Assembly: GCA_944470555.2 (NCBI GenBank)
Contig: OX104134.1
Coordinates: forward strand, 98,078,701 to 98,142,700
From: Heterobilharzia americana
Taxonomy: Eukaryota > Platyhelminthes > Trematoda > Strigeidida > Schistosomatidae
Direction of reading: 5' to 3'
DNA: 64,000 nt
The position numbers were made by a program, and so were the translations under genes. The notes beneath the pieces are model-generated. The model was not told the origin of the DNA. It saw nothing but the letters and a program-made list of their open reading frames with translations, and searched no databases. Of this stretch, positions 1 through 64,000 are shown piece by piece (the stretch's first letter is position 1; each line of letters begins with the position of its first letter).

Positions 1-245
1 TGGAATCATTCAGATAATGAGTTCATATTTGTTTCCATAAAAGCTACCAAATCCCTTCATTTTTCCATAGCTGTTGTTTACCTTTAGTGGTATATGGTTC
101 ATTTATCAACAACCACAACGAGATACATTATTTTGTGTGTGAATTATTTTTGAGCTTTAATAGTTCCAGATTCTTTACTTCTCGTAGCACAAACAAATGA
201 TTTTTTTGAAATAATGGAGAATATTTGTAGCTCAGGTGGATGGTC

Positions 246-379
246 TTGGTTGTATTGTGTTCTCTGGAGAGATATTGACAGCTCACTTCATACTGAAGTT
301 AGTGCTGATGATGTCGTCTAGCAAGGCGATGAAAGCTTCACGATTAAACAACCCAGTTCAGAGAACACAATACAACCAA
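246..379. mobile_element. Short inverted-repeat (MITE-like) element
   Basis: A 21-bp sequence at 246-266 recurs as its exact reverse complement at 359-379, giving a 134-bp unit with perfect terminal inverted repeats. The interior contains CTGATGA (about 307-313) followed by a short potential stem and GAAA, which resembles a hammerhead ribozyme core, although the flanking helices do not fit well. No coding capacity is visible. It may be a non-autonomous DNA transposon or a fragment of a Penelope-type terminal region. No target-site duplication was established. Confidence 0.5.
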
Positions 380-2080
380 AATGATTTTTTGACGTGTTAA
401 TTTCTTTAACCTCAACTATAAAACACTTGTAAAATAAAATGAACTAATAAATAGCTTTTAATCGGAGATTATTCAAATTCTCATGACAGTACCATTCTTC
501 TAATTCATACAGTCATTTGATGTGTATAGATTTCTTCTGTAAAAATACTTCACTTGAGTGTTAGGTATTATAACCTTTTTACAAAAATGTTCATTTGTTC
601 AAATCCCCTTATTCTCAATGATACAATACGTATATCCCTTTTTTTTATGAATGAAATACTTTTTCAGACAGAAATTTATTACGCATTACTGTCAACTCCA
701 CGGCAAACACAAGACTGTGACAATCACTTAATAATATATGTATGATCAGACAGCGTATGTTTACAGATTATTAGATTTCATGTACTCTTCAAAACATGTT
801 ATTTTAGTCTTCATGAATTTCACTGGTTGCATGCTGATTGATTTCAATCTCTCCCTCTCTTTCTGTGTCTCCACTTCACTGGTATTTTCCATTTCAGACA
901 GCTTTACTTAAATCTGTTTTGGTATAAAATGATTCTTTTCTTGTCATTAGGGAAGGCTCTCTCATCTCCTGTTTGTTAAAGTCTTGCACATAGCTTCAGT
1001 AAATGTAAGGACAAAGTTCAGTCACTATAATCTGCCAAGCTGGTTGTTGTCATGCTTTAGAAGTTAGTAGAAAGATATAGCTACTCGAATCTCATGGTTT
1101 GCATGAGAAATTTATAATACTCCTAGAAGATATTTTTGCAAATTCATGAAGTCGACAAGTTACTTTGTTAAAATAACCTGATACTTGCTCACAATCTTGC
1201 ATAATTTACAACCAACCAACAAGAACTAAGTAATGAATGTACAGCCAGCCTGGCTTTTGTTTGACGACCAATTTCACATCAGTTCCACAGCATTTTGATA
1301 AATCCTGAGCCACTTTGTCGTTATGACCGAGATTCGTTCTTTTAAAAACATTTCGCAAACTTTACAGTTTACAATGAAGAGTAATCTATCTAATATTGTC
1401 TTGCACTCACTTCTAACTCAGATCTGTTGAACATATATACAGTGAGAATACTTAGCTAGTTGGCGTGATCATTGGGTAAATAGTACTTCAGTGTTAAATA
1501 AATGGAAGCCATCTGCAAGAAAACGTGGATATATACTTCTTAATTATTAGCAGTTCCATTTAAATTTGTCGAATATGAAGATTGGTGGTATTAACTTGTA
1601 CAAAGTTACCACTTGTAAAATGTTGCCATGGTCACATCGACGTGCATTACCCATTGCAAGGTAATTTCTCTAAATTACTTGCAGGGATTGTGACTGGTTT
1701 TATTTCCTTTACTTGGTAGGCTGGACTGTTTAACAACCTTGCGTCTCATGCTGTAAGCATCTTAGGAGTGTATGTGCTATTTTTATGCGCCATAAGGAAA
1801 ATGAAATTTGCTGTCACCAAAATAAAGATATAGTTATTGGGACTAAACTCAGACCGTGATAGTCTAGTCATCCAAAAAAGGGAAGTATGTCAGGAATTTT
1901 AGTTTATAGTCGTGCGTTGTACTGAATTTCACATCTGTTTATTAATCAACAAAGAGTTGGAAATATGTGAAAGCTAAGTATCACATCTTCATTATTGATG
2001 TTTTTCAGGGAGATTAAACTACTGGCACTGTTTGTGCTTGCCAGTTGTAATTTTCTGTTGTTTTATAAGGTCGTATTGTT
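380..2080. other. AT-rich stretch without recognisable gene
   Basis: Only short accidental open frames are present, including a 63-codon one at 554-745. I see no splice-bounded exon, repeat boundary or RNA gene here. Confidence 0.5.
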
Positions 2081-2084
2081 CGAC

Positions 2085-2262
2085 CTCTGTTGGCATATGG
2101 ACTCCTATGCGGATATGTTTGAAGCGATGGGTACGAGGCTCGAGTGTCAATGAGAACAGCACCACTTACCAGGAGGCAGCTACATCCAACTGATGGGTCC
2201 CAAATAGGGTGAAAAGCGCATCTTAGATTCCACTGAGAGTCACCAAAATGAATACTGACAAT
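2085..2262 (+). mobile_element. Sm-alpha-like SINE with degenerate hammerhead ribozyme
   Basis: Near 2190-2245 lie the parts of a schistosome satellite hammerhead: a CTGATG core (2190-2195), a stem II of the GTCCC/AGGG type, GAAA at 2211-2214, then GCGC and a cleavage region ending ATC followed by the conserved GATTCCACTG block. Upstream (2130-2150) is a GGCTCGAGTGTC sequence resembling a tRNA-type B box, as expected for this pol III-derived family. The core reads CTGATGG rather than CTGATGA, so activity is doubtful. Two related copies lie at 10690-10945 and 27065-27270. Confidence 0.6.
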
Positions 2263-2449
2263 TTTCTGAGACGCTGACTATTTTAATCACAAAGATAACT
2301 GATTGTAAGGCACAGTATCTCTAATGTAATGCACTTAATTCCCTTTTTAGCAAGAGTTGTATATAATGTACTGCTGATACACTTTCGGTTTTCAGATAAC
2401 TTCTTCGATTAGAAAACTGACCTCAACAAAGTTTCCTACTGCTAGAAAC

Positions 2450-2451
<2 letters not shown>

Positions 2452-2524
<73 letters not shown>
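2452..2524. repeat. (AT)n microsatellite
   Basis: About 36 uninterrupted AT dinucleotides. A second long (TA)n tract is at 25009-25096. Confidence 0.97.
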
Positions 2525-2528
<4 letters not shown>

Positions 2529-3184
2529 AATTAATTTTACCGAAACCTTCCCTTTATTAACACTTGTAGATTAATAAATATACATAGACGTAACTACAAA
2601 AATCAAATGTCGAAAGTAGCGTGATTACATTGTTATGATTATGAGCAATGATAATTTATGCTTGAAACGTCACCAAGTAAACACTACTAGATCACTGTGC
2701 TAGAAATCAAATAAACAAATCTAATATGGAATATATAGACTTATTTATTAGAAAATGTCTTATCATTTATTTAGATTTGAACGATAAACATATCTGGGCT
2801 ATAATACATATGACGATAGCTGTCAGTTGAATCGAAGACTCATATTTCACCCTATTTGTTACATATCTTACGACAGTAACTTCAGTCATGTTCATGGTCT
2901 TATTGTGACTCAGACCTAGTGCATATCCCTTTGTTTTACTGGGCTAATGAGTTGGGATAGGAAAATCATGTGCAACACTAACATATTCTTGAAAAGGATC
3001 TTAGCAAGACCGAGACTTTGGAGAATGATACTAAGTTTTGTTTACGCCGGGATTATGCAAGTAAAAATACACGTTATATGATCTTTAAATTTATTGAAAG
3101 AGAACAGAATATCGGTTGCTGGTTCCGATGGACAGAAATAATCATAGATTAAAGATCGGAAACCAACGTCAACAGGTCAATACA

Positions 3185-3920
3185 CTTTAGTCCCCTTGCA
3201 ATATAAACGAAATCTTGTCATATGTTTGCTCCAACGGGCAAGAATCATTTGTTCAGTTGATACTTTTGATGAAGAGCTGCAAAATATCCACTATCTACTC
3301 AACAGTGATAGATTCCCAGAAAAATTTCTGGCTAAAAACATAGACATGTCTAATATGAAAACCAGGATACTGGCAGTATCCAAGACACCATTTCCACTTT
3401 CGAGATAATATCATCTGCGAAATTGTGACACAGCACCTAAGAAATGACATAAGAAGATCATTTAATGCCGCAAAGTTATGGTGTGTATTCTACAGTCGGG
3501 TGATGATGACCACGCGAACCAGGAACAGATTGCTTGATTTCTCCTCTTCTGTGTGCATTTACCACTTCAACTGCTCCAGTGGAGCTAGTCACTTTGGACA
3601 TACAGATAGGTAAATCCGTCGTCGAATCACCAAGCATCATTTTTCATGGCTAAGAGGTAAACCAGATCTAAACGAAACTAAATACTCTCGGATCTGATTG
3701 ACCCTGGCCACCGAGTTAACATTCAAGATGATATAAAAGTTATTTATCATATTCCTCCTAATCTCACTCATGCTCTGAGTTCCTTTTCTACAAAAAGAAG
3801 AAGCCATAGGAATAAAACTGAACAAGCCAAGTATCACTGTTCAAAAAAATTCGTACGGCATCTTAACTTGCATTGGCCAGGCATATACCTCAATTATCCA
3901 AAAAGACCCTACATTTCAAT
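3185..3920 (+). pseudogene. Penelope-like element fragment, RT C-terminus to GIY-YIG
   Basis: Broken open frames on the plus strand spell the part of a Penelope-like retroelement after the reverse transcriptase palm. The segment YKRNL.ICLLQRAR.ICSVDT.DEELQ (3200-3290) is the conserved post-palm region. VCIYHFNCSSGASHFGHTDR (about 3550-3610) is the start of the GIY-YIG endonuclease. The frame AEAIGIKLNKPSITVQK (about 3790-3850, read as EEAIGIKL here) is the usual C-terminal tail. Stops and frameshifts separate these blocks, and the palm itself is missing, so this is a dead 5'-truncated copy. The family differs from the younger element at 20063-22664. Confidence 0.75.
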
Positions 3921-4270
3921 AATACAACAAATGATTACAAATAATAAATTAATGTGAATATTAGTGCCCGCACATTGAGTTTCTAAAGAAAAATAGGGCT
4001 TCAGCAGCACGTCTCAGTTTCACTCCCTTTTCTACACTCTTTCCAATCTGGCTCCACAACTACCCATAAGCTTTCACCTATTCCTCACACGTTCTCCTAC
4101 ATGTCAACCTCGACTCAGACGCCAAACTCGTCGTTTCCCATTCCAGTTCCACTCAATGACCTGCCCTGACACATGATGTCCCCAAACGGTATTCTCAGTG
4201 TATGCCCAATCCAATCCATCTCCACTTTGTTCTGCATATTTGTTGGGAGATGGTTTGTTGGTTGGTTCGT

Positions 4271-4436
<166 letters not shown>

Positions 4437-4650
4437 AGTTCCTTCTTCCCTAGTCCTATTGTTCTGGCCATCTGATTTCCATCTTCACTATCGAGTGGGC
4501 GTAGACGACACCTGTTGATCATGTTTGTCTGTAGTTTGTTGGAAATGTTTTCTGTAACGCGCCAAGTCTCTCAACCATCACATAGAAGCACTGAATGACC
4601 TGACTGATATTAATGTTGAAAATCCGGCTGTTGTTCACACCTAATGCTGT

Positions 4651-4683
4651 GTGGAGTGGAGTGGAGTGGAGTGGAGTGGAGTA
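4651..4683. repeat. (GGAGT)n pentanucleotide array
   Basis: Six to seven GGAGT units. The homologous site in the copy at 39990-40012 has about three units ending in GCAGT, and the plus-strand copy at 22940-22965 has two or three CCACT units. Confidence 0.9.
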
Positions 4684-4914
4684 GATCTAGACACTGGTTT
4701 CAGGTTAATGCAGGAAGGCCTGTCTTGCTGCCTTTCCGATCGTGGTTTTGACATCCTCATCTGTGCCTGTGCTGCCTGTAGTTGAAACGATGTTGACCTG
4801 CCTAGGTAGTTGATGTTGTTGTTGGTTGGGCATCTTCATCACCTCTGTCTTCTATACGTTCGCCTGAAGTCCCGTCTTCCCTCGCTACTCTGCCATGCCA
4901 TGTGATGCCACGCC

Positions 4915-4945
4915 CTAACCTACCCTACCCTACCCTACCCTACCT
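4915..4945. repeat. (CCCTA)n pentanucleotide array
   Basis: Five to six CCCTA units inside the RTE copy. It resembles telomere repeats superficially, but the unit is 5 nt rather than CCCTAA. Confidence 0.85.
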
Positions 4946-5017
4946 CTTCTGCCAACCTTTTGGTTTTCGCCTGTAGATCTTCTAGTTTGTTCGACAAGAT
5001 ATCAGACGTAAGTCGAC

Positions 5018-5038
5018 ATCATCATCATCATCATCATC
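5018..5038. repeat. (CAT)n trinucleotide run
   Basis: Seven CAT units inside the RTE copy, following AAGTCGA. The other copies have ATTAGACATAAG or CAAATCATCATC at the same position. Confidence 0.85.
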
Positions 5039-5498
5039 GCCGAAATCCAAATCTTCTTCTTGGGATCTTCCCATCGGTCCAGCCAGCGTATACCCTTCTT
5101 CTCACAGCTACTCACAGTTGTCTGCTGCATGATCCAGTCCAATCCATTCCAGTCCAGTACAGTTCAATGCAGTACAGTCCAGTCGACCACAATTAGGAAG
5201 ATCATCGGCGATAGTAGGCGGCAGCCTCGTCGTACTCCTATCTTCACTTCAAACGCACCACTAAGCTTCCCATTGCTGTGTGAATCAATTGGCATGTAGC
5301 CTCATCATATAACATATGACTGCTATTGAATGAAGTTGATAGAGGTTTGTGGCACTAAAACCGTAGTGTTGAAACAGCTGCCTACCAAATTACTTCTCAG
5401 TCGACACTGTCGAAGGCCCTTTCAAAATCGATGAAGAAGAGGTAGAGCTGAGTTGAGTTGACTGCCATTCTACGCTCTGTTCTATGATGATGCATACT

Positions 5499-5576
5499 GT
5501 AGTGTGGTGTAGTATAGTGAAGTGTAGTGTAGTATAGTGAAGTGTAGTGTGGTGTAGTGTAGTGTAGTGTAGTGTA
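5499..5576. repeat. (AGTGT)n imperfect pentanucleotide array
   Basis: Roughly 15 imperfect AGTGT/AGTAT/GGTGT units inserted in the RT coding part. The related copy near 40730-40745 has only a single AGAGTAGCGCTG sequence at this place. Confidence 0.9.
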
Positions 5577-6381
5577 GCGCTGCAGTTTGATCTGCACATG
5601 ATTAGCTCTTCCTGAAGCCATCCAGCCAGCCTATTCCTGTCATAATTTTTAAAGCAGAGCATTTCTCAGTCTCTCCAGGACGATGCACATTATATTTTGA
5701 TTCGGGTAGACAGATGTGGAGCATGATTCCGCGCCACTTCTTGCAAACATTTAGGTCGGCGTTGTTTGGGAGTTTGACAAGGTAGACCTTCTTCCAATCA
5801 ATCGGCAGATACCTCTCCTTCCTTCTTTCCTTCCTTCCTTGCAAACCTTCTGCAATAGTGGTGTGAGCATGTCCTCTGCTGCTGTCTCTCAGGCTGTTTT
5901 CACTGCTTCTGGAGAAATTCCATCTGGTCCTGCTGCGTTCCCGCGTTTCAGCAGCTCTATGGCATTCAGGACTCCACTTCTGCTCTCGTCGGAGGGCTTG
6001 TGTTCACTGGTAATTCTGTGGCTGTGCTGCTGGTGGTATTTCTGGACGACTTGCAGGTGCTGGTGGTGGTGGTGGTGGTGATCGATTCAAGAGTTTTCTG
6101 AAGTGGTCAGTCCATTATTTTCCTCCTTTCTCCTCTTTGGTGGTAACTAGGTTTCCTTCACTATCTCTCATTGGTCTCATCTTCGTTGATCTCCTCCTCC
6201 CTCCCCCCTCACGCTTTTGATACAACAATGTTGTCACATCTCTCCTACCACCAGCCTGTTCTGCTCCACTTGCAAGTGTGTCGTAGAAGTGTCTCTTTTC
6301 TTTCCGTGCACTCTTCTTCACTTTTTTGTCCAGTATAGTGTTTTACAGGTTGTGTTCAGTTCCTCTTTTCGTTGTTCATCG

Positions 6382-6440
6382 CTGCACTGCACTGCACTGC
6401 ACTGCACTGCACTGCACTGCACTGCACTACACTGCACTGG
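6382..6440. repeat. (TGCAC)n pentanucleotide array at gap edge
   Basis: About eleven TGCAC units with one ACTAC variant, ending 8 bases before the assembly gap. The homologous RTE copy at 41495-41520 reads GTGCATCCTTGCACTGGTTCATC, so one or two seeds were amplified. The gap probably reflects collapse of this or adjoining repeats. Confidence 0.9.
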
Positions 6441-6447
6441 TTCATCT

Positions 6448-6676
6448 NNNNNNNNNNNNNNNNNNNNNNNNNNNNNNNNNNNNNNNNNNNNNNNNNNNNN
6501 NNNNNNNNNNNNNNNNNNNNNNNNNNNNNNNNNNNNNNNNNNNNNNNNNNNNNNNNNNNNNNNNNNNNNNNNNNNNNNNNNNNNNNNNNNNNNNNNNNNN
6601 NNNNNNNNNNNNNNNNNNNNNNNNNNNNNNNNNNNNNNNNNNNNNNNNNNNNNNNNNNNNNNNNNNNNNNNNNNNN
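6448..6676. other. Assembly gap (229 N)
   Basis: Run of N. The flanks belong to different parts of the RTE element (endonuclease end on the left, RT C-terminus on the right), so the gap separates two copies or a rearranged one. Confidence 0.99.
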
Positions 6677-7165
6677 CATGCTGAGTGCAGTAGATCTCCA
6701 CACAGGTTTCAGGTTAATGAACGCCTGTATTGCTTTTCCGATCCTGGCTTTGACGTCCTCATCTGTGCAGCTGCCTGCATTTGAAACGATGCTCCCTAGA
6801 TAGATGAAAGAGACTAATTCCTTTAAGTTTCTCCCGTTGATGGTATTGGATCATGTTGTTGGTGGTGGTGGTTGGGTATCTTCATCACTTCTGTCTTCTC
6901 TATATTCACTTGAGTCCTGTCTTCCTTCACTACCTCACCTCTTCTGCCAACCCATTAGTTTTAGCCTGTAGATCTTCAAGTTTGTGCGATATTAGACATA
7001 AGTTATCGGCGAAATCCAAATCTTCCAGGATCTTTTCCGTGGTCCAGCGTATCCCCCTCTTCTCGCCCCTCACTGTTTAATGCATGATCCAGTCGACCAC
7101 AATCAGGAATATCATGGGTGATAGTAGACAGTCTTGTTTCACTCCTGTCTTCACTTCGAAGGCCT
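6677..7165 (-). pseudogene. RTE fragment, second partial copy
   Basis: Matches 4680-5250 and 40010-40500 with scattered changes: the TAGATCTCCACAC block, the lysine-rich RT C-terminal region (VNxEKTEVMK on the minus strand) and the following fingers of domain sequence. Open frames are broken. It lacks the expanded tandem repeats of its neighbour, so expansion was copy-specific. Confidence 0.75.
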
Positions 7166-10080
7166 CTAATCAGTTACTTTACTGAAGCTTGTTTGAATTT
7201 TTCTTGAATTTCTATAACACACATGGTTTTATGAAGTTGATTATAAATTTCATTTTGATAAATCCTGTTAAATTGGACATTTGTTTTTGCAGTTGAAATA
7301 GAAATGCATAATTTGTCGACATTCTATATGAACAAAATTTTTATGATACATAGGGTTTAGAGTATCATCAAGTTTATAGGTCAAACAGAATATGATATGG
7401 ATGAACATTTTATGCCAGCGAATACCCTTTTAGTTAATCGCTTAGTATCTCAATATCAGCCACCATACTCTCAATTACAGTTTACAAATAACACTTTACA
7501 AAGGCAATCGCTTCTTCTTACCTGTGGTTCTACTTGATTACCACAATGAAAATTGTTTTTGGTCATCACCATTTTTATTAGACAACAATTTCCATAATTT
7601 CCTTTCTATCCAATCTGTAACGATATTCGAATACGTTTTCTTATTTTCTAAAAAAAAACATTTTTACTAGGCGAAAAATAGTAACTTTAGTAAACTGATG
7701 AACATAATGAGCGAAGTGATAAAAGAAAAAAGGAAAGAAGGCGGTATTTTGGATGCGAGGGAAGAAAGTAATTCCAGTAAGTAACAAGTTACAGAATTTT
7801 CCAGTTTTCCGAATAAATGACTTGGTAACCACACTGTTTTTCCCCTTCAAACACCATTGTTTTCTGATGAGATTACTTTACAAAAGATAACAAAATGACT
7901 AATGTTCGTAGGACAAAAGATTATCCTTTGTCGACATTTCTGCCAAACTACATGAAAAATCTTACCAGTAATTAACTAAATTGCTTCCGAACTCTGTAAG
8001 CGAAAGCAATACAGTTTATTCCATTTTTTGGTTATGATTGAATAAGACTAATTTTTTGGTATTTAAGAAGGCTTATTTTTGAAAATGTCTTACAGATAAA
8101 AATTATCAAGCTCTGGATATCATGAGACTCTGTTTACAAAATATGATCCATTTTGTAATAGAAATTTCTACCAAATATGCTTCTTACAAACTGACTCTTT
8201 CTGCAATCGGATTATTACTTCCAAATTTAGTTTTGCCATTCAGTTATGTGACACTCTTCTACCCTTCTCTAATTCAGGTCAAAAACACATATAATCGGAC
8301 TATAGGTGTTTTTCTACTGCTTATCTGACTAGCTAATTAAATCTCGGATGATGGTACTGATACATTTGCAGATTCTCCTTTTCATTTCTACCATTTCCAG
8401 GGGATTAACCATGTTCAGAAGAGTAAGAAAAACATTCTTCACACTCTTTTAAAGTTGGTAAAGGGAAATATGTATAAAAGATTATCCATGTATTGAGTTG
8501 CCTTACAGATAACATGTCTGTTGATACATTTTACGGATAACGTATGCAGTATGTTTATGAGTTATTTTGCATTGGACATCATTCATTAAAACTGATACAC
8601 GCATACACGTAAGCTAGTTAGCTGATTACGAATAAGCAACTGACAGTCAAACAAGTTATCAGTTAGTTAGTTAGTTACTGATCTGGCTTTCAATCCCTGT
8701 GTGTTGATTCTTAACTGAAGTCAATAGACCACGTTGTCATAGCAAGCACAGAACCACCTTGAAGTTATACTAACTTATCACTCTTTTAAGGAATTGGCGT
8801 TAGTTCTACGCACTTAAATGTATTTAAGTCTCTGAAGTGTAAAGTAACAGGTAGTAGATATTGTATATGGTTTATCATGACACTGAATTGTAATTAATTC
8901 ACTGTTTATAACACTTTAAGAATGGATAAAAAGCTCACTGTTGAAGGTATGAAAGGACTAATTAATTGATTAACTAAAGTAGGTGAACGTTCTAAAGACT
9001 CATTGATTGAGGTAATTCAGTTCATTATTGATTACTGATAGATTAACTTCGCATATCATAAAATGTAAACGTGTTTTTCAATCTTCCCATTATTACAGAC
9101 AGAATGAATAATGATAGGGCTATCAGTCCGTTACATTGATTGATTGACCTTCAGCTGACTAAAGACATGTGCTGTGTCATTGGACAAATTATCAAGTTCT
9201 AGTACTGAATATCAACAAAATAACAAGAGAAATAAACGCTTTCAAATTCATTGTATCTTTCATTTATTTATCAATATTCATTATAAACTAAGCCTTAACC
9301 TAAGTGGATCGTGAACAAAAATGGTGAAAATGAATTGAGAAGTATGATCAATATATTTTCAATCATAATCATAATAATTATAATCCTCTTAGTTGATGTA
9401 AAATGCAGCACAAAGTATTTCATTAAGAAATACCCTATTATACTGTTTGAATAATATCTAAAGGTAACTGAACTGATGAAAAGGGATTTGCGATTCTCAT
9501 AAATGGAAAGCTGTTATATGAATGCTCTTGTGTCAACCAGGAATGGTCTAATTTAGTACTCATCTGGTCAGATTCCATTCTGCTGAGAAATCCAGCTGTA
9601 TTACAATGTTTCTTTTTTCTCCAAGAATTACAAAATATATTCAGTTCAAGTAATATATATATGTAACATTTATGTGCACTTGCTTAGAAGGTATGTCCTC
9701 ATCAGTTGACTGTTATTCAACATTGAAGCCTCCAGGATCAGCTGAAGACGTTATAGTCGAGCTTTCTGTATATGATACGAAGAAGAAAGACTGATAGTTA
9801 TTGATCACACAACCTCTACAAATCATCTTTCACTTTGATTGTGTTCTACAACTGTGTGAAAAAAAACCATCTTGTTCAGTGACTAACTTTATAAAATCAA
9901 TCTTTCAAAGTATCTACCTCGGCTACATTACCTTTCTATCAACATAACCTGGATAAAAGTTTAAGAGATTTCCAGTTCTTCAGCTGTTAGTAAACGTAAT
10001 TAAAACAAAATGATCAATTTTAAAATGACTTACAAACTGAACAGTTCACGTTTACGTTTTTCACAACTAAGCAGTTTTTT
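7166..10080. other. AT-rich stretch without recognisable gene
   Basis: Only short non-conserved open frames. No exon-like segments with plausible splice sites, and no RNA gene recognised. Confidence 0.45.
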
Positions 10081-10186
10081 CAAGTGCCCAACTGTGGTGT
10101 CAGAAAGGTTTCACCGGGAACCAACCAGCCAAGATCACAAGATGTGATCTCCGACACAAAATTGTCACGAATTGGTGAAGCATACT

Positions 10187-10410
10187 ACTACTGAACAACT
10201 TGAGTAGTTAGAAACTAGTCAGTCTGATCCACAGATTTCGCTTGCCGGATCATTTGCAAATTGTTTATCCTATTTCAGGTATACTGGCCAATGCAAGTCA
10301 TCTAGCGAGATCTAGATGATCTAACCTAATACGGCTGTTTGAGATGGATTTTTCGAGGTAAACAGCGGACTAACTTGAGTGTTTATAACTATTCAAGTTG
10401 TTCAGTAGTG
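10187..10410. repeat. Inverted-repeat element, possible Penelope tail relic
   Basis: ACTACTGAACAACTTGAGTA at 10187-10206 returns inverted at about 10391-10410 with one or two mismatches. Inside, on the minus strand, ACTTGCATTGGCCAGTATACC (10268-10288 reversed) resembles the tail of the Penelope fragment at 3865-3890. It could be part of a Penelope terminal region or a small foldback element. Confidence 0.4.
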
Positions 10411-10689
10411 TATTCCAAAGTAACTGAAACTTGGTATTATGAACATAAAAACAGCAGTATTGATGGTGCTATCAAGAGTTGTTTGTGAACCGGGGATTTC
10501 AACAGATCTTGGTGAATTTATTGGAAAAATCCCATTTCATCACAGAAAAGGTAAAAGTCGATTACAATGAAGAAAAATGTTTTTTTTCGAAAAATTCATT
10601 CTGTTAGCTTTACATTTGCCAACATATAATAGAAGGTATGCTGTTGTTTGTATTAACCCATCGTTCTTTGGATCGAATCGATAAGTCTG

Positions 10690-10945
10690 TGTTGGCTCAT
10701 AGGCTCCTGTGTGGATGCCTCATTATTAATTTGATGACCTAGTGGCTAATGGTTAGGTATTTGAAGTGGTTGGTCTTGTGTTCGAGTCCTAGTAGGAACA
10801 ATATCGCTCACTGGAATGCAGGTATATTCAGCTGACGAGTCCTAAGTAGGAAGAAATGGGAGTTCCAGATTCCACTGCTAGCCACTATCCATCATTAACA
10901 TATGATAAAAAGCATAAGACATTTCGGAGGTCAAAATACACTCCA
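10690..10945 (+). mobile_element. Sm-alpha-like SINE with hammerhead-like ribozyme
   Basis: A tRNA-type B box, TGTTCGAGTCC (about 10779-10789), precedes a hammerhead-like core. This has GCTGACGAGTCC (10831-10842), a stem closed by TAGGA, GAAA at 10853-10856, then GGGAGTTCCAGATTCCACTG with the GTT/GTTC cleavage region, and the downstream block CTAGCCACTATCCATCA. The core has C where most hammerheads have U (CTGACGA), which is tolerated at the U7 position. This is the best preserved of the three copies in the window. Confidence 0.65.
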
Positions 10946-13900
10946 CGAAAAAGAAAAATCAATTGATATATATACCGGAATTTAGAATATAAAGATCATC
11001 AGATGATTCGACCATGAAATACCATTTCGTTGTAAGTGCAATATTCAGAATACTTGATCCTCGATGATGGTATTGGTAAAGAAAGACACTGTACGTATTG
11101 TGAAAGCTCAACAACGGTCTGAACATTTGAATGATTAATGCTCCAGATATTGTCAGATGTCTTATTCTTACTAATAGTTATTTGCTTGGTAGCATTCTAT
11201 ATAAAACGTCCAGTGGTCAATCAAGTGGGATAGATCTTGAATATTTTAGCGTTCCGCTGCTGAGCTAAATATGCATTTCTGTCCTCCCTTTAACGACCAA
11301 GCTGAATAATGTTCACAGAACATTTCAGAAAATGTTCTATAGTAGGCCAGAAATAGTCAGGTACGCAGGAGCAAGCAAACTAATACATAAAAATTAATGT
11401 AGCTCAATGAACATACTGGTCATCAACATACTGAAGAATGAATTTCTCACATGTGAATGTGATTCTGAGACATGGTAAGCATGTTCTGCTCACTGACCTA
11501 GATATTCACTTACTAAGAATATCTGCCACACTCTCATTCTTGAGTTCTAAGTTCGACAGTAAAATGACTTCAGAGCAAGGTGTATGCCTTCCATGACGCT
11601 ATTTCGCTTTAAATTTCGGACGGCATTCATTTTTCATCTGGATTTTCCGCAATTTCCTTTGTTCATCATAGATCATATTCCTTATGCATATGTTTCTTAA
11701 TATTGAGGAGAATTTATTCATTAAGTTTCTCATCCTGCTTAAGGTGACAATAATCTTAAAATTAATAAACTGTCAGTTCCATAAGTCGGTTTTTCTGTCA
11801 ATAGATCTCAAGACTGAGTTGTCATCCTTTTTAAAGCTGGACATCGAGGAAGTAGAATTTCAAGTCTAACTCTGCTTCCAGAAAGAACTTGATAGAAGGA
11901 TAAGCTCTGCTGGAAGTTTGAAGCATATCTTCGAGGTAGTTATACTTGTCATGTTTTCTGCGCATGCCATAAAGAAATCCGCTAACTGGAGTCCTAGAGG
12001 CGATCCCATACCATGCCATCTACCTGCCAGTAGATTCCGCCTATAAACCTGATTTGCACTTTTAAAGTAGGCCAGAAACCAACCCTATCTAGGTGATGAT
12101 TTGGGATGCAAGTGGTTATGTTGTGGAACTGAATGAAGTCACACAGAAAATCTCGGTGAGGCTGTGTTATTGTAAAAGAGAGGTGCTTCTAGTTAAAGTA
12201 TCCAAATGTATTTAAATCTAAAGATACTTGCACTGTTAAATAGTAGTTTTATGACAAGAGAATGCTGTAACTGCAGAACATGTGAGTCACTGACACTAGC
12301 AAGATATTTCAGAGACAGAAATAGCCGGTTGTTGGAATCCGACGTGAAGAAAAAGCGCTATCAACATGTAACGATGCATACCGTTGATTGACATTGTTGA
12401 GAACAGGAATAAAACTAGGAAGGTTAAAAATAACATTGTTAAGTTAGGAGTAAGCTTAAGATGATGATTACTAAGGTCACTGGATGTACTTGACAAGTTT
12501 CACTCCAGCTCGTCTGGTACACGTGATATCTATCTCAGTTAATAGACACATGTATTCGCTTATCATGATAGTTAACAGTTTGATTTTCAGTTTAGTGTAA
12601 TGATGAGTTGTAAAAGGAATTCTTTATATTTCAGAGAGATATGTTTATCTTTCTGGAACCTCTCCTATGATTAACTATGTCACCTCCATAGGCATATGGT
12701 GATGATGAGGATGGGTATTAGGCATACCCCTTTTAAATCAATTCACTGTGAGTCTACCAAGAAGAGAACTCAATCATCAGTAATCCAGTTTCATTTTAAT
12801 GTTTTCCGCAAGACGTTCTAAGAGCCAAGAACTTCCATTCTGCTATCACAAATTCATACGCTTTGTATGCCATCTCTGTTGTTATCTCTTCTTTTATCAA
12901 AATTCCTGCCACCTTAAGCTGGAGTTGTATGCCTGCACCACTAATATATCATACTGTTTTCATTGTGTTTACTGGTTGATTTTATAGTTTGATTTGCTAC
13001 ATTACTTGTTCTCTGTATTGGTTGATTAGGTTGTGGACTTTATCATTCATCTCTGTTCCCATATATATGTGGATTGATGTCTATATATGACAGAGATGTA
13101 TTTGGTGTGGATTTCACCACTGAAATGTATCAAATGACTTATGTTGGACAGTGATGGTTCACTGTACAAAATTTGAATTTGGTGCTTACGTGGAAGATGT
13201 GATGAATTTGATTCATCCCACAATGTTTGTGATTCTTACTTTCATTTATCATGTTGTCCTGCAGCTTTTCAAAGATAATCTGATTATTTGACAACTTGGC
13301 CCTTTAAAATGTTCACCTCAACACATGATGAGTAAAGCTTTCCAGGTAGAATGATCTTAAAGCAGTAATATTTCTTCTTTTAAAGTTTGGTATCGTGGGG
13401 ACTTCAGATAACATAACAGTATACCTGATGTAAGTCATAGTGTATGGAGTGCTAAAAATCTACAGTCGGTTTAGCGACACATTATGCATTTAGATGAAGT
13501 TATCACTTGGGTATAACGACAAGTAAGTCTAGGTACTACATTTCACCATCACAGTGTCAGAATCATGTTTTTATGTCTTGAAGAAGCAAACCCAATAGCA
13601 AATAGATTCATATTGACAGGCTGAATTCAGTAGTATTGTTCAATTTTTTGCATTTGTTGACGAACAATGGAAATTCCTGATGGAACGTTTCGTGATATAC
13701 TTGTGGTCATTTTTATAACTGGCTGCCATCCATTATCGGTAGTACAATTTTATTTCGACACTGTTCATTCAGTTAGTTAGATTACATTCAGTTCCCAAAT
13801 ATGGAAGCATAAATCCAGCTCATACTCCTGACAAGTATGATCCCAGGAAGGTGGGAGCATTAAAGGATGATGCTGAATATTTGTTGATTTTTTTCGCTCA

Positions 13901-14360
13901 AATGCACTACACTGGGACTATCCAAGTTGAATGTGTCTGATGAAATACAATCACAGTGACCCGGTGCTTGAAGTTTTCTGGGCATCTTCATCAAAGTTAG
14001 TTCGGATCCTGTCGCAACACAGGTTTCCATTTCACCCTCAATCATTACCCAGTAAGAATAATACAAATGTGCCTAACTACACCTATCTCAAGTCACCAAA
14101 CTGACAAATTCAAACATTACAATCGACACTGAACTTAGGTAATCAGTCGCTCTAAGGCTGAGTAGAAAGATTCAATTGACCATTCTTAGTAAAATTTGAA
14201 GTACCAATATATGGACCCTTTCGCCAGAAAGAAATAAATACAGCTTCCTGTACTCACCAATTTCCTTCTATGTGATAGCAGGCTCATTCCAATTTTAAGT
14301 TTATTTCTCTATACTCTACAGTCCAGTACATATACTGCTGTTCGAAATGTAGGAAAATGT
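10946..14360. other. Intergenic stretch, no gene recognised
   Basis: No exon chain visible. A piece at 11818-11880 (CTGGACATCGAGGAAGTAGAA and onward) resembles 27835-27885, so at least one dispersed repeat is present. Short open frames at 11684-12500 show no recognisable domain. Confidence 0.4.
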
Positions 14361-14739
14361 AAGTGATTGAAATGCAGGATTCATCTCCCACTTTTTCTCA
14401 CACTTTGAATACAATGACGACTTCTGTGCTGATCTGTTCTTCTGCGATATACATCAGTTCCATTTTAGTCTGTATATTAGATAAGAAATCTAAAGAAAAG
14501 CTCGTCTATGGCTCTGCATGCGATGACACACAATCACACAGTAGGGTGGGATAGGGCGACAGCGTTGAAAACTAACTTAGTTGGGTGGAGGGAGAGATTG
14601 ATAACCGAATCTTTGTCTATCGAATCAACACCAAATACATGCAATCGAAATGATTCTGCACCTGTCCCAGATATGTGGAAAATTCTACCATCCTTGGCAT
14701 CACAGAGAAGGAGAGAAAATTAAGAATATATGAAGTCTA

Positions 14740-14895
14740 TCTCGAAGTTGTGGAGCTACCTGATATGAATATGGACAATAAATTGTGTTCAAAATGTTAT
14801 CCAGTAAATGCTACTGTTTCACTGTGTGATATTTCTAATAAACAGACTAAAATGGAATTACAGTCGACCACAGTGCCCAAGTTTTACTCTTATAT
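14740..14895 (+). repeat. Dispersed repeat, 3' tail family
   Basis: The sequence from GAAGTCTATCTCGAAGTTGTGG through TCACTGTGTGATATTTCTAA and AAATGGAATTACAGTCGACCACAGTGCCCAAG matches, with changes, the minus strand of 57920-58080, as well as 42480-42590 and 62640-62710. Of the copies described, only the one at 57915-58390 clearly retains a tRNA-like head. This is therefore a 5'-truncated SINE-like repeat. Confidence 0.6.
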
Positions 14896-16050
14896 TAGTG
14901 ATACACATTAGTGTTTAATGCAATCAGTAATATTTAGAATAGAAGTCCAAAGGGGGGTTAATATAGATAGTATTCAGTTGTTTATTTCCTACTTTAAAGT
15001 ATTGTGACCAAAGTCATATCAATCATCTCTGCCTTTCCTCTTATACGTAACACAATGGTTAGCATGCTTGTGATACTGAATGTTATTAAATGTTAGATCG
15101 GCTAACGGTCTGGATTTAGACTGTCTAATAATAAGCGATAAGCCACCCAATAAACTGGCCGTAGGGAATTTAAAATTGGGTGAAATATCACAAAAAATAT
15201 CATGGGAACACAAACGCAAATTCTGCATACCTAGAACAAAGCTACTATAATAACCAGAAGATAACACTTCAACAGCACAAATCATATTTCTTGCTCATGA
15301 GATTGGTTAAACACAAATAGCCAGAACTAAAACAACACGCAGATGGGGTGATTATTGTGCTCAGGTTTCACTTATAAGCTGTGAAACATGAAACCGATTT
15401 AATAAATTTGGTATTTATTGCCCAATGTATGTTGGTCATTCTTATTTCGAATTTCATTTCACACTACTGCTACTGCAAAAGTAGTATAACTGTTTGATAA
15501 GATTATGCACACATTCCATTCACCACTCAACAGTCCTTTATGATTATACTCAAAACAGTGCACACTGATGACTGTCTAACTCAAACACAATTGAACAGCA
15601 AGATCAAATGCACTGGGGCAAATGGAAATGAACAAGCTGAAATCGACAGTCATCATTTAGTCATATAAAACAAAGTATTTGGTGATCAAAAAGTACTAGT
15701 GCAAAAAGAGTGAAGTCATTGTCATTCGGAAACATGATACTTCGACACACCACAGAAAGTGATCTAACAAGACCCAATGAGAAGTAGACAAGTGTCTGTG
15801 TTACTTACCACAAAACAACCACTAATCACACTAACTATTCCATGGTCAAAATGAGTAATATGCTCATTGATAGAACCGATCACAACCTCACGAAAGGTGA
15901 CATCAAATGGATCACGAGGCTCACACCCCCAACCGTCAACCTATCAAACCAATACGTCCGTGATCCAATAGTTTAACGGCATGTATTCCATTCGCATCTC
16001 TGTACCACTCAGAAACCTCCCTGATACAAAATTTCATCATCTTCACAAGT
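14896..16050. other. Intergenic stretch
   Basis: No recognisable gene. The minus-strand open frame at 15019-15285 (88 codons) has no recognisable motif or splice context. Confidence 0.4.
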
Positions 16051-16059
16051 AGGTATAAA

Positions 16060-16790
16060 TGCATATAGGCTCTTAGAGTTTCGCATCAGTATTTTCCGTA
16101 TCAGAGTAACATAATACAAATATCTTCGTCAGAATAGCTGAACTGTTTTGTCTAGCGCTCTACACAGTCTGTGGTGTAGAAACAAACCACCATCACAATT
16201 ACAGCGATCACAAATATTCGAGTTACACTGATCATAATGATGTCGACGATCATCATCATGAGCACCACCACTGTAATCATCACACACCAACCCTCACAAA
16301 GTGTGTAGAGAAGCAGTCTCCCATACTACGTTTAGTTATATGAGGCTTTCACAGTTCGGTCTCATACTCCACAGTCACTCGCTCTTGCAAACACGTGCAC
16401 AATCATTGACTCACTCTCATGAATTTTAATAACTGATTAGATTAATGTTTATCTACCAGATTTTGGCTGAAACACGTTTTTACTTTCCAACCATTTGTGT
16501 TTTCTTTGGCTTATCTTGCCTTTTTCTATCAGTTATGACGGTGAAAATAGAAGAGCGTCGCATCACCGTTGAATTCATTGTTGAAAGGACCGTGTGCAGT
16601 AGAACTATCATACCAGTCGTGCGGAAGTAGGCGTTTCGGATGAGCACTGCTAGCTTTTAAACATAAACACACACCAAAGGTTATTTCAATACAACATCTT
16701 ACCCTTCGGAGTTAAAAGTGTCCCCACCATATTGCAGCAATGAATGAACAACATCCCGGCTGACATTCTGGGAGTTGCTACTTCTCTGGA
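16060..16790. repeat. Left arm of large inverted repeat
   Basis: This block returns in reverse complement at 24028-24730. It contains, in order, a TATAAA-bearing flank, a start-less histidine-rich reading frame, a 60-codon open frame of unknown meaning (16445-16630) and a short piece of gypsy reverse transcriptase. The inner parts of the arms are almost identical. The outer ends, upstream of the histidine-rich frame, have diverged strongly. Confidence 0.9.
16122..16343 (+). pseudogene. Histidine-rich secreted protein paralog, start codon lost
   Basis: A 73-codon open frame aligns with the N-terminal half of the duplicated gene at 44014-44310. Both have the hydrophobic leader ending in a cysteine (FCLALYTVCGVET here, LCLSLYILCEVET there), then His/Asp-rich sequence with HHHNYSDHK, DDHHHEHHHC and NHHT. 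The codon aligned to the functional ATG is ATC, and no in-frame ATG lies between it and the upstream stop at 16107-16109. A TATAAA at about 16053 sits where the functional gene has its TATA box. It ends at TGA, earlier than the functional protein. It is probably a pseudogene, unless a spliced or non-AUG start is used. Confidence 0.7.
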
Positions 16791-16850
16791 TGATATGCTG
16801 GTAGTCGCAGTTTCCCCCGAAGAATAAAGAGAGAGAGTCAAGGTTTGTGC
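16680..16850 (+). pseudogene. Ty3/gypsy reverse transcriptase segment, locally inverted
   Basis: The plus strand reads LFQYNILPFGVKS (from 16684) through LDDMLVVAVSPEE.RERV (to about 16845). This is the gypsy RT region from motif B to the YLDD box. The upstream part of RT lies on the opposite strand from 17183 to about 16855 and stops at the same residues (GLFQY). One stop and several changes break the frame. It is therefore a short inverted piece of the same element. Confidence 0.75.
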
Positions 16851-18380
16851 TTCAGGCAACCCACTGTATTGAAATAGCCCTCGGTACGCGTTTATCGTTA
16901 AAAGCTGGTGGCACTCATTCGAAACTTCGGTCTGCAGGTATGCATCAGACAAATCAATCTGTGCGAAGACTTTCCCACCATTTAGGATGCTAAATAAACC
17001 ACCCGGAACTGGGAGCGGATAATGGTGCTGTTCTAGAGCTGCATTCAGACCTGTCGAGAAATCAGCACAAATAAGGATAGAACCATTTGCCTTTTTGATG
17101 ACCACGATAGGGGCTGCCAGCCACAAATAGGTTACTGGAGTTGCAACTCCTGCTTCGTCTAGTCGTTTCAACTCAGCTTCCACAATTTGGTGTGAGGCAT
17201 ACGGAACAGGCCTTTGGGGCGAAAAACTAGTGTGGCATCAGGTCGCAATCGTAGGACGGTATTTGGGGTGTTGCAGCGCCTTAATCCAGGCTGGAACAAC
17301 ATCTTGAATTCCTGTAGTAACGTTGAAGCCTCTATAGCTTTGACCTTACTACATATACTGTTTGAGGAAATCTCCCGATTTCTGCCATAGACTCTCCGAT
17401 ACTTTCGCTACGTCTGATGCCGTTTCTTTCTGAAGACGTGTAGGCTGGGAGTTGATCATGACACCAATGTATTTGCCTGGGTGCGAGTGCTGATTTTGTA
17501 GGTGGGTGTGATACTCAGAGACTTTGGCATGGGACGTCGATAAGATTGGCTTCTTCACTTTGGTCGGGTATTCTGTTTATTGTAATCACTTTTTTGTCCA
17601 AAAGTATGGGACCGCCGGCATTCATGGTGTTTGAACGGGTACAATTTTACGTAGTCCCAAGCTCCACAGTTTCAGCATGCTGTAGAGGGTTTGTGATGCT
17701 ATGAGTTCAGCGTCGACGGCACTGGATGCATTATATGTACTTCTACTGCACTCTGACCACCTGACTGGACCACAGTAGTACCTTTAAGAAGGTTAGTTAG
17801 TCGCTGATACTCTTCTCCAACATCTTTGAATGTCAAATGTGGGTCCTGCTTTAATCTGTTTAATAGGCATGTTCGTATATCGGCGAATTGTGGGGACTGT
17901 AGCCTACAAATGATTAATAAGACTTTGGATTGGTCTTCTGTCAGTGATTTCAATTTGAAATGTTAACAGGTGCAGTTGACTATACCTGCGTGTGAATATC
18001 GTCGTTTTTGTTCAACACAAGCTTCACGCAGTGATAACGTTTGTTAACCAACAACCTGTAGTCACCAAACTGACGACGAAGCGTCTGCATGGTCCTTTCA
18101 GATGTTCTATCACTAGGTTTCTGCGGCACGATCAAATTGCAATATTTATCTATTTCGCCCGCTCCCAACTTTCGAAGCAACAGTCTAACCTACCATGCAT
18201 TATCTCTATTTGCGAAGTCTTCTTTAAACAAATTTTCATATCTGCGAAACCATGTATCAAACGTTATGTTTGCCTCTGGGTCATAGACGAATTCGGATAT
18301 GATGGTATTGACACTGTCATTGGCTGGAGATAAATAGACTGGGGAAGATATCCGTAAGCCAGCAAGCAACTCCATCATTT
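16850..18380 (-). pseudogene. CsRn1-type Ty3/gypsy gag-pol relic
   Basis: Read on the minus strand. Gag begins near 18378 with FVYDPEANITFDTWFRRYENLF, followed by LRKLGAGEIDKYCNLIVPQK (about 18180) and the EDQSKVLLIICRLQSPQFADI block (17950-17850), all typical of schistosome CsRn1-clade gag. RT follows from 17183 with ELKRLDEAGVATPV, APIVVIKKANGSI, CADFSTGLNAALE and FAQIDLSDAYLQTEV. This last block includes motif A with its catalytic aspartate. Stops separate the blocks, and RNase H and integrase are absent. No LTRs were recognised. The relic is inactive. Confidence 0.8.
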
Positions 18381-18969
18381 TAAGCTGCTACTCTATCAAT
18401 TTCTCCAAGCCTGATGGGTCAGTTTCAAAATACACCCGTCACCAATTTACTATGATCGGCAGTACGACCTAGCAGACCATGAGCGATACGAAACTAACGT
18501 GCAAATGAATCGACTCTAACGTAAATCAGAAAGTCAACCACCACTACAACAATACCACCGATGGGTGAGGGCAAGAAGAGAAGACAGACCAGTGACATAA
18601 AGCTTTTTATTGTCTCAACAGCAGTCAATACAGTTGCCAGCAACGCTGAATACATACATTTCTAGGTGACCTTGACAACACTAAATCCACATGTATGTTA
18701 AAATAGTTAACAACTGATGAGAGTTCAGCCTTGAGAGGAGAGAGACGAAAAACTAGCGACGGTTTGAAAACAGCTATGTAGGTGATTTTACGGTCATAGG
18801 GAAAATAGCCGGGAAAGCTATACAAAAATAGGGTTATATAGCACTTAGAGAGGGGATTCCTGAAATTTCAATGAGAAGTTGTGACCGATGGGGCAAATCT
18901 GGCGACCGTGAGGACAAATACTCAAAAATGATATTGGGTGACGGTCACGCTATGTTGTGAACTGACAGA

Positions 18970-19113
18970 AGTTGAGAGTATGGACCAATGTATTCCAAAA
19001 TCTGCTCCTGCATTTTTAATAAGAATCGATACTAATTTCTCTCTACCGATGATACGATTTGCAAATTCTCGAATAGACTTGTGTGACTCTAAATCCAGCT
19101 CCTCACAGATCAG
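18970..19113 (-). pseudogene. Short-chain dehydrogenase/reductase exon relic
   Basis: Behind a good splice acceptor (TTTTCTCCACAG at 19125-19114) the minus strand reads a segment containing ELDLESHKSIREFANRI and SILIKNAG. This matches the retinol-dehydrogenase-type SDR region that precedes and includes the NNAG motif, here with Lys replacing the first Asn. No other exons of such a gene were found nearby, and the surroundings are retroelement debris. It is probably an exon of a duplicated gene carried into this region. A live exon cannot be excluded. Confidence 0.5.
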
Positions 19114-19499
19114 CTGTGGAGAAAACAATGACTTCAAAAGTTAATATATGCTTCTAAACGAACCTCGATTAAAAATGGTTTTTGGATAGAAAACCATGAG
19201 GTAGGTGTTTCATTACAGTAACAGATAAATAAGGAATGAATCCGACTATAGTCCTTGCAACATTTGCATCTAATCAAAGCATCTATAATCCAACGGTTAG
19301 GCTTCTCTAACCTAAATTCACTCATCATTCGACACGATTGTCTTCAAAAATCAGTGAATGATATCCAATCTAACTAACGAATAAGATGGAGTAACTCCAT
19401 ATCATACCCTTGGTTCTCAGTATCACCACAAAAAATGTCGGCTCTATGACTCATTAGTATCCTAAGAACGTCAATTTGAGTTATATCTCTGTGTTTGCA

Positions 19500-19865
19500 T
19501 GATATCAATATGAGCATATTGATAGTCTGAACCAGTGCAACGACGAACAACGAAAAGAGGAACTGAGTAAAAACTATAAAGCACTAGACAAAGAAGTGAA
19601 GAATAAGGCGCGGTAAGACACTTGCAGGTGAAGCAGAACAGGCTGCAAGGTAAGAAAGACCCGACAACATTATATCGAATAACCAGGTCACTATCTGGGA
19701 GGGAAGACATCAACGCAGATGAAATCAATGAGAGATAGTGAAGGAAACCTAGTTACCAAAGGGTAGAAACAAAGGAAACAATAAGTGGACCAATACAAGA
19801 AACTCTTAAATTGAACACCACGTGGAGCTCGTCCAGGAATAACACAAGCAGGCAAAAAAATATCA
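19500..19865 (+). pseudogene. RTE fragment, endonuclease end to RT start
   Basis: The plus strand matches the reverse complement of 41165-41520: the GAACCAGTGCAACGACGAACAACGAAAAGAGGAACTGAGT block, the ATGAAATCAATGAGAGATAGTGAAGG block and the linker before RT. Frames are broken. The later part of the same family resumes at 22690 beyond the Penelope element, so the two pieces may be one RTE copy split by that insertion with some loss. Confidence 0.65.
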
Positions 19866-20062
19866 ACCAACATAAAATATCTGAGAAAATCAGAAGTCTG
19901 AACAATGCAAGAACAAAGATATGTTCAGAATAAAATGAGTCCAATTAATTTCATGGTCTTTTATCAGCTCCAAACAGCCTACAACTGAAATGAATTATTA
20001 GCAGTAATAAAAAAATAACATACTTTAGACAAACAGAAACAAACGGATTCAGGATTAACAAT

Positions 20063-20764
20063 AGGGTAGTAAGTCAAAGAAACACAAGATTAATAGTTAC
20101 ATACCTTAGTCAAAATTTATGCTATCTATATCTGATGAGATGGAAAATTCTAGAGCTGTGGAGTAGGGGGATGACCAACGAAAATCAGTGCAAAAGAAGG
20201 GACTGTTCAAAGGCCAATAGGTTACACAATTACAAGAAAAACTGGAAGAATCGTCAAGTGATTAATATTCAGTAAGTAATTAATGAAGAGATGATGCAAT
20301 TAAAAGAAAAGGGAAGACTATATACATCCATATGCAAAAAATTACATACATTTACCGAGGTAAAGAAAGGTTAATTAATTAAAGTCTCCTTCTAAGTACA
20401 TAGGTCAGGTTCAAAATGTTTGATAGCGAGAGCCTCCGCAAACCGTAATAAACATGGTGTTCTTTGTTTGTTGATCATCCTGAAAGATTGAGAAACATCT
20501 ATTTGATGTCCCGTTTCCATCAGATGCCTGGCGATTGCGCTTTTAAAGACCTTTCTCCCATTCAGACACAGATTTCTCGGAATATGCTCATGACATCGAG
20601 TAGACGCCCTTCTTTCAGTCCATCCTAAGTACTTGCTACCACTAGCACAGGTGAAATGATATACGCAGTTGCAGGTGACGTGAGATGGGTATTTGTCTAC
20701 TTTCGACTGTTCTATTGAGCATAATGTATTGTAAACTGATATCAGTCTGGCATCACGGAAGCTT
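20063..20764 (-). mobile_element. Inverted terminal arm of Penelope-like element
   Basis: This is the reverse complement of 21963-22664 over about 700 bp with near identity. One base is missing near 20115 (TTTATGCTATC against TTTATGGCTATC). It contains the whole C-terminal GIY-YIG coding module and the 3' untranslated region. The minus-strand open frame 20392-20823 therefore repeats the last 128 residues of the main frame, behind 15 unrelated residues. Inverted partial copies at the 5' side are a known hallmark of Penelope-like elements. Confidence 0.85.
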
Positions 20765-20904
20765 CTTACCACCTCATTTTGTTCTGCAAATGTCTTTGTT
20801 CGTGCATTGTTCAAATTTGTCAAGGGAAATAAATGTATGACATTTCTGAAAAGACATCCCCCTCTTCAAACAATAAAGTCGCTGAATCGGGTAGTGACTA
20901 CGTT

Positions 20905-22336
20905 GCAGAATGGCTAGACAGTCCACCAAGGTCAAGTTTTATGAGCGATGTTTGCAAACTGACTGCTTCCTACGTACTTCTTCCAAAGTTATTCGGTCAA
21001 TGAAACTTCCTCCTTTTCAGAAGAATTTACGTCCGATAACCAAATGGCATCTTGAAACATCGAATACAAACATCTCCACACTGAAATCTCAGCTATCTAT
21101 ATTTGATGACCTTCTTGATGAACTGAATATTGTTTGCCACATACATTTCACTAATTTTATCTATGACCTACAGTCGAAGACATCTAGAAGCTGGGAGAAT
21201 AAACTCATCAAATCCATAAGTCCATAATCTGTCAACAGTCTGATCTACTACCATTGCCGAAAACAGAACTCAATCAATTACTGCTCCTCTGTACAAAAGG
21301 TGTTCAGCTCCAGTTTAATAATCAACTATACTGGCAAACTGATGGGGTGTCTACGGGTTCACCACTAGGACCTATCTTAGCTGATATATTCGTGGCTCAT
21401 CTCCAGCGAACAAGCCTGAATGCTGCGATCAAGGAAATGACACATTATTGCAGGTATGTCGATGATACTTTCATCGTTTGTGATAATATGAATCATGAGT
21501 CAAAGTTGTTCGACACCTTCAATCAAGCTCATTCAAACATTAATTTTACAATGGAATATGAAAATGAGGACAGATCCAGTTATTTTGATCTAAGTATAAG
21601 ACGAAGATGTGATGGTACAGTTGAGAAAATTATCCACAGAAAAGACGCGTGCATCGGTCAGTACCTTCACTACAATAGATTCTGTCCAATCAACTATGAG
21701 CGTGGTTTAGTCAGGACGTTATTCACGAGAATAAAAAAGCTGAGCTCTAAAGATATACAAGAAGAAGAATTCGAGATAATTGAAAAGGCTCTTATAGAGA
21801 ATGCATACCCGAAGGAACTCATCATGAAGCATGGAAAAGAACTTACTGAGAGACCAAAGCATCCAACTGTTGAGAAGAAGCCTGTTTTCCTTCGCCTAGC
21901 ATTCAAAAGCAATGAGACATCTGAAAGAATAGACAGAAGAATAAAAGCTGCACTGATAAGGAGCTTCCGTGATGCCAGACTGATATCAGTTTACAATACA
22001 TTATGCTCAATAGAACAGTCGAAAGTAGACAAATACCCATCTCACGTCACCTGCAACTGCGTATATCATTTCACCTGTGCTAGTGGTAGCAAGTACTTAG
22101 GATGGACTGAAAGAAGGGCGTCTACTCGATGTCATGAGCATATTCCGAGAAATCTGTGTCTGAATGGGAGAAAGGTCTTTAAAAGCGCAATCGCCAGGCA
22201 TCTGATGGAAACGGGACATCAAATAGATGTTTCTCAATCTTTCAGGATGATCAACAAACAAAGAACACCATGTTTATTACGGTTTGCGGAGGCTCTCGCT
22301 ATCAAACATTTTGAACCTGACCTATGTACTTAGAAG
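20905..22336 (+). CDS. Penelope-like reverse transcriptase with GIY-YIG endonuclease
   Basis: An N-terminal piece (20910-21227) is followed, after a short frame break, by a 359-codon frame (21254-22333). This carries the RT palm: TGSPLGPILADIF (motif B), YCRYVDDTFIV (motif C with both catalytic aspartates) and YFDLSIRR. A linker follows, then the GIY-YIG nuclease (CVYHFTCASGSKYLGWTERR, with downstream CHEH). Such proteins nick DNA and prime reverse transcription from the cut. The frame is 5'-truncated relative to family members of about 700-800 residues, since the usual N-terminal RT fingers are missing, and it has a frameshift near 21230-21254. This copy is probably not autonomous but is young. 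It resembles the schistosome Cercyon-type group. Confidence 0.85.
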
Positions 22337-22664
22337 GAGACTTTAATTAATTAACCTTTCTTTACCTCGGTAAATGTATGTAATTTTTTGCATATGGATG
22401 TATATAGTCTTCCCTTTTCTTTTAATTGCATCATCTCTTCATTAATTACTTACTGAATATTAATCACTTGACGATTCTTCCAGTTTTTCTTGTAATTGTG
22501 TAACCTATTGGCCTTTGAACAGTCCCTTCTTTTGCACTGATTTTCGTTGGTCATCCCCCTACTCCACAGCTCTAGAATTTTCCATCTCATCAGATATAGA
22601 TAGCCATAAATTTTGACTAAGGTATGTAACTATTAATCTTGTGTTTCTTTGACTTACTACCCTA
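21963..22664 (+). repeat. 3' arm of Penelope-like element (direct copy)
   Basis: The partner of the inverted arm at 20063-20764. It spans the GIY-YIG coding end, the stop at 22331-22333 and about 330 bp of 3' non-coding sequence, ending near TTTGACTTACTACCC. Confidence 0.85.
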
Positions 22665-22689
22665 TTGTTAATCCTGAATTTCAAATCTC

Positions 22690-23515
22690 CATTTATTTCT
22701 GTGTGTTTAAATCATGGGTGAACGTGGAGAAGAAAGGGGTGATGAAGATACTCAACCAGAGTCAACAACAAGCACCAACCACTATCAACGGGAGAAGTCT
22801 AAGGCAAGTTGTCTCTCCCACCTACCTAGGCAGGGCACCATCGTTTCAAATACAGGTGGTGGCACATATGAGGATGTCAAAGCAGCCAGCATCGGTAAAG
22901 CAAGACAGGCCTTCATTAACCTGAAGTCAGTGTGGAGATCTACTGCACTCCACTCCACTCAGCGTAAGGCGTGAACAACAGCCGGATTTTCAACACTAAT
23001 CTCAGTCAAGTCATTCAGTGCTTCTATGTGATGGTTGAGAGAATTGGCGCGTCGCGAAAAGCATTTCCAACAAAATGCAGACATACATCAACAGCTGCCA
23101 CCTACGCTCACTCGATACTGAAGGTGGAAATCAGATGGCCAGAATAATAGGACTAAGCAACAAGGAACTCTGGCTGGCTGGCAACGAACCAACCAAGAAA
23201 TCATTGCCCAACAAATATGTAGAAGGAAGTGGATATGGATTGGATTGCATTGCATTGGGCATACACTGAGAATACCGTTTGGGGACATCACGTGCCAGGG
23301 CAGGTCGTTGAGTGGAACTGGAATGGGAAACGACGAGTTGGGTGTTTGAGTCGAGGGTGACATGGAGGAGATCGTGTGAGGACAAAATGAAAGCTTCTGG
23401 GTGGACGTGGAGCCGGGTTCAAAAGACTGCAGAGAAGAGAGTGAAATGGCGACCTGCTACTGAAGCCCTATGTTCCACTAGGAACCCAAGAGGCAATAAT
23501 AAAAATAGCGTTTAT
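22690..23515 (+). pseudogene. RTE 3' part (RT C-terminus to 3' end)
   Basis: The plus strand carries, in shifting frames, ERGEERGDEDTQ/VNVEKKGVMKILNQSQ, GKARQAFINLKSVWRSTALHS, the FINSCHLRSLD-type block (23080), GLGIHTLR-like sequence, and RVTWRRSCEDKMKASGWTWSRVQKTAEKRVKW with EALCSTRNP near the end. This is the RTE C-terminal domain. It ends at CCAAGAGGCAATAATAAAAATAG, a short A/T-rich tail typical for the clade. At least four frameshifts are present, so it is inactive. Confidence 0.8.
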
Positions 23516-24027
23516 CAATTGATTTACTCATGTTGTGTGTGACTGACAAAAGTCCTATGAAAAATAATGACATCATCCTATTTGCAAATGGTGTTATTCA
23601 CTTGAAACATAGTTTCATCCACCGGGCAGTTAGCGCAAAATCACTTCACACTGTTTCGTGAGATAATTGAGCACATTCATTTAAGTAATATCAAATGCAC
23701 CACACCTAAGTTGCAACTCAATGTTTTTGATGACGAAAATGTCAGTCGACTCCTGGTTTCTCCGACATCGTCACCATCATCCGACAGGCAGATGCAATTA
23801 GTTACTTTTCGACAATGATCCAGGCTATGCATCTTACAACTTTAATGAAGAAATATTTCGTTGCATATCACACGACATTAAAATACGGCGCTTCACGGAA
23901 AATGAACGGGTTGGGAATCTAACACATAAGGGAAATCGAACTGATTAGATGACTGGACATAAAGATCTCTGGAACAATAAATATGGAATATAAATAGAAA
24001 ATATAGTGGTGGATGTTTTTCAGTAGA

Positions 24028-24730
24028 GAGAAGTAGCAACTCCCAGAATGTCAGCCGGGATGTTGTTCATTCATTGCTGCAATATGGTGGGGACACTTTT
24101 AACTCCGAAGGGTAAGATGTTGTATTGAAATAACCTTTGGTGTGTGTTTATGTTTAAAAGCTAGCAGTGCTCATCCGAAACGCCTACTTCCGCACGACTG
24201 GTATGATAGTTCTACTGCACACGGTCCTTTCAACAATGAATTCAACGGTGATGCGACGCTCTTCTATTTTCACCGTCATAACTGATAGAAAAAGGCAAGA
24301 TAAGCCAAAGAAAACACAAATGGTTGGAAAGTAAAAACGTGTTTCAGCCAAAATCTGGTAGATAAACATTAATCTAATCAGTTATTAAAATTCATGAGAG
24401 TGAGTCAGTGATTGTGCACGTGTTTGCAAGAGCGAGTGACTGTGGAGTATGAGACCGAACTGTGAAAGCCTCATATAACTAAACGTAGTATGGGAGACTG
24501 CTTCTCTACACACTTTGTGAGGGTTGGTGTGTGATGATTACAGTGGTGGTGCTCATGATGATGATCGTCGACATCATTATGATCAGTGTAACTCGAATAT
24601 TTGTGATCGCTGTAATTGTGATGGTGGTTTGTTTCTACACCACAGACTGTGTAGAGCGCTAGGCAAAACAGTCCAGCTACTTTGACGAAGATACTTGCAT
24701 TGTGTTGTTTCTATGCGAAACTCTAAAAGC
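24028..24730. repeat. Right arm of large inverted repeat
   Basis: Reverse complement of 16060-16790. It begins with the gypsy RT piece (minus strand, LPFGVKSVPTILQQ to LGVATS), continues with the same 60-codon frame (24184-24369, identical in translation) and ends beyond the histidine-rich frame. The region corresponding to the TATAAA of the left arm is degraded here (about 24730). Confidence 0.9.
24471..24692 (-). pseudogene. Histidine-rich secreted protein paralog, second start-less copy
   Basis: It has the same length and almost the same sequence as 16122-16343 on the opposite strand, with changes in the leader (FVKVAGLFCLALYTVCGVET) and none that break the frame. The codon at the functional start position is again ATC (24692-24690). 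The only nearby ATG (24700-24698) is out of frame, and an in-frame stop lies at 24713-24711. Loss of the start therefore preceded the inverted duplication or was shared by gene conversion. Confidence 0.7.
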
Positions 24731-25008
24731 ATATGGGTATTTGTAGCGAGCGACGTAAACTTAACACAACGGTATTATCTACTGTCTGTAGAGATTCACA
24801 ATGTGACGACATTCGAAATGACAATTGGCATATTTCATTGCCAAAGTTTTGTAAGCCATACACACAATTATTTAAATGAACGCACAAGTCGTCTTCCTTA
24901 AGTTCGGGTCCGATGTTTCTTTGGTTTACTTCTATCTATTTCCCTGCTAACAAATTATCCGCATCGATGATAGAGTACAAGAAATACCTTTACTAGCGAT
25001 TGGCGACT

Positions 25009-25013
25009 GATAT

Positions 25014-25096
<83 letters not shown>
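25009..25096. repeat. (TA)n microsatellite
   Basis: More than 40 TA units with one TAAATA interruption near the left end. Confidence 0.97.
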
Positions 25097-25098
<2 letters not shown>

Positions 25099-25434
25099 GG
25101 TGATCCACTATCAGAGTTCAGGATGACACATCATTGGCTCTTTTCTCTCTCAAATACAGTTACAAAGAATTGGATAGGAAGCGATATGAAGTTGACTACT
25201 TCGTAGACGGTTTTTCGGTACAATCTTGCGACCTTATCAAGCTGGATCGTTGTTGATAGTGACTCGGACTCAGTGCAAGCTAAAACAGTATCCAAGCAGA
25301 ATGAGATGCCCATCTAGGGCTCAACTACTCAATATTTCAAGGAAATACTTAGCTGACGCATCCATAGTGATTAGTATCTTACAACGTTTATCATCAATGC
25401 CAGTTTGATTGGACCAATGATGATTGAAGAGAAA

Positions 25435-25700
25435 AATGGGTGGCGAAAGATTCGATTCGAATCAGTGGCCTTCGGATTGTCCATCCGACTAAGCCACAAG
25501 ACCTAGCCGCTGACCACGCTTTTACTTCACTTTAGTGGCCGGGGTTGCGTCAACGTTTCATGTGATTCTGCAACGCGTAACTGACGGTTAGTCGTAATCA
25601 CACCATCTGCCCAGCCAGAACCTCTCATCTAAATTGAACGGAAGAGTTAGAGCATAGTATTAATTGTTGATGGGATATATCTGCATGAGCTGTGGTTAAG
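25435..25700 (-). repeat. tRNA-headed short repeat
   Basis: On the minus strand the block TGTGGCTTAGTCGGATGGAC (near 25490-25471) resembles an A-box/D-arm, and ACTGATTCGAATCGAATC (near 25465-25447) a B-box/T-arm. A related unit lies at 26440-26700 on the same strand with a similar body (GTGATTACGAC/GCGTGACTACTG). Acceptor pairing is absent, so this is a tRNA-derived SINE, not a tRNA gene. Confidence 0.5.
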
Positions 25701-25904
25701 AAGACACTCAATTGTAAGAATGAGACACCAAACGCCATTTTGAGATGCCATATTTCAGTGACTTCTTGAAAAAAGTAAACAAGCACACGGAAGACGTATC
25801 TTAAGCAATGAATTGTTTAATATTCAGAATGAACACGAACAGTGAATGACATTTACACTATCCATGTTCACTCTAAATTTTCATCGCAACCACTTCCTTT
25901 TTCA

Positions 25905-26280
25905 GACTTTTTCCCTCATCCTTTGGACCTTGACTGTTGGTTTGAGCCATGCGGGGCAATGTAGACTAGTCTGTTGGGGTCCATAGGACAAGAGGAACCA
26001 GTGGTTGGAGATTCTAGGTGATATGACTGAGAACCGATGTCAGTGGCACAAATGTATACACACACCATCATCATCTTAACGACGCTACACCGAATCTCAC
26101 CATTTTCTCATTCTTCCTTCCTCTCTTTTAGCACTTTATATTTCTTTTGACTGAATTTTCTTTTCTTCATCATGCGCCTCACCGCCTTTTCACTTGATGT
26201 ACTGATATGAGCTGTGGTAACTTAGACCGTTACGCAGTAATGCTTGGTCCTATGTTGATATTGATGATGATGATGAATCA
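25905..26280 (+). pseudogene. 3' end of SR3/Perere-3-like RTE element
   Basis: Matches the reverse complement of 52400-52730: the CCTTGACTGTTGGTTTGAGCC block, ACAAGAGGAACCAGTGGTTGG (C-terminal RNQWLE codons), the ACACCATCATCATCTTAACGACGCT block, and the 3' untranslated region up to a GATGATGATGATGA tail. It is 5'-truncated to about 370 bp, as usual for target-primed insertion. Confidence 0.85.
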
Positions 26281-26439
26281 CCAAGGTCTCATTTCCTTCT
26301 GATTTCTACAAACTCTGCATTCCAACCTAAAAGCTGGTTAGTTTAGGTTTCAAGGCGCCGTAACTATCCGTCATACTAATTTACTCCGGGTACAAAATGT
26401 TACATGTGCTCCGACTAAATCTTTCTACTATACTGGGTG

Positions 26440-26700
26440 ATGATTTAAGGTGAAATGAAAATCTGGCCCGCGGTAAGATTCTGACTGGTGACCTCCAGGT
26501 TATTGGGCCGATGTTCTACCGACTGAACTACGAGACCGGACGCCGATCAGATCTTAATTTCACTTTAATTACCAAAGGTTATGCCCGACTGTCATGCGAA
26601 TTCGCGATGCGTGACTACTGCTGTATCGTATTCACACTGGCTTCCCAGTGTGTAACTATCTGAAATAGCTGTGGTTTAGCAGACTACTATAGTAGTGGCA
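26440..26700 (-). repeat. tRNA-headed short repeat (second copy)
   Basis: On the minus strand GTCTCGTAGTTCAGTCGGTAGAACA (around 26540-26516) is a clear A-box/D-arm, followed by CAATAACCTGGAGGTCACC and CAGTCAGAATC as a decayed T-arm. No cloverleaf closes. It lies just beyond the poly(A) signal of the gene at 26843-29281. Confidence 0.5.
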
Positions 26701-26720
26701 TAAAAATGCAAAATAATTTC

Positions 26721-26726
26721 TTTATT
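26721..26726 (-). promoter_or_regulatory. Poly(A) signal AATAAA of the seven-exon gene
   Basis: TTTATT on the plus strand reads AATAAA on the minus strand, 117 bases after the stop codon at 26845-26843. Confidence 0.6.
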
Positions 26727-26842
26727 CAGTTATCACAGTAGTGTACAATGGGAAAAAAACTAACTTCCTGCAAAACGATACTTGAAAATGTAAATACGTT
26801 CGATTACAGGAAAATGTTGCCACATAGTTAGTTTATACGCAT

Positions 26843-29281
26843 TCATTTGTGTACGAATGTTGACATATAGGCTTCTTGATATGCTAACCATTCAGCTACA
26901 CGTTCCTTGTATGATGGCGATTTCTGCTTACTGAAAGGTTTTCGTTTAAAACGGTGATCGATATTAAATTTCATCCGTGGTGTTGTACGTCGCGAATAAT
27001 CTTTTCTACCTATATGTAAAATAAAATGATAAATAAAACTGCTTATTGATACTTGTAATTTCCCGTTGCTATAGTGGATCGAATTGCTTGTGCCCCAATG
27101 GGCAACGTCTTAGAGCGGTAGGTACTGGGTTCGAGTCCCAGTAGGAACACTACTCACTACGGGGAAGAGGCAAGTATGCTCAGCTGACAAGCAAATACGA
27201 AATACGAAAAAACGCGTGCCCTGGATTCAACTGCTAGCCATCAAGTAGACCGCGATAAATAAATAGGTCAGCTATATTAACTATGAATAGATAAATCATA
27301 CGACTCATCATAACCGAGTAGTATGAAATTATCTTAAATGCACTACTGAGGAAACTGTGACCACAGGAAAATTCGCTACACGAAATAACAAGAGAGCTGT
27401 AGCAACATATCAATGAAAAGCTTATGCATTGTGGAATAGATTAATGTGTTTTGATGAAAAGTTTACAAATGGTGTTTTGGTAATATTCCCAATAAAATAC
27501 AAACTTATCATTATGTAAACTACTCATTAGAAACCTATTTATAACACATAGCTGTAACATTTATTCAGTACTACTGATATGACTACCCATGAGTAACGTA
27601 TTTAATATGCCTGCCTAGGTTTCCTCTGATTGGTTGTTTGTTGTTGTTTGGATAATTCCTGTTATCTGATTGGTCGACCGAATAAGTCGACCGCTAGCCG
27701 CATTAAAATTGTCATGAATGAATGGATAAAATTCACCTTTATGATAAAATGAAACTGATTTTAAAAGTCAATAAAATGCACATTTTATGCAGGCTTCCGA
27801 CGAATAGGTCTCTGAACTGAGTTATCATTTTTCGGAGTTGAACATCAAGAAAGTGGAAGTTCGAGTCTATCTCTGCTTCTCGAGTGAGGCACCAGCACCA
27901 GCGAAAATGTGAAGATTTTCAAGACTCACATTCTTATTACAAATAATGAAACTACCTACGTATCCTTTTATTTATAGATATGAAAGCTGTTGATTGCGTT
28001 GAAAAGACGATGTTTTCCATACTTGCCGTAAGGTAACTAGTCAGTATTTAATTAACAACATTTGGCTAAACATTTCAAAACAAAATCAGATGATTGTGGA
28101 CAAGCATTATGTCAACTGTTCGCATATCACCCTAAATTATAGAATCACTAACTTACACTTCGGTATAATCTCTAGTTAATGTGGAAATGATGAAGTTGAC
28201 TGCATCTTCTACTTATTCCAGAGATCTATCAGATAGCTAACAAGAAACAGCCAAGTTGCATGAGGTCAGCTGCTGACAAAAATTTAAAAAGCACTCAACA
28301 AATATATGCACTTTTGCAAAGTAGACAATGAGCTAGACGTATGTTGTGAGGGCGAGTGATGCTTACTATTAAGTTGCCTAGAACTCGATAGGTGGAGAAG
28401 GGATGCAAACCCACAACCCACTGATTCATCTTAAACTATATTTGAATACTTTTTATACTATAAATTTAATAATCACTAATCACCAGCATCCCACAAGAAC
28501 AATAGGAAATGCTCACCTGACGGACCATTCTTTGAACTCTCACTACTAGTGAATGAGTTCGCTATTTCAACTGAATTAAATCTTCGTCTTTTCAATGGTA
28601 AAACTGGGTTTTCTGATACTGTGTGGCAAAATTTAGAAAATGTTTTAGTGACATTTTCAAAATCTATACTTACGCAGACGAGATAAGGACACACTTATAT
28701 TTTTGTGACTCTACAATAAAATTATTTTTAAAAAAATATATAGCAAAAGTGTATCATACCTTTTTGCCACTGCTATTCCTGGTGTGTTCAACTTCTGCAG
28801 TCCGCGGAATTCTTGTCAATTCGTCGTCTGCATCAGAATCATAATCTCCACTATCAGAACTTGTATCTACAATATCTGTGTGAGAGTCTGTTTCACAAAG
28901 AAATGTCCTCGAACATACTATATGGAAAGAAATACCTGTATTACTGGTACGGAGAGGTTGACAATTTTCACCATCTTCATCACTATCATTATAATTATTA
29001 TAACCGTTCTTATTATTCGACGACGCTACATCTGGTAATAATGATAAAAAGTCTTTGAAGACAATCAAGTGTGAAATTTAATAATAATGTTATACCTCCT
29101 TCTTTGACGACTGAAAAATCCATCAAATCTACCACATCACAGTGTGGGAATTCATAATTATACTACGTGAAGAGGGAGAAAAAAGATGATGCATACATAC
29201 AGATATGCATAATATACCTACCTTATCAGCTATACTGTTCAACTTTGACGCAAAATCGGAATTTGTACGTTTTTTGGCCAT
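26843..29281 (-). CDS. Seven-exon gene, probable nuclear protein of unknown function
   Basis: I assembled this from splice signals. The exons are 29281-29222 (ATG), 29162-29096, 29031-28936, 28887-28760, 28710-28674, 28618-28517 and 27009-26843 (TGA). Every junction keeps phase (0,1,1,0,1,1), with donors GTAGGT, GTATAA, GTATTT, GTATGA, GTAAGT and GTGAGC and acceptors ending in AG. The total is 657 nt, 218 residues. The protein starts MAKKRTNSDF, has an acidic Ser/Asn/Asp middle (DSDEDGE, SSDSGDYDSDADDE), a PLKRRRF cluster that looks like a nuclear localisation signal, and a basic C-terminus with RFKRKPFSKQKSPSYKERVAEW. I do not recognise the family. The 48-nt intron after exon 3 is in frame without stops, so its retention would also give a protein. 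The last intron (1.5 kb) contains a hammerhead SINE. Confidence 0.75.
27065..27270 (+). mobile_element. Sm-alpha-like SINE with decayed hammerhead, intronic
   Basis: The B box GGGTTCGAGTCCCAGTAGGAA (27127-27147) is followed by the core GCTGACAAG (27183-27191), GAAA near 27205-27208, then ACGCGTGCCCTGGATTCAACTGCTAGCCATC, the family's cleavage-site and tail block. The core differs from CTGATGAG at two positions, and the cleavage triplet is disturbed. It lies antisense inside the last intron of the seven-exon gene. Confidence 0.6.
27271..28510. other. Remainder of last intron of the seven-exon gene
   Basis: No extra exon with matching phase was found. The segment at 27820-27890 resembles 11818-11880 (dispersed repeat). 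An unseen small exon remains possible. Confidence 0.4.
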
Positions 29282-29289
29282 TTTTATGA

Positions 29290-31190
29290 TTGCAGGGATT
29301 TGTGCTATAACGTTAATATGATGCTGTATAAAAGAGACATACTTAGTACAAATAAAATGATTAGATCACTTATATTTAATTACCATGACTGGAGAGGTTT
29401 AAACACGGGCAATATACACACATAAGTAATAAATAAAGTTGTAACTTGGAATGGGAAATAGAGCTGTTTAATCCTGTTCAGTATCGTTTTCGCATCGTAA
29501 CTAATTTCATAAAACTGGAGATGTGGCTTATTGGTCAAGGTAGTTACCATCAAACCGCTGGGCCAACGGCTCAAACCTCAACTCACTAACGGAGGTTTGA
29601 GCAGCCAAGTGATGATATGAACCTTCACATGATAGGTGTAGCTCATGGCCTGGTACAAGAACATGTACACGGTCGCTGAAAGAGTTTAGTTTGTAACTAC
29701 ACCCTTCGTATATCATGCAAATGATCGGTATCAATTGTGAATGACCGGAAACTAGTCTATGCGCTAAACTTAATCACTAGAAACAATACAACTCAGTAAT
29801 AGTGTGCAGGTTCGCACACTAGGCAATAAGTCACACCTATGATATAAGGGTGGTGATTTCTACTGCCTAGTCGTCTAAACCCCAGTATATGCAGTGGAGA
29901 AATTGACATGTACCTGACGTTAAGATCACTTTTACTACTGATTATAAAGTTGAAAAATCCGCAAAAATTAAAGAGCATTTTGTTCTTTTAACTAAAACTG
30001 ACAATATTGTTCTGTTGTTATGCTGATATCAAGTTACCACTTGATTTCAGTGGGAGAAATCCCAAGACAATGGTCTAGCAACCATAAGAATATGTAAAAA
30101 TGAACGTGTACAACCTTACTGATACTTGTAATTTCTTACTCATTCTTACAATAGACCGAATTCATTGGTCTCTGTTATCAAATGAATTTCTTTAACGAAC
30201 GCTGAAATTTAGCTTTACGTTAATTTTTGGTGTTATCTCCGTCATGTGAAAACTTTACAAAAAACTTGCAATTTCTCTTGCCAAAATAAGCGCTAAGATC
30301 GAAGTTATATACAGGTTAAACACCCACGTGGAAAAGCACATGATATTTCAGACTACGACTGACTAATATATAATAAATTTTATAGTTTGTGGTTCTGACT
30401 GATTTTTCCAGCGAATCTATCTATTCTAACAGAAACTATGCTATAAAAATTGTTATAATCTAGGTCTAATTCTACCAAGTATGAAATCCAATCTTTATGA
30501 ACTATATATAATGCATAAATTACTTGAGTATAATGGGGGAAACACTTATTGGTGAATATGAATAACTGGTTGATGTTAAAAATCGAAACTTATTGCAACC
30601 AATAGGTGTCATCAGAAAAATTAGTAGAGTGGTTAATTAGTTTCATATACATGGATAAAGAAGTTTCTAAAAACATGCAGGTTGGTCATTCTCACGAACC
30701 TGCAAGTTGGATAACAATTTAATGCTCGCTAGCCACCTTCAAGTTGAGCTTTTAAAAGCTCTAGCGAGAATTCATGACTTATTGGGTCAACCATATGATG
30801 TGAAAGAAAATACTTGCCAACGGTATCAAATGACAGTAGCATTATATCACGAACCAACAGAAGTTAAAAACGTGTATCACTGAATTTCAACCCATTGGAT
30901 GAGTTGAAACCTGCCCATTATGAGACCAGATAGTCGTGGGTACATACTGCTAAGAAGTCACGAATTGAAACAAAACAGCAGTCGAGTACTTCCACAGTCT
31001 TAATAGTTTTCTAAGTGAAGCCAAAGTGTAATGAAAACTTTAAAATATCAGCATGACGTTTTATCTTCGAACCAAATGTAGTGTACCAGTGATTATTAAA
31101 ACAGAGTCCGAGGGTTTGTAAATAAGCTATGAAAGCGAGAGACTACTCTACTTTCAGGTGAATAAACGTGTCTAAGTGCGTAGTACCTAT
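29290..31190. other. Intergenic stretch upstream of the seven-exon gene
   Basis: Contains the promoter side of the gene ending at 29281, but no TATA box or other element could be assigned. A segment at 29520-29760 (GTTACCATCAAACCGCTGGGCC...) looks like a dispersed tRNA-related repeat. No coding exons recognised. Confidence 0.4.
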
Positions 31191-31198
31191 GTGCCACT

Positions 31199-33520
31199 GT
31201 GACAAATGAATTTATGATCCATTGGCCAAGGATTTATTCCTGCAGATCGAATCGAAAAAAGAGAAGTGAAAGAACTGAAGTCCCGATTAGCAATAGGAAA
31301 AGATGTGGTGGATTTTCATGTAGTAAGGCTTCGGAAACAAATGATGCCGAAGCCCTTATAAACAAGACGAAAACGCACTTAAATGATTTCATCATTCTGT
31401 ATACAAATGCCCAGCCTCCTAAATGAATGGACCGAACTAATGTAATAGAAAAAGAAAACCCGACATGACTGCAACCCCAGAAACGTGGCTATCGGAGATT
31501 GGTAATAATGAAGCACATCTACACAGATTCTTTGTTAAAGTAACATATCAGCGTGAAGAGGTAGTACTGACTACCTTTACTTGAAGAATAACTTTAAGAG
31601 CCATAGAAATAGAGGCATACGAAGGTGGAACAAATGAAATGTCACGTTACAAACTGAAGTGGAAGAGATACGATGTCAACTTGGTCATAGTATATCGTCG
31701 TCCTGAATGTGAGGCTGAAAACTCTTTCCTATACAAAACTGACTAACTGGGCAGATGGTTGCAAGAGACTTGAACACACTATCAGTTGACTAGAACAGCC
31801 TAACAGAAGCGTCAAGTTATTCGTTTGGTGACAGGTTGACGAAAATACGTTTACTTGGCTCTTATGCAGCACATTATAGCTGCACCCTGATGCCACTATG
31901 AGCACGTCCAATTAATTCTAGGCCTAGTATTTTTGCATACACCACCTGGCGAAGGCGATCATGCTGTTGTACCAGGATAGCACCCCAGCTCGACCCGAAA
32001 TGTAAAGCGAACATGATAGCTGTTAAATCGACAGCCTTTTCGGAGGACTGCACAGTCATTGCAAAAGCCCCAGATGATGGTGTATGCTCTTTCAAACTTT
32101 TATACTCGAGCTACTCAGCCGTACATTCTATGGACTGTCCTCAAGTGATGAGAACAATGTCTTGCGAGCAGAGATTACGAACTCTGAAGTATACTAAGGC
32201 GAAAGAAAGTGTTGAGGTCTTGTTAATAACCATAGTGCAACTAAGGTGTAGTGTTGAAAGATCCCAGAATAAATGCATCACAACTCACTGGTCTCTAATT
32301 CGCGTCGAAATCGATTTAGTTCAAGTACCAGTAGTAGGAGTGAACTGTAGGAGTGAAACACATCACGTTATTCCCACCTTATTTAGAGAAGCAGAAACTA
32401 TCTAGTTGACTGAAGATGACAAATCAGAGGATACGGCCAATTATTTTCCCGAAATCACTGCGTAGGAACACCCAGTGGAAGCTACTTCAACAAAAGCATA
32501 GAACTCCAACTGTGCAAATCTATTGCAATGACATATTTAGCGCAGTAAGTACTCTGGATGCAAGAAAACCAACGAAACCAGATGGACTACACCGAAGGCA
32601 ACTCCTGCAGCTCATATAGGACATCACTGGTCCAATGACTGTAATAACTCAACTGCAGCACTCAATCCATACATATATATTACTGGGAGTGCCATAATCG
32701 CAGCTATTCATAAGACAGGTCCCAGAAAACAATGAATAAAAACATGCAAACTTCATAGCATAAAGTGTGAAATCAATGTGAATGTGGAGTCAACAAGGGA
32801 AATTCTAATATAATACTACAATGATCAAACATCAACAAATAGCACGCACGTAGGAAGCCTCATAACACCAAAAGACTGAAGATGTGGTGAAGAATAAGCG
32901 GTATCTAACAGCCTATATACCAACTTGTGTCGAGGATAGATACACTAACAAGTCAACAGTGGCGTATAACGGAAATGTTGCAAGGTAACTAACACAGTCA
33001 TACAAATGGTTCCCGCAGATATTTTCATAGTGCTGAAAAATAACTGGGCATTCACATACAACATCAAATGCATACTCGAACCTCAACAAATGGGGCGATA
33101 TGAACTAACTACTGGAATCATAGAAGCAAACTCCAGCTTACTTTAACTACAGGCCAAGTGTACAACATTTGTTTCTCTCTGGTACAAAGGTGTTCAAATG
33201 TCTAACAAAAACAGCGAAGCTGGCAGGTGAAATTTAGCTAGCACTTGGTAGCTGACGCATACAAAATAACTCAGATAAATCTAGAAAGCATATTTGTACT
33301 ATGTACAAGATATTGAAATGTGTTACGTCATTTGAAGCATCATCTGCGAGGAAAACCAGTGTTTAGAGAGTGAACTCAACCATATCTCTTTTTAAGTACT
33401 ATTTCCACAAACTTGTAATTCAAGGAAAGTAACATTTTGATACGGAACCTGAAACTACCATTGCAGGACACAGTGGTTGGCAGCTGTCCCTACCAAACAC
33501 CTCTCTTGAGGAAACCAAGC
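31199..33520 (+). pseudogene. CR1-clade non-LTR element, strongly decayed
   Basis: The plus strand carries scattered CR1 landmarks. ILYTNAQ at about 31395 is the start of the endonuclease (cf. LYTNARSL). Then come TWLSEIG near 31480, LVIVYRRPECE near 31680, SDxDA-type endonuclease end sequence near 32000, ARKPTKPDGLHRRQLLQL near 32560 (pre-RT LD..KS.GPDG.HP) and a WE.A.I.AAIHKTGP block near 32690. RT motifs beyond are barely visible. Stops occur in every block. It is an old dead copy of the SR1/Perere-like group. Confidence 0.65.
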
Positions 33521-33850
33521 ACATCGGGGTGAGCTGAGATACCTGAAAGCATCGCTGACGGTTAAAAGACATAGAGGATGTCTTATGGATAGCACCGGCA
33601 CCTATTTCACTGTGACATTACTGTTTGTCGATTAACGTTTACTACTGTGGAAGAGCAATATTTGTGCGTGCTGAGTTGTCAGTTCACTTTTTCCGCTTCC
33701 GCTTTTCGTATTTACGTTTGCGTAAACACTAAAAATCTCACACGTTTCTCCTACTACAACTTACCCACAGTCTAGACGAAAGCCCAGCCGAAAATCTGTT
33801 GTCGCAAAATCAACTTACAACTGCGGCGCCGGCGTTAAATCCTGGGTTAA

Positions 33851-34255
33851 ATGATGAGGTTCATGACAGTGCTCAGTGTCCAATATTTCCTAGTTGAGCA
33901 CTGCAAAGCTACAGTTTCTGAGTTCTTATGTGTAGGTCTTGAAGCCGTTTTCATGTCTGATTCATCCCCTCAGTGGGAACGGACGTCATTTGTGATTTCC
34001 TTCGTTTGCTTCGCTGTAGATATAATTGCTCGTGGGTTGTTTCTGTTTTCTCATGGTTTAGCATGCCATCAAACTAAGAAGCTTCTGGGAAGATCGACGG
34101 TATTCTTTCAACTGCTGTTTACAAAACACTCTGGAGTTGGAGTTGTTAGTATGAGTAAAACGAGGGAAGTAGCTGTTCAAAACAGAAGGAAGGGAATATA
34201 TGGAAAAAACAGTCACTATCATAGGAAAGGGGGAAAATCAAATGAAAGAGTGTAA
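33851..34255 (+). other. Open frame without recognisable family
   Basis: A 134-codon plus-strand frame between two CR1 relics, with two hydrophobic stretches. No conserved motif, splice context or second copy was seen. It could be chance, given its length in repeat debris. Confidence 0.15.
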
Positions 34256-34289
34256 CTGCATTAGGACAATAACAATGACATTTCTCGAA

Positions 34290-37200
34290 TACTGAGATAT
34301 GTAAGAGCTGCGGTGGGCCAGTGGAATCACAGACTCCGATGAAGTATGCCAGCCAGTGTGTTTATTCAACAATTCTTTGAGTCCAAAGCAAGCATCAAGT
34401 GTGTAGATTTCAGGTTCAGATTCAGGTTTATCGTTTGAGGACAGGAGGCAGTTAGCCTGTATCAATCCTTCTCCAGTAGATTTCTGTGCTTGTCCAAGTC
34501 CCCTTTTGAACCAGTCAAATGATGATACGGGGACCACTTCCTATGGGAGTCGGTTCAAGGAGTTGATTACCCAACGCAAGAACCATTACTCCACAGAGAC
34601 TATGTGCGTTCTCTGCCTTTTCAGCCCCCTGCTATGTCTTCTGGGGTGTTCCGACCAAGTCGGAAGAAAAGCAGAAGATGGATCAGGTTCGAAGTCACTT
34701 CTTAGAAGCCCGTATAGCATGAGTAGGTCTCCCCTCTGTCTGAGACAAGATAAAGTGAAGAGGTACAGCTCCTCAAGTTGATCTTCGTAGGTGAGGCGAG
34801 CCATCTCAGGGATCGTACGAGTGACCGCTCTCTGAAATGCTTCTGGAAGGTCTGTATCACCTTCCAGGCAAGGATTTGCAGCCTGCATGCAGTTTTCTAA
34901 TTTAGACCTAACTAAGGATGTGTATAAGATGGTGGACATGTCACCACTTATTTTGTAAACATTCTGCGAAATTCCCAAACTGTCCTAAAATTCCAAGCTG
35001 CTACCATTCGACGGCGTGCTGTGGTTTCCAAGCCATTGCTCACCGTGACTCCCAGGTCATTGTGGGTCAGTACTGACGGTAGAGGAGTCCCATCAGAATC
35101 GTGGGGGTTGCCATGCATATGCCCCAAATGCATGCTCACACACTTACTCTCGTCGATTGGCGTAAGCCACTTCTCTGACCAGGTACGTAAGCCGTTTTGG
35201 TCTCTCCAGAATGCACGAATATCCTACTCATTCCTAATTTCCTGCCAGATTTTTACACCATCAGAGCAGAGAACCACAGAGGATTTGGAGGTATTAGCCA
35301 GATGATTTACGTATAGGAGAAATGGTAGGAGGACCCAGGACTGTGCCTCGGGGTACTCGACCCTCTACTGACTTCTAAGAGGAGGGTTGGGAATTGATAC
35401 CAACTCTTCGTCCCGTACCACTAAGTCACTCTCTTATCCAAGCAAGCAGACTGCCAGCCATTCCTAAACGTCCCAGCTCCCTGAGCAACCTGGAATGAGG
35501 TACTTTGTTGAACACCTTACTGAAGTCTGTGAAAATGACACTTACATGTATCCCATTATCTTTACACCTGACCCAACTTTCCATGGCCGTGAGCAGGTTT
35601 GTCAAGCAAGAGAAATTTCGGCGAAAGCTATGCTGCGAAAGAGACAATAGAGTGCTGGTCTCTAAGTGGACTGTGATGGCTTTCTTGATTGCTCTTTCTA
35701 GGAATTTAACTACACTAAACAAAATCATCGGCCTGTAATATGATGGGCGCTGCCTTGAACCTGCCCTGTGGATAGGTGCCACTATGACATACTTCCAGCC
35801 ATAGGGGAGTGTGCCCTCACCGAAGGACAGTTTGGATGTGGTAGTTGATGGGCCAGCTACATAGAGTGCAAGCTGTCTGAGCAGCCTTGGGTACAACTCA
35901 TCCAGTCCCGCCGACTTTTCCACGTAGAGATTACTCAATGTCCGAAGTACATTATCGCGATCGATATCCACAGAGTTCTTCCTGTCATATGTCAACGCCT
36001 CTACTGCTGAATAAGTGCACACAGGAGACTTCAGCAAAACAGCCAGCCATAGCCTCTGGTTTCTCCTTATCATCTTCGATCAAACATTTGGCTTATGTCC
36101 TTTTGATTGGGGCGGGTGTAGCACGATACATCTTGTTTCCAAAGTTCATGTGGGAAGATAACCCTCAGGATGTTGAAATGCAGCTTGGGCAAGACGTGTC
36201 CCAGAGCATATTCCAGAATGGCGGATAATGGCGATACGTTTATTTCAGGCTTCTTTGTAACGCTTCATTACTGTAGAGGCACCAATGTGGGTGGCAAGAC
36301 TCCAACACTTTTCCTTACCTTGTAGCAAGATTCGGATGTCAGGGTTTATCTGCGGGGGACAAAGTTCCTGCCCCCTCTGACACAGTTCACGCATGAACGG
36401 TCGAGACACTCTTGAATATAACTGTTTGAAGGAGCAGTATGCAGCCTTAACTGAGGCTTCCGGATTGACTGCTGAGTCCCCCCGAAGAGGCTGACAAGTT
36501 GGTAGCCCCATTATTCGCTTTTTTGGCATTGGGTCCAGCTGCGGCGTCGTCCTAGTGTAAGATGGCTTCTGTAAATCTGAAGATGATCACAGCGTGATCA
36601 CTTTTACGAACGGGTATGGGATGTCGGATGCAGCATACAACATCTGTATGTGATGATGCTGAGTCTAGAACCGATGGAATATGCTGATGGTCATATCTGG
36701 TTGCTGTCCTAATGCGCTGCATACGGTCTAAGCGAATTGGTGTTTCCACTAGGCCGTGATCAAACGAGGTACTCGCTGCTGTTGCTGCTAGTCTAGCCCA
36801 GTCAACTTATAGTGCGTTGAGGTCTCCTATAACTAGACATCGGCATTTATCTGTCCAGGGGGATCAGCCTATTTGAGAGGAAGTTTGCTGCACCAGATTC
36901 AGGGCTTCGATATGCCACGATTGCGTTAACATCTTGTCCCCTGCATTTCAGTCAGCAGTGCAGCATTTCATACGCAACCGTTTCCATGGCTTTAACAGTT
37001 AAGGTATTCTTGACTTAAAGGATGACACCGCAACTTCTAAGCACCAACCTATCACTCCTGGAGAGGGCGAATCCTCGTGTGTCTTACTGACACTGATCTC
37101 GGAAGACAGCCAAGTTTCCGAGGTGAAGATAGCGTCAGAACTTTTTTGTCTACTATATTACTAAGCTCAACCTGACTGTTCAAGAGACTACGTGCATTTG

Positions 37201-37670
37201 TGTACAAGACAATGAAACTACTTCAGTGAGTTTCCGTCCCGTCCATAGGGGCTTCAGAGCCATTCATTGCCAAATCCTCACCACAGGAGATTCCGCCAAT
37301 TTCAGATCTTGCTCTTTTGCCATTCGCCCGGGTTTTAGTCCTGCTTCCGCCCCCCATTTTTTGATTCGACCAGCAAGAGCCAGATCCCTACACACGATGA
37401 TAGGCTATTTACCATGAAGAGCATTGATTGAGGGATTTCAACCAGAATTTGTAAATTCATTAAATCACACTTTCTACGCATTTCTTGCTTGTTTCGGATG
37501 CTCTTCGGGAAAAGGAATGTTCTCACTGCTTTGGATTGCCCCACTATAGGAGCCGTTGCTGTTTCCCCTGAGACAACATTCCAAATAGTGCATGTTTTCA
37601 GCAAGAGGACGTTGGCTGTGACTCTGGTATTAGCCTTTTGCTGAGTTACTGTCGTTGCGTTCATATGCGT
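34290..37670 (-). pseudogene. CR1-clade non-LTR retrotransposon, nearly full length
   Basis: Read on the minus strand from about 37664. An N-terminal open frame is followed by endonuclease blocks (VLYTNARSL-like near 37200, DKCRCLVIGDLNAL near 36830, KSDHAVI near 36605). RT starts near 35960: LYVEKSAGLDELYPRLL, LPYGWKYVIVAPIHRAG, SYYRPMILFSVV, QHSFRRNFSCLTNLL, and VIFTDFSKVFNKVPH (motif A, aspartate kept). The YADD part between 35420 and 35140 is disrupted. KCVSMHLG and NDLGVTVS follow at 35140-35040, and the C-terminal VRSKLENCMQAANP and RAVTRTIPEMA blocks reach 34586. The 3' untranslated region runs to about 34290. Many stops are present. Confidence 0.8.
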
Positions 37671-37679
37671 ATGTCATTT

Positions 37680-39880
37680 CCAAGATGATAGTGATCGTTT
37701 GTCAGCGCGGTTTGGCTGATATATAGTTTTTGTGCTGTCTCCAAGTCACCTCATTTCCTTGAATGGTTATGGGCGAATGGGTTAGGCTGTCGGAGGCGCT
37801 CAGAGTACAGCATAACTTTAGCCACACGGCGTTTTCGCCGTCCCTCTATGCTCTTTTCCCAGGACGTCTCAGGCTGGCGTGAGCAGTGGAGGGTTTACTG
37901 TGACGTCAGTTTCAAGATGTTATCTGAGAAACTTTAAGGGGTCCATGAGGAAGAGTTCAAAAGTGAGGACCTAGATCACCTCCAAAGGAAGTACGTAACA
38001 GGCCATCTTTGCATTCATTTATTTAGACCTCAAACTACTGTCTGGTGTGGCAAAGAAAATGAGGTTCACGTCTTGCTTCTCTGCTGTTTGTGGAATAGTG
38101 TGGGCTTCCCGGTTGATTCCACTGGCTATAGGAGTCTGAAGATGCTCTAATCTGCACTTCTTCAGATTACAGCCTCTATCAGTAGTAGCTCATCATGACT
38201 CTAGCACACATTCCAGATGGGTAAACCCTTCATGAAGATAGGATTCCGCCGTCTTTGATTCAAACTTTGATGCCCAGCAAATGCGCCCTAAACTAAGAGG
38301 TTGATGGTTCAGTGAATCCTGCTTCCAAGACCATCATTATTAATGTATTGTGTGCAGGAACCACCAAAATTTTTCGCCAGGTTAAGAAAAATGACTTGAA
38401 AAATTCATGCACTGCCTTTACCATCCATTCAATCGTCCCAAGCTATCTGCAAGTTCGTGGCACCAAACTTGGCAGCCCGGAAACTATGTGGGGTGGAGCG
38501 AATGTTGTCATTCCACCAAACAAAGTACACAAACAACATCGGTTGTCAGACTTTCCAGAACTTTACGGGCATAAACAGCAGGGCCATAGCTGTGTGTCTA
38601 CTCACGTTCATTCTGTTTTCGCCTGTGAATCTTATTGAAAAGGGGTGTTGCTCTTAATTTATCTACACGAGGCCCTATCTATTCAACATGCGGACGGGAC
38701 ACAAAGAGGAGGCTGAGTTTCTTGGCTCAACTTTTTACTGTCACCGGTGTTAAGGCATCACAACCTGTAGATTTCTCCAGCCTGATTTTTGACAGTCTCC
38801 CCAAGACTTTACTTTGCGAGATTCCCACATTGAGTAGTGTTGTTTTCCAAAGACGCTTGTTGCATCTTGGTGCATGCTGTATGCAGGAATGTGTGAGCAG
38901 ATGCAAGGCATGAGTAGCAGCAAACACCGGTGTTCCCTCCCGTTTCTTCTGCGAAGTTGTTGATAAGCAAACAAGAAATGAAACAAATAATTAATAAACG
39001 GTCCCAGTATAAAACACACTTGTTGAATACCAATCTATTTGATTGCAAGCTTACTGTCCGCGAAAAATCCACTCTTCGGCCCCCTTAGTCAGATTATTTT
39101 CTCTTGCAGAGCAGTGACATTACGAAAATCCTTTTGAAAAGCCCTGAAGCTTGCGTGTACAACGCCAATCATCACTATGGTGAGACTATTGTAGCTTAAC
39201 ACACTTCCCCAAAATCAATAGCCTAGAGTTCGACGACATTCAACATTGATGCTGACCTTCATAGGTTAACTGGACTCGCTAAGCTGAAGCCACCCGGTCA
39301 AGCATCCTCGCCACTTCACACGCTGTCGTGTTACGTTGCACTGCTCGCATTCAACTCTCTAGCCAGTTAGTTGGAACGCATCGGTATTTTGGCACAACCA
39401 TCCAAACAAGCTATTCCATCCGACTACGCTATCGTGTTTTTCCTTGGTCTCGTATTCGTGGGTATATGACAAGTCCGAATAATTAGTGACTGGTCTTCGC
39501 GTCTGTCAAGTTCGCACCAGGACAAATCCTAAATTGGTGAGTCCGACGTGATCACATGTCCCGACCAATGGCAAATATCGAATTGTTGAGCCTGTTCCAT
39601 TTTACATTTGTATGTTGTTTTCATTTCCATAACTTTCATGTGTCCATTTACTGCGCTTTCTCATGTCCGACCACACTCCCAAGCTTATTCGTGTGTAGCC
39701 GACTACGAACACGATCCAACTGGTGCCATACTGGCAAGACAATGCAGAAATATGGTTTCTGCATGCCGAGGCGGATTTTCGAGAACAGGGCGTCTCAGCT
39801 CCTCATTCTCGATTTCTTGCCGTCATACGTTCACTACCGCGGGAATTAAACAAGTATGTTACAGCACACATGTTTAATCC
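37680..39880. other. Repeat-derived stretch, possible second RT relic
   Basis: On the minus strand near 38860-38760 the words VLGRLSKIRLEKSTGCDALTP resemble the pre-RT segment of a non-LTR element, but no catalytic motif follows. Plus-strand open frames here (38312-38638, 39556-39849) show no recognisable domain. Confidence 0.25.
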
Positions 39881-39894
39881 TGAAGTAAGTGATC

Positions 39895-42215
39895 CTTAAG
39901 CGCCAATTCTCTCAACCATCACATAGAAGCACTGAATGACTTGACTGAGATTAGTGTTGAAAATCCGGCTGTTGTTCACGCCTTACGCTGAGTGGAGTGG
40001 AGTGGAGTGCAGTAGATCTCCACACTGACTTCAGGTTAATGAAGGCCTGTCTTGCTTTACCGATGCTGGCTGCTTTGACATCCTCATCTGTGCCACCACC
40101 TGTATTTGAAACGATGGTGCCCTGCCTAGGTAGGTGGGAGAGACAACTTGCTTTAGACTTCTCCCGTCGATAGTGGTTGGTGCTTGTTGTTGACTCTGGT
40201 TGAGTATCTTCATCACCTCTGTCTTCTCTGCGTTCACCTGAAGTCGTGTCTTCCTTCGCTGCCTCACCTCGCCTCTTCTATCAACTTGTTAGTTTTCACC
40301 TGTAGATCTTCGAGTTTGTGTGACACAAATCATCATCAGCGAATTCGAAAATCTTCTAGAGTCTTGTCATCGGTCCAGCCAGCGTGTGCCCATCTTCTCA
40401 CGGCTACTCATAGTTTGTTGAGCGGTCCGGTCCAGTCGACACAATCAGGAAGGCCATCGGTGGTAGTAGGCAACCTCATCTTACTCCTTCCTGTCTTCAC
40501 TTCAAAGGCATCACTGAGCTTTCCATTGCTATGTGAATCACTTGGCATGTAGCATTATATAGCACGTAACTGCTGTTGAATGAGGTTGATAAAGTTTTGT
40601 GGCACTAAAACCGTAGTTTTGAAGCAGCTGTCTATCAAATTACTTCTCGGTCGACGCTTTCGAAGGCCTTTCCAAAGTCGATGAAGTTGGGGTAGAGAGT
40701 TGACTGGCATCCTATGCTCTGTTCTATGATGATACATAGAGTAGCGCTGGAATCTGATCCGCACATGATTTGTTTTTCCTGAAGTCAGGCAGCATGTCCC
40801 GATCGTAATTTGGAATCCAGCGCATTTTTTATTCTCTCCGGGATGATGTGGCATAGTATTTTGCTTGCTTTGGGTGGACAGGGACAGGAGTATGATTCTG
40901 CGCCCGTTCTTGAGAAGACTTAGGCCGTCCATCCTCCAATCTGCGGGTACCATTTCTTCCTTCCTTCCTTCCGAACCTTCTGCAATAGTGGTGTGAGCAT
41001 GTCCGCTGCTGTTGTCTTTGTGTCTGTTTTCAGTGCTTCTGGAGGAATTCCATCTGGTAATGCTGCTTTCCCAGATTTTAGCAACTTTATGGCGTTCAGG
41101 ACTTCTGCTATCGACGGAGGGCTTGTGTTCACTGGTAGTTCTGTGGCTGGGCTGCTGGTGGTATTTCTCGACGAGTTGCAGGTGGTGGTGGTCGTCGATT
41201 CAAGAGTTTTCTAAAGTGGTCAGCCCATCATTTCCTTTGTTTCTCCTTTTTAATGGTAACTAAGTTGCCTTCACTATCTGTCATTGGTTTCATCTGCGTT
41301 GATCTCTTCTACCACAGATAGCAACCTGGGATGTCCCTGGTTATTCGACATAATGTTGCCTGGTCTCTGTCTCCCTTACCTGCAGCCTGTTCTGCTTCAG
41401 TTGCGGGTGTCGTAGAAGTGTCTTTTGTCTTTCCGCGCACTCCTCTTCACCTCTTTGTCCAATAGTTTGTACATTGTACTCAGTTCCTCTTCTCGTTGTG
41501 CATCCTTGCACTGGTTCATCTTCTGCTTCACCATCTTCATCTCCCTCTCCCTCCTCTATCAGCTTCCGTGCGTCCGTGGGGATCCATTCCATGTCTTGCC
41601 TCTTCTTCTTCCTTTCTAACGCGGTTATGCAGGTTTCCCTACACATCTCCTCCAAAGAGTTCGGTATCCTTCCACGCAGGTTTCCTCAGGGATGTTGCTT
41701 AATGTCTTTCATTTTTTCCTGGTGGTTGACCTGAAGATGTCCTTTGTAGTTTCGCCCTCCAGTTCAGTTTCTGCCATGGGTGTTCAACTTGAACTGTTGT
41801 CTATCATCAGTTTCTTTGAAGGCTTCCGACTTGATTTTGAAGGTAAATTCCTTGCACTAGATAGTGAGTGGTGTGAAGCTGAATCTGCCTCCCTTCCTGA
41901 TCTGATCTTGTGTCCAGTAGGCTGCGTCTCCACTTTCTACACTTTGAGATGAAGTCGATCTGATGTTAAGTGTGTTCATCTGGTGAAATCAACTCCGTGT
42001 CGCTTCGTGAATATCCTTAAGTGTTTGTACACACTGCCTCCAATCACCAAGTCGTTGAAGGCGCAGAAGTCTGCAAACAATTCTCCATTCTCATTCATTT
42101 CACAGAGTGCCTCTCAACTTATGATGAGTTCTCTTCCTGTGTTGTCTGCTTCCAGTTTGAGATTCTTGTCACCCATTAGAATTTTGATGTCGCCATCTGG
42201 GGTGGGGCCTTATCC
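39895..42215 (-). pseudogene. RTE-clade element (SR2-like), endonuclease through RT
   Basis: Minus strand. The endonuclease is visible as MGDKNLKLEADNTGRE (about 42175), ENGELFADFCAFNDLVIGGSVY and SASHHSLSSARN. A linker with EEECAERQKTLLRH follows (41650-41341). RT starts at 41132 with PPSIAEVLNAIKLLKSGKAALPDGIPPEAL, then EQSVEW/MPVNS and DRLWKGLRK (motif A region, broken). The C-terminal block is NAEKTEVMKILNQSQQQAP, DGRSLKQVVSPTYLG (40230-40120). It breaks off at 39895 in the middle of the C-terminal domain. It has many frameshifts and is dead, but it covers more of the element than any other SR2-like copy here. Confidence 0.85.
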
Positions 42216-42329
42216 ATTACTGATTGAGGTTGTTTATATGGATAACCCTTGTAAGTCTAAAGATCCTATTGATCCAGTTAAGCAGAATAACTCAGTCTAC
42301 CGGAAGTTTGAAAATTGACAGGAATAGAA

Positions 42330-42720
42330 GCACAGCAAAATGAAGTTAAGGCCGAGGCAAATACAAATGCTGTGCCAACTTCTCTTGCGCAAAAACATCA
42401 GGCTTCAGTTCATGGACAGCCAACGTCTCTGCTGCATTCGAAGTTGAAGACAGGTGAGACGGGAAACGTTCTAGCGTATTCCATGGTCAACATTATGTTC
42501 ACTATTTGGATGCTATCAGTAATACTTTTCACTTTATGTAACACATGTAATATACAGACTAGAATGGAATTATAATCCACTACTGTGACGCAGTTCATCT
42601 TCCGTAGTAATCCAGGAAACAGTAATCCTGTTTGAAGATTGATCGGCGAAATAACACGAACTCCACAGGCAGAAGGCTGACCACGAGTCATCATTTAGCC
42701 AATATTCAATCTGTTCGAAA
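42330..42720 (+). repeat. Dispersed repeat, same tail family as 14740 and 58000
   Basis: The GTAATATACAGACTAGAATGGAATTATAATCCACTACTGTG section (about 42545-42590) aligns with 14835-14880 and, reversed, with 57930-57985. Preceding sequence (TATTCCATGGTCAACATTATG...) corresponds to the ACAATAAATTGTGTTCA region of the other copies. Confidence 0.5.
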
Positions 42721-43800
42721 CTAGATCATTCCTAATATCTGTGTCTACGTGAACCATTTCCGACATACAAGGTTGAAGCAGCAATAGAACGTCTCACCAC
42801 ACTCCGTCCTAGCCAATAAACTCACAGAATAGTCCAAAAGTTGTATAACATCTGCATGTATGTTGAAGAATTGGAATACGAGATGATGCGAGCAGCTAGT
42901 GAGCAAGACTGTGAACTGCTGGTGGACAGTCGCAATAAGACAAGATCGGCTACTCTCCTGAACTGAACAATACTCAGATTGAGAAGTTCAGTGGGCATAC
43001 TGAAGGTAGGTATGCAGCCGATAATACTGAGATAATCAATACCGCTTCACCAATGGTGAATATATCAGAGTGGACTGCATATTTCTCGACCAGAGGTTTA
43101 AGCTCAGGTGCACTGAAGATTACAGGCGATGGGCTTAGCTTCAATGTACTGGTTAACAAATCGAAGTCAGAAGATGTCATTCCGTATCCACTGACAAAAG
43201 CCGTCACACTGTGAGTGATGTATCTAACAAACAGACTGAAGTGTCTAGGAAAAAATGCCAACGATGCATATCGTTTTGATATTCGCCATCAGAATCTGGA
43301 TAGATTAGCCAATTTCAGTGCATCAGCTAATTTTAAGAATGCTTTCTCAATTTATTCAAAACATTTAGTTCAAGATTAAATGGAGAAAACTAACTAATTA
43401 CTTCAGTGGTCAAACCATGTGCCTTAGAGACACTCATCTGCATTCCCTTAAAAAAGTTTTCAGTCGCATTCTAGTCTGGAAAACACGCCGAAGTCAAATC
43501 AATGAAATTATTGACAAATTGCCTAAGCTATTCAGTTTATGCGCTATTCTCGAAACACTAACACAAATAGCCTACAAAATATAGTTGAACAAATGTGTCA
43601 AGGAAATTAATCGTGCATCGAGGTGTCGGACGAGGCTATCCCTTCACAGTTAGGTAATCGAAATGTGATTTTCATGTAACTCACTCATTATTGTAGCCTG
43701 CCGACATAATCACACTAGCTGTGTAGCCCAGCAATCACGAACACCGTTTCGTATTCGCGAGTTCATCAACACCATATCTGAAATGTCATGTCAGCGACAA
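42721..43800. other. Intergenic stretch
   Basis: A 95-codon minus-strand open frame at 42974-43261 is the longest. It has no recognisable domain and no convincing splice sites. Nothing else seen. Confidence 0.35.
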
Positions 43801-43836
43801 GTGAAGAAAAAAACACAGTGGTGTTAATCAGGAAAA

Positions 43837-43842
43837 TTTATT
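43837..43842 (-). promoter_or_regulatory. Poly(A) signal of histidine-rich gene A
   Basis: TTTATT on plus is AATAAA on minus, about 170 bases after the stop. The equivalent in unit B is at 46896-46901. Confidence 0.6.
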
Positions 43843-44013
43843 TCAGCTAGAATGTCGGAACTAAACACAAAGGTGGGTGTTGACAGAAACACATGATTGA
43901 GTGAGTCAGGTCAGGTCAGTGTGAGTTTGGGATGAGTGTGAGGGTGAGAGTGAAGTATTTGACTGGACTGTTGAAGAATGATGCAGCGAAGCCTGCTGGG
44001 GGATGGCTGTTCT

Positions 44014-44310
44014 CTATGCAGTGTTTGAACTGACAGTAGTGTGATGATGCTCGTCGCGGTGATGATGATGGTGATGGTGATCGTGGTGATCGTGGTCGTG
44101 GTCGTGACTGTGTATATGGCCAACGCCTTTGTGGTCGTCGTAGTCATCATCGTGATCATGGTGATCATCGTCAGTGCAATTTGCATGATGCACATGGTGG
44201 TGGTCATCATCGTCGTGGTGATGATCACTATGGTTCCCTTTTCCGTGTGTCTCCACTTCACACAGAATGTAGAGTGACAGGCAAAGTAGGGTGGTCAGTT
44301 TGACGAGCAT
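44014..44310 (-). CDS. Secreted His/Asp-rich protein, copy A
   Basis: A 98-residue intronless frame. Residues 1-17 (MLVKLTTLLCLSLYILC) form a signal peptide. The mature part is dominated by His (31 of 98) and Asp (19), arranged as HHHDDDDHHH, DDDHHDHDDDYDDH and a run of alternating HD ending in seven consecutive His (residues 78-84). Two N-glycosylation sequons are present (NHS at 26, NCT at 44). Such composition suggests extracellular binding of zinc, copper or haem, or pH-dependent polymer behaviour; this is inference, as I do not recognise a named family. A TATA box lies at 44390-44381, about 75 bases before the ATG, and AATAAA follows the stop. Of the overlapping frames on both strands, only this one has a signal peptide, so it was chosen. 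The paralogs at 16122 and 24471 keep this frame and support it. Confidence 0.8.
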   Translation of the reverse strand: MLVKLTTLLCLSLYILCEVETHGKGNHSDHHHDDDDHHHVHHANCTDDDHHDHDDDYDDHKGVGHIHSHDHDHDHHDHHHHHHHRDEHHHTTVSSNTA

Positions 44311-44380
44311 AGATGTGTGTTGTATTGTGCTGTGTGGTGTTGTTCGGATGAGGAGAGTGTCAGTGAAAAATCGTGAACGC

Positions 44381-44390
44381 CTATATATAC
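44381..44390 (-). promoter_or_regulatory. TATA box of histidine-rich gene A
   Basis: Minus strand GTATATATAG, 71-80 bases upstream of the ATG, implying a short 5' leader of roughly 40-50 nt. It is preserved at 47440-47449 in unit B and as TATAAA near 16053 beside the left paralog. Confidence 0.65.
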
Positions 44391-44464
44391 TGGTGACAGA
44401 GATGTGGTTGTGACTGAATGCAGGTTTTGTGTGATTGAGAGTTGGAAATGAGGTCGATCGTTTA

Positions 44465-44704
44465 TCACATTGTCGACTATTGGATTATGTGAGGTGAAAC
44501 TAGTGACCTATATCGTAATGTTGAGAATGTCAATGTGAGAGGTCATGCGAGTATGATAATGGGTGATTTTGATAGTTTCCTGTGATTTGATAAGTGACTG
44601 TGAACAGGTTGAATGATGTGTTTAGTGTAGAATTTGAACATCTCTCTGTTGATTGTTCACAAGCATTTGGATGTGTGAAGTAGTCAAGGTATGTTTGTGA
44701 TGTC
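44465..44704. repeat. 240-bp segment that recurs inverted at the unit junction
   Basis: The 5' flank of the histidine-rich gene (about 155-395 bases upstream of its ATG) recurs in reverse complement at 46626-46865, between the two units, and directly at 47524-47763 in unit B. Confidence 0.9.
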
Positions 44705-46593
44705 TTATTCATGTCAATGTGTGTGTGTGTGTGTGAGTGTGTGAGAGGATGAAGGAATGAGTGGGTGAGTGATTGGATATGTGAGTGAGTGAGTGGTTAG
44801 TTGTGTTATTGATTGAGTGATGAGGTGAATGTGTGATAACTTGATATTGAGACAATCTACAAGTGTATATGTGAGCCCTTCCCGACTGCCTGCATACACT
44901 AGGTGGACTTATCCAATCACAATGTCACTCGGTGTGAATTTGCAAATTGGACAGACAACCCAAGTCTTACTGCTGGTATTATTAATACGTCTGACAAAAG
45001 CAAGGATTTTGTGTGCTTTTGAAATTGGAACCGTGAAAGTTTCATTCTGCCAAGCATCCATCGATTTCTTTCCGATCTGCCTTGCTTAAAGCACCCAAAG
45101 ATATTCACAATATACCATTTGAGTGAGTTGGTAGGTGAACGAAATCATCGAGTGTCTTGTTTGAATTTCATACTATGTTTGTCAGAGACTATATGGAGTA
45201 TTACATCCTGAAATATCAAGAAATTGTAGCAGTTCGTGAAGATACGCTACACAGTTTGGCTAATGTGAACATCAAGATTAGTTATAAGGCTAAGATCAAA
45301 GAATGTCAAACATAAGGCGCCAATCTGGGTGCAGAATCGTGTGTAGCAAAGGCATCTTCAGCCTGCAGTTGAAATGGTGGGTTAGGCCCGAAAACACGTG
45401 CACGCCAATCTCATTCGACCTGATTCCCCGCCTCAATATTCACCTCACTTTCATTGACTGACTGTTGTTCACATGCAATGACGAACTCCCCGATGCCTAT
45501 GCACCTTACTTCTGATTGCTAATTACACCCGAAGCAGTCATATGCACAGTTGACGGTAAACGAGTATTAGGAAACAGCAAGTTTGAGTTTAAATTGATGA
45601 TCACAGACGAGGTAAGAGTAGCAATAACACTGTAGCGGTGATTGTCATTGTATGTGTCGTGCATTGATCAGTGTCACAGTTCATATGGTGGAGTTAAATA
45701 GACTAGAGATGTACTTTCATCAGTCTCAATGTCGAACGCTTTAGGCATGACCATCTACGTGATCTGGTTCAAGTTTGCAATGATTTCAAATCATCTTCTT
45801 GCTCATTCAAGTAGCGAATTCACATGTTTGATACAGATGAACTCAAGACCACACATCTGTATTGAGCATAAACTTTTAAGAACAAGGAAATGAGACGACC
45901 TTTCAGTTTCGTCGATTTTCACACCTAGACTTGCACAGAATTTTGTGCATCAGAACTAAACATTTGTTTGATTTCAAACTGTGGTGTAGTTGATGGGGAT
46001 GAGGAAAGTGTGCCAGTTCAAGGTTTGTGACTTGGTCATCGGGCAGCATTTTGCAGACTATGTGTGTTCCATATCCTGTCTACATTGACAACAAGTAACA
46101 TTCAGTAGCATCACTCTTCTTCGTTGTGTGCAAGGAAGAAGCGAATTAAATATCCACGACTGTTCGAGTGAATGTTTTTCCAAAATACTTAGAAGCATTG
46201 GTGTGGGCTACATAACTTGTCTTGTTCATGTGAGGTTATCTTGTCGACGGTCTACGCAGTGTAGATCTGAGAAGAGTTCTCAACTCAAGGTTTCGTAACG
46301 AATAGGAGCTAGGATATGAACGCGTAAGTAATAACTTGTAACCTAGACGGAAAGCATAGTATGCAAATTGTTAATTCAGTGCTCAAGATGCAAATTTTCA
46401 CGGTGAGACATCGTGATCGGACACGTCAACAAACTGTAGGTAAGCAGTTGAGGACGGACTTCACATACACTTCCAGGTTACGTGAAAATAAATTTATCAA
46501 ACTAAACTACGGAGAAGGCTTTTTGATGCGACTCATGTGCCTGCAATCAAGCATCAGCAATCACGCAACAACACACACAGTCCTCCAATGAAT
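44705..46593. other. Upstream part of unit A, no gene recognised
   Basis: Contains a short (TG)n run (about 44717-44733) and several open frames of 60-86 codons that also occur in unit B. Because the units are nearly identical, that conservation says nothing about coding. No domain or splice chain seen. Confidence 0.4.
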
Positions 46594-46625
46594 CACACAC
46601 AATCAAAATCTAACTGACACGTACT

Positions 46626-46865
46626 GACATCACAAACATACCTTGACTACTTCACACATCCAAATGCCTGTGAACAATCAACAGAGAGATGTTCAAATTC
46701 TACACTAAACACATCATTCAACCTGTTCACAGTCACTTATCAAATCACAGGAAACTATCAAAATCACCCATTATCATACTCGCATGACCTCTCACATTGA
46801 CATTCTCAACATTACGATATAGGTCACTAGTTTCACCTCACATAACCCAATAGTCGACAATGTGA
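46626..46865. repeat. Inverted copy of gene 5' flank at tandem junction
   Basis: Reverse complement of 44465-44704. It ends four bases before unit B starts at 46870. At variable sites it carries unit B's base at one position (CAGGCATTTGG) and unit A's at another (GTATGTTTGTG), so it is a mosaic. Confidence 0.9.
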
Positions 46866-47072
46866 AGCAAAACACAGTGGTGTTAATCAGGAAAATTTAT
46901 TTCAGCTAGAATGTCGGAACTAAACACAAAGGTGGGTGTTGACGGAAACACATGATTGAGTGAGTCAGGTCAGGTCAGTGTGAGTTTGGGATGAGTGTGA
47001 GGGTGAGAGTGAAGTATTTGACTGGACTGTTGAAGAATGATGCAGCGAAGCCTGCTGGGGGATGGCTGTTCT

Positions 47073-47369
47073 CTATGCAGTGTTTGAACTGACAGTAGTG
47101 TGATGATGCTCGTCGCGGTGATGATGATGGTGATGGTGATCGTGGTGATCGTGGTCGTGGTCGTGACTGTGTCTATGGCCAACGCCTTTGTGGTCGTCGT
47201 AGTCATCATCGTGATCATGGTGATCATCGTCAGTGCAATTTGCATGATGCACATGGTGGTGGTCATCATCGTCGTGGTGATGATCACTATGGTTCCCTTT
47301 TCCGTGTGTCTCCACTTCACACAGAATGTAGAGTGACAGGCAAAGTAGGGTGGTCAGTTTGACGAGCAT
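47073..47369 (-). CDS. Secreted His/Asp-rich protein, copy B
   Basis: 98 residues, differing from copy A by one visible substitution (Arg for Ile at residue 66, from TCT/TAT on the plus strand). The signal peptide, both sequons, the seven-His run, the TATA box (47449-47440) and the AATAAA (47 bases beyond the start of the unit on plus, 46896-46901) are all kept. The presence of all control signals in both units suggests that both are expressed. A dosage role is plausible but not shown. Confidence 0.8.
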   Translation of the reverse strand: MLVKLTTLLCLSLYILCEVETHGKGNHSDHHHDDDDHHHVHHANCTDDDHHDHDDDYDDHKGVGHRHSHDHDHDHHDHHHHHHHRDEHHHTTVSSNTA

Positions 47370-47439
47370 AGATGTGTGTTGTATTGTGCTGTGTGGTGTT
47401 GTTCGGATGAGGAGAGTGTCAGTGAAAAATCGTGAACGC

Positions 47440-47449
47440 CTATATATAC
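47440..47449 (-). promoter_or_regulatory. TATA box of histidine-rich gene B
   Basis: Minus-strand GTATATATAG at the same distance from the ATG as in unit A. Confidence 0.65.
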
Positions 47450-49652
47450 TGGTGACAGAGATGTGGTTGTGACTGAATGCAGGTTTTGTGTGATTGAGAG
47501 TTGGAAATGAGGTCGATCGTTTATCACATTGTCGACTATTGGATTATGTGAGGTGAAACTAGTGACCTATATCGTAATGTTGAGAATGTCAATGTGAGAG
47601 GTCATGCGAGTATGATAATGGGTGATTTTGATAGTTTCCTGTGATTTGATAAGTGACTGTGAACAGGTTGAATGATGTGTTTAGTGTAGAATTTGAACAT
47701 CTCTCTGTTGATTGTTCACAGGCATTTGGATGTGTGAAGTAGTCAAGGTATGTATGTGATGTCTTATTCATGTCAATGTGTGTGTGTGTGTGTGAGTGTG
47801 TGAGAGGATGAAGGAATGAGTGGGTGAGTGATTGGATATGTGAGTGAGTGAGTGGTTAGTTGTGTTATTGATTGAGTGATGAGGTGAATGTGTGATAACT
47901 TGATATTGAGACAATCTACAAGTGTATATGTGAGCCCTTCCCAACTGCCTGCATACACTAGGTGGACTTATCCAATCACAATGTCACTCGGTGTGAATTT
48001 GCAAATTGGACAGACAACCCAAGTCTTACTGCTGGTATTATTAATACGTCTGACAAAAGCAAGGATTTTGTGTGCTTTTGAAATTGGAACCGTGAAAGTT
48101 TCATTCTGCCAAGCATCCATCGATTTCTTTCCGATCTGCCTTGCTTAAAGCACCCAAAGATATTCACAATATACCATTTGAGTGAGTTGGTAGGTGAACG
48201 AAATCATCGAGTGTCTTGTTTGAATTTCATACTATGTTTGTCAGAGACTATATGGAGTATTACATCCTGAAATATCAAGAAATTGTAGCAGTTCGTGAAG
48301 ATACGCTACACAGTTTGGCTAATGTGAACATCAAGATTAGTTATAAGGCTAAGATCAAAGAATGTCAAACATAAGGCGCCAATCTGGGTGCAGAATCGTG
48401 TGTAGCAAAGGCATCTTCAGCCTGCAGTTGAAATGGTGGGTTAGGCCCGAAAACACGTGCACGCCAATCTCATTCGACCTGATTCCCCGCCTCAATATTC
48501 ACCTCACTTTCATTGACTGACTGTTGTTCACATGCAATGACGAACTCCCCGATGCCTATGCACCTTACTTCTGATTGCTAATTACACCCGAAGCAGTCAT
48601 ATGCACAGTTGACGGTAAACGAGTATTAGGAAACAGCAAGTTTGAGTTTAAATTGATGATCACAGACGAGGTAAGAGTAGCAATAACACTGTAGCGGTGA
48701 TTGTCATTGTATGTGTCGTGCATTGATCAGTGTCACAGTTCATATGGTGGAGTTAAATAGACTAGAGATGTACTTTCATCAGTCTCAATGTCGAACGCTT
48801 TAGGCATGACCATCTACGTGATCTGGTTCAAGTTTGCAATGATTTCAAATCATCTTCTTGCTCATTCAAGTAGCGAATTCACATGTTTGATACAGATGAA
48901 CTCAAGACCACACATCTGTATTGAGCATAAACTTTTAAGAACAAGGAAATGAGACGACCTTTCAGTTTCGTCGATTTTCACACCTAGACTTGCACAGAAT
49001 TTTGTGCATCAGAACTAAACATTTGTTTGATTTCAAACTGTGGTGTAGTTGATGGGGATGAGGAAAGTGTGCCAGTTCAAGGTTTGTGACTTGGTCATCG
49101 GGCAGCATTTTGCAGACTATGTGTGTTCCATATCCTGTCTACATTGACAACAAGTAACATTCAGTAGCATCACTCTTCTTCGTTGTGTGCAAGGAAGAAG
49201 CGAATTAAATATCCACGACTGTTCGAGTGAATGTTTTTCCAAAATACTTAGAAGCATTGGTGTGGGCTACATAACTTGTCTTGTTCATGTGAGGTTATCT
49301 TGTCGACGGTCTACGCAGTGTAGATCTGAGAAGAGTTCTCAACTCAAGGTTTCGTAACGAATAGGAGCTAGGATATGAACGCGTAAGTAATAACTTGTAA
49401 CCTAGACGGAATGCATAGTATGCAAATTGTTAATTCAGTGCTCAAGATGCAAATTTTCACGGTGAGACATCGTGATCGGACACGTCAACAAACTGTAGGT
49501 AAGCAGTTGAGGACGGACTTCACATACACTTCCAGGTTACGTGAAAATAAATTTATCAAACTAAACTACGGAGAAGGCTTTTTGATGCGACTCATGTGCC
49601 TGCAATCAAGCATCAGCAATCACGCAACAACACATACAGTCCTCCAATGAAT

Positions 49653-50152
49653 NNNNNNNNNNNNNNNNNNNNNNNNNNNNNNNNNNNNNNNNNNNNNNNN
49701 NNNNNNNNNNNNNNNNNNNNNNNNNNNNNNNNNNNNNNNNNNNNNNNNNNNNNNNNNNNNNNNNNNNNNNNNNNNNNNNNNNNNNNNNNNNNNNNNNNNN
49801 NNNNNNNNNNNNNNNNNNNNNNNNNNNNNNNNNNNNNNNNNNNNNNNNNNNNNNNNNNNNNNNNNNNNNNNNNNNNNNNNNNNNNNNNNNNNNNNNNNNN
49901 NNNNNNNNNNNNNNNNNNNNNNNNNNNNNNNNNNNNNNNNNNNNNNNNNNNNNNNNNNNNNNNNNNNNNNNNNNNNNNNNNNNNNNNNNNNNNNNNNNNN
50001 NNNNNNNNNNNNNNNNNNNNNNNNNNNNNNNNNNNNNNNNNNNNNNNNNNNNNNNNNNNNNNNNNNNNNNNNNNNNNNNNNNNNNNNNNNNNNNNNNNNN
50101 NNNNNNNNNNNNNNNNNNNNNNNNNNNNNNNNNNNNNNNNNNNNNNNNNNNN
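49653..50152. other. Assembly gap (500 N)
   Basis: Exactly 500 N, probably an arbitrary-length scaffold gap. It cuts both tandem unit B and an exon of the DRC9-like gene. Confidence 0.99.
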
Positions 50153-53100
50153 TCCGATAACTCATGTAGCTTATTCAAGTTTTTCTCTTTTTTATCCTTG
50201 AGTTGACCTAAATCTTTTCTAAATTGTGCAATTTCGTTTTCAGCTTTATCACGCCAGAATTCTGCATGCTAGAATGGTATGTTTTAAAGAGTACCTCTTA
50301 AAATTGTGTATTATTGTAATAAATTAAAAACTGAAAAGCATTTAATCGTATGCTAACTATTTCGTTCAGTGTTTCATCCAGTGGAACAATATTATTTACT
50401 GAACGAAAGTCTAAACGTAATAAGTGTTGCATAATCCTATCAAAGGTAAGTCCCTGTATTTTACACCCTGCTTACATTGGACTAATGAAAAGCATTCACT
50501 TTAGATCAGGTTCATTTATCGTTCTAAAATCCTGCAGTTCATGAAAAGATGTTGAGAATTTAAGCATATCTGGAGAGCCAAAACCAACAGTAATTATTTT
50601 CCCGAATCAGTAATAACTTAAACAATTTGGCAACAGTAGAAATAACTATTCGAATTCGTTCAGTAGTATAATCTATATTTATGTCCATTGATACAGTATT
50701 TGATAGACTTCATCTCACTGAAATCAGAAAATCAACTATTTGGCGCCGAAATTCCTATGAACGTGAGGTTTTTATGTAATTTTGTTTTGTCTACTTTCGA
50801 AGATGCACTAGGTCCAAGATTTGTCCTTTCTTCATCTAAATTCGATATTGTTTGAGTTAATTCGATTAAAACAAACTCATACATATTTTGGTGGTTCCTT
50901 TACTGCTTTCTTTCTCATGTAAGCAGATAAACAGCGGATAACAAGAGCAGCATTTCAAAATCCTTCACAGATCTCCCATGAAACAAATCATCACATATCT
51001 GAGCAGCTCAGAAACAATCTCATAATATTTATCAACAGTGAGTTTACAGGTAATACATGACACTGAACTGGTGACTTGGTGGTAAAACAATCTTCAGCCT
51101 AATATTCAGACAATTTTAAGTTAAACACTGTCAATGAGCATCTAAAGTATACCACAAGGCTCAATGAAGTGAAGTTGACAGTTTTACTCAAAACTGCAAA
51201 TTTTCTTGATGTCATTTCTGCAGTTATTTTGTGATAATCTCATCACGAAACTGAGTTTATTTGTCTGTCTGATGAGTTTTTTTCCGTATTTTCACACCTT
51301 ATATTGTAAAGTAGTTTTAAAGTTTTTACTGAATATGTTTTATCTAGCAGGATTCTATAACCATGGACCTTATGCAAATATTTCACAGAATAAGTCAAGA
51401 GGGTTACTGAGTTTTTGAATATAAAATCAGGGAGAAATGGCAATTGGAAATATTTTTTTATTCAGACAGAGGAAAGGCAAATACAATCACGCTTCTGAAG
51501 CTTCATATTTTAATGATAGTTTTTCAAGTTTCATAATTCTGATTTTGGTTTATTAAATCACTATTACAAAAAATTTGTTTCAGATGCACTTATGACATAA
51601 AATCAAACCTGATGACCACATTTACAGGTAAATGTTTATTGAAGTAATATGACATCTGACCGACTCCTTGTGCTGAGCTTAGAAGACTCTGTTTTACTGT
51701 ATAGTCAGTCAATAAAAGATATCAATAAAATACACATACTTCAGCTTTTGCAACGACATCTTACTCAATAAAATATTTTACACTTTTGAAGGGTAAACAC
51801 ACTTCTAATCTTTTAATCCTAAAGTTAAACTGGTCATGATACTCAGACACTTCGAAAAGAAGTTGAAATATAAGGCGATAACTTATTTGATAGTGTGTAT
51901 GTATATTATCTTAATTGGATAGGTCCCAAACCTCCAAAGTTGGATACCACTAAAAGAAAACAACACCTGTTTTTATTGCAATAATGAGTAAAGAGTGCAC
52001 ATATGATGTCTCAGGCAAAATATCAAAAAGCTTGAAAAATCTTTACGCATGATGATTATTCAAAATATTTAGGTAGAACTTTACAGACCACTTTCACCTC
52101 CAAGAGAAAAATAATATTTTAATCAGCACTTAAGCCAAGAATTACATTACCACTTAGGTGAATTTAACAAGTTATCAATTTACAAAGTATTTTCTTCTAC
52201 TGAAAACCTACTTGTCAGAGAGTGTAAACAAACTGAACATTTGTTATACATATAAGGCTACCGTCTATCTCGATATTCGACATTAACTGAAGAACGACTA
52301 GGTTAGGAGCAGATTAACAGGGACTGAACCAAGGTAGAATAACATTCCATGAAGTCTCCGAATGTTACTTTAAGTAGCATAGCTGAAACTCGACTAATCA
52401 CCATCAACATTATCAACATAGGACCAGGCATTACTGCGTAACGGTCCGAGTTGCCACACCTCATATCAGTTCATCAAGTAAAAAGGTAGTGAGGTGAAGG
52501 ATGAAGATAAGTGAATGCAGTCAAAAGAAATATAAAGTACGAGAAGAAAGGAAAGAGGAGTGACAAAATGGTGAGATTCGGTATAGCGTTGTTAAGATGA
52601 GGATAATGTGTGTATACATCTGCGCCACTGACTTCGGTTCTGAGCCATATCACCTAGGGTCTCCAACCACTGGTTCCTCTTGTCCCGTGGACCCCAACCA
52701 CCTAGTCTGCATCGTCCTACATGGCTTAAACCAACAGTCAGAGACTTCATACATTGGTGCCATGTTTTAGTCTGGCCACCTCGGGCCTTTTTCCAGCCTG
52801 GACCCACCTCAGCCAACATTGTGTGACGAGGCAATCGGTGACTAGGCATACGTAGTACGTGTCCCAACCATCTCAGTCGATGAAGGTTCACAACCTCGTC
52901 GACTGACTTACCTCTTCTCCCTAAAACTCTACACCTAACTTCTGCATTACTCACATGGTGACACCACGGAATACGTCCTATACTACGAAGGCAACGGTGG
53001 TCAAACACCTGAAGCCTTTTTGTATTCTCCATTTTCAATGGCCATGTTTCACAGCCATACAGTAGAACAGAGCGGACTGCTGTGCAGTACACGCGACCCT

Positions 53101-56100
53101 TAATAGACAAACGAATATCACGGCGGCGCCATAGGTGGCGCAAATTGGCAAAAGCCAATCGAGCCTTTTGTATCCGTGCAGAAATCTCATCGGCAACTAA
53201 CCCACCGGGTTGATCCTACTTCCCAGGTAAGTGAAGTGGTCAACACACTCAACCACTTCACTCTCTATTGTTAACCGCGGTACCGCTGAAGACCAGTCCT
53301 GGAGCAAAAATTTGCATTTGGGTGGTGAAAATCGCATCCCAAACATTCTCAAATTCCCACTCAAAGTGTTCAGAAGACTCTGCATCTTGTCAGCGTCTTC
53401 ACCTATCAGGACTATGTCATCTGCATATTCTAGATCTAAAGAAAATTCACCTATGATTGGGTCAACGTCTGTGTAATTAGGTGACGAGAGGGAAACCTCC
53501 ATAAGAATATCTATGATAAAATTAAATAAGAATGGAGATAGTGGGCATCCTTGACGGACACCACTCGATGAGTATAGCTCCCTGGACAACTCACCATAGG
53601 CTCTAACATGCCCACAAGTGTTCGAGTAGAGAGCTTTCAATAAGGTGATGTACTTACTAGGCACGCCTTTCAGTGACAGACATTGCCATAAGACGGAGTC
53701 GAATGCCGCCTTCAGGTCGAGAAATACAGCTATTGTCGGGCGTCTGTAAGCATGCCTATGTTCCAGGACCTGGCGCAGTGTGAATATTTGGTCGATACAT
53801 CCACGGCCAGGTCTAAAGCCTGCCTGGTTTTCTCGGGCTTGCTGTTCCCGAGCTCCACTCAGGCGTCGGAGAATTATAGAACTTAGGATCTTAGACACTA
53901 TGTTCGTCAGGCTGATTCCTCTGTGGTTATCACAAGAGGACTTCTCGCCTTTCTTGAAGACTGGGATGATGAGTGACTTAGACCAGTCGGAGGGGATCGT
54001 ATTTGATTCCCATATACTGGCTAACACTTCCGTTAACCTGACTAAGAGCACTCTACCACCATTCTTGTATACCTCAGGAGTTAGTCCGTCTGGTCCCTCT
54101 GCCCTTTCTCGTTTCAGGTTACCTACCGCTTTCTCGACTTCTTCTAGTGTTGGGGGGCCTATCCCAGTGTTCCATTCAGGATCCGACTGGATAGCGGGCA
54201 GCGCAATGGTGGCTGGAGGCCAGTTAAACTGTTCCTCGAAGTGTTCTGCCCATCGTTCCAGTCGCCTCCCCTGCGAGTGAATCGCAGATCCGTCCTTCTC
54301 CGCTATAGCCTCACTAACTGTTGTTGACCATTTCCCCCCAGTCTCCTTAATAAGTCTAAATAACTGTCTACTGTTACCGATCGCCGCTGCCTTTTCCATC
54401 TCTTTAGCCTTTGCTGCCCACCACTGTTCACGATCGTTGCGCAGACTTTTCGTCAGTCTATTTTTAAGTTGCGCTCGCTCTTCATTGTACTCAGAGCCTG
54501 CAGGGATGCATTCACGTGCATCCATTAGTTTGGAAGAAGCTGCTGATATCCACTGGCTCTTTTTAGCCATTATCTTGGAGTCGGCTACAGTCTCCAGTGC
54601 TGCTTTTACAGTAGACTGAAGATGGCACCAAGCTTCTTCTGGATGAGTGACAGTCTTTTGTTCCGATAACTGCCTAGCCAACTTCTCACTGAACACGGCT
54701 TTGGTGTTTTCGTTGTCCAGCAGAACTCGTAGTGGTTTTGTTGCCAAATTTTTTCTACGTCCATTGAGACGCAGGCATATACGTGCTCGGACCAACGCAT
54801 GATCGCTGTCCAAACACGTACTCCAGAAGGAGCGGCAGTCTTCCACCGATCCTCTCCAGCGATGACTAATAGCAATGTGGTCTATCTGTGTCCATCGCTG
54901 AGTCGAGCTCGGTGGACGCCAGGTCAGACAGTGCCTTTCTTTATGTCTGAAATTTGTGCTGGCTAAAAATAGGCGGTTATCTGAGCATAGTTGTAATAGG
55001 CGATCACCGTTATCTGTACGTTCAGCTGGGATTCCGAAAGTGCCACCTAAGTGCCTTTCTGCCTCACTCAGTCTACCCACCTGTGCGTTGAGGTCACCTG
55101 CAACAACCACTACGTCCGAACGTTTGGCTTTCGAGAGGAGGTTAGACAGTTTATGGTAGAACTCGTCCTTCACTTCATCCGAACTACAGTCAGTGGGTGC
55201 GTAAGCAGAGATTACAAAGAGACAACGGCGAGTCTCACTATTCCTTTTAGTTCTCACTGTGCCGTTCAGCCTCATAGCGCAGAGGCGACTATCAACTGGG
55301 ATCCAGTCTAGTAGTGAGTTTTCTGCCCTGGTGCTTAATGCTATACCTACACCTGCAAGACCACGAGAGCTAGCTATCGAATCTCCAGAAACTCGAAGGG
55401 TGAATTTTGCAGATTCACCAGATTGGTCAGGAGAGGTCAGGTGAATAACCACACTTGGGTCCTGTATGCGTGTCTCACAAACACAGCACACATCCATGCC
55501 CGAGTTGCTAGAGTCTTTGCCAACGAAGCCTGTTGGCCAATTTGACGGAGGGTGCGGACATTGAAGGCTCCAATATGTAATTTGGAGCGTGGTTTAAGGA
55601 GACCAGGGATGCTGTTCTGTGGACTCAGATCGTTGTCGAAGGCTGCAGAGGTAGGAGAAATTGAAGATGATGCAGCATCATTAATTAAGAGACGTGAAGG
55701 AAGATTAGAAGGTAATGATGGAGGAGGAGGATAGCAGTCAGAAGAAACTTGGGTGCTGACAGAGTTGTGAGGGCGGTTGACACTTCCCGGCTGCCCACAC
55801 CGTGGAAGGCTATTTCTTCTTAAGGTACCTGAAAGAGATTTGTGTGACCGCAGAGCCCATCGGACATCTGCTTGAGGCCTGTCACACCCAGCCTTTTGAG
55901 TATGATTATTTTGAATTTTTGTATTTTTGGGGCCGGATGGGCGAAAGGAAACGACAAGTGAACCAACACCGCCGGCCCGGCAGACCGTGGGGCGTGGTGG
56001 AGTGTGTTATTTTTGGGGCCGACCTTTTCTAACCCCCCCTTCCACTGAGAAGGCAGCATCAGCTTGGCACTGCTGGTCATCCAAGGGAAACACCTTACTG

Positions 56101-59100
56101 CTGTCACACCCCATCCAGCTAGCAGCAGTACGACTTCGCCCTCAGACCCCCATCATAGTGTAGCAATTTACACTATAACGGTAACTGCTTTTCGTCTAAC
56201 CACTACCCAACAGACCTTTCTGGTATGGTAGGACCTCGAGGGAACAAGCGTTCCACCAGCATAGCTCGTTGGGTCATTGTGATATGCAAGCCCGACCACC
56301 ACGTCAAGGTAGCAGCTATCGGTCGGGTGAAACTCGACTACTTGGTTGATGTTACAAATAAGTGGTCGTAGACTATATTGACAGAGATCAGAATCAACAA
56401 CTTTGATGCAGATACTATTTAAGAATTTTGTTTGATATGTATTTTATTAGAGGTTCTGGTTATTCATTTATTTCATGTCGTTTCATGTGTTTCTTGCTTA
56501 CTTTAACATCACCCTACTTCTGCTGATTTAGTTTTTACAGGTGTTTTGTATTCTGATAACTTGATAGAGTGTACTTAGGTGGCAGCTTCTGCACTGTTTG
56601 TACCAACTTAACTTTTTAGTTACTACTAATAAAATAGACTACAGTTTAAGCTCACTTAAGAAACGTGCTTGCAAGTACAAATATTAAGGAATGCAGTCAT
56701 TTTCCTAGAAGTCCATTTTGTCATAAACGGTAATGTTCACAGTGCTTAATAGTCAGTTTACAGTAGAAAAAGATTATTTGAGTTCACCTTAATGGTTATC
56801 TTTTGGAATACATTTAACGACACGTACTTTGATGCGGTCGTTATTTATCTTTCCAGAATGGATGTTCACTCATCTCCTTTTTCTATTGTCTCTAACTGAC
56901 CCAAGAGCCAAATTACCACCACAAATAGCAGTTGGAGCAGTTTAGTCGAATTCATAACAGTTAGAGCAACTTTCTTTTTGTAATATGGAATATTTAGAAC
57001 ATCTATGAGTCATAGACTAAGATTCAATGCAGAGGCTGGTAGCAATCCTCTGGATAATATTTCTGCTCTTTTCATTATCCCATTAGAATGATAGCATTTC
57101 CTACTCATGATATTACAAGAAAACCTCGTGATATATATTATAAGTGGCGTGATAAATACCTTTTTTAAATAAGATAGACGTTCATTTAAATAAGAGGTAA
57201 CTTCTGCATGAACTCTTTCTTCTTTACTGCCACTGGATAGAGTGAAGTCAATCTGATTTTTGACTTCATTTTCTTTCTGATCACATTGACACTGAAATTC
57301 TTCTAATTTCACGGTAGACGAACGTGTTGTATACTTTTCTTCCATAATTATTTTAGCTTTCATTTCCTATTAAAATTTGAAGCATAAATGTGAAGTGCAA
57401 GACAGTTATTAGAAGGCAGCTAATCAAAAACTATTTTATTTATCACCTCGGATTTGTAAAGCTTCTTAACCGCTTCCTAGGAATGAGTATTCTTCATAGG
57501 ATTTGAACTTTAGTACTCATTGTTATGATCACTGAATTATTGTGAACTAAACCAAGGACCTTAAAGATGTGAACATGAATTGACCACCAGGTGTTAACCG
57601 ATGTAGCTATCACGTTCGAGGCCACTGTCAGAATCTGTCAATTAAGTTTGAGATGTTTCAGCTAAACTAAATGACACGAGGCTGTCGTACACTTCGCTTA
57701 ACTTAAGATGTTTGAAGCTATTTAGTGAAGAACTATGAGCATTAATGTCCAACCTGTTAATATTCATCAGAAAGATGTATCGTTAACCTCTATGAAGCTA
57801 ATGTTCCACGTAATACTTGCATCGCTCATAGAACGGTGCAAAACCTTTACGATCAAGCTATTTAGGTCATAAATACGCTTTCGTACGAACTGGTTATGTA
57901 AACAAAATATGAAACTTATTACCAGTAAAACTTGTGCACTGTGGTAGAATGTAATTCCACTTTGATTGATTCATTAGATTTATCACACAGTGTAATAGTG
58001 TTGTTTACTGGATTACTTTTCGGACATAGTTTACTGTTCATAGTCGTATCAACAAGGGGTATCTGCAGCCTCGAGGGAAGTGATGTCCTGCCTGAGATTC
58101 GAACCCACATCACCCAGTGTTGCAGTGACAGATATTGCCACTCAACTATTTGGCCACGATTCACCTACTGTAGGGTTGGATTAGGCCCACTGGTCGCTGG
58201 AGCTGCAGCGATTTCGTGTTGCCTGATCCTGAGTGCGGACGGAATTCTGGTGATCAACTGTGGCACCGAGTGACGTGGTGGGACATCGGTTCTCGTGAGG
58301 TTGCGGAAACGCCTTGGTGAAGATTGACAAAAAGCGTGAAACCTAGGTCCAGGGCTTTCTGTTGGTCGCCTACGACCAGCCAACATGCACCAAAAGTGAA
58401 CGTCAATCGTGAGCCTCCTAGCTTGAGACCACGCTGAAAAATGATCAGTAGAATTCGGTCAGCGCTCAGGACTGAAAAATTGGTTGCTCTCTAGTAACCA
58501 ATCAATTGATAATTTCACATTACTATAGGTAGGTGGTTCACAAAATTTGACCACCAAAAATGACTTGAGGCAGCCGTCTGAAGAGTATACTGGATGACAA
58601 AAGTCAACACTGTAGGGAAACGAAATTAACGTACTCTTGTAAGCTCTCACAGCATTTGAACAGTAGGATCACATTCAGCTAGTAATACCAACGTACATGT
58701 ACGTATGGTCACACATATGTAGTGAAAAGATGTCCAACTATGTGAGTTAGAGGTATCGAGTGAATTTCAAAATCACTGAGATAACAAATCAAATAGAAAG
58801 GTCCAATTCACCTAGGTGGTAGGGGTCTAGATTCTTTTATGGAAAAACGTATCACTAAAACAGGTCACAAGATTGATTCATATATATCTTTCAAACTTAT
58901 TTACAAATCTGTTGGGGACATAAACTTTGGTTGGTTAAAACTTCAAACATTAGGAACTTTAAGCCTCTCTTGTTTATTCAAACCCAATTCGCCATTATAT
59001 CAGACCAAACTTAGTAACTAAGCTTTCATATCAAAGGTGACTGACGTATTATCGTTCTCTTTGCATCGATGATTTGACCTCTGCATTAATAATATGACCC

Positions 59101-59596
59101 TTAAATAAACTGATAATTTTTTTTAAATCCTCTGTTACATTTCATATGAATATACATGAGAAGTACGTATAAAACCAAATTGTTCGAAATATATTGCATC
59201 AATAGGCAACACGTTACAAGCAATATGCCTAATTTTATTACTTTGTCGAAGTTTGTAAATTATTATTTTTTCCATTGGGTTCCTAGTGGAACATGGGGCT
59301 TGAGTAGCACGTCTTTATTTCACTCTCTTCTCCGCAGTTTGTAAAAGGGTATAAATATTTCAAACATATTCACTTTTAACTCATTCTATTAAAGCAACTA
59401 CTGAAAATCCAAAATTAAATTTTTCAAATGAGCTGAACAAAAAATTTAATTATAAGAAATTATGGGATGCACCTGAACTTGGTCTTTTAAGTGAGAAACA
59501 GTTTCCCTGCCTTGTTCTATGATTTTCAAACCTTCTTCATTTTTCTCTTCAATCTTCTTTTTCACTTCCTTTATTTTCTCACGCGCTTTTTGTTCC
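50153..59596 (-). CDS. Dynein regulatory complex subunit 9 (IQCG)-like gene, partial
   Basis: Three minus-strand exons with matching phase: 59596-59473 (donor GTGCAT), 57366-57160 (acceptor ATAG, donor GTATTT; exactly 69 codons) and 50268 running into the gap at 50153 (acceptor CTAG). Joined they give a continuous coiled coil. Recognisable words are SHLKDQVQ/EMKAKIIMEEKY across the first junction, then EERVHAEVTSYLNERL, then AEFWRDKAENEIAQF and LGQLKDKKEKNLNKLHEL. This order matches what I recall of IQCG/DRC9 (HLKDQLQEMKAK, EERxH.E...L, EFW..K...D.E...L..LK..K...L..L), a nexin-link subunit of motile cilia. The N-terminus is unassigned, and the C-terminal IQ motif would lie in or beyond the gap. 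The 6.9-kb intron (50269-57159) holds a whole RTE element in the same orientation. Confidence 0.7.
50340..50434 (+). other. Possible plus-strand exon
   Basis: A frame containing GTILFTERKSKRNKCCIILSK ends at a good donor (AAAG/GTAAGT at 50434-50441) and is preceded by TTCATCCAG. No partner exon was found. It may be chance. Confidence 0.2.
50545..52390. other. Intron sequence of DRC9-like gene
   Basis: AT-rich, with no repeats recognised. A 46-nt segment at 51583-51628 between TTTGTTTCAG and GTAAAT could be a plus-strand micro-exon, but nothing supports it. Confidence 0.4.
52592..55840 (-). pseudogene. RTE endonuclease-reverse transcriptase ORF, two frameshifts
   Basis: The main block (55497-53197, 766 codons) has an apurinic endonuclease: CETR near residue 7, AGDLNAQVG at 133, QIDHIAIS at 204 and SDHAL at 231. 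Reverse transcriptase follows: FLDLKAAFDSV at 592 (motif A), GVRQGCPLSPFLFN near 645 and YADD at 691 (motif C), all catalytic aspartates present. Upstream, in another frame, IGAFNVRTLRQIGQQASLAKTL (55565-55505) is the true endonuclease start. The break lies in GGGCATGG near 55500. Downstream, the frame changes at GGTGGGTTAG near 53195, then the C-terminal domain (LLYGCETWPL, LRWLGHVLRM, KRNQWLETLGDMA) runs to 52592. Intact length would be about 1080 residues. Not functional as it stands unless these are assembly errors. Confidence 0.85.
55850..56350 (-). other. 5' non-coding region of the RTE element
   Basis: On the minus strand it begins near 56345 with AGTTTCACCCGACCGATAGC and GACGTGGTGGTCGGGCTTGC, then AATGACCCAACGAGCTATGC. 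The sequence is GC-richer than its surroundings and rich in short complementary stretches, as in other RTE leaders that fold into structured RNA. No specific fold was established. Confidence 0.4.
56351..57159. other. Intron sequence of DRC9-like gene
   Basis: AT-rich. No repeat or exon recognised. Confidence 0.4.
57915..58390 (-). repeat. SINE-like repeat with tRNA-like head
   Basis: On the minus strand, a GC-rich 5' part (58390-58170) is followed by a tRNA-like A/B-box region (GGCCAAATAGTTGAGTGGCA near 58155, TGGGTTCGAATCTCAGGCAGG near 58107). The tail continues with CCTCGAGGCTGCAGATACCCC and on to GGAATTACATTCTACCACAG (57950). Related tails are at 14740-14895, 42480-42590 and 62640-62710. 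It lies in an intron of the DRC9-like gene, in the same orientation. Confidence 0.6.
58835..59025 (+). pseudogene. Penelope-like element C-terminal scrap
   Basis: RITKTGHKIDSYISFKLIYKS matches the post-nuclease tail of Penelope-type proteins (cf. HLMETGHQIDVSQSFRMI in the element at 21254-22333). No RT or nuclease core remains. Confidence 0.45.
59285..59345 (-). pseudogene. RTE 3' end scrap
   Basis: Minus strand ending with GCCCCATGTTCCACTAGGAACCCAATGG followed by an AATAATAA tail, matching the 3' terminus of the RTE copy at 23465-23510. About 60 bp only. Confidence 0.5.
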
Positions 59597-60084
59597 CTTT
59601 TGTAAACAGATCAAATATTTTATTCAAAAGAGCTCGGTTTAAGAATTACAGTTGGACTGTCATTAAAAATTGAAAATCTGTATAAAATCAACACAAAGCT
59701 TTGGTAAGTAATTTAATGATTAACAGTCATCCCTTCAGAAATTTTTGCAGTCACAAAACTTCATGGCTGAAAGGAAGTTAAATGCCTCTGAGCGTAAGTT
59801 TTCGACTTCAGTTGGTAGATAACCAAATATATAACACAGTAGCCCACCATTTATGCTTACCAGAATTGTGGTTTTCTCACAAACGTCACTGATAATTTTC
59901 TGTTACTTTATAGGTAAATAACAGTTTGAAGCATTATAATTGAATTTATCTAATCTAGGTGGGTCAGGATACTCATTTTTTTGTTTTAAAATCTCAGTGA
60001 ACAGCTGTTGAAAGATGAAAAGTAGACGGTATTCAACCTTATTTTCGAGCATTCATTAAATTCACGACAATTATTATTAATATT

Positions 60085-60245
60085 TGTCCTTTGGGTTCCC
60101 AGTGGAACATAGGGCTTCAGTAGCATGTCTACGTTGCACTCTGTTGTCTGCAGTCTTTTCAGTCTGCCTCCACGACTGCCCAGAAGCTCTCATTTCTTCC
60201 TCGCACAATCTTCTCCATGTCACCTTCGAACGCCCAACTTGTCGT
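60085..60245 (-). pseudogene. RTE 3' end fragment
   Basis: Minus strand GRSKVTWRRLCEEEMRASGQ followed by EKTADNRVQRRHATEALCSTGNPK, then a (ATT)n tail (60090-60070). The same C-terminal domain as at 23350-23500. It is 5'-truncated, and the trinucleotide tail marks an authentic insertion end. Confidence 0.7.
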
Positions 60246-60380
60246 AATAGATAATAATAACGAATCTGATAGTTGTTCAAAAAACATGAGGTTAATAAAT
60301 TTACGTGGTACCGAAGCACTAGTAATCTACAAATTCAAACCCCAACTATGCGTTTGAAGGAAACACGCAGAGTCACTTAC

Positions 60381-60451
60381 GCAATCATGGTCTTGCAATT
60401 GTCTCATTGTAATTTTAGCTTTCTTATCTACCTTATTCCTTCTAAGAAGTC
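60381..60451 (-). other. Possible exon upstream of DRC9-like gene
   Basis: Minus-strand frame RRNKVDKKAKITMRQLQDHDC ends at a strong donor (GTAAGTGACT, 60380-60371), with acceptor GTATAG at 60457-60452. Its exit phase (0) does not match the next recognised exon (needs one carried base), so the link is unproven. Confidence 0.35.
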
Positions 60452-60696
60452 CTATACTAGGACAAAACAGCTCTCCGGTGTTCCCAGGTTTCCAATGTTC
60501 CTCCAACTGATGTCAGTCCATGGTGAATCCCAAACTGAAGTCAATTAATAAGTCTCCACAAACCTCCAGATTGTATTATTCAACAGCTTGATTTTATCCT
60601 TGACGAGAAGACTTAGCAGAGTAGCTAGTGTTACATGGTAGCTGGGTTTAATCCATCCTGATCGTAGTGAAATTAATTTCCAGTCAGTATCTGGGT

Positions 60697-60770
60697 ATCG
60701 TAGCTCAGTTGGTAGAACAGCGAGTCGGTAACTCGGAGGACGCTAGTTCTTATCCTTTCGCAACTCAGAT
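60697..60770 (+). repeat. tRNA-like sequence (SINE head)
   Basis: TCGTAGCTCAGTTGGTAGAACA is a textbook A-box/D-arm. CGAG TCGGTAA CTCG can form a 4-bp anticodon-type stem, and CTAGTTCTTATCC is a weakened B box. The acceptor stem does not pair, so this is tRNA-derived rather than a functional tRNA. Confidence 0.6.
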
Positions 60771-61049
60771 TTTCATTTTAACTACAGTCACCAACCTGTT
60801 TCAACAAAGGATAATTATCTTCGTTGTAACCATTTCGTCATTTTAAAGAGGATGTGTCTTAATCAAGCTAAGCGCTCTCTTGTGAACGATAACCACAGCT
60901 AATTGTTCTTAACAAGATAATTATCCAACAATCCACTAAGTTACGATGTTCATAGCTCCAAACAGTGTGTGAACTATCAAAGAATCACTTACTAGTTGTT
61001 TTATAAATCAGTTACCACAGCATACTTAATCCTATCGCTTTGTGAAGCA

Positions 61050-61985
61050 CCAGATTATCTCGATGTAACACAGATTTGTATTGTCGGTGTATGGATGATA
61101 CACTTCTAGTCTATAGTAAACACAATTCTATTAATTTGATCATCAACCACTTCAATAACGCTCATACAGCGGTTCATTTTACAAATGAATGCGAAAGTAA
61201 CAATTGTCTTCATTTCCTTGATACCCTAATGACAGGAAAAGAATATGGTTTCTTGAAACGAAGTGTACATAGGAAGGCGACCAAAACACAGTATATACAC
61301 TTTCTCACTTTTGTATCAATGAAGTACAAACAAAATATTATTAGGTGTTTAGCTTTTGGTGGAAGATCGACCTGCTCCAAGGAACGTGTCGAGAAAGAAT
61401 TATAGGTCCCTCAGGATATTTTAAGGGAAACGAATATCTTGAATAGTTTATAAAAGCAAACATCAGTCATAATACTCAGAAACATGAACTGACAAGCCTG
61501 AAGAAAAAACCTTTGTTTCTGAGTGTGCAACTCAAAGGGGACAGCCAGAGTGAAATTTTGTCATAACATCTATCCAGAGCAATAAATAGAATGTTTTACT
61601 CAGGACGTATGTGCCTATCCTTTAATAGCCAAGCACTGTTCAATCTGAGACTTAAAAACATTTTACCTAATTTGAGTTCATCAAGCATTTGCCAATTAAA
61701 CAGTTCCTGTGGAACAAGTTATAAAGGGGAGAGTACTAGACACATACGTCTCAGGATACGAGAACATCTACTGGCATAGTTTGCAAAGGGTGAGATCAAA
61801 TTCATTAGAAGTTCTATACTAGCACACCTAACAGATACAGGACAAGAAACAGATGCTAGCACAGCTTTACTATGATACATCGCCTTTCTAAGGCTCTACC
61901 ATCTCCCATTCGTTAACGTATTTTCCATGTAGCGGAAGCTATACCTATAAGATCAACTTAGCCTGTATTCAAAAAGAACAGGTCC
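61050..61985 (+). pseudogene. Penelope-like element fragment, RT palm to tail
   Basis: CRCMDDTLLVYSK (61080-61118) is motif C with YVDD changed to CMDD. HFNNAHTAVHFTNECE and LHFLDTL follow, then the post-palm LAFGGRSTCSKERVEKEL. The nuclease region is represented by SICQLNSSCGTSYKGESTRHIRLRIREHL (61690-61775), where the GIY-YIG segment is eroded. Stops separate the blocks. A tail with EAIPIRST-type wording is near 61930. It is older than the element at 20063-22664. Confidence 0.75.
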
Positions 61986-63260
61986 AAGTGCTACTCATTC
62001 CTTGGCCTTCCTTCCATTAACTAAACGATATTCCCTCAACCCTTTTGTTTCCTTTTTAACCCTTTTTCTCTTTTCTTTGCTTCTGCTTTCTTTCCCACAC
62101 AAAATTGCTGTTATTATTATTATTGCTTTCCTACTGTCTTATTATAATAAACCTTGAAAATTCCTGTTAACACCCCCCGCTCATTATTACTACCCTTACT
62201 GTCCTTTCACACATTAACTATCTTATGATGTATCCACTACATTTCTACCCCTATGTCATTCGTCGTATTAATAACTCACTTGACACAATGTAACCTTGGA
62301 ATTTACTATTAATTTTCCTTCCCCACACGTCTGATCACCAATCAATTGATAAAGTTTACACTGAACTTATTACCACGACTGATGCACATAAGTAACATTA
62401 CCATCCATTCTAAAATACATTCGATGCAAAATGTTTAGCTATTAGAATGTTAACAAAATTGATTTTATAACACTGTAGAATCTGATGAAAAGTTATCGAA
62501 AAGAATACTCTTCGTTCACACATTTAGCCTTAACAGTATATAAACCACAATTTAGTTATTTTTTCCATCTTAAAATATATTGATAGGGAATTTTACTGAA
62601 TGTAGACAATAAATTGTACCCTCAGCTTTATTAAAACAATACTGTTGTACTGCGTAATGCATCTAATAAATAAACTGAAATGGAATTGCAGACTAATACA
62701 GGAACAAAGTTTGATTCCTATATCAGCGTAGCTACTTATTTATTTATATCAAATGAAATTTGTGTATCAAGTGTGAAATCAGGTGGATGAACTGCTTTAG
62801 ACTATACTGCGATGTATTTTACATGTTGAATGTATGAAGTTGTTCGCTGGGAATCACTTACTTATTCAGATAATTGTTTGATTTAAATCTCCAAAATATA
62901 TTTCTACAGCCTTTCACTAAGTTCATGCTCTAGCAGATACATGTGTGTCACTAAATAATATAGTCAAAAACTCTACTGATAAGCTATTTTTTACTACAGA
63001 CCCACTGTGGTCACTTCGCAAGCTTAACTGATAGAATTCAATTAGTACTAGTGGTTTAAAGCTAGGAAAATGTTGCAAACATACAATTAAATAAGCATTT
63101 GTATGTGGATGGTGCATAAAACGTGTAACTAGTTATAACTTATAGTTTAAAGATGTGATAATCCCCTGATCAGTGATCAATATATGAAAGTGAAACAACA
63201 CATTCCATATGAAGTTTTTTAGTTCAGTAAAACTCAAGAAAAATGCTGAATAGTAAATAA
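61986..63260. other. AT-rich stretch with one dispersed repeat
   Basis: 62640-62710 (AATAAACTGAAATGGAATTGCAGACTAATACAGG) belongs to the tail family of 14740-14895. Otherwise nothing recognised. Confidence 0.4.
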
Positions 63261-63275
63261 CCGTTGTTTCCACAG

Positions 63276-63349
63276 ATTGTAAATTCACTAGGTTATCTTA
63301 TAGGTACAACCATGCGCAATCCTGAAAAGTATAACGAAGATGAGTATAT
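63276..63349 (+). other. Possible exon of an unidentified gene
   Basis: After a good acceptor (TGTTTCCACAG) the plus strand reads IVNSLGYLIGTTMRNPEKYN and continues with EDE before a possible donor at GTATATAG. The codon pattern looks like a real exon, but I could not name the family or find a partner exon before the window ends. Confidence 0.35.
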
Positions 63350-63359
63350 AGTCTTTCAT

Positions 63360-64000
63360 GTAATTTTTAACCTTCCAACTTCAGTAGCCTTTTTCAAACA
63401 TATCTTGCACAATGCATTCACATATCAATGTATAAAGCTATGTCATATTTCCCCGTCTACCATTTCATATCCTATTTTAATGTTTCTTTATTTTAGTCAG
63501 ATACAAAGCTTTAACTAAGAGCCTCTTGAGATGCTGTAAAAAGAAAAGTTTATTTTTTGCACACTTACCAAAAGTAAATTAATCAAAATTAAACCAAAAA
63601 TCTGTGGTGTTGTTCGAATCTTTTACGTTGTATCATGGCCTTCAAGATGGTTGGTACCATCAGTAACTATAGGTCAATTTAAAGTCACTGTTATATATTT
63701 ACATATAAGTAACACTATTCAAGTTTGATAATTTTCAAAAATTAGCCTTTTATGGTGAGAAATTACAGTTTGGAGTTGAATTGATTGATTACCTACATTC
63801 TGAAGATTTTAGACTATGAAGAGTAAAATATGTTTTGATAGCTTTTATCACGGATTGCCGTCAGCTGAAAAACCCCGAAAACATAGGATCACTTAGGTTG
63901 CTTCGTGGTACTTTTCAGTTATTCAGCAGTGGACACCGACAACCCCGTGATGGATAGAGTCCGGGATTTTGAGGCTTCAGTACAAACACATAAGCATTAA
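63360..64000. other. End of window, no feature recognised
   Basis: AT-rich with no further exon, repeat or RNA gene that I can support. Confidence 0.4.

Follow-up and report, generated by a model that had tools for sequence, protein, structure and literature searches.

A probable local family of genes for secreted histidine- and aspartate-rich proteins, with decayed relatives, in Heterobilharzia americana

A 64,000-nucleotide stretch of the Heterobilharzia americana genome (C8:98078701-98142700; hereafter the window) carries two near-identical genes, A1 and A2 (Table 1), which are probably real, recently duplicated and taxon-restricted, would code for a secreted product rich in His and Asp and have decayed neighbours. 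The reading preferred here, to which we assign a probability of about 40%, is that of a taxon-restricted, apparently single-exon family coding for a secreted, largely disordered His/Asp polyampholyte, a metal carrier and pH-switched condenser likeliest to occur in egg or vitelline material. Low-complexity secreted proteins rich in His are a known kind of molecule; the A/B family is new to the searches made. If expressed, it would add to the secreted proteins of a parasitic fluke a family that has no annotated relative in those searches and whose extreme His/Asp composition predicts metal binding together with a reversal of charge at mildly acidic pH. In addition, the locus offers a compact case, spanning about 31 kb, of a low-complexity gene present in tandem and inverted copies together with decayed relatives.

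The two 98-residue frames of the original prediction are present on the minus strand, and the encoded proteins differ at a single residue, position 66, which is Ile in A1 and Arg in A2. The composition of about 32% His and 19% Asp that had been given was reproduced by counting, with 31 His (31.6%), 19 Asp (19.4%), 2 Tyr, 4 Gly and 2 Ala among the 98 residues of A1, and past residue 20 the His and Asp contents amount to 39.7% and 24.4%, respectively. Both N-glycosylation sequons were located (N26-H-S and N44-C-T) and a signal-peptide-like start was recovered in both frames, as called by our own hydropathy rule rather than SignalP. The His/Asp stretch is open in multiple frames on both strands, and the length of the ORF is therefore little proof for A1 and A2. 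The His and Asp codons of A1 are mixed (CAC 18, CAT 13, GAT 10, GAC 9), with 25 runs at the third base against 25.9 expected and 21 against 24.5 at the first base. Since C and T are mixed at the third base, without run structure, the stretch does not have the character of a fresh triplet expansion.

Table 1. Coordinates of the A and B features in the window (position 1 is its first base).
Feature	Position	Strand	Description
A1	44014-44310	-	Intact 98-codon CDS: predicted signal peptide and His/Asp-rich mature chain
A2	47073-47369	-	Intact 98-codon CDS; Arg66 where A1 has Ile66
TATA box of A1, TATATATA	44382-44389	-	79 bases 5' of the A of the ATG
TATA box of A2	47441-47448	-	A1 counterpart shifted by +3059
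AATAAA of A1	43837-43842	-	About 170 bases 3' of the stop
AATAAA of A2	46896-46901	-	A1 counterpart shifted by +3059
Unit 1	43795-46593		Gene, promoter and about 2.3 kb upstream
Unit 2	46855-49652		Ends at first base of the N run
Inverted third copy of gene-upstream region (44465-44704)	46626-46865	-	240 bases, fused to unit 2
500-N run	49653-50152		Directly after unit 2
B1	16122-16343	+	Diverged decayed relative, 73 open codons
B2	24471-24692	-	Inverted partner of B1, same losses
Left arm of B inverted repeat	16108-16787	+	98.8% identity to 24706-24027
Right arm of B inverted repeat	24027-24706	-

A first alternative is that A1 and A2 are not genes, representing instead a triplet-rich, low-complexity stretch that is open by chance. 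This would accord with the openness of the stretch in several frames of both strands, with the open His- or Asp-rich triplet-repeat stretches found elsewhere in the genome (L003 and L004, described below) and with the lack of an annotated public relative of A1, but is considered highly unlikely in view of the elements flanking the frames. Both the TATA box and the poly(A) signal that had been claimed were found at A1 and at A2, and no ATG intervenes between TATATATA and the start codon of A1. With TATA boxes and AATAAA scored by simple consensus rules, an ORF of 90 aa or more that has a signal-peptide-like start and is accompanied by both signals was found two times in the window itself and in none of 150 simulated sequences (order-4 Markov, 63,271 bases each, trained on the window). 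These simulations form a lenient null, because long frames are less numerous in them than in the window itself, with a mean of 9.3 against 26 for ORFs of 90 aa or more, and of 0.31 against 3 for the signal-peptide-like ones. Across 264 kb around the locus, a looser signal-peptide rule is passed by 21 of the 410 ATG-initiated ORFs of at least 55 aa, and among those 21 only A1 and A2 have a TATA box and AATAAA in addition.

Two relatives of the A genes, B1 and B2, were found by translated search of the window. The first 30 residues of A align without gaps to those of B1 and B2 at 47% and 50% identity, respectively, and CLxLYxxCxVET (including C-x-V-E-T) and the N26 sequon within N-x-S-D-H are common to A, B1 and B2. 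When A1 was compared at the DNA level with B1 alone, the likeness of the signal-peptide region (z=6.3) and of the 3' UTR (z=6.6) was in each case reached by 0 of 1000 first-order resamples, and that of the promoter and 5' UTR was not significant (z=1.3, 182 of 1000 resamples reaching the score). Over codons 2-21 the differences are distributed 7:4:12 on codon positions 1:2:3 between A1 and B1 (dN/dS about 0.24) and 7:3:11 between A1 and B2 (dN/dS about 0.22), a third-position excess with binomial p values of 0.048 and 0.056, respectively, which concern 20 codons and two relatives that are not independent of each other. The A/B comparison favours the frame choice of the original prediction and hints modestly at constraint on that part of the A frame which encodes the signal peptide. 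Both the homologous signal peptide and 3' UTR of B1 and the third-position excess for B1 and B2 further argue against a stretch that is open by chance.

B1 and B2 look like decayed genes in which 73 codons are still open. Each has ATC at the place of the A start codon, with an in-frame stop upstream of it, after four codons in B1 and six in B2, and no ATG between, and AATAAA has been lost from the homologous place in both. A homologous signal peptide with both motifs, a His-rich tail and a homologous 3' UTR are found in four members, A1, A2, B1 and B2, all located within about 31 kb. Judged by these shared sequence features, the tandem A pair is part of a four-member local family, two members of which are decayed and inverted. 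Since B1 and B2 are decayed, the family is not strongly retained. B1 and B2 are near-identical from just 5' of the lost start onward and their promoters have diverged, a pattern that could be the outcome of gene conversion between the inverted arms.

The tandem arrangement itself was upheld, both units being present with 99.6% identity across 2800 aligned columns and with seven substitutions in 2783 gap-free bases (0.25%), one of them within the coding part. Each unit carries a complete gene, as it reaches from about 40 bases beyond the poly(A) signal as far as about 2.3 kb 5' of the start. The word pair, in contrast, may under- or over-count the copies, since unit 2 stops exactly at the 500-N run. 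Only one other N run (229 N) occurs in the 264 kb examined, and the 500-N run is read as an assembly gap on account of its round length. The inverted 240-base piece has one variant in common with A1, one with A2 and one private base, a combination suggestive of a third copy in the history of the locus. The alternative of a single A gene, with A2 as an artefact of assembly in which one allelic copy was retained beside the other, is regarded as unlikely; the coincidence of the unit 2 border with the N run and a divergence of 0.25%, which could be allelic, would be in keeping with it, but no N interrupts the stretch that contains units 1 and 2, the joining inverted piece is absent to the left of unit 1, and variants of both units occur in this piece along with its private base.

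Further relatives were sought in the 664.9-Mb assembly (337 contigs), where only the best candidates were scored. The first 34 residues of A1 retrieved A1, A2, B1 and B2 and nothing else, the B members with E values of about 0.03, while the whole of A1 retrieved A1, A2 and, weakly, B2. B1 retrieved itself, B2 and three weak places (L030-L032, E 4.6-7.2), and a 401-base DNA piece matched A1 and A2 along with two short triplet matches (L003 and L004). Six-frame inspection led to the rejection of L003, L004 and L030-L032 as family members, none of them having a signal peptide together with a His-rich chain; L003 overlaps a frame resembling reverse transcriptase and L004 is a long triplet-repeat stretch. 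Among the best-scoring candidates of the 665-Mb assembly, no further credible family member was found.

A protein search, proposed in the original prediction as a check, was run on public proteins and returned no annotated relative of A1. With the whole of A1 none of 732 candidates reached E<=1, and with A1 inside a longer frame, for which a wider length range was used, none of 737 reached E<=10. Schistosoma proteins are included in this collection; the proteome of the species itself is perhaps absent. In a control of the scoring rather than of the tool's word filter, variants derived from A1 by substitution alone, with identity as low as 40%, scored E<=1 in 120 of 120 cases. B2 scores 20.6 bits against A1 and has one 5-mer in common with it; the public-protein negative covers closer relatives only, because B-like divergence would be missed. 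At E<=1, Pfam gave a single, irrelevant match for A1 (10 bits, below its cut-off) and PDB gave none, and the claim that no named family matches thus held for Pfam, PDB and annotated public proteins. No description of an A gene was found in the literature searched, which consisted mostly of non-subscription papers. 'Proline-Histidine-rich protein' occurs among the abbreviations of PMC6505934, and the available text of this source, like that of PMC7467314, PMC6708146, PMC4917872 and PMC2467291, contains nothing decisive on the A family.

AlphaFold, applied to A1 as a single sequence with no alignment, is confident for about residues 1-20 only, with a helix at residues 2-22, block means of 52-63 pLDDT for the remainder and no secondary structure past residue 22. 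Using textbook pKa values, the net charge of the mature chain was computed to pass from about +11 at pH 5 to between -16 and -18 at pH 7.4, by cleavage site, the change occurring near pH 5.8-6. It is established chemistry that clusters of His and Asp residues bind divalent metals and titrate near pH 6. The signal peptide would route the A product to the secretory pathway, and the mature chain, which would comprise some 75-81 residues with His at about 40% and Asp at about 24%, contains few Lys or Arg residues and may carry two N-glycans. Its His/Asp clusters should take up several divalent metal ions (Zn, Cu, Ni, Fe), their side chains should titrate between an acidic secretory vesicle and a neutral fluid, and the product might function in a secretion, both as a carrier of metal and as a condensing agent switched by pH. 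The likeliest site would be egg or vitelline material, with a gut or tegument secretion less likely. Like the original prediction, which offered metal, haem, egg and tegument roles from composition only, we infer transcription of the A genes and the secretion, metal binding and tissue of their product.

The egg and vitelline system appears to provide the best circumstantial case for the tissue of the A product. Eggshell formation is reportedly regulated by pH and calcium, according to the title of one cited study. In S. japonicum, a female bias of 727-fold is given for a 'histidine-rich glycoprotein precursor' (PMC4851400), and two 'histidine-rich glycoproteins' fall within the top 25 egg-enriched transcripts (PMC5223471). 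The S. japonicum His-rich glycoproteins AAW24542, CAX77751 and CAX82541 are also blood-fluke proteins, His-rich by name and female- or egg-enriched, and can be likened to the A product by name only. The S. japonicum eggshell is further described in PMC2758302 as containing abundant iron, with vitelline stores implicated and the part played by vitelline iron in the cross-linked eggshell raised as an open point, while DOPA-His and DOPA-Fe cross-links of the trematode eggshell are under discussion in PMC11727788.

Established eggshell proteins offer a further comparison, the TES and p14/p19/p48 proteins likewise being small secreted proteins from multi-copy trematode genes. According to PMC3499410, p14 contains 11% Tyr and 44% Gly, and the three precursors p14, p19 and p48 span 11-26% Tyr and 9.6-44% Gly. 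A1 was rejected as a shell precursor of the p14/p19/p48 type, its 2% Tyr and 4% Gly being far too low, and as a TES-domain protein, the Pfam search giving no PF08034 match. The TES eggshell domain (PF08034) has seven matches in the assembly, all on contig C3 and none on C8, and none in 14 control genomes. Together with the Schistosoma-like RTE-type element described below, these matches mark the genome as that of a trematode, probably a schistosomatid. Six of the matches were considered for a promoter comparison and four were used, with L040 excluded for its ambiguous start codon and L041 because the scanned strand gave no frame of 180 codons or more. A TATA box lies 82-102 bases before the assumed start in all four, and A1 and A2 also have one upstream of the start. 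TGCACTG occurs no more than 130 bases before the assumed start in three of the four, and is a possible candidate for a shared regulatory element of the TES genes; it stands 113-127 bases before the assumed starts of L037, L038 and L039 (C3), in two of them as TGCACTGCATGCACTG. Neither A1 nor A2 has TGCACTG within 600 bases upstream, which counts against the egg reading. The more specific proposal, a new trematode egg component outside p14/p19/p48 and TES in the form of a pH-switched polyampholyte that would pack Fe/Zn in vitelline vesicles and release or cross-link at shell formation, encoded by a young local array of tandem and inverted copies, is considered improbable.

The composition of the A product also allows other functions to be envisaged. 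It could be a secreted peptide, zinc-sequestering or antimicrobial, that acts at a surface facing the host or the snail and resembles peptides in the saliva of blood-feeding insects, where small secreted His-rich peptides of Glossina and Anopheles have been proposed to bind zinc (PMC2853526 and PMC2644710). These salivary peptides have the same broad build, with a signal peptide and a short His-rich chain in a small family, but belong to another phylum and are likened by description. In its mode of action the A product may resemble such His-rich metal binders. The high Asp content of the A product and its acidic charge at neutral pH are unlike those of cationic antimicrobials, and the public protein collection holds no relative of A1; this function is deemed quite unlikely.

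Schistosomes feed on blood, and the His content and predicted secretion of the A product would also be compatible with a protein of the gut, where blood is digested, that binds haem or promotes haemozoin formation in the manner of Plasmodium HRP2. HRP2 is a secreted, low-complexity and very His-rich protein with Ala-His-His repeats. The A product is, however, Asp-His rich rather than Ala-His rich, its residues mixed where HRP2 has Ala-His repeats, and A1 has no PDB or public-protein match; with only 2 Ala among 98 residues, A1 was rejected as HRP2-like in the sense of such repeats. A described schistosome haem-binding family, moreover, functions by way of a folded SEA-domain pocket, according to PMC3886910. 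A role in haem handling is given only an outside chance, and the preferred reading remains that of a metal-carrying, pH-switched polyampholyte.

Several other features were observed in the vicinity of the family. A nested inverted repeat (20047-20771 and 21954-22679, 99.6% identity) is situated between the B arms and overlaps a reverse-transcriptase frame (21203-22333, plus strand). To the right of the N run, two exon-like charged frames (50153-50268 and 57010-57366, both on the minus strand) gave no informative family match and are perhaps part of a neighbouring gene. RTE-type retrotransposon frames for an endonuclease and a reverse transcriptase occur at 52592-55593 on the minus strand, and the best-scoring public relative of this element, from S. 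rodhaini, is 71% identical.
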